64,000 nucleotides of DNA from Actinomyces slackii (lineage in GTDB: Bacteria; Actinomycetota; Actinomycetes; Actinomycetales; Actinomycetaceae): NCBI RefSeq assembly GCF_900637295.1, contig NZ_LR134363.1, positions 2,728,001-2,792,000 of the forward strand, in the 5' to 3' direction. Of this stretch, positions 1 through 64,000 are shown piece after piece. A program made the position numbers and the translations under genes. The number at the start of each line of letters is the position of its first letter. Within the stretch, counting starts at the first letter, position 1. Below the pieces are notes generated by a model. That model was not told the origin of the DNA. It saw nothing but the letters and a program-made list of their open reading frames with translations, and did not search any database.

Positions 1-99
1 GGCCCGCAGCCCGCCGAGCGGATCGGCAGTGCGCTGCTGCACGCTGGGGCGGCCGCAGTATGGACCCACAGAATGCACACCAGTGAGGCAGGCCAGTGA
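1..99 (+). CDS. mvk: Mevalonate kinase, C-terminal end (partial)
   Basis: Only the last 32 codons of a gene entering from the left edge are present, ending in TGA at 97-99. The peptide contains AERIGSALLHAGAAAVW, which resembles the C-terminal helix of GHMP-family mevalonate kinases. The stop overlaps the GTG start of mvaD in a GTGA junction. Mevalonate kinase normally precedes mvaD and phosphomevalonate kinase in bacterial mevalonate operons, so the assignment rests mainly on context; too little sequence is visible to show a motif. Confidence 0.6.
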   Translation, partial: GPQPAERIGSALLHAGAAAVWTHRMHTSEAGQ

Positions 100-1100
100 C
101 ACGCACCGCGACAGCCAGCGCGAATACCAACATCGCCCTCATCAAGTACTGGGGCAAGGCCGATGAGGCGCTGACGATCCCCACCACATCCAGCCTGTCC
201 CTGACGCTGGGCGGAACCAGGACCACCACCACGGTCTCCTTCGAGGAGGGCGCCCGCGGCGCGGACACGGTGACCATCGACGGCGTGCGCCCCTCCCCCG
301 CCCAGGTGGCCAGGGTCAGCCGATTTCTGGACCTGGTGCGCCACCGGGCCGGCCTCACGGCTCCCGCCACCGTCCACTCCTCCTCCACAGTCCCCCTGGC
401 CGCGGGCCTGGCCAGCTCGGCAGCGGGCTTCGCTGCCCTGGCCCTGGCCGCCTCGCGGGCCGCGGGCATGGAGCTCGATGCGCGCGCCCTGACCCGCCTG
501 GCCAGGCGCGGCTCCGGCTCGGCTGCGCGCTCGGTCCTCGGCGGTCTGGTGCTGTGGAACGCTGGAAAGGACGACGAGACCTCCTACGCCGAGCAGGTCG
601 TCCTTCCCACCGCTCAGCCCGATGGTCCACCGGACCTGGCCATGGCGGTCATGGTCCTGACCCAGGAGCGCAAGGAGATCAGCAGCACCGCCGCCATGCG
701 AGCCACCATGGGCTCCTCGCCCCTCTACCCCGCCTGGGTGGAGTCCAGCGCCGTGGATCTTCGCGAGGCGCTGGCCGCCCTGCGCAGTGGTGACCTGCCT
801 CGCCTGGGAGAGGTTGTCGAGGCCAACGCCCTGGGAATGCACGCCGCCATGATGGCCTCACGCCCCGCCATCATGTATTGGACACCGCGCACCCTGGAGG
901 CGCTGCGCGCCATCGCGGCACTGCGCCATGAGGGCATGCCCGTCTGGGCGACCATCGACGCCGGAGCTAATGTCAAGGCCCTGACCTCGGGCGCCTGCGG
1001 GGAGCGGGTCGCAGCGGCCCTGCGCGAGCGCCTGCCCGGGGTCAGCGTATGGTTGCGCAGACCAGGCGGCGCAGCGCGCATCGAGGGGGTCACCCGATGA
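96..1100 (+). CDS. mvaD: Diphosphomevalonate decarboxylase
   Basis: Cytosolic GHMP-fold enzyme that decarboxylates mevalonate 5-diphosphate to isopentenyl diphosphate using ATP. At 334 aa it is the usual length. Visible family motifs are ANTNIALIKYWGK near residue 9, the GHMP phosphate-binding stretch PLAAGLASSAAGFAALA near 95-115, RRGSGSAARS near 138, and TIDAGANVKAL near 288, which carries the catalytic Asp. The GTG start at 96 overlaps the upstream stop, and the stop overlaps the next ATG (ATGA at 1097-1100). This indicates a translationally coupled mevalonate operon. Confidence 0.95.
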   Translation: MTRTATASANTNIALIKYWGKADEALTIPTTSSLSLTLGGTRTTTTVSFEEGARGADTVTIDGVRPSPAQVARVSRFLDLVRHRAGLTAPATVHSSSTVPLAAGLASSAAGFAALALAASRAAGMELDARALTRLARRGSGSAARSVLGGLVLWNAGKDDETSYAEQVVLPTAQPDGPPDLAMAVMVLTQERKEISSTAAMRATMGSSPLYPAWVESSAVDLREALAALRSGDLPRLGEVVEANALGMHAAMMASRPAIMYWTPRTLEALRAIAALRHEGMPVWATIDAGANVKALTSGACGERVAAALRERLPGVSVWLRRPGGAARIEGVTR

Positions 1101-2224
1101 ACGGACCCACCATCTCTTGCAGAGCTCCGGGCAAGCTCTACATCGCGGGCGAGTACGCCGTGGTCGAGCCCGGCCACAGGGCGGTCCTGGTGGCCGTCGA
1201 CCGCTTCATCACCATACGAGTCACCGCGGCCGAGCACTCCGGGAGCATCACATCCGCCCTCTACGCCGGGCGCCGCCTGACCTGGCATCGGCGCCCAGAC
1301 GACGGCGCGGTGGAGTTCCATGGGCGGCGAGACGACTATGTGGTCTGGGCCATCCGCACGGTCGAGCAGGTGGTGCGCGAGCGAGGAGGCGCTCTGCGCT
1401 TCTTCGACCTGGAGATCACCAGCGAGCTCGATGACGGGGACGGGCGCAAGCTGGGCCTGGGCTCCTCCTCGGCGGTGACAGTGGCCACGGTCAGGGCAGT
1501 GGCAAAGTTCTACGACCTGCCTCTCAAGGACATGGATGTCTACAAGCTCGCTCTCTTGGCCACTGACCGGGTCCAGCCGATCGGCTCGGGGGGAGATATC
1601 GCCGCCAGCGCCTTCACCGGCTGGATCGCCTACACCTCCCCCGACCGCCGATGGCTGCATCGCTCGCACGGTCGGGTGACTACCTGCGCTTTGCTGGCCG
1701 CAGACTGGCCGCACCTGAGCATCCACCGCCTGAGACCACCTGGCCTGCGCCTGCGGGTGGGCTGGACCGGTGCCCCCGCATCCACTCCCCGACTGGTGGC
1801 GGGAGTCCGGAGCGCGGCGCGCGGAGCCCGTGATCAGGCCTACGCCACCTTCCTGCGCGAGAGCCGGGCCTGCCTGGACCATCTGATCAGGGCAATGGAG
1901 ACCGACGACTCCCAGGGGATCGACGCTCAGATCGTGCGCAACAGGCAACTGCTGCTGGGCCTGAGCCGCACCAGCGGGATCCCCATCGAGACCCCTGGGC
2001 TGCGACGCCTGGTGGAGATCGCGCGGGACTTCCAGGCGGCGGCCAAGAGCTCAGGCGCAGGGGGCGGGGATTGCGGTATCGCCCTGTGCCCGAGTGGGAC
2101 AGATGCTCCCGCGATGCTCGCGGCCTGGCAGGCCGAGCGCATCGCGCCCCTCGACCTGGCCGTCCACTTCCATGGGGCCCGCGCCGTCCCTGCCCTACCC
2201 TTCACCACCGGGGCCACCTCATGA
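1097..2224 (+). CDS. mvaK2: Phosphomevalonate kinase
   Basis: GHMP kinase that phosphorylates mevalonate 5-phosphate, the step before mvaD. The sequence opens with CRAPGKLYIAGEYAVVEPG, typical of bacterial phosphomevalonate kinases. It has the ATP loop LGLGSSSAVTVATVRAV near residue 120 and the C-terminal GHMP motif KSSGAGGGDCGIAL near 317-330. I chose ATG 1097 over an upstream in-frame GTG because it gives the ATGA overlap with mvaD and places the APGKL motif at the expected distance from the N-terminus. It overlaps the next gene by 4 bases. Confidence 0.93.
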   Translation: MNGPTISCRAPGKLYIAGEYAVVEPGHRAVLVAVDRFITIRVTAAEHSGSITSALYAGRRLTWHRRPDDGAVEFHGRRDDYVVWAIRTVEQVVRERGGALRFFDLEITSELDDGDGRKLGLGSSSAVTVATVRAVAKFYDLPLKDMDVYKLALLATDRVQPIGSGGDIAASAFTGWIAYTSPDRRWLHRSHGRVTTCALLAADWPHLSIHRLRPPGLRLRVGWTGAPASTPRLVAGVRSAARGARDQAYATFLRESRACLDHLIRAMETDDSQGIDAQIVRNRQLLLGLSRTSGIPIETPGLRRLVEIARDFQAAAKSSGAGGGDCGIALCPSGTDAPAMLAAWQAERIAPLDLAVHFHGARAVPALPFTTGATS

Positions 2225-3420
2225 GCGCGCAATCGTCCGCGCCGCGGCTGCCTGTCGGGGCAGGCGGATCCCACCAGGCTGCGCGAGCCTCGCGCAAGGA
2301 TGAGCACCTCGACCTGGCCCTGCGCCTGCACGGCCAGGATCGTCCCAATGCCTTCGACGACGTCGCCTTCATGCACCACGCGCTGGCAGCCACCGCCGCT
2401 ACGCAGGTCGATCCCAGCGCCACGGTGTGCGGCGCCCAGTGGGCGGAGCCCTTCTACATCAACGCCATGACCGGCGGCACGCGCAACACGATGCGCATCA
2501 ATTCAGAACTCGCCGGGGCCGCGGCCGAGGCGGGAGTGGCCGTCGCCTGCGGCTCCCAGCACATCGCCCTGGACGACCCTGAGCGGGCTGAGAGCTTCCG
2601 CATCATCCGCCGCCGGGCCCCCCGCGCCTTCATCCTGGCCAATGTGGGACCGACGATGGATCCCGCTCAGGCGGTGCGCGCCGTGGAGATGCTTGAGGCC
2701 AACGCCCTGCAGATCCACCTCAACGCGGCTCAGGAGCTGGTCATGCCCGAGGGAGACAGGGATCTGCGCGACTGGGCTCAGCGCATCGACGCGATCGTCA
2801 AGGCCGTGCCGGTCCCCGTCGTGGTCAAGGAGGTGGGCTTCGGGATCTCGGCCCGCACAATGGCAAGTCTCAGCCGTCTCGGTGCCAGTGCCGTCGACGT
2901 CGCCGGTACGGGAGGAACCGACTTCATCGCCATCGAGAACGAGCGCAGGCCTGATCACAGTTACTCCTATCTCACCGGTTGGGGGCAGTCCACGGTGCTG
3001 TGCCTGCTGGAGTCGCTGTGCGCCGAGCCCGCTGCGAGGCGGCCCGGGGGCGATAGCGCGCGCGGCACTGAGCGGCCTGTCGGGCAGACGGACGAGCACG
3101 GCGCGCAGCTGGAGGTGCTCGCCTCCGGAGGCGTGCGGCATCCACTCGATGTTGTGCGCGCGCTCGCACTGGGGGCTCGCGCCGTCGGCGTCTCCGGGCA
3201 CTTCCTGCGCACCCTCTCGCGCAGCGGCCCCGAGGGCCTGCGCCATGAGCTGGCGTTGTGGAGCGAGCAGGTCAGGACCCTCATGACACTCCTGGGAGCC
3301 GCCGACATCGCGGCACTGCGCCGCACGGATCTGCTGGTCACCGGTCGCACCGCCGAGCAGGCGCGCCTGCTGGGCGTTGATCTGCCAGCACTGGCACGGC
3401 GCTCGACCTGCTCAGGCTAG
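2221..3420 (+). CDS. fni: Type 2 isopentenyl-diphosphate delta-isomerase (FMN-dependent)
   Basis: Interconverts IPP and DMAPP; it is unrelated to the type 1 enzyme and uses reduced FMN. Motifs in order are FYINAMTGGT, VACGSQHIAL, VVVKEVGFGIS, VDVAGTGGTDF and, near the C-terminus, VLASGGVRHPLDVVRALALG, the TIM-barrel phosphate-binding end. ATG 2221 gives the ATGA overlap. At 399 aa it is longer than the common 330-360 aa. The excess lies in an N-terminal tail of about 30 residues and a hydrophilic Arg/Gly-rich insert at about residues 272-297, just before the last conserved strand. It is the last gene of the mevalonate cluster. Confidence 0.94.
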   Translation: MSAQSSAPRLPVGAGGSHQAARASRKDEHLDLALRLHGQDRPNAFDDVAFMHHALAATAATQVDPSATVCGAQWAEPFYINAMTGGTRNTMRINSELAGAAAEAGVAVACGSQHIALDDPERAESFRIIRRRAPRAFILANVGPTMDPAQAVRAVEMLEANALQIHLNAAQELVMPEGDRDLRDWAQRIDAIVKAVPVPVVVKEVGFGISARTMASLSRLGASAVDVAGTGGTDFIAIENERRPDHSYSYLTGWGQSTVLCLLESLCAEPAARRPGGDSARGTERPVGQTDEHGAQLEVLASGGVRHPLDVVRALALGARAVGVSGHFLRTLSRSGPEGLRHELALWSEQVRTLMTLLGAADIAALRRTDLLVTGRTAEQARLLGVDLPALARRSTCSG

Positions 3421-3547
3421 GTCCTGCCGCGTCGAAGGCGCGAGCCGGCGCCCGATGCCCGTGGCGCGGATGGCGGACGGTACCGACTCCCCGCGTCAGG
3501 GGCGGAGACCATGACCGGAGTGGGGAGGGCCAGCGAGATCAACCGCC

Positions 3548-4915
3548 TCAGACCAGCGCGCCAAGCGCCGTGATGATGCCGGGCGCGGCGTAAAGGGTCA
3601 TGAACTGCACGCCGTAGGAGACTCCCAGTCTGTTGAGTGAGCCGCACACCACGCCAACCAGCAGTACTCCGAACATGTTCGGCACGCCGGCATCGATGTA
3701 GGCCAGCAGGAGGATGAAGGAGGTGAACAGGGCCAGGACCGCCTCATGCGGGATGCGTCGCATGACGAAGCGGGTGATCTGAGAGGACCAGCGCACCGCG
3801 ATGACATAGGTGATGACCACCGAGATGAGTGCTCCCACTGTCACCGCGATGATGAAGCCGGGCGCATCGAGCCGGTGGTGCAGGTTGCTGGTCAAGTCGT
3901 GGACGGGGGGCGCGTTGAATAACGGGCCTGCGGGACCCGCAGATACCCCGGAGATGGGGATGCCCAGCGCTACGAGCGGGATGATGACGCCGGCGAGGTA
4001 GGTCGAGTGCGTCAGAGAGCTCATCACGGTCACCGCGCGCTGAGCCCGGCGCACACGGTCCTCCTGGGGCATGCGCGCCACCGAGGCCTCGCCCAGGAGG
4101 AAGGTCAGGCCCACAGGGCTGAGCACGAACAGCGGGGTGGACAGCGCCGCCATCGCGGCGCTCCATCGGCCCTCGGACCGGGAGACCAGGTGCGCGGGCA
4201 TGAGGCTCTGGGACTCGAAGCCCGAGCGCAGGAGCGTCGCAGCGGTGCGCTCGCCATGCGGCAGGGCCGCCCGGCGCTCGGCGTTGAGCAGCTCGAGCAG
4301 GGTGATGAGCATGGGACCCACCGTGATGCCCAGGAAGAAGGAGATGTTGATGTTGTCGTCTGCCTCGATGACACCGGCGGAGCGGTAGAGGGCCGGCAGT
4401 GCCTGGAAGAGGACAGCCATGGGGATGATCATCAGCAGGGCCAGGATCCGGTTCCTGCCCAACAGCGCCAGCAGCACTGCCCCAGCGGCCAGGATGACCG
4501 GAGCCTGGGCCTTGATCGGCTCGGCCACGGGCGCCAGCAGCCCGGCCAGCGCGAAGCTGAGGGGGATGGACACCAGCGTCCCGATGGTCGAGCCGACCGC
4601 CATCTTCCTGATCGTCTGCGAGGCCAGGCCCTTGCGGCGCAGCAGCACGGAGTGCTCCATCAGCGGAGCCGACATCACGCCGCCGGGCAGTCCCACCAGC
4701 GCGGTGGGGATGCCGTTCATGAGATTGAGGGTGACCACTGCCGAGATGAAGAAGGCGAGCACCACCTCCGGCGGGGCACCGGCCAGCACGATGGCCAGGG
4801 TCACCGGGGCGAGCACGCTTGTCTCGTCGGTTCCCGGGATGAAGCCGATGAAGGTGTAGAGGAGGACGGCGCCGAGCACCGCCGCAAGGATCATCGCGAT
4901 GGTCTCGGGAGTCAT
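3548..4915 (-). CDS. TctA-family tripartite tricarboxylate transporter permease
   Basis: Large membrane subunit of a TTT-type transporter, about 455 aa and almost entirely hydrophobic with roughly 11 membrane spans. The N-terminal repeat contains GFIPGTDETS, matching the PG-containing signature of TctA proteins, and a second related stretch (GIPISGVSAGPAGPLF) lies in the C-terminal half. TctA normally works with a small TctB and a secreted binding protein TctC. A small membrane gene overlaps the start by 4 bases, but no binding-protein gene is visible nearby, so the substrate cannot be inferred. Orientation is convergent with fni. Confidence 0.75.
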   Translation of the reverse strand: MTPETIAMILAAVLGAVLLYTFIGFIPGTDETSVLAPVTLAIVLAGAPPEVVLAFFISAVVTLNLMNGIPTALVGLPGGVMSAPLMEHSVLLRRKGLASQTIRKMAVGSTIGTLVSIPLSFALAGLLAPVAEPIKAQAPVILAAGAVLLALLGRNRILALLMIIPMAVLFQALPALYRSAGVIEADDNINISFFLGITVGPMLITLLELLNAERRAALPHGERTAATLLRSGFESQSLMPAHLVSRSEGRWSAAMAALSTPLFVLSPVGLTFLLGEASVARMPQEDRVRRAQRAVTVMSSLTHSTYLAGVIIPLVALGIPISGVSAGPAGPLFNAPPVHDLTSNLHHRLDAPGFIIAVTVGALISVVITYVIAVRWSSQITRFVMRRIPHEAVLALFTSFILLLAYIDAGVPNMFGVLLVGVVCGSLNRLGVSYGVQFMTLYAAPGIITALGALV

Positions 4916-5217
4916 CGGGCATCACCGCCCGCGGCGCTCCCCTCGTCCTCGACTCGATCCATCTCGTCGACGATGCGGACATCTCGCTTCGGGGTCACGA
5001 GGAAGCAGTTCAGGGCGAACCCCAGGACGGAGGCCCCCAGTCCCCATAAGAGCGTGCTGCCACCGATCATCAGGGAGATCAGCACGGCTGTGCCGACCGA
5101 GATCACTGAGACGGCCAGGCAGATGAGGAGGTCTCTGGGCGAGACGAGGTCGTTCCAGACCTCGATGTTGTTCTGACGCTCCGTGCCCTTGCGGAGTGCT
5201 CCGATGCTTGCCTGCAT
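4912..5217 (-). CDS. Small membrane protein, possible TctB-like partner
   Basis: A 101-aa protein with two predicted membrane segments (about residues 30-52 and 55-75) and a charged C-terminal tail rich in D and E. Its stop overlaps the start of the TctA-type permease in an ATGA junction, so the two are co-translated. TctB subunits are usually about 150 aa with four spans; this one is shorter and shows no recognised motif. A role as the small permease subunit is inferred only from position. Confidence 0.55.
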   Translation of the reverse strand: MQASIGALRKGTERQNNIEVWNDLVSPRDLLICLAVSVISVGTAVLISLMIGGSTLLWGLGASVLGFALNCFLVTPKRDVRIVDEMDRVEDEGSAAGGDAR

Positions 5218-5269
5218 GAGGGCTGATGCTAGGAAAGCCGGCAGGGCAGCACTAGATGCTGTTGGTCAT

Positions 5270-5319
5270 ATCTTTGCTGACATCGTGCCGCATCTTTATC
5301 TTTGCTGACACTGTGCCGC
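5270..5319. repeat. Two tandem 22-bp repeats (20/22 identical)
   Basis: Positions 5270-5291 and 5298-5319 share ATCTTTGCTGACA then GTGCCGC, differing only at two central bases, with a 28-base period. They sit in the intergenic space between two minus-strand genes. Reiterated short repeats of this kind occur at the ends of IS21-family elements, so this may be a remnant end, but no transposase is nearby. Confidence 0.6.
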
Positions 5320-5384
5320 GATGCTCGGCCGCCATCCTCGGGCCCCACACCCTCGATTCTTGGGCGGGCGAGGCTCGCGAGCGC

Positions 5385-6350
5385 TTAGAGCAGGACGGTG
5401 GAGAAGGTTCCCGTGCGGGTGAAGCCCACGGTGGAGTAGAGGCCCAGGGCGGCGGTGTTGAAGTCGTTGACATAGAGGCTGACCTCTCCGCGCCTGCCCA
5501 CATGGTCGCGGCGCACGGCGTCGACGACGCCGGCCATGGCCACTGCCCCCAGTCCCCGGCCGCGCAGATCGGGGCGGGTCCACACGCCGGTGATCATGGC
5601 GACCCCGCCGCTGGGAGCGTGCCACATCGAGCCCACATCCGCCTTGAAGGCCACCGAGCGCGGCGAGCCCGGTCCCACCGGGCCGCCCTGACCATCATCC
5701 AGGACGATGTAGCTGCGTCCGGCATCCACGAGCCACCCCACATGGCGGGCGTAGGAGGAGCCCAGATCCGTGGGGTCATAGCCGAGCTCACCGGTGAACA
5801 TGTCCACCGAGGCGTCCAGGACCATGTCCCCCACGGCGCTGGTCGCCATGGCCAGATCCCGTCCCACCCAGGCCAGGGAGGGACGACGCCGCACCTGGGC
5901 GGCGATGAGCCCCTCGCCGACGTGAGGGGCTCCCAGCAGGGGCTGGCTCCAGCGCTCCTCACGGGCGGTGGTGCCCAGGTCCCGCAGCGACCGCCACAGA
6001 ATCTCGACGTCCTGGCGGGGACCCATGATCGATCCGTAGGGCGCCAGGCGAGGGCGCGCGTGCTCGGCCAGGGCGCGCGCCTCCCCCCGCTTGAGTCCCT
6101 CCAGGCCGAGCTGGGGACGCGCGGCCAGCCCGAAGGGCATGACGGCGCCCGCGGTCCAGGCCGCGGCCCTCGGCCGGGCGGGACGGCCGATCACCACGGC
6201 GTCACCCCGGCCCCAGCGGCTCCAGCGCTGGATCTGGTGGGCCAGGCAGGCCGAGGCCACCGGCTCCTGGGCGCACAGATCGAGCAGTCCGCCGATCTGC
6301 TGAGGGCCCACAGGGGTGACCTGGGCTTTGCACCGCCGCAGCAGGGTCAT
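5385..6350 (-). CDS. GNAT-family N-acetyltransferase with DUF4081-type N-terminal domain
   Basis: A 321-aa two-part protein. The C-terminal third carries the acetyl-CoA loop of GNAT enzymes, TRPDLRGRGLGAVAMAG, followed by VNDFNTAALGLYSTVGF, the usual final helix-strand unit. The N-terminal part resembles the DUF4081 region found ahead of GNAT domains in actinobacterial proteins that lie next to ispG. I chose ATG at 6348-6350, giving MTLLRR; the frame stays open upstream but that extension looks like non-coding shadow. It is the last gene of the rpsB-to-ispG run. The acetyl acceptor is unknown. Confidence 0.8.
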   Translation of the reverse strand: MTLLRRCKAQVTPVGPQQIGGLLDLCAQEPVASACLAHQIQRWSRWGRGDAVVIGRPARPRAAAWTAGAVMPFGLAARPQLGLEGLKRGEARALAEHARPRLAPYGSIMGPRQDVEILWRSLRDLGTTAREERWSQPLLGAPHVGEGLIAAQVRRRPSLAWVGRDLAMATSAVGDMVLDASVDMFTGELGYDPTDLGSSYARHVGWLVDAGRSYIVLDDGQGGPVGPGSPRSVAFKADVGSMWHAPSGGVAMITGVWTRPDLRGRGLGAVAMAGVVDAVRRDHVGRRGEVSLYVNDFNTAALGLYSTVGFTRTGTFSTVLL

Positions 6351-6417
6351 GGCCCTGCCAATGCTGCCAATGCGGTCAGGGCCTGCGGTGCGTGGACGGC
6401 CAGCAAGGGGTGCCGTC

Positions 6418-7599
6418 CTAGCCCGCTGCCGAGACCATGGGGACGGTTCCCTCCAGGGCCTCCTCGCCGAACTCGTCGGCCATCTGGGCTGCCATGTCCT
6501 GGGCGTGGCGCAGGAGGGTCTCCACAACCTGATCCTCGGGAACCGTCTCGACGACCTCACCGCGCACGAAGATCTGGCCCTTGCCATTGCCCGAGGCGCA
6601 GCCCAGGTCGGCCTCGCGGGCCTCCCCCGGGCCGTTGACGACACAGCCCATGACGGCAACGCGCAGCGGGGCGGTGATTCCCTTCAGGCCCTCCTCGACC
6701 TCCTCGGCCAGGGTCCACACATCCACCTGGGCGCGTCCGCAGGAGGGGCAGGAGACGATCTCGAGCTGGCGCTCGCGCAGCCCCATGAACTCCAGGAGCT
6801 TGGTGCCGACCTTGACCTCCTCGACGGGGGGCGCGGACAGGGAGACTCTGATGGTGTCACCGATGCCCTGGGCGAGCAGGGTGCCGAAAGCGGCGCAGGA
6901 CTTGATGGTGCCCTGGAAGGCGGGCCCGGCCTCGGTCACGCCCAGGTGCAGGGGCCAGCTGCCGGCCTCGGACAGGAGCTGGTAGGACTGGACCATGGTG
7001 ACCACGTCGTGGTGCTTGACGGAGATCTTGAAGTCGTGGAAGCCGCACTCCTCGAACAGGCCGGCCTCCCAGGTGGCGGACTCCACCAGGGCCTCGGGGG
7101 TGGCCTTGCCGTACTTCTTGAGCAGGCGCGGATCCAGGCTGCCCGCGTTGACGCCGATGCGAAGGCTCACCCCGTGATCGGAGGCCGCCTTGCAGATGGC
7201 GGCGACCTGATCGTCGAACTTGCGGATGTTGCCGGGGTTGACCCGCACGGCCCCGCAGCCGGCCTCGATGGCGGCGAAGACGTACTTGGGGTTGAAGTGG
7301 ATGTCGGCGATGACGGGGATGCGGGACTGCTTGGCGATGATGGGCAGGGCCTCGGCGTCCTTATCGGTGGGACAGGCCACGCGCACGATGTCGCAGCCGG
7401 CGGCGGTCAGCTCGGCGATCTGCTGAAGGGTGGCGCCGATGTCATGGGTCTTGGTGGTGGTCATCGACTGCACCGTGATGGGGGCGTCGCCTCCGACCCG
7501 CAAGTCACCCACCTGGATGGTGCGCGTGGGCTTGCGCGGGGCCAGCACGGGGGCCTGTGCGCGCACGGAGGGGATGCCAAGAGCGATCGCGTCAGTCAC
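6418..7599 (-). CDS. ispG: 4-hydroxy-3-methylbut-2-en-1-yl diphosphate synthase (MEP pathway)
   Basis: Iron-sulfur enzyme converting MEcPP to HMBPP, the penultimate step of the MEP route. The 393-aa protein has the conserved N-terminal barrel ([21 protein letters not shown], then DIVRVACP and IADIHFN) and the C-terminal cluster-binding region [10 protein letters not shown] plus [17 protein letters not shown], which supply the three Fe-S cysteines. It lies downstream of dxr and rseP, the standard actinobacterial arrangement. Its presence beside a mevalonate cluster means the organism encodes parts of both IPP routes. Confidence 0.96.
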
Positions 7600-7664
7600 C
7601 GCCCCAGTATCTCACCGACCGCCCCCACTGCCCGATCCGGGCCGTGTGGCATCCCTCCCGCCGC

Positions 7665-8987
7665 TCAGATGGGCGCCACCAGATCCACCCAGACCAGGAT
7701 GAGGGCCATGACGATGAGCAGGCCGACGACCACCTGGGTCAGGGGAAGCATGCGGGCGGTGTCCACCGGCCCGGGGTCGGGGCGCCCGGCGGCCCGGGCC
7801 AGGGCCCGGCGCAGCGCCTCCCAGCAGGCCCCGGCCACATGCCCGCCGTCCAGGGGCAGCAGGGGGACCAGGTTGAAGGCGAACAGCGCCAGGTTCAGGG
7901 CGCCCAGGAGGGTGAGCATGCTGGAGACCCGCATGGAGAGGGGAATCGTGCCCTCCCCCGCGCCGCTGCTGGAGACCTCGCCGGCGACCCGACCGATGCC
8001 CACCAGGCTCACCACCCCCTCGGCGTCGCGCTCCTGGTAGCCCAGGCCCGCCGCCACGGCCTTGTACAGGCCCACCGGGAGGGTGGCGATGGCCTTGAGC
8101 GTGCCCCACACGCTCTGACCCACAACCGCGGGGAGCTCGGCCGGTGCCAGGCGCTGGGTGTCCCAGACGGGGCTCAGGCCCGCGAAGGGGCGCGGCGCGG
8201 TCACGGGCTTACCCGAGGCGTCGGTGACGGGCCTGCCCGTGTCATCGCGCACGGGGCGCTCGACCTCGACGGCCGTGACCGTCAGGGTCTGGCGGCGCCC
8301 CTCGCGCTCGATGAGCACCGTGGCGCTGTCGGTCCCCGCCGAGGCGATGGCGGCCTGAACATCCTCCCAGTCGCTGACCGGCGCACCGTCCCAGCTCACA
8401 ATGGTGTCGCCGGGCCGCAGGCCCGCCTGGGCGGCTGGGGAGACGGGGTCGGAGTCGGCGCACTGCCCATCGCTCTGGGAGGACACGCAGGGCGCGACCA
8501 CCGCCACCGTCGAGGTCGGCTTGTAGACGCCCACAACCCCCAGGGCCACGGCGATCAGCACGATGCCCAGGACGAGGTTGGTGAGGATCCCCCCGGCCAT
8601 GACCACGAGCTTCTTGGGCACGCTCAGGCGGTAGAAGGCCCGATGCTCCTCGCCGGGCTCGATCTCGGCCAGGGCCTCGGCGCGGGCCTGGCCCACCATC
8701 CCCAACTCGCCGTTCTTATCCCGCTTGTCAGGGCGGTCCGGCCTGGCCGGGGGCAGCATGCCCACCAGCTTGACGTAGCCCCCCAGCCACACGGCCTTGA
8801 CCCCGTACTCGGTCTCCCCGCGCTTGAAGGACCAGATCCTGGGGCCGAATCCGATGAAGTACTCCGGGACCTTCACCCCGAAGCGCTTGGCGGGGATCAT
8901 GTGGCCCAACTCGTGGAGGGCCACGGAGACGGCGATCCCCACGATGAGGATGATGATGCCCGCGGCGTAGGCCAGGATCTGGGTCAT
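7665..8987 (-). CDS. rseP: Site-2 intramembrane zinc protease (RseP/M50 family)
   Basis: Membrane metalloprotease, about 440 aa, that cleaves substrates such as anti-sigma factors within the membrane. The zinc motif HELGH lies at about residues 25-29 in the first membrane span, a PDZ domain occupies the middle (around AGLRPGDTIVSWDG), and the C-terminal M50 motif NLVPLLPLDGGH provides the third ligand. I chose ATG at 8985-8987 because it overlaps the dxr stop by 4 bases and places HELGH correctly. Dxr, rseP and ispG form the usual trio. The substrate cannot be read from this window. Confidence 0.92.
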   Translation of the reverse strand: MTQILAYAAGIIILIVGIAVSVALHELGHMIPAKRFGVKVPEYFIGFGPRIWSFKRGETEYGVKAVWLGGYVKLVGMLPPARPDRPDKRDKNGELGMVGQARAEALAEIEPGEEHRAFYRLSVPKKLVVMAGGILTNLVLGIVLIAVALGVVGVYKPTSTVAVVAPCVSSQSDGQCADSDPVSPAAQAGLRPGDTIVSWDGAPVSDWEDVQAAIASAGTDSATVLIEREGRRQTLTVTAVEVERPVRDDTGRPVTDASGKPVTAPRPFAGLSPVWDTQRLAPAELPAVVGQSVWGTLKAIATLPVGLYKAVAAGLGYQERDAEGVVSLVGIGRVAGEVSSSGAGEGTIPLSMRVSSMLTLLGALNLALFAFNLVPLLPLDGGHVAGACWEALRRALARAAGRPDPGPVDTARMLPLTQVVVGLLIVMALILVWVDLVAPI

Positions 8988-10249
8988 GAGGCGGCTCCTG
9001 TTGACGTGCCGATGAGCTCGTCGGCTCGGGCACGGGCCCACTGCTCGACGGCGAGGATCTCCTCCAGGCCCGGCGCGGCCAGGCCCTCGTGCTCGGACAG
9101 GACCCGGGAGTCGATCTCGACGATATCGAGCCACTCCAGGCCTCCGGCGAGGAATGCGGCCACGGCCTGCTCGTTGGCGGCGTTGAGGACGGCGGGGTGG
9201 GTGGCCGACTCGGCCACGGCCGAGCGGGCCAGCCCCACGGCTGGGAAGGCGCGGTCATCGAGGGGCTCGAAGTCCCAGGCCACCGGTGAGCGCCAGTCGT
9301 TGGGCTCCACCAGTCCCGACAGGTCGGGGCGATCCGGCCAGGTCAGGCCCAGGGCGATGGGAAGGCGCATATCGGGGGGACTGGCCTGGGCGATGGTGGC
9401 GCCATCGATGAACTCCACCATGGAGTGGATGATCGACTGGGGGTGGACGACGACGTCGATATCGCCGGGCGGCACATCGAAGAGCAGGTGGGCCTCGATG
9501 AGCTCCAGGCCCTTGTTGATGAGGGTCGAGGAGTTGACGGTGACCACCGGTCCCATCGCCCAGGTGGGGTGGGCCAGGGCCTGGGCGGCGCTGACCCCGG
9601 ACAGCTCCTCGCGGGCCCGGCCCCTGAAGGGCCCCCCGGAGGCGGTGAGCACCAGGCGGCGCACCTGACTGCGGCCGGTGACCACCGGTGAGGTCATGCC
9701 CTTCTCGTGGCATCCGCTGGCCAGGGCCTGGGCGATGGCGGAGTGCTCGGAGTCCACGGGCACGACCTGGCCTGGCCTGACCATGGCCTCCCGGACCAGC
9801 GAGCCGCCCACCACGAGCGACTCCTTGTTGGCCAGGGCCAGGCGGGCCCCGCTGCCCAGGGCGGCCAGGGTGGGCCCCAGGCCCACCGAGCCGGTGATGC
9901 CGTTGAGGACCGTGTCCCCCGCTCCCAGGGCCGCGGCCTCGACGGCCTGGGCGGCGGCGTCGGGCCCGGTGAGGATGGTCGTCACCGCATGCGGGCGGCC
10001 GAGGCGCTCGGCGGCCTGGGCCAGGGCGGCGCGCATGCGGGCCTCGGCCCCGGGCTCGGTGGTGGACAGGGCCAGGATCTCGGCGGCGGTGCGGACGGCC
10101 TGGGCGGCCAGGAGCTCTGGGCGCCCGCCGCCGGCGGCCAGGGCGACCACTCGTGGCGCCTCGCGACCCAGGCGGGACACGACCTCCAGGGCCTGGGTGC
10201 CGATGGAGCCGGTGGAGCCGAGCAGGACCAGGCGGGACGTTGCTGTCAT
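8984..10249 (-). CDS. dxr: 1-deoxy-D-xylulose-5-phosphate reductoisomerase
   Basis: First committed enzyme of the MEP pathway, NADPH-dependent, 421 aa. Motifs are LLGSTGSIGTQALEVV (NADPH-binding turn), LALANKESLVVGG, VPVDSEHSAI (metal-binding Asp/Glu), TASGGPFRG, and VHPQSIIHSMVEF. I chose ATG at 10247-10249, which places the dinucleotide fold at the N-terminus. A hydrophilic insert of about 10 residues (HEKGMTSPVVTGRSQ) follows the metal site. Coupled to rseP by ATGA. Confidence 0.95.
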   Translation of the reverse strand: MTATSRLVLLGSTGSIGTQALEVVSRLGREAPRVVALAAGGGRPELLAAQAVRTAAEILALSTTEPGAEARMRAALAQAAERLGRPHAVTTILTGPDAAAQAVEAAALGAGDTVLNGITGSVGLGPTLAALGSGARLALANKESLVVGGSLVREAMVRPGQVVPVDSEHSAIAQALASGCHEKGMTSPVVTGRSQVRRLVLTASGGPFRGRAREELSGVSAAQALAHPTWAMGPVVTVNSSTLINKGLELIEAHLLFDVPPGDIDVVVHPQSIIHSMVEFIDGATIAQASPPDMRLPIALGLTWPDRPDLSGLVEPNDWRSPVAWDFEPLDDRAFPAVGLARSAVAESATHPAVLNAANEQAVAAFLAGGLEWLDIVEIDSRVLSEHEGLAAPGLEEILAVEQWARARADELIGTSTGAAS

Positions 10250-10262
10250 CGGGGCGGCGGAC

Positions 10263-10808
10263 TCACTCAACGGACAGCAGGACCTCGACCACACGGGCCA
10301 TGTAGCGGTCCACGCTGGCCTCATCGTAGGCCTTGGAGCCGCGGGCCGCGCGGAAGACGGCCGAGCGCACCTGGGAGGAGGTCAGGGTGGTGTCGGAGTC
10401 GAAGTAGCCGGCGATGCGGTCCATGAGGGCATCAACGTCCGGCTTGGCATAGCCCTGCCTGCTGGCGGGGGCGAAGCGCTCCCCCACAGGGCGCAGCAGC
10501 CGCGGGTAGAGGGTGGTGGCCAGTTGGGTGACCTGGTCCATCCAGGCCTGACGCCCGTGCTGGGACACGAAGCTGGCGCGGCGCCTCTGCATGAAGGCGG
10601 CCTCCAGGCGGTCCAGCGCCGCATCAACGGCCACGGGCTGGTAGCCGCCGGCCACGACGTCGAAGGCGACTGTGCGCACGCCCTCGGAGTCCATCTCGTC
10701 GAGCTCGCCGGCGTCGTAGATCTCTCGCGCTGTCTCGAAGTAGCGGTCGACCTGCTCGGGCCGATAGCCCGGACGCAGGAGCGCCGACTTGGGGAACATC
10801 TGACTCAT
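10263..10808 (-). CDS. DivIVA-like repeat protein
   Basis: A 181-aa soluble protein made of four loosely repeated units resembling the DivIVA N-terminal motif, each with a Gly-Tyr then [19 protein letters not shown] near 12, [14 protein letters not shown] near 54, [15 protein letters not shown] near 117, and [15 protein letters not shown] near 157. No membrane segment or long coiled coil is seen. The start overlaps the rlmN stop by 4 bases and dxr follows after 13 bases. A DivIVA-domain gene at this site is usual in related actinobacteria; a role in polar growth or division is inference. Confidence 0.7.
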
Positions 10809-12058
10809 CGCGTTGTGGCCCTCTCCTGTGTGAGTACTTCGGTCGCCAGCTGGCCGCAGGCGCCATCGATGTCACTGCCCCGAGTGTCCCTCACCGTGGT
10901 GGTGATGCCCGCGCGGCGCAGCGTGTCGACGAAGGCTTCCTGGACGCCGGGCTCCGAGCAGGTCCAGATGGAGCCGGGCGTGGGGTTGAGAGGGATGGGG
11001 TTGACATGCGCCCACCCGGTGCCGCGCCGGTTCAGCTCATCGGCGAGCAGCTGGGCGCGCCAGGCGTGGTCGTTCATGTCCTTGATGAGCGCGTACTCGA
11101 TGGACACCCGCCGACCGGTGGCCAGGAAGTAGTCGTGGGCGGCGTCCAGCAGCTCGCCGACCTTCCACTTGGAGTTGACCGGGATGAGCTCGTCGCGCAG
11201 CTCGTCGTCGGGGGCGTGCAGGGACACGGCCAGCGTCACGGCCATCCCCTCCCCGGCAAGTCTGCGAATGAGCGGGACCAGGCCCACGGTGGAGACGGTC
11301 ACCGAGCGGGCGGACAGGCCGAAGCCCTCAGGGGCGGGGTCGATGAGCCGGTGGAGGGCGGCGACGACGTTCTTGTAGTTGATCATCGGCTCGCCCATGC
11401 CCATGAAGACCACGTTGCTCAGACGGGCCGGCCCGCCGCTGAGGGCGCCGGCGGCCGAGGCGCCTGCGGCGTAGCGGACCTGCTCGACGATCTCGGCGGC
11501 GGTCAGGTTGCGGGTCAGCCCCATCTGCCCGGTGGCGCAGAAGGGGCAGGCCATGCCGCAGCCGGCCTGGGAGGAGACGCACAGGGTGGTGCGGTCCTTG
11601 TAGCGCATGAGCACCGACTCGACCCTCACCCCGTCATGGAGCTCCCACAGGTGCTTGATCGTGCGCCCTGCGTCGGCCCTCAGCGCCCGGACCTCGGTGA
11701 TGAGCTCGGGCAGGAGCTCGGCGCACATCTGCTCGCGCTGGCCGGCGGGAAGGTCGGTCATCTCCGCGGCCTGGCGGGTGAAACGGGTGAAGTAGTGGCG
11801 CGAGAGCTGATCGGCGCGGAAGGCCGGCAGCCCGGAGTCCTTGAGGGCCGCCTTGCGCCCGGCCAGGTCGAGGTCGGCCAGGTGGCGGGGGGCCTTGCCG
11901 CGCGGCGTCGGCACGGCGAAGGACAGGCGGGGGCGCGCATCCGGGGTGGTCGCGCCCTCGGGAGGCTGGTCGGTGGGCAGCACCTGGACCTGGCCCGCAG
12001 CGGGACGGGGCTCGACGGCGACGGGCCGCGCGGCGCTGCGCCGATGCGAGTGGCTCAC
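10805..12058 (-). CDS. rlmN: Dual-specificity rRNA/tRNA adenine C2 methyltransferase RlmN
   Basis: Radical-SAM enzyme that methylates C2 of A2503 in 23S rRNA and A37 of some tRNAs. The 417-aa protein has the cluster motif [14 protein letters not shown] (CxxxCxxC) in the centre, the GMGEP motif ([13 protein letters not shown]), SVSTVGLVP, and a C-terminal conserved Cys in GACGQLA that serves as the methyl carrier partner. A roughly 45-residue Pro/Ala/Arg-rich N-terminal extension precedes the family region. It lies between cdsA and the DivIVA-like gene. Confidence 0.95.
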
Positions 12059-12137
12059 GAGCGGGTGCCTCCTTCGGGCTCGGTCAGTGTGCTGATGGGT
12101 GGTGCCCCGGGGCGGGCCCGGGCGACTGGCTGGTCGG

Positions 12138-13076
12138 CTAGTGGACCAGGAGACTGAAGACGTAGACCACCGGAGCCGCCACCAGGATGGAGTCGAGTCG
12201 ATCCATGATGCCCCCGTGCCCGGGGAGGAGCCGACCCATATCCTTCAGGCCGAGGTCTCTCTTGAGCAACGACTCCCCCAGGTCGCCGATGGTCGAGACG
12301 ACCACGATACAGGCTCCCAGCGCCCCGCCCGCCCACAGGGGGCCGTCCATGAGGTGCATGCAGCCCGCGCCGGTGCCCACGGCGGCCACCAGCGATCCGA
12401 TGAACCCCTCCCAGGTCTTCTTGGGCGAGACCGAGCGGGCCATGGGGTGGCGCCCCATGGTGATGCCGGCCAGCCATCCCCCGGTGTCATTGGCCACCGG
12501 CAGGGCGATGAGCAGGATGACCTTCTCCACACCCTGGGGCTGCGCGGCCAGCAGGACCGCGAAGCCCGCCAGGAAGGGGAGGTAGGTGGCGGCGAGAACC
12601 GAGGCGGCCGCCGAGGCGGAGCGGGAGCGGCGCACGGCGTCGTGCACGTCGGTGCGCGGCATGTCGGGCGCGCCGGCCTCGACGAAGGTCCCGGTGTCGG
12701 CCTCGGCCTCATCCATGAAGCACCACAGCACGCAGGCCCCGGCTGTGGCCGCGTAGGCCACGAAGGCGGCCTCCGCCCCCACCCGCCAGGCGGTGATGGC
12801 GATGCCGATCGTCCCCAGCCACAGGGGCGCCAGTGGCAGGCGGATGCCCTTGCGCGCGAAGGCCGCGGCCAGCTCCCACAGAGCCGCGCACACCGCCACC
12901 GCGGCCAGGGCGACGAAGTAGACCTTGTTGAACATCAGGGAGCCCAGCACCAGGGCGACCAGGACCGCCGCCACGGCGATGGCGGCGGGCAGGTTGCGCC
13001 CCGCTCTGCCGGTGGAGGGCAGGGGCGCGCGGTCGCGCGTGGGGGCGGGGCTCAGCAGGGCGCTCAACAGACTCAC
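12138..13076 (-). CDS. cdsA: Phosphatidate cytidylyltransferase
   Basis: Integral membrane enzyme making CDP-diacylglycerol from phosphatidic acid and CTP, the branch point for phospholipids. The 312-aa protein has about eight hydrophobic segments and the C-terminal CDS signature: [14 protein letters not shown], then [36 protein letters not shown] (overlapping pieces of the family pattern). It follows frr and precedes rlmN, as in most actinobacteria. Confidence 0.94.
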
Positions 13077-13107
13077 GATTCGTCGTCGGAAAAGGGGCGA
13101 GGGGTCC

Positions 13108-13665
13108 TCAGACCTCCAGCAGCTCGCCCTCCTTGGTGGCCAGGGCGGCGTCGATCTTCTCCACGAAGCGCTTGGTCAGGGCGTCCAGGTCGGCCTCGGC
13201 GCGCTTGACATCGTCCTCGCCGGCCTCGCCGTCCTTCTTGATGGCCTCCAGCTCCTTCTTGGACTTGCCGCGGATGGCGCGAACCTGGACGCGGGACTCC
13301 TCGGCGCGCGAGCGGGCGAGCTTGACGTACTCCTTGCGGCGCTCCTCGGTCAGGGCGGGCAGGGAGACCCGGATGACGGTTCCGTCGTCGGTGGGGTTGA
13401 CGCCCAGGTCGGACTCGCGGATGGCGGCGACGATGTCCTTCATGGCCGAGCGGTCGAAGGGGCTGACCAGGACGGTGCGCGCCTCCGGGATGGTGATGGA
13501 GGCCAGCTGCTGCAGGGGCGTGGGGGCGCCGTAGTAGTCCACGGTGATGCCGTTGAACATGGAGGGGTTGGCCCGGCCGGTGCGGATGGAGGCGAGCTCG
13601 CGGACGCCGGCCTCCAGGGCCTTGTCCATCCTGTCCTCGGCTTCAAGCATGACGTCATCGATCAT
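13108..13665 (-). CDS. frr: Ribosome recycling factor
   Basis: Splits post-termination ribosomes together with EF-G. It has 185 aa, the standard length, with the diagnostic RTGRANPSMFNGITVDYYG, ITIPEARTVLVSPFD and the C-terminal helix ending in AALATKEGELLEV. It lies just downstream of pyrH, the near-universal arrangement. A GGAACC-type purine stretch precedes the ATG. Confidence 0.97.
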   Translation of the reverse strand: MIDDVMLEAEDRMDKALEAGVRELASIRTGRANPSMFNGITVDYYGAPTPLQQLASITIPEARTVLVSPFDRSAMKDIVAAIRESDLGVNPTDDGTVIRVSLPALTEERRKEYVKLARSRAEESRVQVRAIRGKSKKELEAIKKDGEAGEDDVKRAEADLDALTKRFVEKIDAALATKEGELLEV

Positions 13666-13726
13666 GGGGGTTCCTTTGCTGTGGCGGTTGCGTTGCTGAT
13701 GTGGTGCGGGTGGGGTGCTGGTGGGG

Positions 13727-14479
13727 TCAGCCGCAGCTGACCAGGGTGCCGATCTTCTCCCCCAGGAGCGCCTGGGTGATGCTGCCCGGCTCGCCCATGC
13801 CGAAGACGCGCATGGTCAGGCCGTTGTCGCGGCACAGGGCGAAGGCGGAGGCATCGACCACCTGCAGGCCATCAGCCAGTGCTCGCTCGTAGGTCAGGTG
13901 CTCCAGGAGCTGGGCGTCAGGGTTGGTGCGCGGATCGGCGGTGTAGACGCCGTCCACCCCGTTCTTGCCCACGAGCAGCTCGTCGCAGCCGGTCTCCAGG
14001 GCTCGCTGCGCGGAGACGGTGTCGGTGGAGAAGTAGGGCAGTCCCGCCCCGGCGCCGAAGACGACGACGCGGTTCTTCTCCATATGGCGGATGGCGCGCA
14101 GCGGGATGTAGGACTCGGCGACCTGCCCCATGGCGATGGCGGTCTGGACGCGGGCGGGAACCCCCGCTTTCTCGATGAAGTCCTGGAGGGCCAGGGCGTT
14201 CATGACGGTGCCCAGCATGCCCATGTAGTCGGCCCGCGCCCGGTCCATCCCATGGGCGGACAGCTCGGCGCCGCGGAAGAAGTTGCCCCCACCGACCACC
14301 ACGGAGACCTGCACGCCCTGATTGACCGCGGCGGCGATCTGCTGGGCGGCGTCGGAGACCACATCGGGGTCCAGTCCCACCGATCCCCCGCCGAAGACCT
14401 CGCCGGAGAGCTTGAGGAGCACCCGCCTGGGGTGGGTGCCGTGGGCGACGCGGTCGTCGCGGACGGGGGGCTGACTCAT
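13727..14479 (-). CDS. pyrH: Uridylate kinase
   Basis: Phosphorylates UMP to UDP; amino-acid-kinase fold, hexameric in known bacterial enzymes. The 250-aa protein shows [14 protein letters not shown] near the N-terminus, [39 protein letters not shown] (split conserved regions) and the acceptor loop [12 protein letters not shown]. Between tsf and this gene lies a strong hairpin, so pyrH probably also has its own promoter within 14485-14640. Confidence 0.96.
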
Positions 14480-14646
14480 GCGCAGGGCCTCCTGGTCTGT
14501 ATCCGTGGGTTCGCAGGCGCTCGGGCCAGCCTACCGCGTTCCAGCACCGTATCAGGGCGCCAGAACCATGACCTCCCCCTCCCTGCGCCGCCCGGTCACC
14601 GTCTGGCTCGCGGTCCGCGGTGATCAACGATGCGTCCGCATGACAA

Positions 14647-14684
14647 GGGGCCCCGCACCGCCCTGAGGGCGGGGGCGGGGCCCC
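14647..14684 (-). terminator. Intrinsic-type hairpin downstream of tsf
   Basis: A near-perfect hairpin: GGGGCCCCGC pairs with GCGGGGCCCC, and the inner ACCGCCC/GGGCGGG stem encloses a short TGA loop. It starts 15 bases after the tsf stop in the direction of transcription. The T-run is weak, as usual for GC-rich actinobacteria. It may attenuate read-through into pyrH rather than fully stop it. Confidence 0.75.
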
Positions 14685-14698
14685 TCGGCGATAGGCGA

Positions 14699-15538
14699 TC
14701 AGGCGCCGACCCGGAAGCGGACGAAGCCGGTCAGCTCACCGCCGGTGGCCTCGACGACCTTGCCGACGGTGGTCTTGGGGTCCTTGGCGAAGGCCTGCTC
14801 GACCAGCACGTTCTCCTTGAAGAACCCGCCCAGGCGGCCCTCGACGATCTTGGGGATCGCCTTCTCGGGCTTGCCCTCGGCGCGGGTGGTCTCCTCGGCG
14901 ATGGCGCGCTCCTTGTCCACGACCTCGGCCGGGACGTCCTCGCGGGTGGCGTACAGCGGGGAGTAGGCGGCGATGTGCATGGCGACGTCGTGAGCCGCCT
15001 CGGCGGCCTTGGCGTCGGTGCCCACCAGCACGCCCACCTGCGCGGGCAGGTCGGGGTTGGTGCGGTGCAGGTAGAGCTCGACCTTGGGGGCCTCGATGCG
15101 GCCCACGCGGCGCACGACGATCTTCTCGCCGATGACGGCCTGCATGGAGTCGGTCAGGTCCTGCACGGAGGAGCCGTCCACCTCGACCTCGGCCAGGGCC
15201 TCGGCGTCGGTGGCGCCGGAGTCGATGGCGGCGGTGAGGACCTGGTCGGCGTAGTCGAGGAACTTCTGGTTCTTGGCCACGAAGTCGGTCTCGGCGTTGA
15301 TCTCGACCAGGACGCCGATCTGGCCGTCGGCGGCGTCGACGACCTTGGCGGCGATGAGGCCGGCCGAGGCGCTGCGGCCCTCGCGCTTGGCGATGCCCTT
15401 GAGCCCCTTGACGCGGATGATCTCGATGGCCTTCTCGGTGTCGCCGTCGGCCTCGTCGAGGGCCTTCTTGACGTCGAGCATGCCGGCGCCGGTCTGCTCG
15501 CGCAGCGCCTTGATGTCAGCGGTGGTGTAGTTCGCCAT
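14699..15538 (-). CDS. tsf: Elongation factor Ts
   Basis: Nucleotide-exchange factor for EF-Tu, 279 aa. The N-terminal UBA-like domain opens MANYTTADIKALREQTGAG, followed by the EF-Ts signature GLKGIAKREGRSASAGLIA and ETDFVAKN, the loop that contacts EF-Tu. It sits 45 bases after rpsB, the conserved rpsB-tsf operon. Confidence 0.97.
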   Translation of the reverse strand: MANYTTADIKALREQTGAGMLDVKKALDEADGDTEKAIEIIRVKGLKGIAKREGRSASAGLIAAKVVDAADGQIGVLVEINAETDFVAKNQKFLDYADQVLTAAIDSGATDAEALAEVEVDGSSVQDLTDSMQAVIGEKIVVRRVGRIEAPKVELYLHRTNPDLPAQVGVLVGTDAKAAEAAHDVAMHIAAYSPLYATREDVPAEVVDKERAIAEETTRAEGKPEKAIPKIVEGRLGGFFKENVLVEQAFAKDPKTTVGKVVEATGGELTGFVRFRVGA

Positions 15539-15583
15539 GTATGTCTCCTGGAGATTCTGTGACGGGGAGATGGTTCGAGGCGC

Positions 15584-16519
15584 TCAGGCCTGCTCAGCGG
15601 ACTCAGCGGACTCGGAGGGCTCGGCAGGCTCAGCGCCGTCCTGCTCGGCGGGTGCCTGCTCGGCCTCGGCGCCGGTCGGGCCGGCCTCAGCGGCCCCGGC
15701 GGCCTCAGTGGTCTGGCCGGCCTCTACAGCCTCGGCGCCGGCCAGCAGCTCGGCCTCCCACTCGGGAAGGGGCTCGGCCTCGCCGCCGGCGGCGACCTCC
15801 GCCTCCTCGCCGGTGCGCGCGCGGCCGCCGGAGCGAACCAGCAGGCCCTCGGCCGTGGCGTCGGCGATGACCCGGGTCAGCAGGGAGACGGCGCGGATGG
15901 CATCGTCGTTGCCGGGGATGCCGTAGGTGGCCTCATCCGGGTCGCAGTTGGTGTCGAGGATGGCGATGACGGGGATGCCCAGCTTCTGGGCCTCGGAGAT
16001 GGCCAGGTGCTCCTTCTTGGTGTCCACCACCCACACGGCGGCGGGCAGCTTGCCCATGTCACGGATTCCACCCAAGGTGCGCTGGAGCTTGTCCTTCTCC
16101 CGGCGCATCATGAGCAGCTCCTTCTTGGTGCGGCCGGAGCCGGCCACGTCGTCGAAGTCGATCTGCTCGAGCTCCTTCATGCGGTCCAGGCGGGCGCGCA
16201 CGGTGGAGAAGTTGGTGAGCATGCCGCCCAGCCAGCGCTGGTTGACGTAGGGCATGCCCACGCGCTGGGCCTGCTCGGCCACGGCGGCCTGCGCCTGCTT
16301 CTTGGTGCCCACGAACAGGATGTTCCCGCCACGGGCGACGATCTCCTTGACGAAGTCGTAGGCGGTGTTGATGCCCTCGACGGACTGCTGGAGGTCGATG
16401 ATGTAGATGCCGTTGCGCTCGGTGAGGATGAAGCGCTTCATCTTGGGGTTCCAGCGACGGGTCTGGTGCCCGAAGTGGACACCGCTCTCCAGGAGCTGGC
16501 GCATGGTCACGACGGCCAT
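15584..16519 (-). CDS. rpsB: 30S ribosomal protein S2 with long acidic tail
   Basis: Core S2 of about 240 residues: [74 protein letters not shown] tail of about 70 residues rich in Ala, Glu and Pro follows. The ATG at 16517-16519 is chosen because the family N-terminus begins there; the open upstream frame is leader. Acidic tails on S2 occur in related actinobacteria; S16 in this window has a similar one. Confidence 0.96.
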
Positions 16520-16974
16520 GAAGGTCCTTCCGTTGTGTGCCGAGAGGTTGCTCGACGCACGGTCCTTTCGGGGGATGCCGCTCAGCGGCCTCCCGGGGTG
16601 TGTTACTGGGTTGTTCCCCGTGCTCGAGCCCCGGATGTCTCCGAGGCTGTGCGGGGCCTGGCGCCCACGACGCGCAGCCACCCACCACCCGGTTGTGGGC
16701 GGAGGGACCGCGGCTGCGTCGTCCGGAAGGGACGTCCCGATCTCATCGGGTGCGGGCGCGCGAAGTCAGCCCCTGCGGCCCGCACCCGGTCAGTTCCGGG
16801 ACGATCCGCAGAATGCTGCGGGGGCGAGGCTATCACAGACCATGGTCCCCCACTGTGGCGGATTCGCTGATTCCGGGGTCATTCCGATCACCACAGGCAC
16901 GCCGCCGTCGGTGGCGCTCACAGGCCCGCGCCCTCGCCCGGGCGCCGAGGGCCGGACCGCCCCACTCTGGGGTC
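16520..16974. promoter_or_regulatory. Divergent intergenic region with possible rpsB leader structure
   Basis: 455 bases without a gene between the divergent rpsB and M23 genes. It must hold both promoters. On the rpsB side a 10-bp inverted repeat, GGGTGCGGGC at 16748-16757 and GCCCGCACCC at 16778-16787, could form a hairpin with a 20-base loop in the rpsB leader; autoregulatory S2 leaders are known in other bacteria, so such a role is possible but unproven. I could not assign -10/-35 boxes with confidence. Confidence 0.45.
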
Positions 16975-17643
16975 ATGGACACCATCACCAGGACTGGCAG
17001 GCGCCGTGAGGGACGGCTGGCGCGGACACCGCACCCGGCCTCTCCAGGCTCATCAGCCCGGCGCGGACTGTCGTTTCCCCTCCTGGCCGCGGCCCTGGCG
17101 CTGATCCTCTGGCTGGCCTGCGCGACGCCCGCGGCCTCAGTGGGGCACGGTGATGCCCAGGGCCCTTTCGCGGCCTCGGCCATGTCGGTGAGGGCGGCGG
17201 CCTCCGGGGATGATCGGGCGAGGGCGCCGCGAAGCCGCTACGGCTGGCCCACCGGAGGGCCTGCTGCGGTGGTCCAGGACTTCGATCCTCCGGCAGTGGT
17301 GTGGGGTCGGGGGCACCGCGGGGTGGATCTGGCCGCGCCCGCAGGCTCCCAGGTCCGCGCCGCAGGCCAGGGCGTCGTGGCCTTCGCGGGAGTGGTGGCG
17401 GGACGACCGGTGATCTCCATTGACCACCCCGACGGCATCCGCACCACCTACGAGCCGGTGGAGGCCAGTGTCGCCGCGGGCCAGTCCGTGGCCCGGGGCC
17501 AGGTGATCGGCACGCTCCTGGCGGGGCATCGCTCCGACGGCGTGGACGCCCTGCACTGGGGCGCCAGGACCGGGAAGAAGTCCTACGTCAACCCGCTGCG
17601 CCTGCTGAGCCCACCCGTCATCCGCCTCAAACCCGTGAGCTGA
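16975..17643 (+). CDS. Secreted M23 (LytM/peptidase) domain protein
   Basis: 222 aa: an Arg-rich N-terminus, a hydrophobic span (FPLLAAALALILWLACATPA, about residues 36-55) acting as a signal peptide or anchor, then an M23 fold near 100-210. Zinc ligands GHRGVD and the last His of ALHWG are present, but the usual first His of HxH is Ala and the YxH position reads YEP. The family is often a murein hydrolase or a division regulator; the missing residues raise doubt about catalysis. I chose ATG 16975, which leaves a sensible signal sequence. Position upstream of rpsB is typical in actinobacteria. Confidence 0.8.
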   Translation: MDTITRTGRRREGRLARTPHPASPGSSARRGLSFPLLAAALALILWLACATPAASVGHGDAQGPFAASAMSVRAAASGDDRARAPRSRYGWPTGGPAAVVQDFDPPAVVWGRGHRGVDLAAPAGSQVRAAGQGVVAFAGVVAGRPVISIDHPDGIRTTYEPVEASVAAGQSVARGQVIGTLLAGHRSDGVDALHWGARTGKKSYVNPLRLLSPPVIRLKPVS

Positions 17644-17697
17644 AAGCCCGTGAACAGATCACTCAGGAGCTGCCGCACTGCGATGGCACCGACGGGG

Positions 17698-18126
17698 CTA
17701 TCGGCCGGCGGGGTTGATCCAGTTCAGGCCGTCGAAGCGGGCGAAGTCGCTGTCGAAGGAGCAGATGCTGGTCCCGTGTTCGATGGCGAGCGCCGCCAGG
17801 TGAGCATCGGTGGTGAGATTCCCGCGCAGGTCGCCGTCGATGAGGAGTCGCCCGAGGATATCGCGGTGGCGGCCTCCCGGTGTGGGCACCCAGGCCTGGT
17901 CGGCGTCGAGCCAGTCGGTGATCAAGCCCCACGCCTCAGCCGGCGTCAGAGGACTGGCGGTCACCCGGGGATGGGTGATGATGCGCTGGAACGCCATCAG
18001 GGATGCCCACGGCAGTCCGACTCGCTCGACGCCGTTCATCGCCTCGTTCAGCCATCCCCGTGCGGTGGTGTGGAAGTGCGACCGGTCATCGACGGCGTAG
18101 AGCAGGACGTTGGCGTCGACGATCAC
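17698..18126 (-). CDS. vapC: VapC-type PIN-domain toxin ribonuclease
   Basis: 142-aa PIN domain, the ribonuclease component of a type II toxin-antitoxin pair. Acidic metal-binding residues are visible at MIVDANVLLYA (D4), in the central segment around PAEAW, and in the C-terminal LTTDAHLAALAIEHG and SFDSDFARF. The GTG start overlaps the vapB stop in a GTGA junction, so the pair is co-translated. TA pairs commonly move between genomes, and this one separates the M23 gene from xerC. Confidence 0.88.
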   Translation of the reverse strand: MIVDANVLLYAVDDRSHFHTTARGWLNEAMNGVERVGLPWASLMAFQRIITHPRVTASPLTPAEAWGLITDWLDADQAWVPTPGGRHRDILGRLLIDGDLRGNLTTDAHLAALAIEHGTSICSFDSDFARFDGLNWINPAGR

Positions 18127-18362
18127 CGCGCCTCCTCGGCGTCGTACTGATCGAGCAGCTCGAGCGTATCGGCGATGTTGGTGACATCGACCTTCAGCCC
18201 CACTGCGGCCGTGCGCTGCTGAAAGCGCGCGGGCCTCTGCTTCTGCACGAGCCCTGCACGCGCGAGTTTGTTGACGGCCTCACCGAGACCGATGTGGAGT
18301 TCCCTGCGGAGGCGTTCAGCCTCTGCGGCGACCTCAGGGTCGAGTCGCACCGTTGTTCTCAT
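18123..18362 (-). CDS. vapB: VapB-type antitoxin
   Basis: 79-aa protein with an N-terminal ribbon-helix-helix (MRTTVRLDPEVAAEAERLRR) for DNA binding and dimerisation and a C-terminal tail that should wrap the PIN toxin. An upstream extension of the frame is rejected because RHH domains begin at MRTTVR. It overlaps vapC by 4 bases. It probably represses its own promoter with the toxin. Confidence 0.85.
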   Translation of the reverse strand: MRTTVRLDPEVAAEAERLRRELHIGLGEAVNKLARAGLVQKQRPARFQQRTAAVGLKVDVTNIADTLELLDQYDAEEAR

Positions 18363-18371
18363 GTCGTCATG

Positions 18372-18413
18372 ATAGCACCATGGATGACATCCAGTCCGCA
18401 TCAGTGATGCTAT
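18372..18413. promoter_or_regulatory. Candidate vapBC operator
   Basis: Just upstream of vapB the arms ATAGCA (18372-18377) and TGCTAT (18408-18413) form an inverted repeat with a 30-base spacer in locally AT-richer DNA. RHH antitoxins usually bind inverted repeats over their own promoter. Short arms, so tentative. Confidence 0.35.
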
Positions 18414-18549
18414 ACGGTGATGCCAGGAACGAGCATGGACGGACGATGAGCTCATCGAGCGAAAACCGGCCATGACCCTGACTTCTCGGTGCCAGCACCT
18501 GTGGAGGGGAGAGCCTGTCTTGCCTCCCCGGCACTGTGATCATCTGGGC

Positions 18550-19500
18550 TCAGGCGCGGGGGAAGGCCTGGGCGTAGACGGCTCGCAGGCGCTCGGCGCT
18601 GACGTGGGTGTAGCGCTGGGTGGTGGCCAGGGAGGAGTGGCCCAGGATCTCCTGAACGCTGCGCAGGTCCGCTCCCCCGCCCAGCACATGGGTGGCCGCT
18701 GTGTGGCGCAGGCCGTGCGGGCCCAGGTCGGGCACGCCGGCTGCGGCGCACATGCGATGGACCACGGCGCGCACTGCCCGGGCATCGATGCGTCGGCCGC
18801 GAGCGCCCAGGAACAGGGCGTTGCCCGCCTCGGGGCCGGCCACCTCACTGCGGACGGCCAGCCATGCCCTCAGGGCGCGGGCGGCGGGAAGCCCGTAGGG
18901 GACGGTGCGCTCCTTGTCCCCCTTGCCCAGGACGCGCAGGGTCCGCTGGCCCTCATCGAGATCGCCGATGTTCAGGCCCACGAGCTCGGAGACCCGTGCC
19001 CCGGTGGCGTAGAGGGTCTCCAGCATGGCGGCGTCCCTGCGGGCGATGGGGCTGCCGTCCTGGGCGAGCTGGCTGGCAGTGGCCAGCAGGCGGGCGGCCT
19101 GCTCGACGCTCAGCACCCCGGGGAGGCGGTTCTCGGCACGCGGCGAGCGCAGGCGGGTGGAGGGGTCGGCGCCCAGGAGTCCCCTGCGGTGGGCCCACGC
19201 GCAGAAGGCCCGCGCGGAGGCGGCGCGGCGGGCAAGGCTCGCCCGCGCCTGGCCCGCCGCCGCCAACTGGGCCAGCCAGGCGCGCAGGTCGGCCAGGTCG
19301 ATACTGGCCAGGGCGGGGCCAATGGGCTCGTCCTCTCCCTCTCCGACGCCGAGGAAGTCCAGCAGATCCGCCAGGTCACCGAGGTAGGCCCGCACCGTGT
19401 GCTCCGACATCCCGCGCTGGAACTCCAGGTGGCGGGCGTAGGCCTCAACAAGAGCCTGACGCCTGGTGGGACCTGCGTCCTGCTGCGCCCGCGTGCTCAT
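18550..19500 (-). CDS. xerC: Tyrosine recombinase XerC
   Basis: 316-aa site-specific recombinase that resolves chromosome dimers at dif with XerD. The N-terminal SAM-like DNA-binding domain includes RGMSEHTVRAYLGDL. Catalytic residues are visible: Arg in ATGARVSEL, Lys in GKGDKERTVPYG, His-x-x-Arg in HGLRHTAATHVLG, the second His in LGHSSLATTQ and Tyr in QRYTHV. It lies downstream of dprA, a common actinobacterial arrangement. Confidence 0.92.
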   Translation of the reverse strand: MSTRAQQDAGPTRRQALVEAYARHLEFQRGMSEHTVRAYLGDLADLLDFLGVGEGEDEPIGPALASIDLADLRAWLAQLAAAGQARASLARRAASARAFCAWAHRRGLLGADPSTRLRSPRAENRLPGVLSVEQAARLLATASQLAQDGSPIARRDAAMLETLYATGARVSELVGLNIGDLDEGQRTLRVLGKGDKERTVPYGLPAARALRAWLAVRSEVAGPEAGNALFLGARGRRIDARAVRAVVHRMCAAAGVPDLGPHGLRHTAATHVLGGGADLRSVQEILGHSSLATTQRYTHVSAERLRAVYAQAFPRA

Positions 19501-19557
19501 GGGCTCAGGCTAGGGCCAGGTGGGCCGGGCGAGTCGTGGACGCGCCGCCGGCAGGGC

Positions 19558-20916
19558 TCAGCCGGTCCGCTTCCATCCCCTGGCGCCGCGCTCGACGCGG
19601 CCCAGGAGCTCCAGGAGGCCCAGTGCCGCGATGGTCTCGCGGGTGGACAGGCCGGCGGCCCGCACAACGGCCTCGGTGACGGCCCAGGACCTGGCGGGCA
19701 GCGCATCCATGACGACGGCGCAGGCGGGATCCAGGCCATCGAGCATGCCCTGCCCGGCCAGGCGCGGATCGGTGGCCTTGGCGGCCTCTGGGTCGCATCC
19801 TCCCAGGGGGCCGACGAGCTCGATGACCTCCTGGGCGTCGGTGACGCATACGGCGCCGCTGCGCAGGAGGCGGTGGCAGCCCACGGAGGCCATGGAGGTC
19901 ACCGGCCCGGGAACGGCGCCCACGGGGCGGCCCAGCTCCTGGGCGTGGTGGGCGGTGGACAGCGCTCCGGAGCGCCATGCGGCCTCAACGACGACCACGC
20001 CCTGGCTGATGGCCGCGATGAGACGGTTGCGGGTCAGGAAGCGGTGCCGACCGGGCTGGCATCCGGGCGGGACCTCGGCCACCAGGGCGCCGGTGGCGAT
20101 CACCGCCTCCAGCAGAGCAGCGTTGCCCGCCGGGTAGAGACGGTCCACTCCCCCGGCGGAGACCGCCATGGTCGGTCCCTGGCCCAGGGCGCCGCGGTGA
20201 GCGGCGGCATCGATGCCAAAGGCCCCGCCCGAGATGATCAGCGCGCCCTGGGCGGTCAGCTCCGCGGCCAGGCCGGAGGCCGTCTGCTCGCCGTAGCGGG
20301 TCGAGTCCCGCGCACCGACCAGGGCGATGCCCAGGCCCAGCGCCGGCCCGGCACTGACCCGGCTGCGGCGCGTGGGAAGCCCCGGCCGGGCCGGGCGGCG
20401 CGTCGACGGGGACTCGGGGTCCGGGCAGGGTTGCGCCTCCCCGATCGCCTCATGCCCGTCATGGCCCAGGCCCTGGTCCTCGGAGTCGACCAGCAGGGCG
20501 GGATCGCCGCGCACCCACAGGCAGAAGGGCGTCTCATCGAGCTCATCGAGGCCCGGGGGCCACCAGGGATCGGCGGGCAGGATGAGGCTTCCCCCCAGGC
20601 GCTCCAGGACCTCCATCTCGCGGCGGATGTCCAGGCCCGCCAGTCGCGGCGTCCACCGGGCCACCGCCCGGGCCCACTGCTCGGGTCTGCCCGCCCGACG
20701 GTCAGGGCCGTCGTGGCCCTCCAGGGGCAGGGGCGGGCATGGGGATGGCTCGCCGTCGCTGTCCGTGGCGGGACCGGTCAGCCATTGCAGGGCGCCGCAG
20801 GCGCCCAGTCCCGCCACCAGGGCGACGGCGGCGCGGTCGGCCGGCTCGGCCAGGCGCGACCAGGTGGCGCGGGCCAGGGCCTCATCGGCGATGTCGTAGG
20901 GCAGGCGGATGGTCAT
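19558..20916 (-). CDS. dprA: DNA-processing protein DprA
   Basis: Rossmann-like protein that binds incoming single-stranded DNA and loads RecA in natural transformation; widespread also in bacteria not known to be competent. Visible core: LVGARDSTRYG, LIISGGAFGIDAAAHRGAL, AGGVDRLYPAGN, FLTRNRLIAAISQGVVVVEA, and a C-terminal winged-helix-like end. At 452 aa it is longer than usual, partly from a hydrophilic insert of about 50 residues before the Rossmann fold (around CPDPESPSTRRPARPG). It overlaps comM by 4 bases. Confidence 0.92.
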   Translation of the reverse strand: MTIRLPYDIADEALARATWSRLAEPADRAAVALVAGLGACGALQWLTGPATDSDGEPSPCPPLPLEGHDGPDRRAGRPEQWARAVARWTPRLAGLDIRREMEVLERLGGSLILPADPWWPPGLDELDETPFCLWVRGDPALLVDSEDQGLGHDGHEAIGEAQPCPDPESPSTRRPARPGLPTRRSRVSAGPALGLGIALVGARDSTRYGEQTASGLAAELTAQGALIISGGAFGIDAAAHRGALGQGPTMAVSAGGVDRLYPAGNAALLEAVIATGALVAEVPPGCQPGRHRFLTRNRLIAAISQGVVVVEAAWRSGALSTAHHAQELGRPVGAVPGPVTSMASVGCHRLLRSGAVCVTDAQEVIELVGPLGGCDPEAAKATDPRLAGQGMLDGLDPACAVVMDALPARSWAVTEAVVRAAGLSTRETIAALGLLELLGRVERGARGWKRTG

Positions 20917-22490
20917 GGGCGCGCTCCTCGGGTGCGCAGGGCCAGGGCGGCCCCCAGGTGGGCAAGGCTCGGTGTGCCGGCTCCCTCCAGGTCGGCCAGG
21001 GTCCAGGTCAGGCGCAGGACCCGATCAACCCCGCGCAGGGACAGGTCCCCGCGCTCCATGGCGGCCATGAGCCTGGTGCACAGCTCGGCGGGCAGTCCTC
21101 CGGCCGGGCCCCGCAGATAGGAGCCTGGGACCTGGGCGTTGAGGCGCCAGGGCGTGCCGGCCAGGCGGGCGCGGGTGCGATGGCGGGCCCGGGCGACGCG
21201 CTGGGCCACCTCGGCACTGGTGGGGCCCTGCCCCGGGGCCGCCAGATCAGCGGCGGCAACCGCGGCCACCTCCACCTGGATGTCCACCCGGTCCAGGAGA
21301 GGCCCGGACAGGCGCGAGAGGTAGCGGCGCCGCTGCAGGGAGGTGCAGGTGCACTCCAGGCCTCTGCCCAGCGCCCTGCCGCAGGGGCAGGGGTTGGCCG
21401 CCAGCACCAGTTGGAAGGCCGCCGGGAAGGTGGCGCGCCCGCCCACGCGGTCGATGGTCACCGAGCCGGACTCCACGGGTTGGCGCAGGCAGTCCAGGAC
21501 GCCTGCGCTGAACTCGGGCGCCTCATCGAGGAAGAGCACGCCCCGGTGGGCCAGGGAGACGTCCCCGGGGCGGGGAACTCCCGACCCCCCTCCGATAACG
21601 GCGGCCCGAGTGGCGGTGTGGTGGGGGCTGCGCAGGGGCCGGCGGGAGATGAGCCCGGCCTCGGGGCTGAAGGTCCCGGCCACCGAGTGGATGGAGGTCA
21701 CGGTCACCGCATCCTCGGGCTCCAGGGGCGGCAGGATGGAGGGCAGGCGCTCGGCCAGCATGGTCTTGCCGGCGCCAGGGGGGCCGAGCATGAGCAGGTG
21801 GTGTCCCCCTGCGGCCGCCACCTCCAGGGCGTGACGGGCCTCCTGCTGGCCCACGACGTCGGCCAGGTCGGGCCCACCGGTGGGCACGGCCTCCTCCTGG
21901 GGCCGGGGCGGTCGCTGCGGGCCGGGCCCTGCCTCCCGGACGATCCGAGCGGCGGCCTGCCCCAGGCGGCCTCCGTAGAGCTCCACCAGCTCTCCGACAT
22001 GCCGTACCGCCTCCACCTGAGCACCGGGGACCAGGCGGGCCTCGGTCGCCGCTCCCGCGGAGACCACGATCTGCTTGACCCCCGCCTCCACCGCCGCGTG
22101 CACGGCGGGCAGGACGCCGCGCACCGGGTGGACGCTGCCGTCCAGGCCGAGCTCGCCGATGTAGACGGTGCGCGCCAGGCGCTGGGCGGCGGCCCCGGGC
22201 AGGCGCCCGCGGGCTCCCAGGACCGCCAGGGCCATGGCCAGGTCAAGGCCGGTTCCCGACTTGCGCAGGTCGGCGGGGAAGAGGTTGACGGTCAGGCGCT
22301 GCTCCCCCCAGGTCAGGCCGCAGGTGCTCAGGGCGGCGCGCACGCGCTCACGGGACTCGCGCACGGCGGCGTCGGGAAGTCCCACCAGGGTGAATCCGGG
22401 CAGGCCCTGGACGGCGTGGGCCTCAACCTCCACCAGGTGGCCGCTGAGCCCGGTCAGGGTCACGGCCAGGGTTCGTGCCAGTGCCATCAC
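20913..22490 (-). CDS. comM: YifB/ComM family Mg-chelatase-like AAA+ ATPase
   Basis: 525-aa protein with an N-terminal Lon-protease-like S5 fold, a central AAA+ ATPase and a C-terminal Mg-chelatase-like domain. Walker A is MLGPPGAGKTMLAERLP, Walker B is VLFLDEAPEFS, and NPCPCG marks the Cys-rich zinc loop. In naturally competent bacteria ComM is a branch-migration helicase. A GTG start overlaps the yraN stop in a GTGA junction; an ATG lies one codon in. It belongs to the yraN-comM-dprA run. Confidence 0.92.
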   Translation of the reverse strand: MMALARTLAVTLTGLSGHLVEVEAHAVQGLPGFTLVGLPDAAVRESRERVRAALSTCGLTWGEQRLTVNLFPADLRKSGTGLDLAMALAVLGARGRLPGAAAQRLARTVYIGELGLDGSVHPVRGVLPAVHAAVEAGVKQIVVSAGAATEARLVPGAQVEAVRHVGELVELYGGRLGQAAARIVREAGPGPQRPPRPQEEAVPTGGPDLADVVGQQEARHALEVAAAGGHHLLMLGPPGAGKTMLAERLPSILPPLEPEDAVTVTSIHSVAGTFSPEAGLISRRPLRSPHHTATRAAVIGGGSGVPRPGDVSLAHRGVLFLDEAPEFSAGVLDCLRQPVESGSVTIDRVGGRATFPAAFQLVLAANPCPCGRALGRGLECTCTSLQRRRYLSRLSGPLLDRVDIQVEVAAVAAADLAAPGQGPTSAEVAQRVARARHRTRARLAGTPWRLNAQVPGSYLRGPAGGLPAELCTRLMAAMERGDLSLRGVDRVLRLTWTLADLEGAGTPSLAHLGAALALRTRGARP

Positions 22491-22918
22491 AGCCCCACTC
22501 CCCTGTGGTGGCGCAGCAGTGCCGGGGCCCCGGAGCGCAGCAGGATCGAGATGACATCAATGCGCAGGCCCCCGTGGCGCACCTCCCGGGTGGTGGTCCA
22601 GGCCCCCGCCAGGGCGCGGAGTCGGGCGAGCTTGCGGGCGTCGATGCCGGCGCTGGGCGGGCCCAGGCGCAGTGAGCTGCGGGTCTTGACCTCGACGATC
22701 ACAAGGGTGCCGGGCCCCGTGTCACGGGCCTCAAGGGCGACGATGTCGAGCTCTCCGCGCAGCCCCTGCCCGGGCCTCCAGTTGCGCTCCAGGACATGCC
22801 AGCCGATATCGCCCAGGTAGGCGGCGGCCAGGTCCTCACCGCGACGCCCCACCGCATCCTTGTCACGATCCTTCTCATGCGCCCGGTCCCCCGAGTTGCG
22901 CGGGGAGCATGCCTCCAT
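22487..22918 (-). CDS. YraN/UPF0102 family putative endonuclease-fold protein
   Basis: 143 aa with the family pattern GRRGEDLAAAYL, ELDIVALEA and VIVEVKTRSS, which make up a PD-(D/E)xK nuclease-like core (E, D and ExK visible). Function is not established in the family. An N-terminal charged tail of about 20 residues is present. Coupled to comM by GTGA. Confidence 0.88.
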   Translation of the reverse strand: MEACSPRNSGDRAHEKDRDKDAVGRRGEDLAAAYLGDIGWHVLERNWRPGQGLRGELDIVALEARDTGPGTLVIVEVKTRSSLRLGPPSAGIDARKLARLRALAGAWTTTREVRHGGLRIDVISILLRSGAPALLRHHRGVGL

Positions 22919-23061
22919 GCGATCACCTCCGCCACCAGCGTGGCGGGCGATTGGCCACCGCGCGCGGGCGGGGCGCGGCCCTGTGGGCAGCGCCCGCGCC
23001 GGCGCGCCGGTGGTGCCCGGCTCTCCGCCCCAGGACGCCGATGCGGCTCAGGGCGATCGGC

Positions 23062-23367
23062 TCAGGAGGGGATGTCCATCTCCAGCTTGGTGAGCTCCTC
23101 GACATTGACGTCCTTGAAGGTCACCACGTGCACGGACTTGACGAACCGGGAGGTGCGGTAGATGTCCCACACCCAGGCGTCCTCCAACGTGAGCTCGAAG
23201 AACACCTCCTCGCCGTTGCCGCGGACCTGGACATCAACGGCATTGGCCAGGTAGAAGCGGCGCTCGGTCTCCACCACGTAGGAGAACAGGGAGACCACGT
23301 CGCGGTACTCCCGGTACAAGGAGAGCTCCAGCTCGTTCTCATAGGCCTCGAGGTCTTCTGCGCTCAC
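23062..23367 (-). CDS. DUF2469 family protein
   Basis: 101-aa acidic protein (SAEDLEAYENELELSLYREY at its start), the small conserved actinobacterial DUF2469 family that follows rnhB. The GTG at 23365-23367 is chosen because homologues begin at SAEDLE; the frame is open further upstream. No function is known. A 143-base stretch without recognisable features follows before yraN. Confidence 0.85.
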   Translation of the reverse strand: MSAEDLEAYENELELSLYREYRDVVSLFSYVVETERRFYLANAVDVQVRGNGEEVFFELTLEDAWVWDIYRTSRFVKSVHVVTFKDVNVEELTKLEMDIPS

Positions 23368-23445
23368 CGGGCCATCATGCACGCCAGGCCGCCTCAGCGC
23401 GACAAGGCTGGCGGGGCGAGTCGGTCCCATCGGGCCTGGGCCCGC

Positions 23446-24144
23446 TCAGCAGGGGGCCAGGCCGGGTAGGCGCCAGCTGCGGCGGTGCTCAGGGCTGGCG
23501 CCGAGGCGGCCCAGGGCGCGGGCGTGGGCCGCGGAGGCGTATCCCTTGTTGGATGCCCACCCGTATCCGGGGTCCTCCAGCTCGGTCATGAGGCGATCGC
23601 GCTCGACCTTGGCCAGGATGCTGGCCGCCGCGACCACGGCGCAGCGGGCGTCGGCCTTGACCTCCATGCGCACCGGCGGGATCTCGATCATGGGGCCGGC
23701 GGAGCGTCCGCCCGACTCCTCCAGATCGGCGAGCAGATCCGCCTCAGGGGCATCCAGCCAGTTGGCGCTGCCGTCGAGGATCACGGCGCCGGGGGCGAAG
23801 CCGCGCCGGGCCACCTGCTCCAGGGCGCGCAGGCCCGCCAGGCGCAAGGCCCCCATGATGCCCAGGCTGTCGATCTCCCCGGGCCAGGCGTGGGCGACGG
23901 CGCAGTCGGCCACCCATGCGGTGATCGGCTCGATCAGCGCCTCGCGCCGTCGGGCGGTGACCTGCTTGGAATCGGCCAGGCCCTGGGGGAAGTCCGGGGA
24001 TGTGGCGGCGGAGACGACGGCCAGGCCCACGCTCACCGGTCCGGCCAGGGCGCCGCGCCCCACCTCATCCATGCCCCCCACCAGGGCCGTGGTGCCCAGC
24101 AGCTCGGTCTCCACACGTCGGTCGGGGCGCATACGACGGCTCAC
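23446..24144 (-). CDS. rnhB: Ribonuclease HII
   Basis: Removes RNA from RNA-DNA hybrids. Active-site motifs are GMDEVGRGALAGP, DSKQVTARRR, LDGSANWL and KADARCAVVAAASILAKVERDR, giving the DEDD carboxylates. The GTG at 24142-24144 forms a GTGA overlap with the lepB stop, the same coupling used by vapBC and yraN-comM here; ATG 24132 four codons in is a possible alternative. Confidence 0.93.
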   Translation of the reverse strand: MSRRMRPDRRVETELLGTTALVGGMDEVGRGALAGPVSVGLAVVSAATSPDFPQGLADSKQVTARRREALIEPITAWVADCAVAHAWPGEIDSLGIMGALRLAGLRALEQVARRGFAPGAVILDGSANWLDAPEADLLADLEESGGRSAGPMIEIPPVRMEVKADARCAVVAAASILAKVERDRLMTELEDPGYGWASNKGYASAAHARALGRLGASPEHRRSWRLPGLAPC

Positions 24145-25010
24145 CGCTCCCGAGGGGCCGCGACCTCGGCGAAGACCGGGTCGCCCTCGTCGAGCAGGTT
24201 CCACCGCCCGATCGGCCAGATGACGGCCTTGGCCACCCCCACCACGTTGCTCAGCGGCACGAAGCCCCCGTGGGCGTCCCCGCGGTGAAAGCGCGAGTCC
24301 GAGGAGTTGGAGCGGTTGTCCCCCATCACCCAGACATGCCCCTCGGGGACCACGACGTCGAAGGCCACATTGGAGGCCGAGTGCCCCGGCTTGAGATAGG
24401 GCTCGTCGATCTGAACCCCGTTGACGCTCAGGGACCCCTGACCGTCAGCCACCACATGATCCCCGGGCATGCCGATCACCCGCTTGATGAGGTGATGCCC
24501 GGTGTCCTTGGGCAGCAGGCGGATCGTCTCCAGGAGGTCCTGGAACAGGCCGCGAATCCCGGTGGGCTCGGCGGTGTCGAGCCAGCCATCGGGGTCGACG
24601 AAGACCACGACGTCGCCGCGCTCGATGTGCGTGGAGTCGTACATGGTCACTGCCACCTGGTCGCCCGCCTGCAGGGTGGTCTCCATCGATCCGGAGGGGA
24701 TCTCGTAGAACTGGACGACGAAGGTCTTGAGCAGGGCGGAGGTGAGAAGGATGAGGAGCACTGTCAGCGCGTGGCGGGCCAGGCGCCGTCGTCTGCTGAC
24801 GGGCTGAGCGGCGGGGCTGATACTGGGAGGAGGGCGGCGGCGCGGCGGGATGGAGGGGGGAAGGGAGTCACGGATGATGCGCTCAGCCCGGGGGGAGTGC
24901 CCGTCCTCATCCATGGGGACATCGGGGGTCTGGGCGCTGGCCGGGCTCACCGCCTGGGCCCGGTCGGGCGGGAGCGCCTGCGGAGCGTCATCCTGCGGTG
25001 GGCTGCTCAC
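24141..25010 (-). CDS. lepB: Signal peptidase I (copy 1)
   Basis: Membrane serine protease removing Sec/Tat signal peptides. 289 aa: a Pro/Arg-rich cytoplasmic N-terminus, one membrane span at about 78-98, the catalytic Ser in PSGSMETTL, the catalytic Lys in HLIKRVIGMPGD and the box GHVWVMGDNRSNSSDSR. It lies after rplS. A second copy lies on the other side of rplS, and the two share almost the whole stretch from the Lys box to the C-terminus. Confidence 0.94.
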   Translation of the reverse strand: MSSPPQDDAPQALPPDRAQAVSPASAQTPDVPMDEDGHSPRAERIIRDSLPPSIPPRRRPPPSISPAAQPVSRRRRLARHALTVLLILLTSALLKTFVVQFYEIPSGSMETTLQAGDQVAVTMYDSTHIERGDVVVFVDPDGWLDTAEPTGIRGLFQDLLETIRLLPKDTGHHLIKRVIGMPGDHVVADGQGSLSVNGVQIDEPYLKPGHSASNVAFDVVVPEGHVWVMGDNRSNSSDSRFHRGDAHGGFVPLSNVVGVAKAVIWPIGRWNLLDEGDPVFAEVAAPRER

Positions 25011-25062
25011 CGTCTCCCTCTCCTGGGTTGTGGCGTACGGGGTCGGGACGGGGATGAGGCGG

Positions 25063-25095
25063 GGCGCCCCGGGGACATGCGGTCCCCGGGGCGCC
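25063..25095 (-). terminator. Hairpin downstream of rplS
   Basis: Perfect 14-bp stem, GGCGCCCCGGGGAC pairing with GTCCCCGGGGCGCC around a 5-base loop (ATGCG), 33 bases past the rplS stop. Without a clear T-run it fits the GC-rich actinobacterial terminator type. It separates rplS from lepB copy 1. Confidence 0.8.
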
Positions 25096-25127
25096 GCCTG
25101 ATGTGCGTAAGGCGCGGGCTTGCCGCC

Positions 25128-25475
25128 TCAGTCCTCGCGGCGCTCCTTGATCTTGGCGGCCTTACCGCGCAGGTTGCGCAGGTAGTACAGCTTGGCGCGA
25201 CGAACGCGGCCGCGGGAGACGACCTCGATCTTCTCGATGGAGGGGGTGTGGACGGGGAAGGTGCGCTCCACGCCCACGCCGAAGGAGACCTTGCGGATGG
25301 TGAAGGTCTCCGACACCCCGGCGCCCTGGCGGGCGATGACGACGCCCTGGAAGACCTGGACGCGGGTGCGGGAGCCCTCGACGACCCGCACGTGCACCTT
25401 GAGGGTGTCACCGGGGCGGAAGGCGGGGATGTCGTCCCGCATGGATGCCTTGTTGATCTCGTCGATCAGGTTCAT
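25128..25475 (-). CDS. rplS: 50S ribosomal protein L19
   Basis: 115 aa with the L19 core: [52 protein letters not shown], and the basic end [24 protein letters not shown] 25475 ([19 protein letters not shown]) is the family start, preceded by a purine-rich GAGAGAG. It sits between two lepB copies. Confidence 0.97.
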
Positions 25476-25690
25476 TGCTCTCTCCACACCCGTGCCACTG
25501 GTCATGAGTGCTTGTTCAGGCGGCGCCCCACAGGCCTCATGGCCTGCGGGCTTGCGCCGGATTCACTGCGCCCGGGGTCTCCTGGAGCGCCGCCTCCCCA
25601 GTGGCGGGGACGGCGCGGAGCCCAAGGGCCCGCTCAGTGTGCCACAGCCCGGGCCCCACCTGCGAGGATGGTGGGGAGACGTGCCCGAGT

Positions 25691-26482
25691 TCACGCGGCC
25701 GGCAGCGGATGCCCGGGTCTGGATGCCGTGCCGCGCTGCGCCGGGGCCGAGCGGGCCTCGGCCAGGGCCTCGCGCCCCTGGGACAGGGAGGACCAGTGCC
25801 CCACCGGCCACACCACGGCCTTGGCCACGCCCACCACGTTGCTCAGGGGGACGAATCCGCCATTGGGGTCCCCGCGGTGGTAGCGGGAGTCGGCGGAGTT
25901 GGAGCGGTTGTCCCCCATCACCCAGACATGCCCCTCGGGCACGACGACGTCGAAGGCCACATCCGAGGCCGAGCGCCCCGGCTTGAGATAGGGCTCATTG
26001 ATCTCCACCCCGTTGACGGTCAGCGACCCCCGACCATCGGCCACCACATGATCCCCGGGCATGCCGATCACCCGCTTGATGAGATGGTGCCCGGCGTGCT
26101 CGGGCAGGATGTGGATGGCCTCCAGAACATCCTGGGTCAGGCCCCACACCCCCGTGGGCTCGGCGGTGTCGAGCCAGCCGCCGGGGTCGACGAAGACCAC
26201 GACGTCGCCGCGGTGGATGTCCTGGGTGTTGAACATGGGCACGGCCACCCGGTCCCCCTCGGTCAGGGTGTCCTGCATGGAGCCGGAGGGGATGATGAAG
26301 GTCTGCAGCACGAAGGTGCGCACCAGCGCGATGAGGACCACGACCACCAGGACGTAGAGGCAGGTCACCCCCCAGCGGCTCAGGCGTGCGCGCAGGGGGC
26401 TGATGACTGCCTGAGCAGTGGCCCCATCGGCCTCCTCGGCCTGGGGCGCCTGGGGCTCCGGGTCGGTGGTGGGCTCGCTCAT
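25691..26482 (-). CDS. lepB: Signal peptidase I (copy 2)
   Basis: 263 aa, one membrane span (about residues 38-58), catalytic Ser in IPSGSMQDTL, Lys in HLIKRVIGMPGD, and GHVWVMGDNRSNSADSR. The start overlaps the trmD stop in ATGA. It is very similar to copy 1, especially from residue 110 onward, suggesting tandem duplication or gene conversion. A short low-complexity Ala/Arg/Pro tail ends the protein. Confidence 0.94.
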   Translation of the reverse strand: MSEPTTDPEPQAPQAEEADGATAQAVISPLRARLSRWGVTCLYVLVVVVLIALVRTFVLQTFIIPSGSMQDTLTEGDRVAVPMFNTQDIHRGDVVVFVDPGGWLDTAEPTGVWGLTQDVLEAIHILPEHAGHHLIKRVIGMPGDHVVADGRGSLTVNGVEINEPYLKPGRSASDVAFDVVVPEGHVWVMGDNRSNSADSRYHRGDPNGGFVPLSNVVGVAKAVVWPVGHWSSLSQGREALAEARSAPAQRGTASRPGHPLPAA

Positions 26483-27933
26483 GCCGTCTCCCCTGCGGTG
26501 CTGCGGTTGATGGTGCGGGTCATGACAACGTCGTGGCAGATCACTGCTCCCACGCCATAGCTGCGCTCCCCCGCCAAGGCGAACCCGGCCCGCCGGTAGG
26601 CCTTCTGGGCGCGCTTGTTGCGCGTGGAGGTGCCCAGCCACACCAGGTCGACTCCGTGCTCACCGGCCAGGCGGAGACTGTGGCCCACCAGGGCGGCGGC
26701 CAGGCCCGAGCCGCGCATGGCGGGGTCGGTGTAGACCTTGGACAGCTCGGCGATCACCTGGCCGGGCGCGGCCTGGACGCACTCGGGCCTGGCGTCCAGG
26801 CCGATGGGCGGCTCTCCGGCCTCGTCAAGGACCTCAAGGATGAGGGTGCTGTAGCCCAGGACAGGGCCCTGCTCCTCGGCGCCCCCGGGCGCCTGGAGGG
26901 CGCGGGCGACCAGGAGCGGGACGCGCTCATCGGCCAGCCAGGCGGCGAATCGCTGCGGGGTCAGATTCGCGGCGATGTGCTCGGCGATCTGCTCGGCGGG
27001 AATGTACTCGGGACAGGCGTCGGGGAAGGTGCGGGCCGCCAGGTCGGCGATCGACTCGAGGTCGCCGACCCGGGCCGGGCGGATGACCACCGGCTGGGGG
27101 CTGGCCGCTCCGGCGGGCACCACCCACCCCTGGGCGGCCAGGGCAGCGCGGTCCGCGGAGTCCAGGGATGCCGGGTCCAGGCGGGATATGAGGTCGGGGC
27201 GGCGCTGGGCGGTGCGGGCGATGGCCTGGTCGCGGCGCAGCCGCCGGATGCGGCCATGATCGCCGCTGAGCAGGGCGGGGTCGGGCTCAAGGCCCCGCCA
27301 GCTGACCGGGCGGGTGTGGACGGGGTACTCCAGGAGGCCGGAGGCGCCGTGGGACTCCTCGACCACGGAGTCGGGGTTGCCCAGCACTCCGGGCAGGAGG
27401 CGGGCCACGGCCTCGATGATGACCAGGGCGGCGGCCTCGCCCCCGTTGAGGACGTAGTCGCCGATGCTCAGCTCGCGCACCTCCACTCCGCGGGAGGCGT
27501 AGTGCTCGGCCACGCGCGCATCGATCCCCTCATAGCGGCCGCAGGCCATCACCAGGTGCTCGCGGGTGGCCAGGTCCTCGGCGATGCGCTGGGTGAGGAC
27601 CTCGCCGGAGGGGGTGGGGATGATGAGGACCGGGGCACCGCCCTGGCTCGGCCCACCGCCCTGGCCGCCCTGGTCGGCCTCGTGGTCCGGGCGGGCCGGC
27701 GGGGGCGCGGACAGCAGCTCATCGAGGGCCTCGCCCCACACGTCGGGCTTCATGACCATGCCGGCGCCCCCGCCGATGGGGGTGTCATCGACGGTGCGGT
27801 GACGGTCGTGGGTCCACTTCCGCAGGTCGTGGATCCCGATCTCGAGGGGGCCGCCGGTGGTGGCCCGTCCGATGAGGGACAGCTCCAGGGCCCGCAGGTA
27901 GTCGGGGAAGATCGTGACGACGTCGATCCTCAC
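26479..27933 (-). CDS. trmD: tRNA (guanine-N1)-methyltransferase TrmD fused to a GNAT acetyltransferase
   Basis: A 484-aa two-domain protein. Residues 1-268 are TrmD, which methylates N1 of G37 in tRNA using SAM: MRIDVVTIFPDYL, PIGGGAGMV, CGRYEGIDARV (131-141) and the knotted SAM-site motif LSIGDYVLNGGE (155-166). Residues 281-478 form a GNAT domain, with VVIRPARVGDLESIADLA, then ELSKVYTDPAMRGSGLAAAL (acetyl-CoA loop, 396-415) and NKRAQKAYRRAGF. No stop, start or ribosome site lies between. TrmD alone is about 230-270 aa. A Gly/Gln-rich insert lies at 76-100. Starts with ATGA after rimM and ends with ATGA into lepB. The acetylation target is unknown. Confidence 0.92.
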   Translation of the reverse strand: MRIDVVTIFPDYLRALELSLIGRATTGGPLEIGIHDLRKWTHDRHRTVDDTPIGGGAGMVMKPDVWGEALDELLSAPPPARPDHEADQGGQGGGPSQGGAPVLIIPTPSGEVLTQRIAEDLATREHLVMACGRYEGIDARVAEHYASRGVEVRELSIGDYVLNGGEAAALVIIEAVARLLPGVLGNPDSVVEESHGASGLLEYPVHTRPVSWRGLEPDPALLSGDHGRIRRLRRDQAIARTAQRRPDLISRLDPASLDSADRAALAAQGWVVPAGAASPQPVVIRPARVGDLESIADLAARTFPDACPEYIPAEQIAEHIAANLTPQRFAAWLADERVPLLVARALQAPGGAEEQGPVLGYSTLILEVLDEAGEPPIGLDARPECVQAAPGQVIAELSKVYTDPAMRGSGLAAALVGHSLRLAGEHGVDLVWLGTSTRNKRAQKAYRRAGFALAGERSYGVGAVICHDVVMTRTINRSTAGETA

Positions 27934-28484
27934 TGCTCCTCCTCGGGATGCTCGTCGGCCTCGGCGTCATCGGCGGCGTCGGGGAACAGGCCCCCGGGCG
28001 GGTCGATGGTCACGGTGGAGGATTCCGGGTCGATATCGGGGACCAGCTGCTCGACGAAGGGCACGGCCACCCGCTGGCCCCCGCCGGTGAGCACGACGAG
28101 CCTGTCCTGGGCGATGCCGGGCTCCAGATCGATGACCTCGCCGAGCTCGGCACCGGCGACGTCGCGGGCGCGCATGCCCACCAGCTGGTGGCGGTACCAG
28201 GCGTCCTCATCCTCCTGGGGCTCCTCGGCATCGGTCTCCACCAAGAGGGCGACGCCGCGCAGGGCCTCGGCGGCGGTGCGGTCCCCCGCCTCCTGGAAGG
28301 AGGCGAACCAGCGGGTCCCGTCGTGGCGCAGGCGCTGGACCGTCAGCGGGCCGGCCGAGGCCGGCTCGGTGGGCAGGACGGTCCCGGGGGCCAGGCGGCC
28401 CTCGGGATCGTCCGTGCGGATCTCGAGGCGGACCTCCCCCTTGAGGGCGTGGGCGGGGCCGATGACGGCGACGGTGAGCAGCAC
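27930..28484 (-). CDS. rimM: Ribosome maturation factor RimM
   Basis: 184-aa 16S processing factor that helps assemble the 30S head with S19. The N-terminal barrel starts VLLTVAVIGPAHALKGEVRLE; the C-terminal PRC-barrel includes YRHQLVGMRARDVAG, GEVIDLEPGIAQDRLVV and VPFVEQLVPDID. The GTG at 28482-28484 has GGAG five bases upstream and gives the usual N-terminus; an open frame upstream is not used. An acidic tail ends the protein. It is coupled to trmD but cut off from khpA by the restriction-modification pair. Confidence 0.93.
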   Translation of the reverse strand: MLLTVAVIGPAHALKGEVRLEIRTDDPEGRLAPGTVLPTEPASAGPLTVQRLRHDGTRWFASFQEAGDRTAAEALRGVALLVETDAEEPQEDEDAWYRHQLVGMRARDVAGAELGEVIDLEPGIAQDRLVVLTGGGQRVAVPFVEQLVPDIDPESSTVTIDPPGGLFPDAADDAEADEHPEEEQ

Positions 28485-28656
28485 CTGGTCTCCTGGTCGG
28501 GTCGGGTCGGGTCTGCCCTCCAACTTACCGCGCCGGTCGCACTGGGCCCGCCTGGGAGCATGTGAGGTATCCGGGCCGGCTCGCACGCAGGGTCTGACGG
28601 GGCTCGCATCACGACACCGGTCCCACTGCGCCGCGCCCGCCTGCGACGGGCCCAGC

Positions 28657-29535
28657 TCACTCAGTCAGCGCGATCCAGCCATGGCGTCGGTCTCTCGCCG
28701 CACGATGCGCCGTAGCGGGCGCGGCTTCAAGAATCGTCTCGATCATCCGCTCCATGAACTGAGGGGCGTCAAGATCGGAGGGGATCGGATCAGGAAGGAT
28801 CGACACTGCGCCCGATGGAGCGACGTCGTACATGAGGAGGCATGTGGCGGTGTAGCCGTTGCCGTCTCCGCGATCACGAAGTTTGCGCATCATGTCGATC
28901 GCGCGCTCCAACTGACTGGGTTCGGTCTCAATCGTCGAGGACAGGACGAATGCGAACCCGACGGCGGCTAGGGGGTACCTCGCGCGCAGGTTGCCAGCAT
29001 CCCCGTAAGCCTCCTCAAAGCGATTGGGGAGGTTCTTGCCGAAGGAGGAGCTCTGCGACTTGGTGGACAGCAGAAGCTCAGGCCCTGTAGCCCAGGAGGA
29101 CATGATGACGTCGACCTGCTTCGTGTACGCCCTACCCAGGATGCTCGCTTCCTGGGGCGCCACGGCGCGCAGTTTGAGGAGCCTAGACACCAGGTCATCC
29201 CTCAGATCGGCGGGGACGCGCTCGAGGAGCGCCTTGATATCGGTAGGCAGCACTCGTGGATCGCTCGCCCGCGGCCACACCAAATCCGGATCGAAGCCAG
29301 CGCGGCGAAACTCATGAGCGAACCAGGCGTCGAGACCCTTGCCGAGCAGACCCGTCTGAGTGGAGGCCCCTTCGCTGACGGGGATCGTCAGGATCTTCTC
29401 CAAAAGCCCGAGATCCGGGCAGTAGGAACGTTCGCCCTCGCCATCATGACGCCAGGGCGACTCGCAGGAAGCCTCACGAATGAGGGTATCGTAGCGAGCG
29501 ATGCCATGTGGACGGTTCTCAGTGTGACGGGACAC
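28657..29535 (-). CDS. Putative type II restriction endonuclease
   Basis: 292-aa protein encoded immediately after, and overlapping by 17 bases, an adenine methyltransferase. GTG at 29533-29535 has a strong AGGAG upstream. A candidate PD-(D/E)xK-like site is VDVIM (D142) followed by ELLLSTKSQ (K159), with Ser where the second acid normally sits; a Glu lies at 153. The rest has no motif I recognise. The assignment as the cognate nuclease comes mostly from the paired layout. A fit to the families partnering Eco57I/TaqI-like enzymes is possible but not shown. Confidence 0.68.
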   Translation of the reverse strand: MSRHTENRPHGIARYDTLIREASCESPWRHDGEGERSYCPDLGLLEKILTIPVSEGASTQTGLLGKGLDAWFAHEFRRAGFDPDLVWPRASDPRVLPTDIKALLERVPADLRDDLVSRLLKLRAVAPQEASILGRAYTKQVDVIMSSWATGPELLLSTKSQSSSFGKNLPNRFEEAYGDAGNLRARYPLAAVGFAFVLSSTIETEPSQLERAIDMMRKLRDRGDGNGYTATCLLMYDVAPSGAVSILPDPIPSDLDAPQFMERMIETILEAAPATAHRAARDRRHGWIALTE

Positions 29536-31174
29536 CCCTTACTCCTTTCCCACGAGCCGCGCGTCGCGCCGCCAGGTAGCGACGGGTCTGACGAATCTCC
29601 TTCATCGCAGGCGCCCCGATCCACGACTCGATGCCGAGCGCCTCATCGACAACACCGCGAGCCGACTCTGCATCACCGTGATCGATCAACTCAAGGATCT
29701 GGGGCAGCGCGCGCTCAAGCGGTCTCGCCGCATGACGCACGGCCTCCAATGTGGGCACCGGTAGATCGCGGGCCTCACGGGGCTCGAGCTTCAGCAGGCC
29801 GCCCCCGTATGCCCTCCCGATGAACTCCGCACCGAGTGCGGTGACTGAGTTGTGTGCGGCCAGGGCCAGGAGCACTGGCGGAATGCCTTCCGCATCCGAC
29901 GATAGGACGAGACCATGCACCGAGTTCAGATGCGCTGATCTTGCCTCGTTGGCGCATAGCGCGACACTGTCGGCGTTCATATAGGTGATGAGCAGATCGG
30001 CGATGGGTGGCCTCGGAACGCGCCACCACGGGGACCTGACACGGCACTTGTAGGCCTCGCAGACACCGGCGAGCTCTCCCGCTCGAATGTAGGCGGCTCC
30101 GGCTGGAGAAGGACGCTCGGGTGGGGAGAACAGGAAAGTCTGCGCACCGGCCTGTCCCAATGCATCCAGATCCGCCTCCTTCAGACTGAACCGGCGCAGA
30201 TGCCGTGAGCCTGGAGGGCTCAGAGCAATGACATCCGCTTCGGTGAGTCCGAGCTCAGCGACTCGCTGCGGGCTCAGGGCGAAGAACTTGTTCGCCCCAG
30301 TGACCGCCCCAAGGGTGAGGCGACCCCAGGATGCAAGCCGCGCGAAACCGCGCGAGTCGAGGGTCTCCTGGTAGGCGGAGCAATCCACCAGTGCCGGGGT
30401 CCACTTGCCTCCAGGCACGGGTGGTGTCCATGTGCTCACCGTGCGGGAGGTGGCCAGATCATCCAGGTTCTCGACTTGCATGACCTCGAAGGACTCCGAG
30501 CCCGAGCCTCCCGGGGCGTAGCCGTCGGCAAGGAGGAGCACCACCTCCTCCTGAACATCAGGGAACACCCTCGAGGCGAACAGAACGAGACGGACCCGGG
30601 TGAAACTCCGCAGCAGGTAGGAGCGCACCTCGGATGCGTAGTTGACGCTGAGAAGTTCGGCGGGCAGGACAAGCCCGAGCCTGCCTCCGGCCACAAGGTG
30701 TGTGGCGGCGACGACTGTGAAGGCCGCCCATGATGATGCCAGCGCGGTCAGCCGCACGCCCGCACTGAGCGCCGCCTCAGCACCCTTGACGCGGGAACGT
30801 CCGGTGAAGCCGTGGTAACGGACATAAGGAGGATTGCCGATGACCGCGTCAACGGCGGCCTGGCGGTAGTCGAAGAAGTCACCGACTGACAGCGCCGCCT
30901 CGAAGCCCTGGGCGCGCAAGGCATCAGCGGCGCGATCCACAGATGCATGATGGAGGTCGACACCATTGAGCTGGCCAGCGGAGGGGACTCCTCCGAGCTC
31001 TGCGAGACGGCGCGCAGCCGCCGTCAAGAATACAGCCTCACCGCAGGAGGGCTCTAGGACGGAGTCACTGTCGCGCCGGATCGCCCACCCGGCGATGAAC
31101 TCCGCCACGCTCGGAGGGGTGAAGAAGGCCCCGCGTTCCTTTCGGGACTCACGAGAATCGACGTAGGTCTGCAT
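29519..31174 (-). CDS. Type II N6-adenine DNA methyltransferase
   Basis: 551 aa with gamma-class N6-adenine methyltransferase motifs: RKERGAFFTP (motif X, 11-20), SVLEPSCGEAVFL (motif I, SAM binding, 38-50), DFFDY, and the catalytic NPPYVRY at 114-120 (motif IV). LGLVLPAELLSVNYASEV follows. The C-terminal half is a TaqI-like target-recognition region ending in the typical GRAYGGGLLKLEPREARDLPVP. It protects the host site from the adjacent nuclease. The recognition sequence cannot be read off. The gene lies after khpA's terminators and before rimM, splitting an otherwise conserved run. Confidence 0.9.
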   Translation of the reverse strand: MQTYVDSRESRKERGAFFTPPSVAEFIAGWAIRRDSDSVLEPSCGEAVFLTAAARRLAELGGVPSAGQLNGVDLHHASVDRAADALRAQGFEAALSVGDFFDYRQAAVDAVIGNPPYVRYHGFTGRSRVKGAEAALSAGVRLTALASSWAAFTVVAATHLVAGGRLGLVLPAELLSVNYASEVRSYLLRSFTRVRLVLFASRVFPDVQEEVVLLLADGYAPGGSGSESFEVMQVENLDDLATSRTVSTWTPPVPGGKWTPALVDCSAYQETLDSRGFARLASWGRLTLGAVTGANKFFALSPQRVAELGLTEADVIALSPPGSRHLRRFSLKEADLDALGQAGAQTFLFSPPERPSPAGAAYIRAGELAGVCEAYKCRVRSPWWRVPRPPIADLLITYMNADSVALCANEARSAHLNSVHGLVLSSDAEGIPPVLLALAAHNSVTALGAEFIGRAYGGGLLKLEPREARDLPVPTLEAVRHAARPLERALPQILELIDHGDAESARGVVDEALGIESWIGAPAMKEIRQTRRYLAARRAARGKGVRGVPSH

Positions 31175-31273
31175 AGTGCTAGTCTGCCCGCCTGCTCTGA
31201 CACGAATGATCGAACCTGGACCGGGAGCCTAGTCGCAGGAGCCGACCCCCATGCTCCGACACAACGACAGGGC

Positions 31274-31305
31274 CTCCCGCCGGTCACTGCCGCGGACGGC
31301 GGGAG
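31274..31305 (-). terminator. Second hairpin downstream of khpA
   Basis: CTCCCGCCG (31274-31282) pairs with CGGCGGGAG (31297-31305) around a 14-base loop. In the direction of khpA transcription it follows the stronger hairpin at 31314-31357, giving tandem terminators just before the restriction-modification genes. Confidence 0.6.
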
Positions 31306-31313
31306 ACGCAACG

Positions 31314-31357
31314 CGCCGTCGCCCGGTCCTCCCGGGATGGGAGGCCGGGCGACGGCG
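31314..31357 (-). terminator. Strong hairpin downstream of khpA
   Basis: A stem of about 19 bp with one bulged base: CGCCGTCGCCCGG plus CCTCCC pair with GGGAGG plus CCGGGCGACGGCG. It lies 27 bases past the khpA stop. It should end the rpsP-khpA transcript, so rimM-trmD must be transcribed from a promoter further on. Confidence 0.8.
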
Positions 31358-31383
31358 GTGAGCTGACGTCGCGCGCCGGCTGC

Positions 31384-31620
31384 TCAGCGGCGATCGGTGT
31401 CGACGACGTCGACGCGCACGGGCGAGTCGGCCAGCGCGCCCATGACGGTGCGCAATGACCGCGCCGTGCGCCCCGAGCGGCCGATGACGCGGCCGAGGTC
31501 CTCAGGGTTGACCCGCACCTCCAGCAGGTCGCCGCGACGCAGCGAGCGGGAGGTGACGGTGACGTCGTCGGGATGGTCGACGATGCCCCGCACAAGATGC
31601 TCCAGGGCGTCGGCCAGCAT
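31384..31620 (-). CDS. khpA: KH-domain RNA-binding protein KhpA
   Basis: 78-aa single KH domain with the RNA-binding GxxG loop in LGRVIGRSGRTARSLRT. The family binds RNA with KhpB and affects cell division and elongation in Firmicutes. It begins 2 bases after the rpsP stop and is normally followed directly by rimM; here the restriction-modification pair intervenes. Confidence 0.93.
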   Translation of the reverse strand: MLADALEHLVRGIVDHPDDVTVTSRSLRRGDLLEVRVNPEDLGRVIGRSGRTARSLRTVMGALADSPVRVDVVDTDRR

Positions 31621-31622
31621 GC

Positions 31623-32105
31623 TCAGGCCTCCTCGGCCGGGGTCGCGTCCTCAGCGGACTCCTCCTGGGGGGCCTCGGCCTCGGCTGCGGCGGCGGCCTC
31701 AGCGGCCTCCTTGTCAGCCTTCTCCTTGGCCTGGGCGGCGGCCGCCTTGCGCTTCTCGGCATCCTCGGCAGCCGCCTTGACGGCGGCCTCCTTGGCGAGC
31801 GAGGAGGCGTCGGCGTCCTTGACCTTCAGGGTGCCCTCGGCACCCGGCAGGCCCTTGAAGGCCTGGTAATCGCCGGTGATCTTCAGCAGCTTGAAGACGG
31901 CGTCGGTGGGCTGGGCGCCCACGCCGAGCCAGTACTGGGCCCGCTCGGAATCGATGCGGATGAGCGAGGGCTCCTGCATCGGGTCGTACAGACCAATCTC
32001 CTCGATGACACGGCCGTCGCGCTTCTTACGGGAGTCGAGGACGACGACCCGGTAGAAGGGGGCGAACTTCTTGCCCATGCGCTTGAGGCGAATCTTGACT
32101 GCCAC
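31623..32105 (-). CDS. rpsP: 30S ribosomal protein S16 with acidic tail
   Basis: 160 aa: an S16 core of about 85 residues ([42 protein letters not shown]) and an Ala/Glu/Lys-rich extension of about 75 residues predicted to be helical or disordered. GTG at 32103-32105 is the family start and has AGGAG upstream; an ATG further up is not used. S2 in this window carries a similar tail. Confidence 0.95.
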
Positions 32106-32391
32106 TTGGTTGAACTCCTGGTTCTGGATGGTTTGGCCCGCGCCGCTCCCCGGTGGGGTCAAGCAACGGTGTCCGGCGTGAGCCGAGACGCGACCGGGGC
32201 CGGGAGAGGGGCCGACGTCCGGTCGAGTACAGCCGGTTATTCTGCCAGAGGCGCACCGTGAGCGGCCAGCGGCGATCGGATCGGCCGCCGCTCAACCGAT
32301 GCGAGATCGCCCACAGACCATGAGGTCCCGCCCCGGTCGGCGACGGCGCTCCGGCGCGGGCCGGGCTGGGGACCCGCCGTCCGCCTGCGCC

Positions 32392-33945
32392 TCAGGCCTC
32401 CTCGCGAAGGGTCGCCACGCGGGCTGCGGCCTTGTCCGCCGTCCAGATATCGCCCTCAAGGACTCCGGGGAGCTCGGCCCGCTCGGCGATGAAGGCCGGC
32501 TCCTCCACGCCGTCGGCGCGCTGGCGGTCGTAGTCGCGCAGAACGGCGAAGACCCACCGGCTCAGCCAGACAACGGCCACGAGGTTGAGGATGGTCATGA
32601 GCGCCAGGGCGATATCGGCCATGGTCCAGGCCAGGTCGAGGGCGACGATGGCGCCAAGGCCCGTGGCCGCCGTCATCGCCAGGCGCAGGACCACACCGGC
32701 TCCGCGCCCCCCGCCCAGGTAGCTGAGGTTGATCTCGGCGAAGTTCGAGTAGCCCAGCACCGAGGAGTAGGCGAATGTGGCCACGACGAAGGTCATGAAC
32801 CACACCACCCAGCCGCCGGGAAGGGCGTCGGCGAGTGCCTGCTGGACCAGGGTGGTCTCGGCCCACTCGGGCTGAACCCCCGGGGTGTAGATGGACGGCG
32901 AGGCCAGCAGGACTGTCAGGCCCGTGGCGGTGCAGATGATGATCGTGTCGATGAAGACCCCGAGGGACTGGATGAGGCCCTGGACCACGGGGTGAGCGAC
33001 GTCGGCGGTGGCCGCGCCGTTGGGCGAGGACCCCTGCCCGGCCTCATTGGAGAACAGGCCGCGCTTGGTGCCGTTGAGGAAGGTGGCGAACAGGCCACCG
33101 CCCACGCCGGCCAGGCCGGGCCTGAGCCCGAAGGCGCCGGCGAAGATGTCAGCGAAGACGCCGGGGATCCGCGGCAGGGAGACCAGGACGACCACGGCCA
33201 CAACGATGAGGTAGGCCAGGGCCATGATCGGCACCAGCCATTCGGTCACCTTGGCCACGAAGCGCATGCCCGCCAGGAGGATCGGCGCGGTCACGAGCAT
33301 GAGGACGATCGCCGTGACCGTGGTCGACACCTCGTGGGACGAGCCGAGCGTGGCCGCGATGGTGTTGGACTGGACCATGGGGAAGACGAGCCCGTAGGAG
33401 AAGATGAGCATCGCGGCGAAGACGATGCCCATGGCCCGCCCCAGGCCGCCATGGCCGGCGATGGCCAGGCCCCGCTGCATGTAGTAGGCGGGGCCGCCGC
33501 GGAAGATCCCATCGGCGTTGCGGACCTTGAAGACCTGGGCGAGGGTGGACTCGGCGAAGGACGTCGCCATGCCCAGCAGCGCAACCACCCACATCCAGAA
33601 CAGGGCGCCGGGGCCGCCCATGGTCACGGCCAGCGCCACGCCGGCGATGTTGCCGGTGCCCACCCGTCCGCCCAGGCCGATGACGAAGGCCTGGAAGCTC
33701 GACAGGGATCCGCGCTGATGACGCGAGTGCAGGACCAGGCGAGCACTGCGGCCCAAGAGCCTGAACTGGACCCCATGGGTCCCGATGGTCAGGAGAAGGC
33801 CTGCTCCCAGCAGGATCCACACGAGGATCTTGCCCGAGACGAAGCCCTCGAAAGCGGCCAGAGACTCCGTCAGGCGCTCGGTCAGGGACGCATCGGAGGC
33901 GGCGGCGATCGCCGCTGGGAGCGCGATGGGCGTGGCGATGGGCAT
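32392..33945 (-). CDS. Sodium:alanine/glycine symporter (AGCS family)
   Basis: 517-aa membrane transporter with about 11 spans. AGCS motifs: SSFQAFVIGLGGRVGTGNIAGVA near 80-102 (the family signature, given here in part), GPGALFWMWV, GTKRGLFSNEAGQGSSPNGAA (split conserved stretch) and a hydrophobic C-terminal half. It would import alanine, glycine or a related amino acid with Na+. It is monocistronic, upstream of rpsP on the same strand, and divergent from the ABC exporter. Confidence 0.92.
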   Translation of the reverse strand: MPIATPIALPAAIAAASDASLTERLTESLAAFEGFVSGKILVWILLGAGLLLTIGTHGVQFRLLGRSARLVLHSRHQRGSLSSFQAFVIGLGGRVGTGNIAGVALAVTMGGPGALFWMWVVALLGMATSFAESTLAQVFKVRNADGIFRGGPAYYMQRGLAIAGHGGLGRAMGIVFAAMLIFSYGLVFPMVQSNTIAATLGSSHEVSTTVTAIVLMLVTAPILLAGMRFVAKVTEWLVPIMALAYLIVVAVVVLVSLPRIPGVFADIFAGAFGLRPGLAGVGGGLFATFLNGTKRGLFSNEAGQGSSPNGAATADVAHPVVQGLIQSLGVFIDTIIICTATGLTVLLASPSIYTPGVQPEWAETTLVQQALADALPGGWVVWFMTFVVATFAYSSVLGYSNFAEINLSYLGGGRGAGVVLRLAMTAATGLGAIVALDLAWTMADIALALMTILNLVAVVWLSRWVFAVLRDYDRQRADGVEEPAFIAERAELPGVLEGDIWTADKAAARVATLREEA

Positions 33946-34050
33946 GAGGGGGATCCCGTCTGTCCGGTTCCATGGTGAACGTCGTGAGACTAGCCGAGAC
34001 CCTGGCGCACCACGCTGCGGCGTCCGTTCCTTGGCGGGCCGGCGCTGGCG

Positions 34051-34064
34051 ATGACATGTGTCAT
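34051..34064. promoter_or_regulatory. Candidate operator upstream of the ABC/two-component cluster
   Basis: Inverted repeat ATGACA-TG-TGTCAT, with another TGACA 12 bases on, lies about 60-70 bases before the ABC ATPase start in the divergent spacer. Its size and place suit a LuxR-type response regulator dimer, possibly the one encoded downstream. No experimental basis. Confidence 0.35.
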
Positions 34065-34122
34065 TCCCAGACGGTGACAGGGCTCAGTGCCGCATATCGT
34101 CCCACACGCGCAGCCTGGTGCC

Positions 34123-35133
34123 ATGAGCACAACAGCACTGGCACCCAGCAGCGCCGCAGGCCCCATCCCCGCAGCAGGCCCGGCCATCGAGGCCACCGGC
34201 CTGGTCAAGAGCTTCGGCGCGTTGCGCGCGGTGGACGGCATCGACCTGCGCGTGGACCCCGGAGAGATCGTGGCCTTCCTGGGGCCCAATGGCGCGGGGA
34301 AATCCACCACCCTTGACATCGTCCTCGGCTTCTCCTCCCCCGACGCCGGCACCGCCTGGGTCTTCGGGCGCAGCCCCGGCCAGGCCGCCAGCGAGCTGCG
34401 CACCGGGGCGATCCTCCAGGAGGGAGGGCTCCTGCCCGACTACACGGTAGGCCAGACGCTCCAGGTGGTCGCCGCCATGAGGGGGGGCCGCCATGACATC
34501 CCCTCCGTCCTGGACCTGGCCGGGATCACCCCGGTCCTGGGGCGCAAGGTCGCCAAATGCTCCGGCGGCGAGCGACAGCGCCTGCGCCTGGCCCTGGCGC
34601 TGCTGGGCAATCCCGACCTCATGGTGCTCGACGAGCCCACGGCCGGCATGGACGTCACGGCACGCCGCTCCTTCTGGGCGGCGATCCGCGAGCGCACCGC
34701 CGGGGACAAGGCGGTCCTCTTCGCCACCCACTACCTGCAGGAGGCCGCGGACTTCGCGGACCGGATCGTCATCATCAGCCGCGGGCGCATCGTCGCCTCG
34801 GGCTCCGTGGACGAGGTCCGCGCCCTGGGCCAGGGCACGATCATCACCGCCACCTGGCCGGGCCTGGCAGGTGCCGCAGAGCTGGAGGCGGAGCTGGCGC
34901 CGGTGCGCGGCACGCTGGCGGACGTGGCGGTCCACGGCGAGCACGTGGAGATCCGCACCACCGCACCCGACGACGTCGCCCGCCTGCTGCTGACCCGCAC
35001 CCCCGCCCACCACCTGGGGATCACGGCACTGAGCCTGGACGACGTGTTCGCAGAGCTCGTCAAGGACGGCGAGGACGTCGAAGACGTCAAGGGCACCGGG
35101 GACGTCACCGGCACCGCTCGGCGGACCGACTGA
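34123..35133 (+). CDS. ABC transporter ATP-binding protein
   Basis: 336 aa, DrrA/CcmA-type exporter ATPase. Walker A GPNGAGKSTT, signature CSGGERQRLRLALALLG, Walker B LMVLDEPTAGMD and switch His in FATHYLQEA. A C-terminal region of about 100 residues is typical of the DrrA group. ATG 34123 is chosen since a conserved N-terminus starts soon after; 34087 is also open. It is followed by an ABC-2 permease, a DesK-like kinase and a broken regulator, the layout of lipid- or drug-responsive exporters in Gram-positives. Confidence 0.9.
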   Translation: MSTTALAPSSAAGPIPAAGPAIEATGLVKSFGALRAVDGIDLRVDPGEIVAFLGPNGAGKSTTLDIVLGFSSPDAGTAWVFGRSPGQAASELRTGAILQEGGLLPDYTVGQTLQVVAAMRGGRHDIPSVLDLAGITPVLGRKVAKCSGGERQRLRLALALLGNPDLMVLDEPTAGMDVTARRSFWAAIRERTAGDKAVLFATHYLQEAADFADRIVIISRGRIVASGSVDEVRALGQGTIITATWPGLAGAAELEAELAPVRGTLADVAVHGEHVEIRTTAPDDVARLLLTRTPAHHLGITALSLDDVFAELVKDGEDVEDVKGTGDVTGTARRTD

Positions 35134-35184
35134 GCCGTCCTGGCCCCAGCACACAGACCACCCACGACCCTTCTGGAGACCATC

Positions 35185-36042
35185 ATGACCACCGCCGGCA
35201 CCACGACGACCACCAGGACCACCGGGTCCCACTCCCCCTCCCCGACCGCCAGGGGCGCCGGGGCCGCAAGACGCCCCGAGCGCCCCAGTCTCATCCCCTA
35301 CCTTCTCACCGAGCTGCGCACAACGGTGCTCAGGGCGGACACGATCATCTTCATCATCGTCATGCCCCTGGGCATGTACCTCCTCTTCGGTGCGATGACC
35401 TCCTACGGCGACATCGACGCCGGGCGGGGGAACGTGTCCGGCGTCGTCATGGTCAACATGGCGGCTTTCAGCGCCGCCATGGCGGCCACGACCGTGGCCG
35501 GCAGCAGCGCCGTCGAGCTGGCCGGCGGCTGGGGGCGCCAGATGGGTCTGACTCCCGGTGGGATGCGCTCCTACTACCTGGTCAAGTCCGCCTCGGCGGT
35601 CCTGCTGTCACTGGTGCCCACCACCGTGCTCTTCATCGCCGGGGCCCTCACAGGGGCGCGCTGCGACAACCCGCTCATCTGGGCGAGCTCCTTCCTGGGC
35701 TGCCTGCTGCCGACCGTCCCCTTCGCTCTGTACGGCCTGGCCATCGGCATGTGGTTCCCCTCCCAGGGGGCGGTGGGCACGGCGGCGGCCTCGGTGACGG
35801 TGTGGGCCTTCCTGGCCAATATCTTCATGCCGATCTCCGGGACGCTGCTCACCATCGCCCACTACACCCCGCTCTACGGTGCGGCGACCCTGGCGCAGCG
35901 CCCCATCATGGAGGACCTCATCAACACCGCCACGGGCCCCGTCCACGAGAGCCCCTGGCTCCAGGTCGCTAACCTCGCAGCGTGGACACTCCTCCTCGCC
36001 GCCATCTGCCTGGTCTCCCGCCGCCGGGGGACGAGCCGGTGA
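35185..36042 (+). CDS. ABC-2 type transporter permease
   Basis: 285 aa with a Thr/Ser/Pro-rich N-terminus and six hydrophobic segments, the usual ABC-2 permease plan. GGAGACC lies seven bases before the ATG. It overlaps the following kinase gene (TGATG, 36040-36044). Partner of the preceding ATPase; the substrate is unknown. Confidence 0.87.
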   Translation: MTTAGTTTTTRTTGSHSPSPTARGAGAARRPERPSLIPYLLTELRTTVLRADTIIFIIVMPLGMYLLFGAMTSYGDIDAGRGNVSGVVMVNMAAFSAAMAATTVAGSSAVELAGGWGRQMGLTPGGMRSYYLVKSASAVLLSLVPTTVLFIAGALTGARCDNPLIWASSFLGCLLPTVPFALYGLAIGMWFPSQGAVGTAAASVTVWAFLANIFMPISGTLLTIAHYTPLYGAATLAQRPIMEDLINTATGPVHESPWLQVANLAAWTLLLAAICLVSRRRGTSR

Positions 36043-37232
36043 TGAGCGCCTCTCCCGCCCAGGCGGCCCTGCCTGCGAGCTGGTCGGACTGGCGCCGGAC
36101 CTGGCCCGGCACGGCCGGCTGGCTCGGCGTCGATGTGCAGTCCTCGATCTGGGTCGGCTTCCTCATCCCGGCGATCGCCTTCCTCCTGCGCTCCCCGGCC
36201 CCGGCGTGGGCGAAGGCCCTGGGGACCGTGGGGATGACGGCCTTCGGGGTCATCTACGTCATCGAGATCAGCCTCATCGCCAAGCGCGTGGACTTCACCC
36301 GCGTGCCGACCCAGTCCACGCTGCGCCAGGAGATGACCCCTGCGCTGCGACCACTTGTCCTGCTGGCTATCTGCGCGGGAACGGCGATCATCGCGATCAC
36401 CTGGTACTTCCCCCTGTTTCTGCCCTATTTCTGCGCAGTCCTCCTGTTCACCATGAGGCTGCGCACCGGCCTGATGGCCTGCGCGTGCCTGTGCGTGACC
36501 AGCCTGCTCATCGCCCTGCCCGCCACCGCGCTCGACCCCCAGTTCCTGTACTTCACGCTGGGATGCCTTCTCTCCTCGGGCTTCGTGGTCATCTCCCGCT
36601 TCTACGCCGAGCAGGAGGAGCAGCGCGCCCACCGGGCCCGGGAGCAGGCAGCGATGGCGGAGCGCGAGGAGATCAGTCGGGATGTGCATGACCTGCTCGG
36701 GCACTCCCTGACGGTGCTCACCCTCAAGGCTGAGGTGGCCCAGAGGCTCCTGCGGCAGGACCCGCAGGCCGCCGAGCGGGAGCTGGCCGAGGTCATCGAG
36801 CTCTCGCGGGCCGCCCTGGCGGATGTGCGGGCCACTGTGACCCGGCTGCGCACACCGGACCTGGCCAGCCAGGTCGAGTCCTCCCGAACGGCCTTCGCCG
36901 CCGCTCAGATCGACGCGGAGATCTCCGGTGCCGCTGGGGATGTCCCCCTGGGCCAGCGCGAGCTGATCTCCTGGGCGCTGCGGGAGGCCACGACGAATAT
37001 TCTGCGGCACGCCGCGGCCACGCGCGTGCGGGTGGCCATCGCTGCGGGCCGCCTTCACGTGGTTGACAATGGTCGTGGCCTGGCGGGGGCGCCTGCCGGC
37101 AATGGGCTGCGGGGCCTGCGCCGGCGCGTGGAGGCGGCCGGCGGCCGACTGCGGGTGGTCAGTCCTGCGCCGTCGGGCCCCGGCATGGGCGGGCAGGAGG
37201 GCCCGGGCACGGAGATGGAGGTTGTGCTGTGA
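36042..37232 (+). CDS. DesK-like sensor histidine kinase
   Basis: 396 aa: about five membrane spans in residues 30-185, then a HisKA_3 dimerisation helix with the phosphoacceptor H216 in SRDVHDLLGHSL, and an HATPase domain with N-box-like EATTNILRHAAATRV and GRGLAG...GNGLRGLRRR. The small membrane sensor and lack of an extracellular domain point to a membrane- or lipid-sensing input. It overlaps the permease gene and the regulator gene by a few bases each. Its regulator is interrupted, so signalling from this kinase is probably broken here. Confidence 0.9.
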   Translation: MSASPAQAALPASWSDWRRTWPGTAGWLGVDVQSSIWVGFLIPAIAFLLRSPAPAWAKALGTVGMTAFGVIYVIEISLIAKRVDFTRVPTQSTLRQEMTPALRPLVLLAICAGTAIIAITWYFPLFLPYFCAVLLFTMRLRTGLMACACLCVTSLLIALPATALDPQFLYFTLGCLLSSGFVVISRFYAEQEEQRAHRAREQAAMAEREEISRDVHDLLGHSLTVLTLKAEVAQRLLRQDPQAAERELAEVIELSRAALADVRATVTRLRTPDLASQVESSRTAFAAAQIDAEISGAAGDVPLGQRELISWALREATTNILRHAAATRVRVAIAAGRLHVVDNGRGLAGAPAGNGLRGLRRRVEAAGGRLRVVSPAPSGPGMGGQEGPGTEMEVVL

Positions 37233-37648
37233 GCGCGAAGAGCACTGGAGGCGGTGTGATCCGCCTGCTCATCGCCGATGACCAGGCGCTGGTGCGCGGG
37301 GCCCTGGCCACGCTGCTGGGGCTGGAGGCCGACCTGGAGGTGGTGGCGCAGGTGGGCACCGGCAGTGCGGTGGTGCCTGCTGCCCGCGAGCAGCGCGCCG
37401 ATGTGGCGCTGCTGGATATCGACATGCCCGACGGCGATGGCCTGGCGGCCGCTGCGGCCCTGACCGCCTCGGGACTGGGGTGCCGCAGCCTCATCGTCAC
37501 GACCTTCGGGCGCCCGGGGTATCTGTCCCGGGCGCTGGAGGCGGGGGCGAGCGGATTCCTGGTCAAGGACACCCCGCCCGAGCAGCTGGCCGACGCCATC
37601 CGCCGCATCCATGGCGGGCTGCGGGTCATCGACCCGACCCTGGCCTAG
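37229..37648 (+). pseudogene. Response regulator, receiver-domain half (interrupted by IS)
   Basis: NarL/DesR-type regulator cut in two. This part (139 codons) holds a complete receiver domain: LLIADDQALVRG (D17, D18), LLDIDMPDGDG (phosphorylated D63), VTTFGRPGYL, VKDTPPEQLADAIRRI. It then meets a TAG inside the CCTAGG hexamer that borders the IS481-type element. The LuxR-type HTH half resumes, in the same frame, at 38754. Starts with GTG overlapping the kinase stop. A free receiver domain without DNA binding would not regulate transcription. Confidence 0.88.
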
Positions 37649-37649
37649 G
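37644..37649. repeat. Target-site copy CCTAGG, left of the IS
   Basis: The hexamer CCTAGG occurs directly next to both element ends (37644-37649 and 38749-38754). IS481 is known to duplicate a 6-bp NCTAGN target, and this fits. Because the hexamer is a palindrome it is both a direct and an inverted repeat. It supplies the TAG stop for both the transposase and the receiver-domain fragment. Confidence 0.85.
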
Positions 37650-38649
37650 TGTACTTCCCCGTGAGGTTGTGTACGCGTTGTGATGGGGTTTGGCCTCCGA
37701 TGCCGGTGTGGGGTCGGTGGTGATTGTAGTGGTGGAGCCAGTCGTTGTAGGCGGCGGCTCGCTCGGCCTCGTTGGTGTAGGGCCTGGCGTAGGCCCACTC
37801 GGTGGCCAGGGTGCGGTTGAAGCGCTCGACCTTGCCGTTGGTCTGGGGGCGGTAGGGGCGGGTGTAGCGGTGCTTGATCCCGGTGTCCTGGAGCAGTTGG
37901 TTGAATGCTGCGGAGCGGTAGCAGGCACCGTTATCGGTCATCACGGCGCTGACACCCACCCCCAGGTCCGCGAAGAACGCGCTGGCGCGCCTCCAGAAGG
38001 CGGTTACGGTCTCCTTGCGCTCATCGTCGAGGATCTCGGAATACGCCACCCGGGAGTAGTCGTCCACGGCGTGGTGGAGGTAGCGGTAGCCGCGTGAGGG
38101 GCTGGCGCCCTTCCTGGCGGCGCGGTCGCGGGCCCGGCCTGAGGATTTGTCGGCCGCCGAGCCGCGCCCGTGGGCTCTCCACCCGCCTCCTTGTGGGATG
38201 CGGCCGAGCTTCTTGATGTCGAGATGCACCAGCTGCCCGGGGCGCTTCTTCTCGTAGCGCGCCGGCGCCGGGCGGCGAACAGGCAGCCCGGTGGCCTGGT
38301 CGATGTGGGCCAGTAGGGGCATGCGGTAGCGCGACAGGACCCGCCCGACTGTGGAGCGGTGCAGATTCAGGTGATAGGCGATCCTGTGCGGTCCCCAGCG
38401 GCGCGTGAATCTCATAGCGATGATCCGCCGCTCGGTCTTGGAGGGCAGGCGCCCCGGCGAGGTGGAGGGTCGACTGGAGCGGTCGATCAGCGCCTCGCCG
38501 GCCCGGTAGCGATCGGCCCATCGCTTGACGGTGGCCGGGCTGACCTGTAGGCGCTCAGCGACTCGCCGCAGCGGCCAGCCCTCCTCGACGACCAGAACAG
38601 CGAGACGTCGACGCCCCTCAGGCGTCAAAGGCGAGTTAGCGTGGACCAT
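37645..38649 (-). CDS. IS481-family transposase
   Basis: 334 aa. An N-terminal HTH (LRRVAERLQVSPATVKRWAD) is followed by an rve/DDE integrase core: HLDIKKLG (first D), MTDNGACYRS (second D) and NGKVERFNRTL (E). The C-terminus has the IS481 pattern YNHHRPHTGIGGQTPSQRV. ATG 38649 is chosen over an upstream in-frame ATG because IS481 transposases begin near here. The stop TAG falls outside the element, in the target hexamer, so termination depends on the insertion site. Confidence 0.93.
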   Translation of the reverse strand: MVHANSPLTPEGRRRLAVLVVEEGWPLRRVAERLQVSPATVKRWADRYRAGEALIDRSSRPSTSPGRLPSKTERRIIAMRFTRRWGPHRIAYHLNLHRSTVGRVLSRYRMPLLAHIDQATGLPVRRPAPARYEKKRPGQLVHLDIKKLGRIPQGGGWRAHGRGSAADKSSGRARDRAARKGASPSRGYRYLHHAVDDYSRVAYSEILDDERKETVTAFWRRASAFFADLGVGVSAVMTDNGACYRSAAFNQLLQDTGIKHRYTRPYRPQTNGKVERFNRTLATEWAYARPYTNEAERAAAYNDWLHHYNHHRPHTGIGGQTPSQRVHNLTGKYT

Positions 38650-38748
38650 GAGGGCCTCCGGTTCAGTGATGCGAGCATTGACAACCCACATCCTGCCGGA
38701 GGCCCTCACTCACCACCCACCCCGTTCACAACCTCCCAAGGAAGTACA
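37650..38748 (-). mobile_element. IS481-family insertion sequence, complete
   Basis: 1,099-bp element with TG...CA ends. The left end TGTACTTCCCCGTGAGGTTG and the right end, read inward, TGTACTTCCTTGGGAGGTTG match at 17 of 20 bases, and the match continues through TGTG/TGTG. Flanked by CCTAGG on both sides. It carries one intact transposase gene on the minus strand. It sits inside the response-regulator gene. Intact ends and frame suggest a recent and possibly still mobile copy. Confidence 0.93.
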
Positions 38749-38754
38749 CCTAGG
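38749..38754. repeat. Target-site copy CCTAGG, right of the IS
   Basis: Second copy of the hexamer found at 37644-37649, immediately after the terminal ACA of the element. Confidence 0.85.
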
Positions 38755-38759
38755 AGTCG

Positions 38760-38966
38760 GTGCTGTTGGGCCCCAATCCGCTGACCGACCGGGAGAAGGA
38801 CGTGCTGCGCCTGGCGGCCCGGGGCGACGACGCCCATGGGATCGCGGCGAGCCTGCACCTGGGCGAGGGGACGGTGCGCAACTACCTGTCCAGTGCGATC
38901 GCCAAGACCCACGCCCGCAATCGCACCGAGGCCGCCCGCACCGCCGAGCGCAACGGGTGGCTGTAG
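38760..38966 (+). pseudogene. Response regulator, LuxR-type HTH half (interrupted by IS)
   Basis: Continuation of the regulator begun at 37229. PNPLTDREKDVLRLAA, GIAASLHLGEGTVRNYLSSA and TEAARTAERNGWL make a complete LuxR/NarL HTH. It is in the same frame as the receiver half once the IS and one CCTAGG are removed, but a TAG remains at the junction. A GTG at 38760 could in principle start a 68-aa HTH-only protein; no good ribosome site is seen. Confidence 0.85.
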
Positions 38967-38990
38967 CGCCGGTCGGGTGAGCCGGCGATG

Positions 38991-40019
38991 TCACGGCAGG
39001 GCCTCGAGGTAGTCGCGGTAGGCGGCCAGGGAGTTGTCGGCCATGAGCGCACGGGGCCACAGAACAGCGATGACGAGTCCGAGGAGCTCTGAGTCCTCCA
39101 CGGCCGGGCGAGCCATCGTGTGGGCCGCATCGAAGTACTGGACCGTCGCCTTGGCCCCGAGAATGCTCGTGTAGGTGGCGGCTGTCTCCGAGACGTCGAC
39201 ATGTCGATCGTGCGTGCTCAGCATGAGGAGAACAGGCACCTGTTCGCCGCCCATCGCCACGAGGTCATCGGTGGCATCGGATGCGTAGTTCCGGATCGCA
39301 AAACGCCAGCGATCCTCGGTCAGCGGCTCAGGGTCGCAGGTGGTCGCCCGGTAGGTGTTGTAATCCGCCTTCTGCTTGAGGAGGCGGCGAGTCTGCTCGC
39401 TGCATCGGATCGCCTCATCGCGCTCGGCCTGGCCCGCGCTGTTGTGGTCGAGCTCGGCCAGGAGGTGGTAGCGCCCCTGGCGCAGCCAGTTGATGGCGGG
39501 GTTGAGAGCAATCACCGCAGCGATGTCATCGCGTGAGGCCGCCACCTTGGGGAGCACCCAACCGGCCTGGCTGGCACCCCACAGCACGATGCGCTCGGTC
39601 GGGATGGAGGCTCGCCCACGGGCCCAGTCGATCACCGCGGAGACTTCCGCCGCTCGATCCTCCATGCTCTGGTCGAGCCAGTTCCCGTCCGAACCGGCGA
39701 TGCCGGGCTTGCTCCAGGACAGAGTCGCATACCCGGCATCGGCGGCCACCTCGAACCAGGGGAAGTAGAGCCCGTCGTTGTCCGCATCGATGGGCCCGTC
39801 GCCATGGATGATGACGACGAGACCACGGGGCGGCGTGCCAGTCGGCATGGTGAGCACAGCCTCGAGGCTCTCATCCCCGACGAGTACCTGGAGGTGCTGC
39901 AGACGGAACCGGAAGTCATTGCCAATCAGCGCCACACCGGCCAGGACAGCGACGATGACGCATACGCATACCGCGATGTGGAGCAGGCGCCGACGCCACC
40001 TACCTCTCGCTCTCCTCAC
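38991..40019 (-). CDS. Membrane-anchored or secreted alpha/beta hydrolase
   Basis: 342 aa with an N-terminal hydrophobic segment (about 12-31) and an alpha/beta-hydrolase fold outside the membrane. Catalytic triad candidates: Ser in WGASQAGW (GxSxxG), Asp in STHDRHVD and His in DAAHTMA. HGDGPID resembles the oxyanion-hole region of S9/S33-like esterases and peptidases. Substrate unknown. It is divergent from a PaaX-like regulator, which may control it. The spacer at 40020-40092 is AT-rich compared with its surroundings. Confidence 0.82.
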   Translation of the reverse strand: MRRARGRWRRRLLHIAVCVCVIVAVLAGVALIGNDFRFRLQHLQVLVGDESLEAVLTMPTGTPPRGLVVIIHGDGPIDADNDGLYFPWFEVAADAGYATLSWSKPGIAGSDGNWLDQSMEDRAAEVSAVIDWARGRASIPTERIVLWGASQAGWVLPKVAASRDDIAAVIALNPAINWLRQGRYHLLAELDHNSAGQAERDEAIRCSEQTRRLLKQKADYNTYRATTCDPEPLTEDRWRFAIRNYASDATDDLVAMGGEQVPVLLMLSTHDRHVDVSETAATYTSILGAKATVQYFDAAHTMARPAVEDSELLGLVIAVLWPRALMADNSLAAYRDYLEALP

Positions 40020-40092
40020 GTTCGTAGACTACATGATAGATTAGTGGTGTGCTGCTCGTTGCCTGCAGACGCACACGGAAGGGGACCAGGGC

Positions 40093-40932
40093 ATGGCCAC
40101 TGATTCATCCTCGATCTCGCCGCGCACGATCGTCGAGGCTTTCCTGCCCGCGGACGGCGCGGTTGGGCTGGGGGTCATCTATGACACCGCCAACGCCATG
40201 GGCATCGACGACCAGCCACTGCGCCTGTGCCTGCGGCGCATGGTGTCCGCCGGGCAGATCGAGCAGACGGGTCGGGGGCGCAAGGGCTCGGTCGCGCTCA
40301 CCGACGCCGGCCGGGACCGACTGCGTCGGGACCGCCTCGCTCTGCGCTTGGCCTTCGCACAGGATGAGGGCCTCGTCCCGTGGGATGGGAGCTGGCGGCT
40401 GGTGGCAGTCAGCGCACCGGAGGCCGAGCGATCGATGCGCGACGCCACCCGTCGAATCCTCGTTGACGCCGGTGCGGTCTCGATCTCGACGGGCCTGTTC
40501 ATCAGCCCGCACGACCTGACCGACCTTCTCGACACCGAGCAGCAAAGGCGGATCGTGCCGATCACCGCATCGGACATCAGCATCGGGGGCACGAGTGACC
40601 CTCGCGAGCTGGCGGCCATGCTGTGGCCGCCGGAGCCTCTCCTGGCAGGCTACGAAGACCTTGACCGGGTGCTCTCCAGCCCACCGGCCATAGACCTGGC
40701 GGACGCCGGGGCGATCCTTCGGGCTCAACTCATCCTCGCCGATGCGATCGAACGGGCACTACGACCAGACCCCCTTGTGCCCCTCGAGCTCCGAGAAGCC
40801 GATTGGAAACCCACTCGTCTGCGCCGCGAGTGGCGCAGACGCTGGGACGACCTGACCAACAGACTCCCCGACCGCCTTCTCTACCGGGATTGGCTCCCCT
40901 CCAACCACAGCGACCCGCCACGAATCACGTGA
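40093..40932 (+). CDS. PaaX-family transcriptional regulator
   Basis: 279 aa: an N-terminal winged-helix region (VIYDTANAMGIDDQPLRLCL, then RRMVSAGQIEQTGRGRKGSVALT), a central domain beginning WDGSWRLVAVSAPE typical of PaaX, and a C-terminal PaaX-type helical part (LRREWRRRWDDLTNRLPDRLLYRDWLP in pieces). PaaX itself represses phenylacetate genes in E. coli; no such genes are nearby, so the ligand here is unknown. GGAAGGGGA precedes the ATG. It is divergent from the hydrolase gene. Confidence 0.8.
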   Translation: MATDSSSISPRTIVEAFLPADGAVGLGVIYDTANAMGIDDQPLRLCLRRMVSAGQIEQTGRGRKGSVALTDAGRDRLRRDRLALRLAFAQDEGLVPWDGSWRLVAVSAPEAERSMRDATRRILVDAGAVSISTGLFISPHDLTDLLDTEQQRRIVPITASDISIGGTSDPRELAAMLWPPEPLLAGYEDLDRVLSSPPAIDLADAGAILRAQLILADAIERALRPDPLVPLELREADWKPTRLRREWRRRWDDLTNRLPDRLLYRDWLPSNHSDPPRIT

Positions 40933-41249
40933 GACGCTCCTCGCACGCCGAGAGGCTCACATGCCTCGCGCCGCGCATGACCGAGCGAGCCCGCAACACC
41001 GACCGCCACGGGTGGCTGTAGCGCCAGGCAGGAGAATCGAATACGCCTTGGCTGAGGACGATCATCATGGGAGGCTGTAGGCGCTAACATCCATGGCGTC
41101 CATTGCACCGATGGCATCGGCACCGTGCGAAGCCTCGCCGTCCCTACCGAGAGGCCTCATGGCACCGGCTGGTGCGAGGAATCAAACGTCGTTACTCAGA
41201 TCTCCTCCCGGTAGGCGTCCGGGGCCCGGGGCCAGCGCGAGACCTGGTA
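40933..41249. other. Intergenic region with a second copy of the regulator's 3' end
   Basis: 317 bases without a gene. Positions 41008-41025 repeat exactly the 18 bases at 38953-38970 that encode the end of the LuxR-type regulator (GWL and TAG stop plus flanking bases); the preceding codons, read in that frame, give TERARNTDRHGWL, similar to TEAARTAERNGWL. It looks like the scar of a related regulator gene or of a recombination that brought in the hydrolase-PaaX pair. Confidence 0.5.
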
Positions 41250-41828
41250 TCAGGCGGCTGTGAGCGAGGCCAGGAACTGCTCGCGGAAGCGCGCGAAAGA
41301 GGGTGAGCGTCGTGCAGTGGCATCAAGATCGAGTCTCGAGGAGAACGCGACCTGGTGCCGCGTCTCGGCGTAGTTCTCGATCATCTGCTCTTGGAGCGCT
41401 TCTTTGGCTCCTCGCTTCGCCTCGGGATCCTTGGGGTACGCGGCATCGTCCTTGACAGCTCGGTGATCGCGAAGGGATTCGATCCCAGCCAGGAACCAGG
41501 CCTCGTACTCGCGGACAGCGACAGCGACCACGGCCTCCTGCCCCTCCAGCGCCTCCCGCGTGGCCTTCACACACTGCTGCGGATCATCGTCGTCCGAGTC
41601 GTAGAGAACGACAACTACGCCAATCCCTCCCCGCTGATTGATATTCGCCCACTGCATCCTCACAGCATCCCGAACCTTGGTGGAGCGCATATGGTCACGC
41701 CCCAGTCGAAAAGGCTCGGCCACCTGAGAATCGAAGATACCCGCCTCGTTTGTGATTCGGCGCAGCAACTCGGGGAGCGCCTTGACCTCACCATGACCCT
41801 CGACAACGGAGGCAACGATCCTGGTCAT
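41250..41828 (-). CDS. DUF4276 TOPRIM-like protein, partner of the AAA ATPase
   Basis: 192 aa. The N-terminus has VVEGHGEVKALPELL (E10, E14) and VVVVLYDSDDDDPQQC (D77, D79), which fit the Glu and DxD of a TOPRIM metal site. REYEAWFLAGIESL is typical of DUF4276. Its start overlaps the ATPase stop by 4 bases, so the two are made together. TOPRIM nucleases paired with SMC/RecF-like ATPases act in antiphage systems of the OLD and PARIS kinds. That this is a nuclease or defence effector is inference from fold-level motifs and pairing. Confidence 0.78.
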   Translation of the reverse strand: MTRIVASVVEGHGEVKALPELLRRITNEAGIFDSQVAEPFRLGRDHMRSTKVRDAVRMQWANINQRGGIGVVVVLYDSDDDDPQQCVKATREALEGQEAVVAVAVREYEAWFLAGIESLRDHRAVKDDAAYPKDPEAKRGAKEALQEQMIENYAETRHQVAFSSRLDLDATARRSPSFARFREQFLASLTAA

Positions 41829-43012
41829 GACTGAGTGTCCGGTGCGGGCTGGAGCTGGTCGGATCGCAGGAGCTCGCCGGCACTGAAGAGGGACTCCTCC
41901 AGAGCGAGCCTTCCACCCGCATCGAGAGACCCTATGCGTGTGCCACTGGTGTCGGCCCGGACGGCGAAGATCTCGGAGGGCCCCAGATCCCCGGCATCGA
42001 GCAGATCGCCGCTGTGCGTGGTGACGAGGACCTGCCGCATGGTGGAGGCCTCGCGGATGGCGTCGAAGAGCACCCCTGCGGCGGCAGGGTGCAGGGCGGT
42101 CTCGGGCTCTTCAACGATCACCGGGCCGAAGGTGCCGTCGCCACTGGGCGCGAAGAGAGCTGTGAGGATGCCCAGCGCACGGAGCGTGCCGTCGCTCATC
42201 ACCCCAGCGAGAAGTGAGAATGTCCCATCAGACCCCCTCGCCTCTTGTTCAAAATCTAGCGCATAGAATCCACTCACCTCCCTTGGACTGACCTGCCGAA
42301 CACCAGGAACGATGAGTCGCACATACTCGTCGATTAGTTCTTTCCTATCCGGCATGCTCTCTTCAACCCGATGCAGGACAGCGGCAAGATTACGCGCATC
42401 AATCTGAAGCTCACCACTCACCTTATGACGGTCGACCCGACGAATCGAGTCAGGATACGGGGAACTGAGAACTGTGGAAATAAGAGCCCTGCGAACCGCA
42501 GCGAACGCCTCATACCCAGCCAGGGCTCCCAAGATAAGAGAAGCATCCTCGATGGCGGGAACTGGGACAGTCGTACCCTCCACCTCGACCGCGCCTGCGG
42601 AGGAGTCAAAATGAGCACGGATCATACCGCCCGCATCACGCACGACACAGGTCTCTGATCGCACCTTCAAGACAGGCCCGATGGTGGGCGTGATGGTGAA
42701 GGATATCGAATACTCGCATGCACGGCCATCCGGAAGCCCGTCGATATCAACGCCAATGGTGACGCGTGGAGCATCCAATTTTTCTGAGAGCCGCAGGGCG
42801 ATCTGATCCGCTCCTCGCATGTCAGTCGCTTCACGCAGATTCGTTGTCAGCGCGTCCTTGAGGAAGACGAGCGCGTCGAGGATGTTCGACTTCCCAGCAC
42901 CGTTGGGCCCGACAAGCACCGCCAAGTCCCCCAGCGCCAGGTCGCAGGAGCCGACGCTGCGGTAGTTCGCCAGCCGAAGGCGCCGGACACGGGCGCCTGG
43001 AGTCGTCGTCAT
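41825..43012 (-). CDS. AAA family (RecF/OLD-like) ATPase
   Basis: 395 aa. Walker A GPNGAGKSN at 35-43, ABC-like signature MSDGTLRALG near 271-280, Walker B VIVEEPETALHP at 298-309 and switch His in TTHSG (H333). This is the AAA_21 layout: a split ATPase head with a short middle segment instead of long coiled coils. LANYRSVGSCDLAL at the N-terminus is typical of RecF-like heads. The middle (about 42300-42650) is richer in A+T than neighbouring genes, consistent with horizontal transfer. Coupled by ATGA to the DUF4276 gene. Confidence 0.88.
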   Translation of the reverse strand: MTTTPGARVRRLRLANYRSVGSCDLALGDLAVLVGPNGAGKSNILDALVFLKDALTTNLREATDMRGADQIALRLSEKLDAPRVTIGVDIDGLPDGRACEYSISFTITPTIGPVLKVRSETCVVRDAGGMIRAHFDSSAGAVEVEGTTVPVPAIEDASLILGALAGYEAFAAVRRALISTVLSSPYPDSIRRVDRHKVSGELQIDARNLAAVLHRVEESMPDRKELIDEYVRLIVPGVRQVSPREVSGFYALDFEQEARGSDGTFSLLAGVMSDGTLRALGILTALFAPSGDGTFGPVIVEEPETALHPAAAGVLFDAIREASTMRQVLVTTHSGDLLDAGDLGPSEIFAVRADTSGTRIGSLDAGGRLALEESLFSAGELLRSDQLQPAPDTQS

Positions 43013-43194
43013 GGCCTCATCCTATCGGGCCTCACAGGCCGTCCGCCGGAGTCGCCCGCGAGCCAACGCGACCTGGCACAGCACTGGATCCCAGCGCGCC
43101 CAGCGCTGACAGCGGCGCACTGTCAGTCCTGCTGCCGTGGGGCCAAGGCAGGAGGACGCCGACGCCATCATCGAGATCCCGCCGCTCATTCCCT

Positions 43195-43224
43195 CACTCC
43201 AGGAGTGCATGCAGAATACATGCA
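43195..43224. promoter_or_regulatory. Candidate antitoxin operator
   Basis: Two adjacent inverted repeats at the start of the antitoxin gene: CACTCC-A-GGAGTG (43195-43207) and TGCATG-7-CATGCA (43206-43224). The second reaches the chosen ATG, so binding would block translation initiation as well as transcription. RHH antitoxins of the FitA type usually bind such pairs. Confidence 0.5.
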
Positions 43225-43475
43225 TGGTTGCACTGCAGATCCGCAATGTCCCCGACGATGTCCGCGATGCTCTTGCCGAACGGGCGAGGGCGCGTGGGGA
43301 GTCCCTCCAGGCCTATCTTCTGGACGTGGTGACCCGGGAGGCCAGGTGTCATCGCAACGTTGAGCTCCTTGAGAGGATCTCAAAGCGCTTCGAGGGGGGC
43401 TCACAGCAGTCGTCCCCCAACTCTGCGGACATCCTTGAGAGCATCGATCGCGCGCGCCGATTGTGTCCACGGTGA
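43224..43475 (+). CDS. Orphan FitA-like ribbon-helix-helix antitoxin
   Basis: 83 aa. MVALQIRNVPDDVRDALAER is the FitA-type RHH start; the C-terminus ILESIDRARRLCPR should bind a PIN toxin. No toxin gene follows: instead the stop codon lies inside the left arm of a 122-bp palindromic element, and the last residues (LCPR) are partly encoded by it. It looks like an antitoxin that lost its FitB partner. ATG 43209, five codons upstream, is closer to an AGGAG but adds residues not typical of the family. Confidence 0.75.
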   Translation: MVALQIRNVPDDVRDALAERARARGESLQAYLLDVVTREARCHRNVELLERISKRFEGGSQQSSPNSADILESIDRARRLCPR

Positions 43476-43585
43476 ACAACTTTAGCCGCCTCCGGCCAGG
43501 CACTCTCCACGAGAAACATGCTCTGACCTGCGTATTTGTCATTGCGGCGGGAGGCGGAGAATCTTAAAGTTGTTCACCGTGGACA
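43464..43585. mobile_element. 122-bp palindromic element (MITE-like or IS-end remnant)
   Basis: Perfect 21-bp terminal inverted repeats: 43464-43484 begins TGTCCACGGTGAACAAC, and 43565-43585 is its exact reverse complement. The ends are TG...CA. Inner GCCGCCTCC/GGGAGGCGG segments extend the pairing with a gap. The central 80 bases have no coding potential. Both flanking genes end inside its arms: the antitoxin TGA at 43473-43475 and the amidohydrolase TAA at 43564-43566. No clear target duplication is seen. It may be a miniature element or the joined ends of a deleted insertion sequence that took the toxin gene with it. Confidence 0.6.
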
Positions 43586-44610
43586 AAAGCGTCCAGCAGG
43601 GCGGTGAGGTCCTCGGCGGGATCGCGGGGGTAGATGACGGGCGCACTGACCTCACCACTGCCATCACCCTCCGGCTCGAGGAACTCGCGGGCGCTGGAGG
43701 TGGCCAGGCGCAGGATCTCGGCGTCCGGCAGGCCGGCCCGGCGCCAGGCCAGCAGCTCATGCGGGAGCAGGTCGTGGGGCAGTGAGCCCCCGGCATCCGA
43801 GCCGGGCAGCAGCCGCACCCCGGCGGCATGCATCGCGGCGACCTGCTCGTCATGAGCCGCATGCAGGGCGGTGACCGTGGCCGCGTAGACGGGGTACCTC
43901 TTCGCCTGGTGGGCGAAGGCCGGGAAGTTGTCTACCTGCAGGAGGGTCGGGGTCACGGCGATGCCTCGGGCCGCGATCTCGGCGATCTCCTCCGGACCGG
44001 CGCCCGTGGCATGCTCCAGGCAGTCCACGCCGGCCTCGATGAGCGGGCCCAGGGCCGCCCGGCTGAAGGTGTGTGCCGTGACCCGCGCGCCGTTCTCATG
44101 CGCGGCGGCCACAGCATCAACCAGGACCTCGGCCGGCCACAGCGGCGCGATATCGGCCTCGGCCCCGGCGGAGCGGTCGATCCAGTCGGCGACGATCTTG
44201 ACCCATCCATCCCCGGCCCGCGCCTGGCGCGCCACCTCCTTGGGCAGGTCCCCGGGCGAGTCCAGCTCCAGGGCGAAGCCGGGCAGGTAGCGCCTGGGGC
44301 GGGCCAGATGCCGACCGGAGCGGATGATGCGCGGCAGGATCGCGGGCTCCGCGCCGTCAGCGCGCTCAGCGCTGAGCGCCTCATCGATCCGCGCGTCGAT
44401 CCAGTGCGTATCCGTCGGCGCCCCGCAGTCGCGGATGAGGCCGATCCCCGCCCGGGCTGCGGCTCTGACCTGGGCCATCGCCGTCGCGCGGTCAACACCT
44501 CCACCGGGCCCCAGCCCGATATGGCAGTGCGCGTCGACCAGCCCGCCGGGGATGACGAAGCCGTCCCCGGCTGGCACCGTCACGCCCTGAGCGGGCCCGG
44601 TAGCCCTCAC
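43564..44610 (-). CDS. Amidohydrolase, apparently short at both ends
   Basis: 348 aa of the imidazolonepropionase-like amidohydrolase group: metal HxH in VDAHCHIGLG near residue 28, carbamylated-Lys region GWVKIVADWID, metal His in AHTFSRAA and CLEHATG, and Asp in LLPGSDAGG. Most relatives have a beta-sandwich segment of about 45-50 residues before HxH, whereas only about 27 residues fit between this GTG and that motif. The last codons, encoding VHGEQL, lie inside the palindromic element. It follows ffh by 14 bases, its usual neighbour in related genomes. Activity is uncertain. Confidence 0.8.
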   Translation of the reverse strand: MRATGPAQGVTVPAGDGFVIPGGLVDAHCHIGLGPGGGVDRATAMAQVRAAARAGIGLIRDCGAPTDTHWIDARIDEALSAERADGAEPAILPRIIRSGRHLARPRRYLPGFALELDSPGDLPKEVARQARAGDGWVKIVADWIDRSAGAEADIAPLWPAEVLVDAVAAAHENGARVTAHTFSRAALGPLIEAGVDCLEHATGAGPEEIAEIAARGIAVTPTLLQVDNFPAFAHQAKRYPVYAATVTALHAAHDEQVAAMHAAGVRLLPGSDAGGSLPHDLLPHELLAWRRAGLPDAEILRLATSSAREFLEPEGDGSGEVSAPVIYPRDPAEDLTALLDAFVHGEQL

Positions 44611-44624
44611 GTCCTGCCGGGCCC

Positions 44625-46286
44625 TCAGATCCCCAGGTGCCGGCGCAGGTCCTCGGGAAGGGCCGCCATGGCGTCGGCGACCTCATCGCCACTGGGCTGG
44701 GCCTGCTGCGGGGCGGCCTGCTGGCCCTCGGGCATGATCCCGTAGGAGCCGCCCAGGCCGAAGGCCGATCCGGCCGCCGGCGCCGCGGGCGCCTCCTGCT
44801 CGGCCCTGGCGGCGGCCTCCTTGGCCTGGCGCGCCGCCTTGGCGGGGTTGCCCGAGCGCCCCTTCTTGCCGCCCTTGCCCTTCTTCTTGGCCTTGGGGGC
44901 CTGGCGAGCCTTGGAGTGCTTGCCCATGCCCGGCAGGGACCCCATGCCGGGCATCCCTCCCCCGGGCCCGCCCGGGCCGCCCATTCCGCCGGAGGCCATG
45001 GCCTCCATCATCTTCTTGGCCTGCTCGAAGCGATCGACCAGCTCGTTGACCGCCTGGACGGTGGTTCCCGAGCCCTTGGCGATGCGGGAGCGGCGCGAGC
45101 CGTTGAGGATGGACAGGTCCTTGCGCTCGGCCGGGGTCATGGAGCAGACGATGGCCTCGATACGGTCCACCTCGCGCTCATCGAAGTTCTCCAGGGCGTC
45201 GCGCATCTGGCCCATGCCGGGCATCATGCCCAGGAGCTTCTTCATCGAGCCCATCTTGCGGATCTGGCGCAGCTGGCCCAGGAAGTCCTCGAGGGTGAAC
45301 TCGCCCTTGGCGAGCTTGGCGGCGGCATCCTCCGCCTCCTGGCGGTCCATGGTGCGCTCGGCCTGCTCGATGAGGGTCAGCAGGTCGCCCATGTCCAGGA
45401 TGCGACTGGCCATGCGGTCGGCGTGGAAGCGCTCGAAGTCCCCCAGCCCCTCACCGGTGGAGGAGAAGAGCACCGGGGCCCCGGTGACCCCGCGCACCGA
45501 CAGCGCCGCACCACCGCGCGCGTCGCCGTCGAGCTTGGACAGGACCACGCCGGTGAAGCCCACGCCGTCGCGGAAGGCCACCGAGGTGTTGACGGCGTCC
45601 TGACCCACCATGGCGTCCAGGACGAAGAGGATCTCGTGGGGGGAGACCGCGTCGCGGATGCGGATGGCCTGGTCCATCATCTCGGCGTCAACGCCCAGGC
45701 GCCCGGCGGTGTCCACCACGACGACGTCATAGCCGTTGGCCCGGCCGTGCTCCGCGCCGCTGCGGGCCACCGCCACCGGGTCGCCCACGCCGTTGCCGGG
45801 CTCGGGGGCCCACACATGCACCCCGGCGCGCTCGGCCACCACGCCGAGCTGGGTGACCGCATTGGGGCGCTGCAGGTCGGAGGCCACGAGCAGGACGCGC
45901 TTGCCCTGGTCGCGCAGCCACCGGCCGAGCTTGCCGGCCAGGGTGGTCTTGCCGGCGCCCTGGAGGCCGGCGAGCATGATGATGGTCGGCCCGCTGGGCG
46001 CCCAGTTGATCTCGCGGGTGGCCCCGCCCAGGACCTCGATGAGCTCCTCGTTGACGATCTTGACGACCTGCTGGCCGGGATTGAGCACCTGGGAGCGGGC
46101 CGCATCGGTGGCCTTGTCGCGCACAGCGGCGGTGAAGGCGCGCACCACGGGAAGGGCGACGTCAGCCTCCAGAAGGGCACGGCGGATCTCGGTGACCGTC
46201 GCGTCGACGTCGGCCTCGGTGAGGCGTCCCTTGCCGCGCAACTGGTTGAAGGAGGCTGTGAGCCGGTCGGAGAGGTTGCCGAACAC
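44625..46286 (-). CDS. ffh: Signal recognition particle protein Ffh
   Basis: 553 aa SRP GTPase that binds signal peptides and 4.5S RNA and docks on FtsY. NG domain: GLQGAGKTTLAGKLG, DTAGRLGVD, TKLDG-type SKLDGDARGG and GEGLGDFERF. The M domain contains the Met-rich SMKKLLGMMPGMG and SRRSRIAKGSG. GTG at 46284-46286 is chosen since VFGNLSDRL is the family start. A long Gly/Met/Lys-rich and then Gln/Ala/Pro-rich tail ends the protein. Confidence 0.96.
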   Translation of the reverse strand: MFGNLSDRLTASFNQLRGKGRLTEADVDATVTEIRRALLEADVALPVVRAFTAAVRDKATDAARSQVLNPGQQVVKIVNEELIEVLGGATREINWAPSGPTIIMLAGLQGAGKTTLAGKLGRWLRDQGKRVLLVASDLQRPNAVTQLGVVAERAGVHVWAPEPGNGVGDPVAVARSGAEHGRANGYDVVVVDTAGRLGVDAEMMDQAIRIRDAVSPHEILFVLDAMVGQDAVNTSVAFRDGVGFTGVVLSKLDGDARGGAALSVRGVTGAPVLFSSTGEGLGDFERFHADRMASRILDMGDLLTLIEQAERTMDRQEAEDAAAKLAKGEFTLEDFLGQLRQIRKMGSMKKLLGMMPGMGQMRDALENFDEREVDRIEAIVCSMTPAERKDLSILNGSRRSRIAKGSGTTVQAVNELVDRFEQAKKMMEAMASGGMGGPGGPGGGMPGMGSLPGMGKHSKARQAPKAKKKGKGGKKGRSGNPAKAARQAKEAAARAEQEAPAAPAAGSAFGLGGSYGIMPEGQQAAPQQAQPSGDEVADAMAALPEDLRRHLGI

Positions 46287-46471
46287 GCGGTGTCCTTCCT
46301 CGGGCGCCCGTGGCGCCGGGTGATAGGTGACAGCGCCCGACGGCGTGGACGGCGGTGGTGCGCCCGCCGTGGGCATGGCTGCTGCTCAGGATACCGGTGA
46401 GGGACGGCCCGTCCCCACTTCGCGGCGTGCGCCCCCTCACGCCGAGCGGCTCACCGCTGACGCCGGCGGGC

Positions 46472-48723
<2,252 letters not shown>

Positions 48724-50055
48724 TCAGGACTCCTTCGCGGACGGGGTGGTGGTTGAACCCGGGGCGTGGCCGCGCCGCGGCAAGACGGTGGCCAGGCGCC
48801 CCGCGGTGAGGGACTCGTAGGCGGACTCGCTGTGCTCGGCCTTGTCGGCCCCGATGTGCTCGGCGTCGGCGCTCAGCCGCCACCCCTGCCCGATGAGCGA
48901 GACGATGAACCAGCACAGGGCCGTCATGACCAGGGAGAAGACGATTGCCACGAGGGCGACGAGCACCTGGACGATGAGCTGGCTGAGGCCGTGGCCGTAG
49001 AGCAGCCCGGAGTCCTTGGCGAGGAAGCCGACCAGGACGGTGCCCACCAGCCCGCCGACGAGGTGCACGCCCACGACGTCGAGGGAGTCGTCGTAGCCGA
49101 ACCTGTACTTCAGGCCCACCGACACGGCGCACACGGCGCCGGCCACCAGTCCCAGGATGATGGAGCCCACGGGGGTCAGGCTCCCGGCCGCGGGCGTGAT
49201 GCCGACCAGGCCCGCCACGATGCCCGAGGCCGCGCCCAGGCTGGTGGCGTGACCGTCACGGATCCGCTCGACCGCCAGCCAGCCGAGCACTGCGGCGCAG
49301 GTTGCCACCGAGGTGTTGACCCAGGCCAGGCCCGCGTTGCCGTCCGCGGTGAAGGCGCTGCCGGCGTTGAAGCCGAACCACCCGAACCACAGCAGGCCGG
49401 CGCCCAGCATCGTCAGGGGCAGGTTGTGGGGGCGCATCGGCTGGGTTCCGAAGCCGCGACGCCTGCCGATGGCCACCGCCAGGAAGAGGCCGGCGATGCC
49501 GGCGTTGATGTGGACCACGGTGCCGCCGGCGAAGTCGATCGGCTCGGCGATCGAGGCGAACCAGCCTTCGCCCGACAGGGCTCCACCGCCCCAGACCATG
49601 TGCGCCATGGGGAAGTAGGACAGGGTGACCCACAGGGGCACGAAGCTCATCCAGGCGCCGAAGCGGGTGCGGTCGGCGATGGCCCCGGAGATGAGGGCGA
49701 CGGTGATGATCGCGAAGGTCATCTGGAAGGCGACGCCGACGATGACGGGCACCCCGAGGCTGTCGAGGACGAACTCGCCTCCGTCATCCATCATGGTGCC
49801 GCGAAGGCCCAGCTGGGTCAGAGGGTTGCCGAGGATCCCTGCGATGTCTGTGCCGCCGTAGGACATGGACCATCCGTACAGGACGTAGAGAACGCCGATG
49901 ATGGCTGTGGAGCCGAAGGACATCATCATCATGTTGAGGACGGACTTCGACCGGCTCATGCCTCCGTAGAACAGGGCGAGTGCGGGAATGGTCATGAGCA
50001 GCACGAGTGAGGCGCTCATGAGCATCCACGCGGTGGCTCCGGTGTCGAGTGCCAT
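48724..50055 (-). CDS. amtB: Ammonium transporter
   Basis: 443 aa with 11 membrane spans. Amt motifs: FYGGMSRSKSVLNMMMMS, DFAGGTVVHINAGIAGL (family signature), LLWFGWFGFNAGSA and HLVGGLVGTVLVG with conserved pore histidines. ATG 50055 gives MALDTGATAWML, the usual start; the open extension is ignored. First gene of amtB-glnB-glnD, which should be induced by nitrogen limitation; no operator was identified with confidence in the 181-base spacer before it. Confidence 0.95.
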   Translation of the reverse strand: MALDTGATAWMLMSASLVLLMTIPALALFYGGMSRSKSVLNMMMMSFGSTAIIGVLYVLYGWSMSYGGTDIAGILGNPLTQLGLRGTMMDDGGEFVLDSLGVPVIVGVAFQMTFAIITVALISGAIADRTRFGAWMSFVPLWVTLSYFPMAHMVWGGGALSGEGWFASIAEPIDFAGGTVVHINAGIAGLFLAVAIGRRRGFGTQPMRPHNLPLTMLGAGLLWFGWFGFNAGSAFTADGNAGLAWVNTSVATCAAVLGWLAVERIRDGHATSLGAASGIVAGLVGITPAAGSLTPVGSIILGLVAGAVCAVSVGLKYRFGYDDSLDVVGVHLVGGLVGTVLVGFLAKDSGLLYGHGLSQLIVQVLVALVAIVFSLVMTALCWFIVSLIGQGWRLSADAEHIGADKAEHSESAYESLTAGRLATVLPRRGHAPGSTTTPSAKES

Positions 50056-50236
50056 GGGGACTCCCTTCAGAGGGTGCGACGGGATTCGCACGAGGGGAAG
50101 TCAAGGCCACCGGTGTTGCCCGCCCACTGCACGGCGATGACATGCGCGTGACACTCCGCGGGCCGGGATGTCGGGCGTGTTTCCGATCGGTCGGCTGGGT
50201 CAGCAGAGTCGGCAGAGTCAGCAGGGCCGGCGCGGA

Positions 50237-50962
50237 CTACGCCGGCGCCTCCTCGCCACCGGCGCGCCAGTCGCGCTCGAACTCCGCCAGGCGCTCCTCG
50301 ACCAGCGGCAGGTGCTGGGCCCGCTCCAGGAGCTCGGAGAACTCATCGGCTGACAGGCCGCCCAGGGCAAGCAGTCGCGCCTTGCCGGCGGCGAGGAGGC
50401 CGGCGTCGAAGGCGCTGCTCCCGGCGAGCGCCAGGACCGCCGCCCCCTGATCCAGGGCGGCCAGGAGGGCGCCGACCTGCTCCCTGTCGAGATCGTCCTC
50501 GGCGGTGACGCCGCGCTGGCCGTGAACCGCCCGCACCGCCTGGGTGACCAGGGCCTGGCCCGTGATCAGGGGGTCGAGGCGTCGCGCCATCTCAGCGCTC
50601 AGGGTCTCGTCCCTGGCCGCGACGGCCGTGAACTCCAGGGTGGCCAGAGCGAAGTTCCGAGTCATGCGCACCGCGTCGTCATCGCCGGACAGGTCCATCG
50701 AGTTGAGCTCGAACAGGGGCCTGGCCCCCGTGGCCAGCGCCTGCTCCATGTTCATGTCCATGACCGCGAGGAAGAGCTCGGCCTTGTTGGCGAAGTTGGA
50801 GTAGACCGCCCCCTTGGAGAAGCCCGCCGCGCGCGCGATCTCATCGAGCCGCGCACCGTGGTAGCCGTCGCGCGCGAAGGAGGCGCGGGCGGCGAAGATG
50901 ATCGCCTCGCGGGTCTGCCTCTGACGGTCCCTGCGGCTGATCGGGTCGGGAAGATCGCTCAC
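50237..50962 (-). CDS. TetR-family repressor
   Basis: 241 aa. N-terminal TetR HTH: REAIIFAARASFARDGYHGA then IARAAGFSKGAVYSNFANKAELF. The C-terminal ligand domain has no specific match. GTG start at 50960-50962. Divergent from an ABC exporter with a 36-bp palindrome between them, so it most likely represses the exporter and itself. Confidence 0.9.
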   Translation of the reverse strand: MSDLPDPISRRDRQRQTREAIIFAARASFARDGYHGARLDEIARAAGFSKGAVYSNFANKAELFLAVMDMNMEQALATGARPLFELNSMDLSGDDDAVRMTRNFALATLEFTAVAARDETLSAEMARRLDPLITGQALVTQAVRAVHGQRGVTAEDDLDREQVGALLAALDQGAAVLALAGSSAFDAGLLAAGKARLLALGGLSADEFSELLERAQHLPLVEERLAEFERDWRAGGEEAPA

Positions 50963-51007
50963 CCGCCGATCCTACCGGCGGCGAGGGATTGCGCCCCGAG
51001 ACCAACT

Positions 51008-51043
51008 CAGATACTCTCGGTATCCACATATCGCGAGTATCTG
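51008..51043. promoter_or_regulatory. TetR operator over the ABC exporter promoter
   Basis: Outer arms CAGATACTC (51008-51016) and GAGTATCTG (51035-51043) are exact inverted repeats. Inward the symmetry continues (CGGTAT and ATATCG, one mismatch) around a CCAC centre, giving a near-perfect 36-bp palindrome. It ends just before the AAAGG ribosome site of the ABC gene and lies 46 bases from the TetR start, so a bound dimer pair would block both promoters. Confidence 0.8.
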
Positions 51044-51053
51044 AAAGGTGATC

Positions 51054-52094
51054 ATGTCCTCATCCAGGTATGCACCCAGCTTGACCATCACCGGCCTGAC
51101 ACGCCGCTTCGGCGCTGTCACCGCCAACGACTCCATCGATCTGAGCGTTGAGCCCGGCAGCGTGGTCGGCCTCCTGGGCCACAACGGCGCCGGCAAGACC
51201 ACCCTCGTCTCCCAGGTGGTTGGCCTGCTGCGGCCCGACGCCGGGGATATCCGCGTGGGAAGCCTCGACGCCATCGCCCACCCCGCCGCCGCGCGGCGCG
51301 CCGTCGCGCTCCAGCCCCAGGCGCAGTCCCCCATCGACGGGCTGACCCCGCGCGACGCCGTCGAGATCGCCGCGCGGATGCGGGGCCTGTCCGCCCGCGA
51401 CGCCCGCGCCGCCTCCCTGGCCCTGGCCGAGGAGCTGGACTACGGGCCGTGGCTGACCCGCCGCGCCCTGCCCGAGGGCGGCGGGCTGTCCGGAGGGATC
51501 CGCAGGCTCGTCGGATTCGCCATGGCCGCCGTCGCCCCCACGCCACTGCTCATCCTCGATGAGCCGACCAACGACGTCGACGCCTCGCGCCGCCGACTCC
51601 TGTGGGACGCCGTGCGACGGCGGGCCGATGCCGGGACGGGGGTCCTCCTGGTGACCCACAACGTGATCGAGGCCGACCAGGTGCTCGATGAGGTCACCAT
51701 CCTGGATCGCGGCCGGGTGGTCGCCAGCGGCACGCCCGCGAGCCTGCGAGGCAGCGAGGGCACCCTGCGGCTGGAGCTGCACCTGACCCCCGGAGCGCAG
51801 GCTCCCCTGGACACGTCTTCCCCGACGGCGAACCCTCAGGATCCCGAGACCTCCGCCATCCCCTCCCTCCCGACTCGACCGCTGCGAGCAGTCCGCACCG
51901 GCCGCAGGCTCCTGGTCACGATCCCTGCCGGGGATGCCGTCGCCTGCGTCGACTGGGCCTCCGGTCAGCGCCAGGCCGGCGTCATCGAGACCTACACCCT
52001 CAGCCCGAGCAGCCTGGAGGACGCCTACCTCGCCCTCACTGAGGCGCCCGAGGCCGACCACAAGGACAAGACCAGCGAGGAGATCGCCGCATGA
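51054..52094 (+). CDS. ABC transporter ATP-binding protein (TetR-controlled)
   Basis: 346 aa. Walker A GHNGAGKTTL, degenerate signature LSGGIRRLVGFAMA, Walker B LLILDEPTNDVDASR, switch His in VTHNVIEA. A C-terminal region of about 100 residues follows. ATG 51054 with GAAAGG five bases upstream is preferred; a GTG two codons earlier is also in frame. The D-loop reads NDVD, the ATPase otherwise looks competent. It overlaps the permease gene by 4 bases. Confidence 0.9.
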   Translation: MSSSRYAPSLTITGLTRRFGAVTANDSIDLSVEPGSVVGLLGHNGAGKTTLVSQVVGLLRPDAGDIRVGSLDAIAHPAAARRAVALQPQAQSPIDGLTPRDAVEIAARMRGLSARDARAASLALAEELDYGPWLTRRALPEGGGLSGGIRRLVGFAMAAVAPTPLLILDEPTNDVDASRRRLLWDAVRRRADAGTGVLLVTHNVIEADQVLDEVTILDRGRVVASGTPASLRGSEGTLRLELHLTPGAQAPLDTSSPTANPQDPETSAIPSLPTRPLRAVRTGRRLLVTIPAGDAVACVDWASGQRQAGVIETYTLSPSSLEDAYLALTEAPEADHKDKTSEEIAA

Positions 52095-52912
52095 CCACCA
52101 TGGCCTCACCATCCACCGCCCCCAGCGCATCCGCACCCGCGGAGGCGGGCCGCCGTCCGTCGGCGAGTCATCCCGGCGCCTGGAGCCTCTACCGCACCGT
52201 GCTGCGATGGAATCTGCTCTCTGTCGGGCCGATGCTTCCCGTCGTCATCGTGCTGCAGGTCTTCATGGCGGCAGGGATCATCCTCGGATTCGCCCTGCTC
52301 ATCCCCGGGATCGACGACCTTCCGGACATGGCCCTGCACATGTCCACGGGGGCTCCCACCATCCAGCTCCTGATAGTCGGGCTGGTCATGGTGCCCCAAG
52401 CCGTGGCGACGGCGCGCAATAATGGCACCTTCGCCTACATGCGCGCCCTGCCGGTGCCGCGCCCGATCCTCCTGGCCGCCGACCTGACCGTGTGGATGGT
52501 GGTGGCGCTACCAGGCCTCGCCGCCTCCATGGGTGTCGCACTTCTGCGCTTCGACCTGTCCCTGGACCCGACCTGGCCGCTTCTCATCGGCGCGGCACTG
52601 CTGGTGAGCATCATGTCCGCCGCGGTCGGCTACGCGATCGCGGTGACACTGCGCCCCGTGATCGCACAGGCGGCCACCCAGGCACTGGTCTTCTTCATCC
52701 TCCTGTTCTCACCCGTCACCTTCCCGGCCTCCCACCTGCCCCGGTGGCTGGAGTCGGCCCACGACTGGCTTCCCATCCGCCCGGCGGCCGACCTGCTGCG
52801 CCTCGGCCTGGCCTCGGGCGACTACACCTGGCAGACCAGAGATCTCATCATCCTGCTCGTGTGGACGGTCGTGAGTATGGCGATCTGCCTGCGGGCGCTG
52901 TCGCGGCGGTGA
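52091..52912 (+). CDS. ABC-2 type permease (TetR-controlled)
   Basis: 273 aa with six hydrophobic segments after a Ser/Ala-rich N-terminus of about 30 residues. ABC-2 plan. ATGA overlap with the ATPase gene. The pair should export a small molecule sensed by the adjacent TetR protein; the substrate is unknown. Confidence 0.86.
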   Translation: MTTMASPSTAPSASAPAEAGRRPSASHPGAWSLYRTVLRWNLLSVGPMLPVVIVLQVFMAAGIILGFALLIPGIDDLPDMALHMSTGAPTIQLLIVGLVMVPQAVATARNNGTFAYMRALPVPRPILLAADLTVWMVVALPGLAASMGVALLRFDLSLDPTWPLLIGAALLVSIMSAAVGYAIAVTLRPVIAQAATQALVFFILLFSPVTFPASHLPRWLESAHDWLPIRPAADLLRLGLASGDYTWQTRDLIILLVWTVVSMAICLRALSRR

Positions 52913-52943
52913 CGACCTCAGACCCGACAGACCCGACAGCACG

Positions 52944-52976
52944 TCGCCGGCCCCGCGGAGCTCGCGGGGCCGGCGA
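52944..52976. terminator. Bidirectional terminator between the exporter and ftsY
   Basis: TCGCCGGCCCCGCG (52944-52957) pairs fully with CGCGGGGCCGGCGA (52963-52976) around a 5-base loop. It lies between the ends of two convergent genes and is symmetrical, so it can serve both. Confidence 0.85.
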
Positions 52977-52990
52977 TCGGCGTGGGGAGC

Positions 52991-54190
52991 TCAGCCCAGG
53001 AGAGCGTCGACGAAGCCCTCGGGGTCGAAGGGGGCCAGGTCGTCGGCGCCCTCCCCCAGGCCCACGAGCTTGACGGGCACGCCCAGCTCCTTCTGCACGG
53101 TCACGACGATCCCGCCCTTGGCGGTGCCGTCGAGCTTGGTCAGCACAATGCCGGTGATGCCCACGGCCTCAGCGAAGACCTGGGCCTGGCGCATGCCGTT
53201 CTGCCCGGTGGTGGCGTCCAGGACCAACAGGACCTCGCCCACGGGGGCGACCTTCTCCATGACCCGCTTGATCTTGCCCAGCTCATCCATGAGGCCGGCC
53301 TTGTTCTGCAGGCGGCCGGCGGTGTCGACGACGACGGCGTCGGCCTCCTGCTCAGCGGCGGTGCGCACGGCGTCGAAGGCCACCGAGGCGGGGTCGGCCC
53401 CCTCCCGCTCGGAGCGCACCACCTCCACGCCCACGCGCTGGCCCCAGGTGCTCAACTGCTCCGCGGCGGCGGCGCGGAAGGTGTCAGCGGCGCCCATGAC
53501 GACGCTCTTGTCCTGGGCGACCAGGACGCGGGCGAGCTTGCCGCAGGTGGTGGTCTTGCCGGTGCCGTTGACCCCGACCATGAGGATGGCCGCGGCCGGA
53601 GTGCCGGCGATCTCCGCCCCCTCGGCGGCGGCAGGGCGCTCCAGGTTGACGGAGCGGTCCAGGTCGGGGTCCACCAGGGCCAGGAGCTCGGAGCGCAGGA
53701 CGGCGCGGATGGCCTGAGGGTCGGAGGTGTCCAGGACCTTGGCCTGGGTGCGCAGCTCCTCCATGAGCTGGGTGGTCACCTCGATGCCCAGGTCCGAGGT
53801 CAGCAGAGTGTCCTCGATCTCCTCCCAGTCGGCCTCGGTGAGATCGCCGCGCGACAGGACCGACAGCACGGCCTTGCCGAAGCCGCCGGCACCGGCCAGG
53901 CGCGCCCGCAGGCGCTGCATCCGGCCGGGGATGGACTCGGGGGACTCCAGAGTGGCGGTCGTGGCCGCGGGCCGGGCCTCGGGCTCGGCGCCGGGCTCCT
54001 CTCGCTCCCCGACCTCCTCGGCGGCCTGACCCTCCTGCCCCTCCTGGGGGAAGAGATCCTCGATGCTGGTGGGCTTGTGGGCGCTGAGGTCCTCGGGGAG
54101 GTCGCCCTGCCTGCGCCCGACGTAGAGCCAGAGGCCCCCGGCCAGGGCCAGGACGACGAGGACTGCGATAACGATGAGGATCAGGTCCAT
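52991..54190 (-). CDS. ftsY: SRP receptor FtsY
   Basis: 399 aa. One N-terminal membrane segment (MDLILIVIAVLVVLALAGGL) and an acidic linker, then the NG GTPase: GVNGTGKTTTCGKLA, DTFRAAAAEQL, VVDTAGRLQNKAGLMDEL, TKLDGTAKGG and GLGEGADDLAPFDP. Receives Ffh-ribosome complexes at the membrane. ATG 54190 places the membrane segment at the terminus. It follows smc on the same strand with one small gene between. Confidence 0.95.
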   Translation of the reverse strand: MDLILIVIAVLVVLALAGGLWLYVGRRQGDLPEDLSAHKPTSIEDLFPQEGQEGQAAEEVGEREEPGAEPEARPAATTATLESPESIPGRMQRLRARLAGAGGFGKAVLSVLSRGDLTEADWEEIEDTLLTSDLGIEVTTQLMEELRTQAKVLDTSDPQAIRAVLRSELLALVDPDLDRSVNLERPAAAEGAEIAGTPAAAILMVGVNGTGKTTTCGKLARVLVAQDKSVVMGAADTFRAAAAEQLSTWGQRVGVEVVRSEREGADPASVAFDAVRTAAEQEADAVVVDTAGRLQNKAGLMDELGKIKRVMEKVAPVGEVLLVLDATTGQNGMRQAQVFAEAVGITGIVLTKLDGTAKGGIVVTVQKELGVPVKLVGLGEGADDLAPFDPEGFVDALLG

Positions 54191-54296
54191 GGCCTCATCA
54201 TGCACGATCAGCGCCGATGGCGTGGGGGAACGGGTCGGGGCGCCTCAACCCCGTGCCAGTAGCGGGGCGCCCATGGGTGCCGGATCGACGCGCCCC

Positions 54297-54686
54297 TCAG
54301 CCCTCGACGGCCTTGCCGTGCTGAGGCGACCTGGCCTTGGCCCTGCGCGCCTCCTGGCGCCGTGCCTCGAACTCCTGGGCCCGGGTCCGGGCCGAGCCCG
54401 TGGCCCGCTCCGTGGTGTCCAGGGCCTTGTCAACGACGTCGACCAGGCCCTGGAAGGACTCCGTGCGGGTGTAGGCCGAGGGGCCCTCCCGGGTCATGAG
54501 ATCACTGAGACGGGCCTCGGGGGACACCACCTCGACGTCATCCTCATCCTTGTTGCGAGCATCCTGGACCAGGCCGCGAATGCGGGCGGGCCAGGTTCTG
54601 ATCGGGTAGCGGTCCGCGACGACCAGGCCGAGAACGAGTAGCCCGACCGCGGAGACGATGGCAAGGGGAATGATCATGGCGCCCAT
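54297..54686 (-). CDS. Hypothetical single-span membrane protein
   Basis: About 129 aa: one N-terminal membrane helix (MIIPLAIVSAVGLLVLGLVV) and a charged cytoplasmic part ending in an Arg/Lys/Glu-rich helix likely to form a coiled coil (residues 85-125). No family recognised. Located between smc and ftsY. ATG 54686 or 54677 could start it; neither has a clear ribosome site. The 254 bases upstream, to the smc stop, are less GC-rich and show nothing else. Confidence 0.65.
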   Translation of the reverse strand: MGAMIIPLAIVSAVGLLVLGLVVADRYPIRTWPARIRGLVQDARNKDEDDVEVVSPEARLSDLMTREGPSAYTRTESFQGLVDVVDKALDTTERATGSARTRAQEFEARRQEARRAKARSPQHGKAVEG

Positions 54687-54940
54687 AGGCTGGATTCTGC
54701 ACTGATCGCAGTCAAAACCCAAGCCTTACGCACCGATGTCATGCAATAGACAGCCGATCCTGATAAATCCCTGACCTCTGGGTTGGCCACGCCTGAGTAA
54801 CGGCGCGGACCTTCCAGCGTTTGAAGACCTTGCGCTCAGGCCACCCTCAGCGCCCGGGGCGAGAGGGCCGCAGCGCCCCCAGATGGCACGGCACCCGTGT
54901 CTATGGGCGTCCCGCATGTCGGGATCGCCGACTCACCGGC

Positions 54941-57900
54941 TCACCGGCTCGCCAGGCGCTGCGAGACGGCCTTGGTCACGCCCTCGCGCATGGTGATGCC
55001 GTAGAGGGCGTCGGCCACCTCCATGGTGCGCTTCTGGTGGGTGATGATGATCAGCTGGCTGGAGGCCCGCAGCTCGGTGAAGATCTCCAGCAGTCGCCCC
55101 AGATTCGTGTCATCCAGGGCGGCCTCGACCTCATCCATGACGTAGAAGGGCGAGGGCCGGGCCTTGAAGATCGCGACCAGGAGCGCCACGGCCGCCAGGG
55201 ACCTCTCCCCTCCTGACAGCAGGGAGAGGCGCTTGACCTTCTTGCCCGCGGGCCGGGCCTCGATGTCGATGCCCGTGGTCAGCATGTCACCGGGATCGGT
55301 GAGCACCAGGCGGCCCTCGCCGCCGGGGAAAAGGCGGTCGAAGACTCCGGCGAACTCCCGGGCGGTGTCCTCGAAGGCCTGGGCGAAGGCCTCCTGGACG
55401 CGGGCGTCGATCTCCTCGACGATGCTCAGGAGGTCATCGCGCGAGCGCTTGAGATCGGCCAGCTGCTCGGCCAGGAACTGGTGGCGCTGCTCCAGGGCGG
55501 CGTGCTCCTCCAGCGCCAGGGGGTTGACCTTGCCCAGGCGGGCCAGGTCCTTGGTGGCCTTGGCCAGGCGCCTCTCCTGCTCGGCGCGCGCGTAGGGCCG
55601 TCCGGGGCCCGCGGCGCCGGCAGGCCGCTTAGAGGGGTCCTGGGCCTGCCCGTCCTCATCGTCGTCCTGCTCCTGGCCGACCTCGGGCACGGGCATATGC
55701 GGCCCGTACTCCTCCACCAGTGCCTCGATCTCCAGGCCCAGCTCGTTCATGGCCCGCTCCGTCAGGGCCTCCAGGCGCATGCGCTGCTCGGCTCTGGCGA
55801 CCTCCTCGCGGTGGGCCGCATCGGTCAGGCTCGCCAGCTCCTTGGCCAGGACGTCGATCTCCTCACGGATCCCGGCGGTGGCCTCCATGGCCCGGGAGCG
55901 CTCAGCCTCGATGGAGCTGCGCTCGTCGGCCGCCTCCTGGGCCCAGGCCCTGGCGGCCTCGGCCACCGCCCGGGCCTGGTCGCGCACATGCGTGGCAGCC
56001 TGGGCCTGCGCGGCGCGGGCCGCCGCCGCCCGGGCCGCTTCCTGACGGTGCTCGCGCTCCCTGCGGGCAGCGGCCCGAAGGGACTCCGCCCGGCCCTTGC
56101 TGGAGCGCTCGCGCTCCTCGGCCGTGCGCAGCGCCAGTCGCGCCTCGGTCTCCGCCGAGCGGGCCTGGCGGGCCTGGTCGGAGGCCTCGTCCCTGGCCCG
56201 CCGTGCCTCATCCACCCGGGCCTCCAGATCCCCACCGGTGGGTCCGCCGATCTGATCGGGCCCGCCCGCGGCGCCCTGCTCAATCTGCGCCAGGGCGGTG
56301 GTGGCCGCGGCGAGCTCGGCCCTGCGCTGGGCGGCCTCGGACTCGGCGCGCTGAAGGACCCGCTCGGCCCGGCCCGTCTCCTCACCGGCGGCATGGGCCG
56401 CCGAGGTCAGGCGCGCCATGGCCTCGGCGGCGCGCGCCGCCTGCGCATCGGCCTGGCGCAGCGCCGCCAGGGCCTGGGAGACCTCCAGGCGCGCGGACTC
56501 CTCCTGGGCCCGGGCCGACTCCAGGGCGGCGTCGGCGGCCGACTCCGCCTGCGATGCGGCCTGGGCCTCGGCCTGGGCCTCGTCGTGGGCGGCGGAGAGC
56601 TCCAGGACCGAGGAGGAGCCCCGCCCGGCCCCCGCCACCCATCCGGGGGCCAGGACCTCACCCGCCCGGGTGGCCACCACCGCATGCGGGTCCGCCTCCC
56701 TCAGGCGGTGAGCGGAGGGGAGGTCGGCCACCACCCACGCCCCCGCCAGGAGGTGGGCGATCACCGGGGCCAGTCCCGGCTGCGTCGTGCTCACCAGGCC
56801 GGCCGCCGCCAGCGCTCCAGCAGAGTCGGCCTCCGGCTCGGGGGCGGCGGCATCGGGCGCATCAGGCGCGCCGGGCACAGCGGGCACATCGTCACCGCTG
56901 ACCACCAGGCGCACGGCGCCGCTGTCATGGCTCCGCGCCTGCTCCAGGGCGCCGCGGGCGGCCTGAGGGCCCAGGGCCAGGCCCGCCCCGGCCAGCTCGC
57001 GCAGCAGGGCGGCCACCGCGTTCTCCCAGCCCCGCTCCACGCTCAGGTGCTCGGCGAGCGGGCCCGCCAGTCCCTCGACTCCCGCCTCCAGGAGCGCGGC
57101 GGTGCCGTCCTGGCTGCGCAGGGACAGGGCCAGGGTGTCTCGTCGGGATGTCCAGGTGGCCCGGTCGGAGGCGGCCTCGCGACGGGCATCGGTGGCCTGG
57201 GCCACCGCCTCGCGGGCCGCGGCCAGCTCCTGGGTGGCGCGCTCGTGGTCGGCGGCGGCCCTGGCGGCCTCGGCGGCCTCGGGGCGGGCCTCGTCCCTGC
57301 CCGGGGCCTGGTCCTGCCCGCCGGCCGCCTCCAGCGCGGCCAGGGCCTCCTCCTCGCGCTGGCGGGCCTCGGCCAGGGCGGCCTGGGCCTGCTCCAGTGC
57401 CGACTGGGATGCCTCATGCCGGCTGCGGGCCGAGGCCAGGCGCCCTCCCGCCCGGGCCAGGGTCTCGCGGTGCTCGGCCTGCTGACGCTGCGCGGCGCTC
57501 AGCGCCTGCTCGGCGGCCCTCTCCTGCTCCTCGGCCTCCTGGCGCTCTCGCGCGGCGTCCCCCAGGGCGCTGCGCGCGGCCTCCCGAGCATCGGCCAGCT
57601 CGGCCTCCTCCTCGGCGGCCGACTCGGCGCGGCGCTCCAGCTCCTCGGGGTCGGTTCCCTGGGCGGGGGCGGGGGCGGCGGCCAGGAGGCGCACCCGCTC
57701 GGAGGCCACCTCGGCCAGTGATCCCAGGGACTGGGCGGCCCCGGTCAGCTCCTCCCACACCGCCGTGGCGCGCGTCAGGCGCTGGGCCGAGGTGGTCTCG
57801 ACGGCGGCCAGCTCGGCCAGGCGCGCCCGGGCGGCGGCCTCGGCGGCCTCGGTGGCCTGGCGGCGGGCGGCCAGGGCCGTGGAGTCCTCCTGGCCCGCCT

Positions 57901-58624
57901 CCAGCAGGGAGAGGGCCTGGACGACGTCGTCGGCCAGGAGACGGGCCGAGGCATCGCGAACCTCGACCTGGATGGAGCGGGCCCGCCGGGCGACGGCGGC
58001 CTGGCGGGCCAGCGGCCCCAGCTGGCGGCGCAGCTCCTGGGCCAGGTCGGCCACGCGCGCCAGGTCGGCCGCCATGGACTCCAGCTTGCGCAGGGCCCGC
58101 TCCTTGCGCTTGCGGTGCTTGAGGACCCCGGCCGCCTCCTCGATGAAGCCGCGGCGGTCCTCGGGCGTGGCCGACAGGACGGCGTCGAGCTGGCCCTGCC
58201 CCACGATGACGTGCATCTGACGCCCCAGGCCCGTGTCGCTCAGGAGCTCCTGGACATCCAGGAGGCGGCACTGGGTGCCGTTGATCCGGTACTCACTGCC
58301 CCCGCCGCGGAACAGGGTGCGGGTGATGGTGACCTCGGTGTAGTCGATGGGCAGGACGCCGTCGGCGTTGTCGATGGTCAAAGAGACCTCGGCGCGCCCC
58401 AGGGCCGGGCGCGAGCCCGCGCCGGCGAAGATGACATCCGCCATGGACCCGCCGCGCAGATTCTTGGCGCCCTGCTCGCCCATCACCCAGGTCAGCGCAT
58501 CCACCACATTCGACTTGCCCGAGCCGTTGGGCCCCACCACGGCGGTGATGCCCGGCTCCAGGCGGAGGGTGGTCGACGAGGCGAAGGACTTGAATCCCTT
58601 GATCATCAACGTTTTGAGATGCAC
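54941..58624 (-). CDS. smc: Chromosome segregation ATPase SMC
   Basis: 1,227 aa condensin subunit. N-terminal head: VHLKTLMIKGFKSFASST and Walker A GPNGSGKSN. Two long coiled coils rich in Ala, Glu, Arg and Gln surround a hinge (around ERGWENAVAALLREL and VVADLPSAHRL). C-terminal head: signature LSGGERSLAAVALL and Walker B FYVMDEVEAALDD. GTG 58624 is preferred since homologues begin HLK; an ATG lies eight codons upstream. It lies upstream of ftsY, the common order. Confidence 0.95.
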   Translation of the reverse strand: MHLKTLMIKGFKSFASSTTLRLEPGITAVVGPNGSGKSNVVDALTWVMGEQGAKNLRGGSMADVIFAGAGSRPALGRAEVSLTIDNADGVLPIDYTEVTITRTLFRGGGSEYRINGTQCRLLDVQELLSDTGLGRQMHVIVGQGQLDAVLSATPEDRRGFIEEAAGVLKHRKRKERALRKLESMAADLARVADLAQELRRQLGPLARQAAVARRARSIQVEVRDASARLLADDVVQALSLLEAGQEDSTALAARRQATEAAEAAARARLAELAAVETTSAQRLTRATAVWEELTGAAQSLGSLAEVASERVRLLAAAPAPAQGTDPEELERRAESAAEEEAELADAREAARSALGDAARERQEAEEQERAAEQALSAAQRQQAEHRETLARAGGRLASARSRHEASQSALEQAQAALAEARQREEEALAALEAAGGQDQAPGRDEARPEAAEAARAAADHERATQELAAAREAVAQATDARREAASDRATWTSRRDTLALSLRSQDGTAALLEAGVEGLAGPLAEHLSVERGWENAVAALLRELAGAGLALGPQAARGALEQARSHDSGAVRLVVSGDDVPAVPGAPDAPDAAAPEPEADSAGALAAAGLVSTTQPGLAPVIAHLLAGAWVVADLPSAHRLREADPHAVVATRAGEVLAPGWVAGAGRGSSSVLELSAAHDEAQAEAQAASQAESAADAALESARAQEESARLEVSQALAALRQADAQAARAAEAMARLTSAAHAAGEETGRAERVLQRAESEAAQRRAELAAATTALAQIEQGAAGGPDQIGGPTGGDLEARVDEARRARDEASDQARQARSAETEARLALRTAEERERSSKGRAESLRAAARREREHRQEAARAAAARAAQAQAATHVRDQARAVAEAARAWAQEAADERSSIEAERSRAMEATAGIREEIDVLAKELASLTDAAHREEVARAEQRMRLEALTERAMNELGLEIEALVEEYGPHMPVPEVGQEQDDDEDGQAQDPSKRPAGAAGPGRPYARAEQERRLAKATKDLARLGKVNPLALEEHAALEQRHQFLAEQLADLKRSRDDLLSIVEEIDARVQEAFAQAFEDTAREFAGVFDRLFPGGEGRLVLTDPGDMLTTGIDIEARPAGKKVKRLSLLSGGERSLAAVALLVAIFKARPSPFYVMDEVEAALDDTNLGRLLEIFTELRASSQLIIITHQKRTMEVADALYGITMREGVTKAVSQRLASR

Positions 58625-58849
58625 GGGAACCACGATATCGGCTCCCACTGCCCGGCGCTGCGCCCCACGCCCTGGCCCCCGGCGCGCCCGCGCATCCCTG
58701 GCGGGCGCCGTCTCCCCAGGGCCCCGATGCCGGTCGTGACCACGGCACAGGATCGCGCAGGAGGTTTGACAAGCACATGCGGGTCGCTCAGACTTTCCAG
58801 GCCCCTGGCGCTGGGATTCGGCGCCGCCTGTCAGGACCTCGGGAGCGCC

Positions 58850-59776
58850 ATGCTCACAATCTCGGCACTGTCCAAGAGACTCGCCGCGGTGCAGGCCCTC
58901 GATGGCCTGTCCCTCGACCTGCGGGCCGGGGAGCTCGTGGGCCTCGTGGGCGCCAGCGGCGCCGGGAAGTCCACCACCATGCGCCTCATCATGGGCTCAT
59001 TGGCGCCCGACGCCGGCTCCCTGACCTGGATGGGCCGTCCGATCGACGCCGCCGCGCGCCGTCGCTTCGGCTACATGCCCCAGGAGCGCGGCCTCTACCC
59101 CCGCATGACGGTGGTCGAGCAGCTGACCTACCTGGCCCGGATCCACGGCCTGGGCGCCCGGGCGGCCGCGGAGTCGGCCGCCACCTGGATCGAGCGCCTG
59201 GGGCTGGAGGCGCGCCGCGGCACGGAGATCCAGCGGCTCTCCCCCGGCGATCAGCAGCGCGTCCAGCTCGCGGCCGCCCTGGTGGCCGACCCCGAGCTGC
59301 TGATCCTCGATGATCCCTTCTCCGGAGCCGATCCCCTCACCCAGGACATCATGAGCCAGGTCCTCCATGAGCGCGCCCGAGCCGGAGTTCCGGCGCTCGT
59401 CTCCTCCCACCGGCTCGAGGTGGTCGAGCGCCTGTGCGACCGCGTGGCCATCATCCGTCAGGGCCGCCTGGTGGCCGATGGCACCGCCGCCCAGCTCCGG
59501 GCCTCCACCGAGCCGCGGTGGCGGGCGGTCGTGGAGCCCGAGCCCCGCGCCGTCCCCCACGATCCCAGCGCCCTGGCCTCCCTCCCCCACGCGCGCGCGG
59601 AGCGCAGCGCCGAGGGCCGCCTGATCCTGACCGCGGGCGGCCCGGATGAGCAGGCGCTCCTGGCCGTGGCCCAGCGCCTGGGCACGGTGCGCGAGCTGGG
59701 CCCCGTGCGCCGCCCCCTGGACGAGATCTTCCGCGAGGCCCTGGCCGCTCCCCATCCCGACAAGGACTCCCCGTGA
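58850..59776 (+). CDS. ABC transporter ATP-binding protein (NatA-like)
   Basis: 308 aa. Walker A GASGAGKSTT, signature-like LSPGDQQRVQLAAALV (G where GQ is usual), Walker B LLILDDPFSGADP, His in SSHRLEVVERL. The D/E after Walker B is Asp instead of the usual Glu (LDDP), which may slow hydrolysis. C-terminal region of about 90 residues. GGGAG precedes ATG 58850 by five bases. Coupled to the permease by GTGA. Divergent from smc. Confidence 0.87.
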   Translation: MLTISALSKRLAAVQALDGLSLDLRAGELVGLVGASGAGKSTTMRLIMGSLAPDAGSLTWMGRPIDAAARRRFGYMPQERGLYPRMTVVEQLTYLARIHGLGARAAAESAATWIERLGLEARRGTEIQRLSPGDQQRVQLAAALVADPELLILDDPFSGADPLTQDIMSQVLHERARAGVPALVSSHRLEVVERLCDRVAIIRQGRLVADGTAAQLRASTEPRWRAVVEPEPRAVPHDPSALASLPHARAERSAEGRLILTAGGPDEQALLAVAQRLGTVRELGPVRRPLDEIFREALAAPHPDKDSP

Positions 59777-61161
59777 CGTCATCTCCTCCCGATTCCCCCG
59801 AAGCCCCCGACTCCCCCTGCTCTCCGGGCTCCCCCGGCGCTCCCGGCTCGACGACGCCGGTGCCCGGCGCGGCGGGGCCCGGCGACGACGCCCCCTCCGG
59901 AGCCCAGGGCGCTCACGCCCTGGGCCTGCGCGAGGAGATCATGCTGGTCGCCGGCCGTGAGCTGCGCGTCCTGCTGCTGCGGCGCTCCTCAATCGTCTCC
60001 ATGATCATCGTGCTGGTGCTCACCGTCGGCGGGATCCTCACGACCAGTGCCGTGATCGGAGGCGGGCAGGGGCCCTACCGGGTGGGCGTGCACGGCGCCG
60101 AGCCCCGGGTCGTGGCGGGGCTGGACCGGGTGGTGGACTCCCGGGGCGAGCCCGTCGAGGCGGTGGCCCTGGCCGGGGTCGAGCCGGCCGCGGCCCTTCA
60201 GGAGGATGCCCCCGAGGGCTCGGCCGTGGACATGGTCCTGGACCTGAGCGGGACCAGGCCTGTGCTCCTGGTGCGCGGGCGGGCCGATGAGACCGTGGTC
60301 TCGGGCATCACGGCGCTGGCCCGGCAGGCGGCTCTGAGCGAGCAGATCGCCTCCCTGGGAGGGGACCCGGCCCGGGTCTCCTCCACCCTGACCAAGGCCA
60401 CCCCCACGGTCGAGGTGCTGGACGCCGACGCCCGGGACTCCGCCGAGCTCCCCGCTCGCTACGCGATCCTCATGGTCATGGATCTGCTGGTCATGCTCGC
60501 CCTCATGGGCGGGGGCCAGGTCATCGCCATGGGTGTGGTCCAGGAGAAGTCCAGCCGCATCGTGGAGATCCTCCTGGCCTGCGTGCGCCCCGCCTCCCTG
60601 CTGGCGGGCAAGACGATCGGCGTGGGCATCGCCGTCGTCGTGAGCCTGGGGGGCATTGGGGTGGCGGGGGCGCTGGCTGCCGCGGCCACGGATCTGCTGT
60701 CGCCCACCACGGTCCGACTGGATGCCATCGTCCTGGCGATGCTGGTGTGGATGGTGGTCGGCCACGCCATCTATGCGGTGACCTTCGCCGCGGCGGCCTC
60801 GCTGGTCAGCCGCCGGGAGGACCTCAGGGCGGTCACGATGCCCCTGGTGGCCCTGATGACGATCGCCTACACCCTGACCATCGTCATGGCCCTGGGGGAT
60901 CCTGACCAGCCGGTCCTGCGGGCGCTGTCCTACCTGCCGCCCCTCGCGCCCTTCATGATGCCCGGGCGCCTGGTGCTGGGCGCCTCCTCCTGGGCTGACC
61001 AGCTCATCGCCCTGGTCATCGCCCTGGCCTTCCTGCCGGCGCTGGTGCGCGTGGCGGCGGAGGTCTACACCCGGGCCGTGACCCGCATGGGCGCCCGGGT
61101 GCCGTTGCGGGAGGCCCTGGGCGCCCTGGGCTCCAGCGAATCGACGAGCGCCGAGCGCTGA
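59773..61161 (+). CDS. ABC-2 type permease (NatB-like)
   Basis: 462 aa. A Pro/Gly/Ala-rich cytoplasmic N-terminus of about 55 residues, one membrane span, a large outside domain of about 140 residues, then five more spans. VQEKSSRIVEILLACVRPASLLAGK (a contiguous family motif, shown in part) is typical of NatB/YhaP-like exporter subunits. GTG start overlaps the ATPase stop. Partner of the preceding gene. Confidence 0.87.
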   Translation: MTSSPPDSPEAPDSPCSPGSPGAPGSTTPVPGAAGPGDDAPSGAQGAHALGLREEIMLVAGRELRVLLLRRSSIVSMIIVLVLTVGGILTTSAVIGGGQGPYRVGVHGAEPRVVAGLDRVVDSRGEPVEAVALAGVEPAAALQEDAPEGSAVDMVLDLSGTRPVLLVRGRADETVVSGITALARQAALSEQIASLGGDPARVSSTLTKATPTVEVLDADARDSAELPARYAILMVMDLLVMLALMGGGQVIAMGVVQEKSSRIVEILLACVRPASLLAGKTIGVGIAVVVSLGGIGVAGALAAAATDLLSPTTVRLDAIVLAMLVWMVVGHAIYAVTFAAAASLVSRREDLRAVTMPLVALMTIAYTLTIVMALGDPDQPVLRALSYLPPLAPFMMPGRLVLGASSWADQLIALVIALAFLPALVRVAAEVYTRAVTRMGARVPLREALGALGSSESTSAER

Positions 61162-61175
61162 GTCCCGGACGACTC

Positions 61176-61210
61176 AGGCGCCCCGGCGGGCAGGCACAGC
61201 CGGGGCGCCT
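61176..61210. terminator. Bidirectional terminator between ABC permease and ndk
   Basis: AGGCGCCCCGGC (61176-61187) pairs with GCCGGGGCGCCT (61199-61210). An overlapping alternative pairing, GGCGGGCAGGC with GCCTGCCCGCC, uses the loop and the bases after it, so two exclusive hairpins can form. It lies between convergent genes. Confidence 0.78.
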
Positions 61211-61233
61211 GCCCGCCGGCTCGGTCACACGGC

Positions 61234-61671
61234 TCAGCGCGCCAGCTCGGGGAACCAGATGGCGATCTCGCGCTCGGCGGAGTCATCGCTGTCCGAGCCG
61301 TGCACGAGGTTCTCGATCACCGCGGTGCCCCAGTCCCGGCCCAGGTCCCCGCGGATGGTGCCGGGGGCCGCCGCGGTGGGGTCCGTGGGTCCCATGAGGC
61401 TGCGCACGCCCTCGACGACGCGCTGGCCCTCGGCGACCGCGGCCACGACGGGCCCGGAGGTCATGTACTCCACGATCCCTGGGTAGAAGGGCTTGTCCAC
61501 GTGCTCGGCGTAGTGCTCGGCCAGGAGCTCGGGCGTGGGGGTGGTCACCCGCAGGGCGGTCAGCCCATAGCCCTTGGCCTCGATGCGCCGCAGGATCTCA
61601 CCGGTCAGGCGGCGGGTGACGGCGTCGGGCTTGATGAGGATGAGGATGCGCCCGGGGGCGGTTGCGGTCAT
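61234..61671 (-). CDS. ndk: Nucleoside diphosphate kinase
   Basis: 145 aa. Transfers the gamma phosphate of ATP to NDPs through a phospho-His. LILIKPDAVTRRLTGEILRR at the N-terminus, GPVVAAVAEG, and the active-site HGSDSDDSAEREIAIWF are all present. AAAGGACC precedes the ATG. Convergent with the ABC permease. Confidence 0.96.
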   Translation of the reverse strand: MTATAPGRILILIKPDAVTRRLTGEILRRIEAKGYGLTALRVTTPTPELLAEHYAEHVDKPFYPGIVEYMTSGPVVAAVAEGQRVVEGVRSLMGPTDPTAAAPGTIRGDLGRDWGTAVIENLVHGSDSDDSAEREIAIWFPELAR

Positions 61672-61868
61672 GGGTGGTCCTTTCAGGCCTTATCAGGGAT
61701 GGTCGTGGAGGAATGGTGCGCGCCACTGGGGCATCCCCGCAAGTGCTCGACGGCGCGCCTGGCCCACCGCCATGGCGCAGCCGTGGTTAGGTGTGCGCGC
61801 AGGCCGCATCGGATCGGCTCGGCGCCGATCCGCTCCGGCCGCCCCGCACGCCCCAGGAGGATGCCGCC

Positions 61869-62597
61869 ATGGCGCAGGCCAAGTACGACCAGATCTTCCA
61901 GGCCCTGCGCTCCCGGATCGAGTCCGGCCACTACGGCTACCTGGACTTCCTGCCCTCGGAGAACGCGGTGGCCCGGGAGTTCGACACCACGCGTAACACG
62001 GTGCGCAAGGCGATCGCCCTGCTGGTGGCCCAGGGCCTGGTCCAGACCATGCAGGGACGGGGCGTCCAGGTGATCCGGCGGCCGCGCCCGGCCTCGACCT
62101 TCACCATCGGGGGGATCGAGTCCATGACGGAGGCCGTCTCCCGCCTGGGCATCGCGCTGAGCACCCACATGATCTGCCTGGAGACCGCCACGGTCGATGA
62201 CGATCTGGCCGAGCGCAGCGGGCTGGCGGCGGGGGCCCGGGTCACGGTCTTCGAGCGGCTGCGGCTGCTCGACGACGTCCCCCTGATCATGGACCGCAGC
62301 TGCTTCCTGACCGAGATGGTCCCGGGGCTCAGCCCCCAGATCGTGGAGTCCTCCGTGTACCGCTACATCGAGGGCGAGTTGGGGCTGCGCGTGGCCACGG
62401 CCAGCCGGGAGGTCCGGGTCGAGCCGGCCACCGCCCAGGACCGGCGCCTCCTGCACCTGGCGGGGATGGACTGCGTGGTCGTGGTCTCCTCCACGGTCTT
62501 CGACTCCTCGGGGACGCCCTTCGAGTACACCGTCTCGCGCCACTCCCCAGTGGACTTCGCCTTCCAGACCACCGCCCACCGGCTCCCGAGCCCCTGA
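61869..62597 (+). CDS. treR: GntR/HutC-family repressor, TreR-like
   Basis: 242 aa. N-terminal GntR winged helix: YDQIFQALRSRIESGHYGYL, LPSENAVAREFDTTRNTVRKA (in pieces), GLVQTMQGRGVQVI; C-terminal UTRA ligand domain with ERLRLLDDVPLIMDRS and EYTVSRHSP. The pattern fits the trehalose-6-phosphate repressors of Firmicutes and actinobacteria. Convergent with a PTS permease of the trehalose/sucrose class, which supports that assignment. An upstream GTG-rich frame is ignored. Confidence 0.8.
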   Translation: MAQAKYDQIFQALRSRIESGHYGYLDFLPSENAVAREFDTTRNTVRKAIALLVAQGLVQTMQGRGVQVIRRPRPASTFTIGGIESMTEAVSRLGIALSTHMICLETATVDDDLAERSGLAAGARVTVFERLRLLDDVPLIMDRSCFLTEMVPGLSPQIVESSVYRYIEGELGLRVATASREVRVEPATAQDRRLLHLAGMDCVVVVSSTVFDSSGTPFEYTVSRHSPVDFAFQTTAHRLPSP

Positions 62598-62615
62598 GTG
62601 GCCGGGTCGAGCGCC

Positions 62616-62648
62616 GGTGCCCGGCGCCGCCAAGGCGGGCCGGGCACC
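62616..62648. terminator. Bidirectional terminator between treR and the PTS gene
   Basis: GGTGCCCGGC pairs with GCCGGGCACC; the inside CCGCC/GGCGG segment extends the stem. Located between convergent stops. Confidence 0.8.
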
Positions 62649-62673
62649 ATCAGGAGGCGCATGCGCGCCGGGG

Positions 62674-64000
62674 CTACTTCGCGACGGGCTCGCGGTTGCC
62701 CAGGCGGACCTTCTTGACGTCCCGCCCGGCATCGAAGTCGGCCTCCTTGAAGCCGAAGAAGTAGGTGGCGGCGAAGGAGACCACCAGGGCCGCGATCGAG
62801 GCGATCCAGAATCCGGTGAAGCCGGCGTCGATGCCCTGGGGGTTGACGAAGGAGGGGAAGCCGACGAAGGCGCCGGTGAAGCCGTACATGTTGACCCCCA
62901 GCAGCCCGGTGAGCAGGCCGCCGACGGCGCCCCCGAGGGAGGCGGTGATGAAGATGCGCCCGTACTTGAGGTTGAGGCCGTACATGGCCGGCTCGGTGAC
63001 CCCGCAGAAGGCGGAGATGGTGGCCGTCCCGGCCATGCCGCGGATCTTGGCCTTCTTGATCTTGAGCCACACGGCCAGGGCCCCGCCTCCCTGGGCGATC
63101 ATGGTGGCCGAGACGATGGCGTTGAGCGGTGAGCTCCCCGCCGAGGCCAGCTCGGAGGAGATGAGTGGGATGACGGCCCAGTGCAGGCCGAAGATGACCA
63201 GGCACTGGTAGAAGCCGCCGATGAGCAGCCCTGCCAGCGGGTAGTTGAAGGACAGCACGGCGTTGATGAGGGCGGCGATGCCACCGGAGACGAACATGAC
63301 GATGGGCCCGAAGACCAGCAGGATGAGGGCCGAGACCACGAAGATCTCGATCAGCGGCATGAAGATGGAGCGCACGACGGCGGGGATCATCCGCTTGAGC
63401 GGCGGCTCGATCAGGGAGGCCAGCCAGGCGGCGACGATGATGGGGAAGATCGAGTAGGCGTAGGCGTTGCCCTCGGGGAGGGCCACCGGGATCCCGAAGA
63501 ACTCTGCGTTGAAGACCGTGCGCCCCACCTGGGCCACCACGTGGTAGCCCTCGGCCTCGGGGTCGGCCATCTGCACCACGGAGGGGTAGGCCAGCACGCC
63601 GCCGATGATGGCCACGACGATGGGGTCCGAGCCCAGGCGCCTAGCGGCGGTGAAGCCCACGATGATGGGCAGGAAGTAGAACATGGACGAGCTCATCGCG
63701 TCGATGAACCTGTAGGTGTCGGACTCGGCCGTCACGACCTGGAACTGGGTGAGCAGGGCCAGGACGCCCTTGAGGATGCCGGAGGCGGCAAGCATGCCCA
63801 CCACGGGGATCATGGAGCCGGTGATGACCCCGATGAGGGAGGAGAAGCCGAGCTTGACCCAGCCCCATGGCGTCGAGGGCCGCTCGACCACCTCCACGGC
63901 CTCCTCGGCGCCAGCGGCGCCGATGCCGGGCAGCTGGGCCACGACGGCCTCGTAGACGTCGACGACCTCGGGGCCGATGACCACCTGGTACTGACCGCCG
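62674..64000 (-). CDS. treB: PTS EIIBC, trehalose/sucrose class (5' part outside window)
   Basis: 442 codons are visible; the gene continues past the right edge. The first visible residues GGQYQVVIGPEVVDVYEAV are the end of an EIIB domain, then EIIC with about ten spans: LIGVITGSMIPVVGMLAASG, GGVLAYPSV, GLHWAVIPLI, and FCGVTEPAMYGLNLKYG (the EIIC GITEP-like motif). The C-terminus has no EIIA, so phosphate must come from another EIIA. Adjacent TreR-like repressor suggests trehalose; sucrose is possible. Confidence 0.85.
   Translation of the reverse strand, partial: GGQYQVVIGPEVVDVYEAVVAQLPGIGAAGAEEAVEVVERPSTPWGWVKLGFSSLIGVITGSMIPVVGMLAASGILKGVLALLTQFQVVTAESDTYRFIDAMSSSMFYFLPIIVGFTAARRLGSDPIVVAIIGGVLAYPSVVQMADPEAEGYHVVAQVGRTVFNAEFFGIPVALPEGNAYAYSIFPIIVAAWLASLIEPPLKRMIPAVVRSIFMPLIEIFVVSALILLVFGPIVMFVSGGIAALINAVLSFNYPLAGLLIGGFYQCLVIFGLHWAVIPLISSELASAGSSPLNAIVSATMIAQGGGALAVWLKIKKAKIRGMAGTATISAFCGVTEPAMYGLNLKYGRIFITASLGGAVGGLLTGLLGVNMYGFTGAFVGFPSFVNPQGIDAGFTGFWIASIAALVVSFAATYFFGFKEADFDAGRDVKKVRLGNREPVAK

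Follow-up and report, generated by a model that had tools for sequence, protein, structure and literature searches.

In the OLD proteins of classes 1 to 3 an ATPase and a Toprim nuclease are carried by a single polypeptide, and class 2 OLD proteins and GajA join an ABC ATPase to a Toprim domain with a helical part. The Septu and retron PtuA systems have an effector of another kind, the HNH nuclease PtuB. PARIS has been proposed as class 4 OLD (PMC10568477) and puts its ATPase (AriA) and its Toprim effector (AriB) on adjacent genes. In the accessible parts of the reports on it, AriA responds to a phage protein by activating AriB, which then cuts tRNA (PMC12409363, PMC9122126), and AriB is described as a Toprim tRNase (PMC12409363). 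The rule given for detecting PARIS is a DUF4435 effector beside an AAA_15/AAA_21 ATPase (PMC9122126). TOPRIM-linked OLD-ABC operons as a class have an earlier description, which PMC12839542 attributes to Krishnan 2020.

Here, we analysed a window of 64,000 nucleotides from Actinomyces slackii (NZ_LR134363.1, positions 2,728,001 to 2,792,000); the assembled genome consists of one contig, 3.22 Mb long. The original prediction for this window was a candidate antiphage system made of an ATPase and a DUF4276 protein. It stands as regards recurrent pairing, the Toprim-like model, the defence-rich context and the layout resembling PARIS and split OLD systems, and falls as regards the suggestion that the pairing might be unrecorded.

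The gene pair and its catalogue entry

The ATPase gene lies upstream, and its TGA stop is contained in the ATGA that opens the DUF4276 ORF (Table 1). The same four-nucleotide overlap is found in 13 of 26 pairs (window counted, locus L027 excluded), the start codons of the pairs outside the window having been picked by script. In Pfam the ATPase matches AAA_21 (91.4 bits, cut-off 27) and AAA_15 (65 bits, cut-off 32.1), the ATPase families named in the PARIS rule, and the small protein matches PF14103 (DUF4276; 64 bits, cut-off 30.2) as its only family at 1e-3. ORFs, overlap and Pfam thus agree with the predicted RecF/OLD-like ATPase coupled through ATGA to a DUF4276 protein. The AT-richer middle ascribed to the ATPase gene is also there, with a GC content of 0.56-0.58 in windows spanning 42200-42799 versus 0.67-0.77 over ffh (44600-45999).

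Table 1. Positions, in the window, of the genes, motifs and landmarks discussed in the text (residue counts refer to alignments of homologues).
Feature	Positions	Strand	Evidence or conservation
HEC-01A, OLD/Rad50-like ABC ATPase, 395 aa	41825..43012	-	ORF call
HEC-01B, DUF4276 Toprim-like nuclease (predicted), 192 aa	41250..41828	-	ORF call
ATGA stop/start overlap, presumed translational coupling	41825..41828	-	sequence
Walker A GPNGAGKS, ATPase residues 35-42	42887..42910	-	G35, N37, G40, K41, S42 each 28/28
ABC signature-like SDGTLR, ATPase residues 273-278	42179..42196	-	D274, G275, R278 28/28; S273, T276, L277 27/28
Walker B EEPE, ATPase residues 301-304	42101..42112	-	each 28/28
Effector E10...E14, candidate Toprim Glu and Glu+4	41787..41801	-	27/27 each; cf. 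BpOLD E400/E404
Effector D77-x-D79, candidate DxD/E	41592..41600	-	D77 27/27; position 79 22 D + 5 E; cf. BpOLD D455/D457
Effector E107-Y-E109	41502..41510	-	E109 27/27, E107 25/27; cf. BpOLD T506/E508
Effector K142, candidate catalytic Lys	41403..41405	-	27/27 (family alignment); cf. BpOLD K562
Variable insertion site, response-regulator 3' end to ffh 3' end	38967..44624		6/33 two-anchor genomes with 14-25 bp
Presumed response regulator, C-terminal part, left anchor	38760..38966	+	anchor comparison
Presumed ffh, right anchor	44625..46376	-	ORF call, anchor comparison
FitA/VapB-like RHH antitoxin, probable remnant, toxin gene missing	43224..43458	+	PF22513 33.5 bits
MITE-like mini-element with terminal inverted repeats	43458..43591		repeat analysis

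The pairing itself is on record, since PADLOC-DB 2.0.0 has models for both proteins. HEC-01A (PDLC04178) matches residues 1-393 of the ATPase at 4.1e-120, and HEC-01B (PDLC04196) residues 1-189 of the DUF4276 protein at 5.6e-57. With near full-length matches, adjacent genes and no difference found, the window pair is by its sequence a further copy of the catalogued candidate system HEC-01, and the kind was already known, given these models and the earlier class of TOPRIM-linked OLD-ABC operons. MAD3 of the MADS system was rejected as an identity for the ATPase, its 91 bits falling short of the curated cut-off of 420. The name HEC abbreviates Hma-embedded candidate, HEC-01 being candidate 1. 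In the accessible text of PMC12988326 (2026), several HECs, including HEC-06, are reported as antiviral and credited to Payne 2024 (10.1101/2024.01.29.577857); in that of the Desulfovibrio piger genome paper (PMC12724379), HEC-01 is given as an annotation in a list. The word DUF4276 was not found in the literature searched, of which subscription papers and bioRxiv preprints mostly formed no part.

We consider it probable that HEC-01 is an abortive-infection module of split OLD type, made of two genes, with the ATPase acting as sensor and the partner as a two-metal Toprim nuclease. For the parts of this reading, our confidence is high that the pair has an anti-phage function, and equally so that the ATPase controls the effector.

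Recurrence, neighbourhoods and the insertion site

Recurrence of the pairing had been proposed as a check, and the pair is found far outside close relatives. With the DUF4276 protein alone as query, 26 loci were retrieved, and every one of them has the ATPase upstream in the same orientation, at spacings from -11 to +110 nt. These loci span about nine phyla, to judge by their record titles Actinomycetota, Verrucomicrobiota, Pseudomonadota, Acidobacteriota, Chloroflexota, Myxococcota, Bacteroidota, Desulfobacterota and Planctomycetota. A profile search detects PF14103 in 10 of 396 genomes of the phylum, window included, and the ATPase is just upstream in all nine others, six of them above the family cut-off. 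Within the genus, 9 of 49 genomes have a strong HEC-01B match. The pairwise distances of the two proteins are correlated (r = 0.82, 27 pairs), a value reached in none of 5000 label permutations (best 0.33). Relative to A. bowdenii, dN/dS is 0.241/1.179 for the ATPase and 0.155/1.256 for the effector, dS being high enough to make these values imprecise. At the level of sequence, both genes are under purifying selection and the two proteins co-evolve. Co-evolution and gene overlap would fit a stoichiometric complex. Both alignments exclude L022, whose ATPase is split into two pieces and whose DUF4276 ORF runs off the contig, and which is counted among the 26 loci; L027, with a DUF4276 reading frame interrupted some 27 residues in, is excluded from the effector alignment and the overlap count, and a C-terminal extension of the L013 effector was trimmed before alignment.

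The genus also holds a second, distant subfamily, seen as six weak HEC-01B matches, five of them two-gene pairs. One such pair lies in the same A. slackii genome (L043, G000:C1:1881400-1882979) and has the same catalytic pattern, except that positions 14 and 107 hold D and M. The sixth match is a single ORF (L044, 1288-2397, genome G003) that resembles the N-terminal part of the ATPase and the middle of the effector, and is either a fusion or a decayed remnant.

Nearby defence genes were a further point raised in advance, and the neighbourhoods are indeed rich in them. At 1e-15, 61 + 81 neighbour proteins from the 22 loci outside Actinomyces match 100 + 96 PADLOC families (at most 3 proteins per family), versus 0 + 21 families for 78 + 78 proteins taken from 20 Actinomycetota stretches chosen arbitrarily. 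Among the 25 + 25 families listed are type I MTases, DpdF, HmaA, HerA, SIR2, DarG, DrmD, BrxH and SoFic. The scan left out four Actinomyces loci (L002, L003, L006, L010), and six short proteins were dropped from the 148 neighbours selected. Three plasmid records were matched, and both of those examined have an annotated ATPase just upstream. On a Streptomyces plasmid (NZ_CP107915; L137, 6754-13566) both proteins match the HEC-01 models near full length. A distance of 1.1 kb, occupied by two small hypothetical genes, separates this pair from a complete Gabija system (GajA 5.7e-189, GajB 1.4e-176), and another gene close by carries the annotation Fic-family toxin. The idea that the pair is phage-borne was rejected. 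The sole match on a viral contig (L028) has 35 residues and no ATPase and was dropped. The sole match in a phage collection (MT835995.1, L139, listed as an unverified phage) carries both HEC-01 genes and is probably bacterial DNA, because one of its ORFs is presumably DapD.

In the window, the pair has a PaaX-like gene and the antitoxin remnant as neighbours. The accessory segment described in advance, with an insertion sequence, an antitoxin lacking its toxin and a mini-element, is entirely present. The mini-element, of about 134 bp, has 27-nt arms that are 93% complementary, and 21 more copies of it (122-144 nt, 70-79% identical) occur in the genome. An IS481-type transposase (37645-38709) splits the response-regulator gene, leaving 37229-37648 on its far side, and a gene which we take to encode a sensor kinase adjoins the split gene. 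The names of the regulator and of ffh are likewise assumed from sequence likeness.

These two genes are convergent, and their 3' ends flank the site. It was surveyed in 46 of the 49 genus genomes (G037, G044 and G046 excluded), 33 of which have both anchors in the stretch; apart from the empty sites (Table 1), one more genome has 100 bp there. All ten genomes with a strong match to either protein (the effector at 1.3e-25 or better in nine, the ATPase at 1.9e-106 in G013) have it beside the anchors, eight between both and two next to a single one (G019, where the contig ends, and G028, where the response regulator was not found). Elsewhere the site holds an RHH antitoxin with a PIN protein, vapBC-like (G042), a HepT-MntA-like pair (G007), or DUF4440, B3/4-domain, CAAX-protease and ART-domain proteins. 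The lone antitoxin of the window is, judging by similarity, probably what is left of the vapBC form, since an intact pair occupies this site in G042 and the similarity ends at the border of the mini-element. On the sequences compared (L053-L097), the site is a small Actinomyces insertion hotspot, and as such a place to seek further unknown defence modules. Three of the pair's copies are damaged: G032 has an intact ATPase and an effector that lacks an internal stretch, G013 an ATPase without effector, and in G048 both genes are damaged.

These observations bear on a different reading, a toxin-antitoxin or addiction module in which the effector would be a constitutively toxic nuclease, the ATPase its neutraliser, and selfish maintenance would prevail over phage defence. 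The presence of VapBC and HepT-MntA at the same chromosomal site speaks for it, as does the fact that among the ten Actinomyces copies the ATPase is whole with the effector broken or absent in two, and never clearly the reverse. Yet these are tiny numbers, two versus zero, with one copy (G019) cut by a contig end and another damaged in both genes. Further, an ABC ATPase of 395 residues is large for an antitoxin, the neighbourhoods are rich in defence genes, and in the accessible text of PMC9122126 either PARIS gene can be deleted without toxicity. We find an addiction module unlikely.

Fold and candidate catalytic residues

The split OLD-type reading draws further on the proteins themselves. 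Searched as a profile against solved chains, the ATPase is closest to TsOLD (2.7e-21), followed by PtuA (2.4e-16), GajA (1.4e-13) and AriA (4.7e-8). Its Walker B motif has Glu replacing the usual Asp, as in TsOLD (E276; PMC7049728, accessible text), which together with the top match identifies an ABC ATPase of the OLD type. The predicted model of the ATPase was compared by VIA-align.

In its predicted structure (pLDDT 96.5) the effector is Toprim-like. The highest score, a modest one, goes to the nuclease region of class 2 OLD proteins; the PARIS entry 8ux9_A, taken as AriB because 8ux9_B is AriA, scores lower. Neither a PDB sequence search with the effector nor its alignment by hhalign to one GajA gave anything useful. 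Going by order and pattern, the effector has the OLD Toprim succession E, E/D at +4, DxD, E, K/R. Of the seven catalytic positions known for OLD, six can be made out in its sequence (E10, E14, D77, D/E79, E109 and K142), and five are invariant in the 27 sequences. The seventh differs, as Glu stands where BpOLD has T506. K142 is also present in 11 of the 14 members of the profile-found set (L044 excluded). The effector is very probably a Toprim nuclease. The original prediction had placed E10 and D77 in a TOPRIM site, with the right numbering and at invariant positions; it had made the TOPRIM fold a check, on which the model and the residue pattern are favourable and the structural scores modest; and it had drawn the parallel with PARIS and split OLD systems, which the two-gene layout supports, the nearest fold being that of class 2 OLD.

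A true PARIS, in which the ATPase would be AriA, the small protein a diverged AriB, an anti-restriction protein such as Ocr the trigger and tRNA the target, would have the same layout. AriA models in PADLOC-DB do match the ATPase (3.3e-26), and AriB is a Toprim enzyme. Against this, the effector is DUF4276 and not the DUF4435 (PF14491) by which PARIS is detected: no PF14491 appears in the Pfam scan at 1e-3, no AriB model matches up to E = 1, and AriB was rejected as its identity. The ATPase is also nearer to OLD, PtuA and GajA than to AriA among solved chains. That the pair is a PARIS system seems to us very unlikely. A housekeeping role in DNA repair or the cell cycle, for a Rad50/RecF-like head with a Toprim partner and no immunity, is the least probable reading, at odds with the patchy distribution in genus and phylum, the variable site that is empty in some relatives and the persistence of damaged copies.

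The pair resembles class 2 OLD and GajA in combining an ABC ATPase with a Toprim-like part that includes a helical portion. It differs from them, and from OLD classes 1 to 3 generally, in being made of two ORFs and hence two polypeptides, and from Gabija also in that no UvrD-like GajB gene is adjacent in the window. A GajB helicase was also rejected as part of the system: among loci L001-L028, phmmer with four UvrD-like proteins of this genome (E 1e-5) finds a UvrD-like ORF only near L007, 3.5 kb away.

A possible mechanism and its meaning

A sensor ATPase controlling a Toprim nuclease is the likeliest scheme given what is known for OLD, Gabija and PARIS. The HEC-01 ATPase would form a Rad50/PtuA-like ABC head that binds ATP, is probably multimeric, and holds or licenses the effector. 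Upon sensing of a phage-made signal, it would free or activate the effector, which would cut nucleic acid and so stop the infection. By analogy with BpOLD, E10, D77 and D79 might bind one metal, E14 and E109 the other, with K142 near the scissile phosphate. For the substrate, OLD and Gabija would suggest DNA and PARIS would suggest tRNA; between DNA and RNA we see about even chances.

The window pair is a well-supported copy of a catalogued candidate, and it helps to explain how HEC-01 may work. The OLD-type catalytic assignment of DUF4276, its resemblance to class 2 OLD over AriB and the response-regulator/ffh hotspot are new here. A catalogued and apparently uncharacterised defence candidate gains six specific candidate catalytic residues, and a clear question is raised: would the free effector act on DNA, in the manner of OLD and Gabija, or on tRNA, in that of PARIS? 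One might speculate, at somewhat less than even chances, that HEC-01 forms a genetic class of OLD nuclease in its own right, a split and helicase-free relative of GajA in which the Toprim-plus-helical unit has been freed under a separate Rad50/PtuA-like ATPase. If so, sensors of the fused kind (OLD, Gabija, retron-Eco8) and of the split kind (PARIS, HEC-01) would have one catalytic centre in common, which would have been cut loose and joined to new sensors repeatedly, with the choice of DNA or tRNA as substrate set by the branch of the effector.
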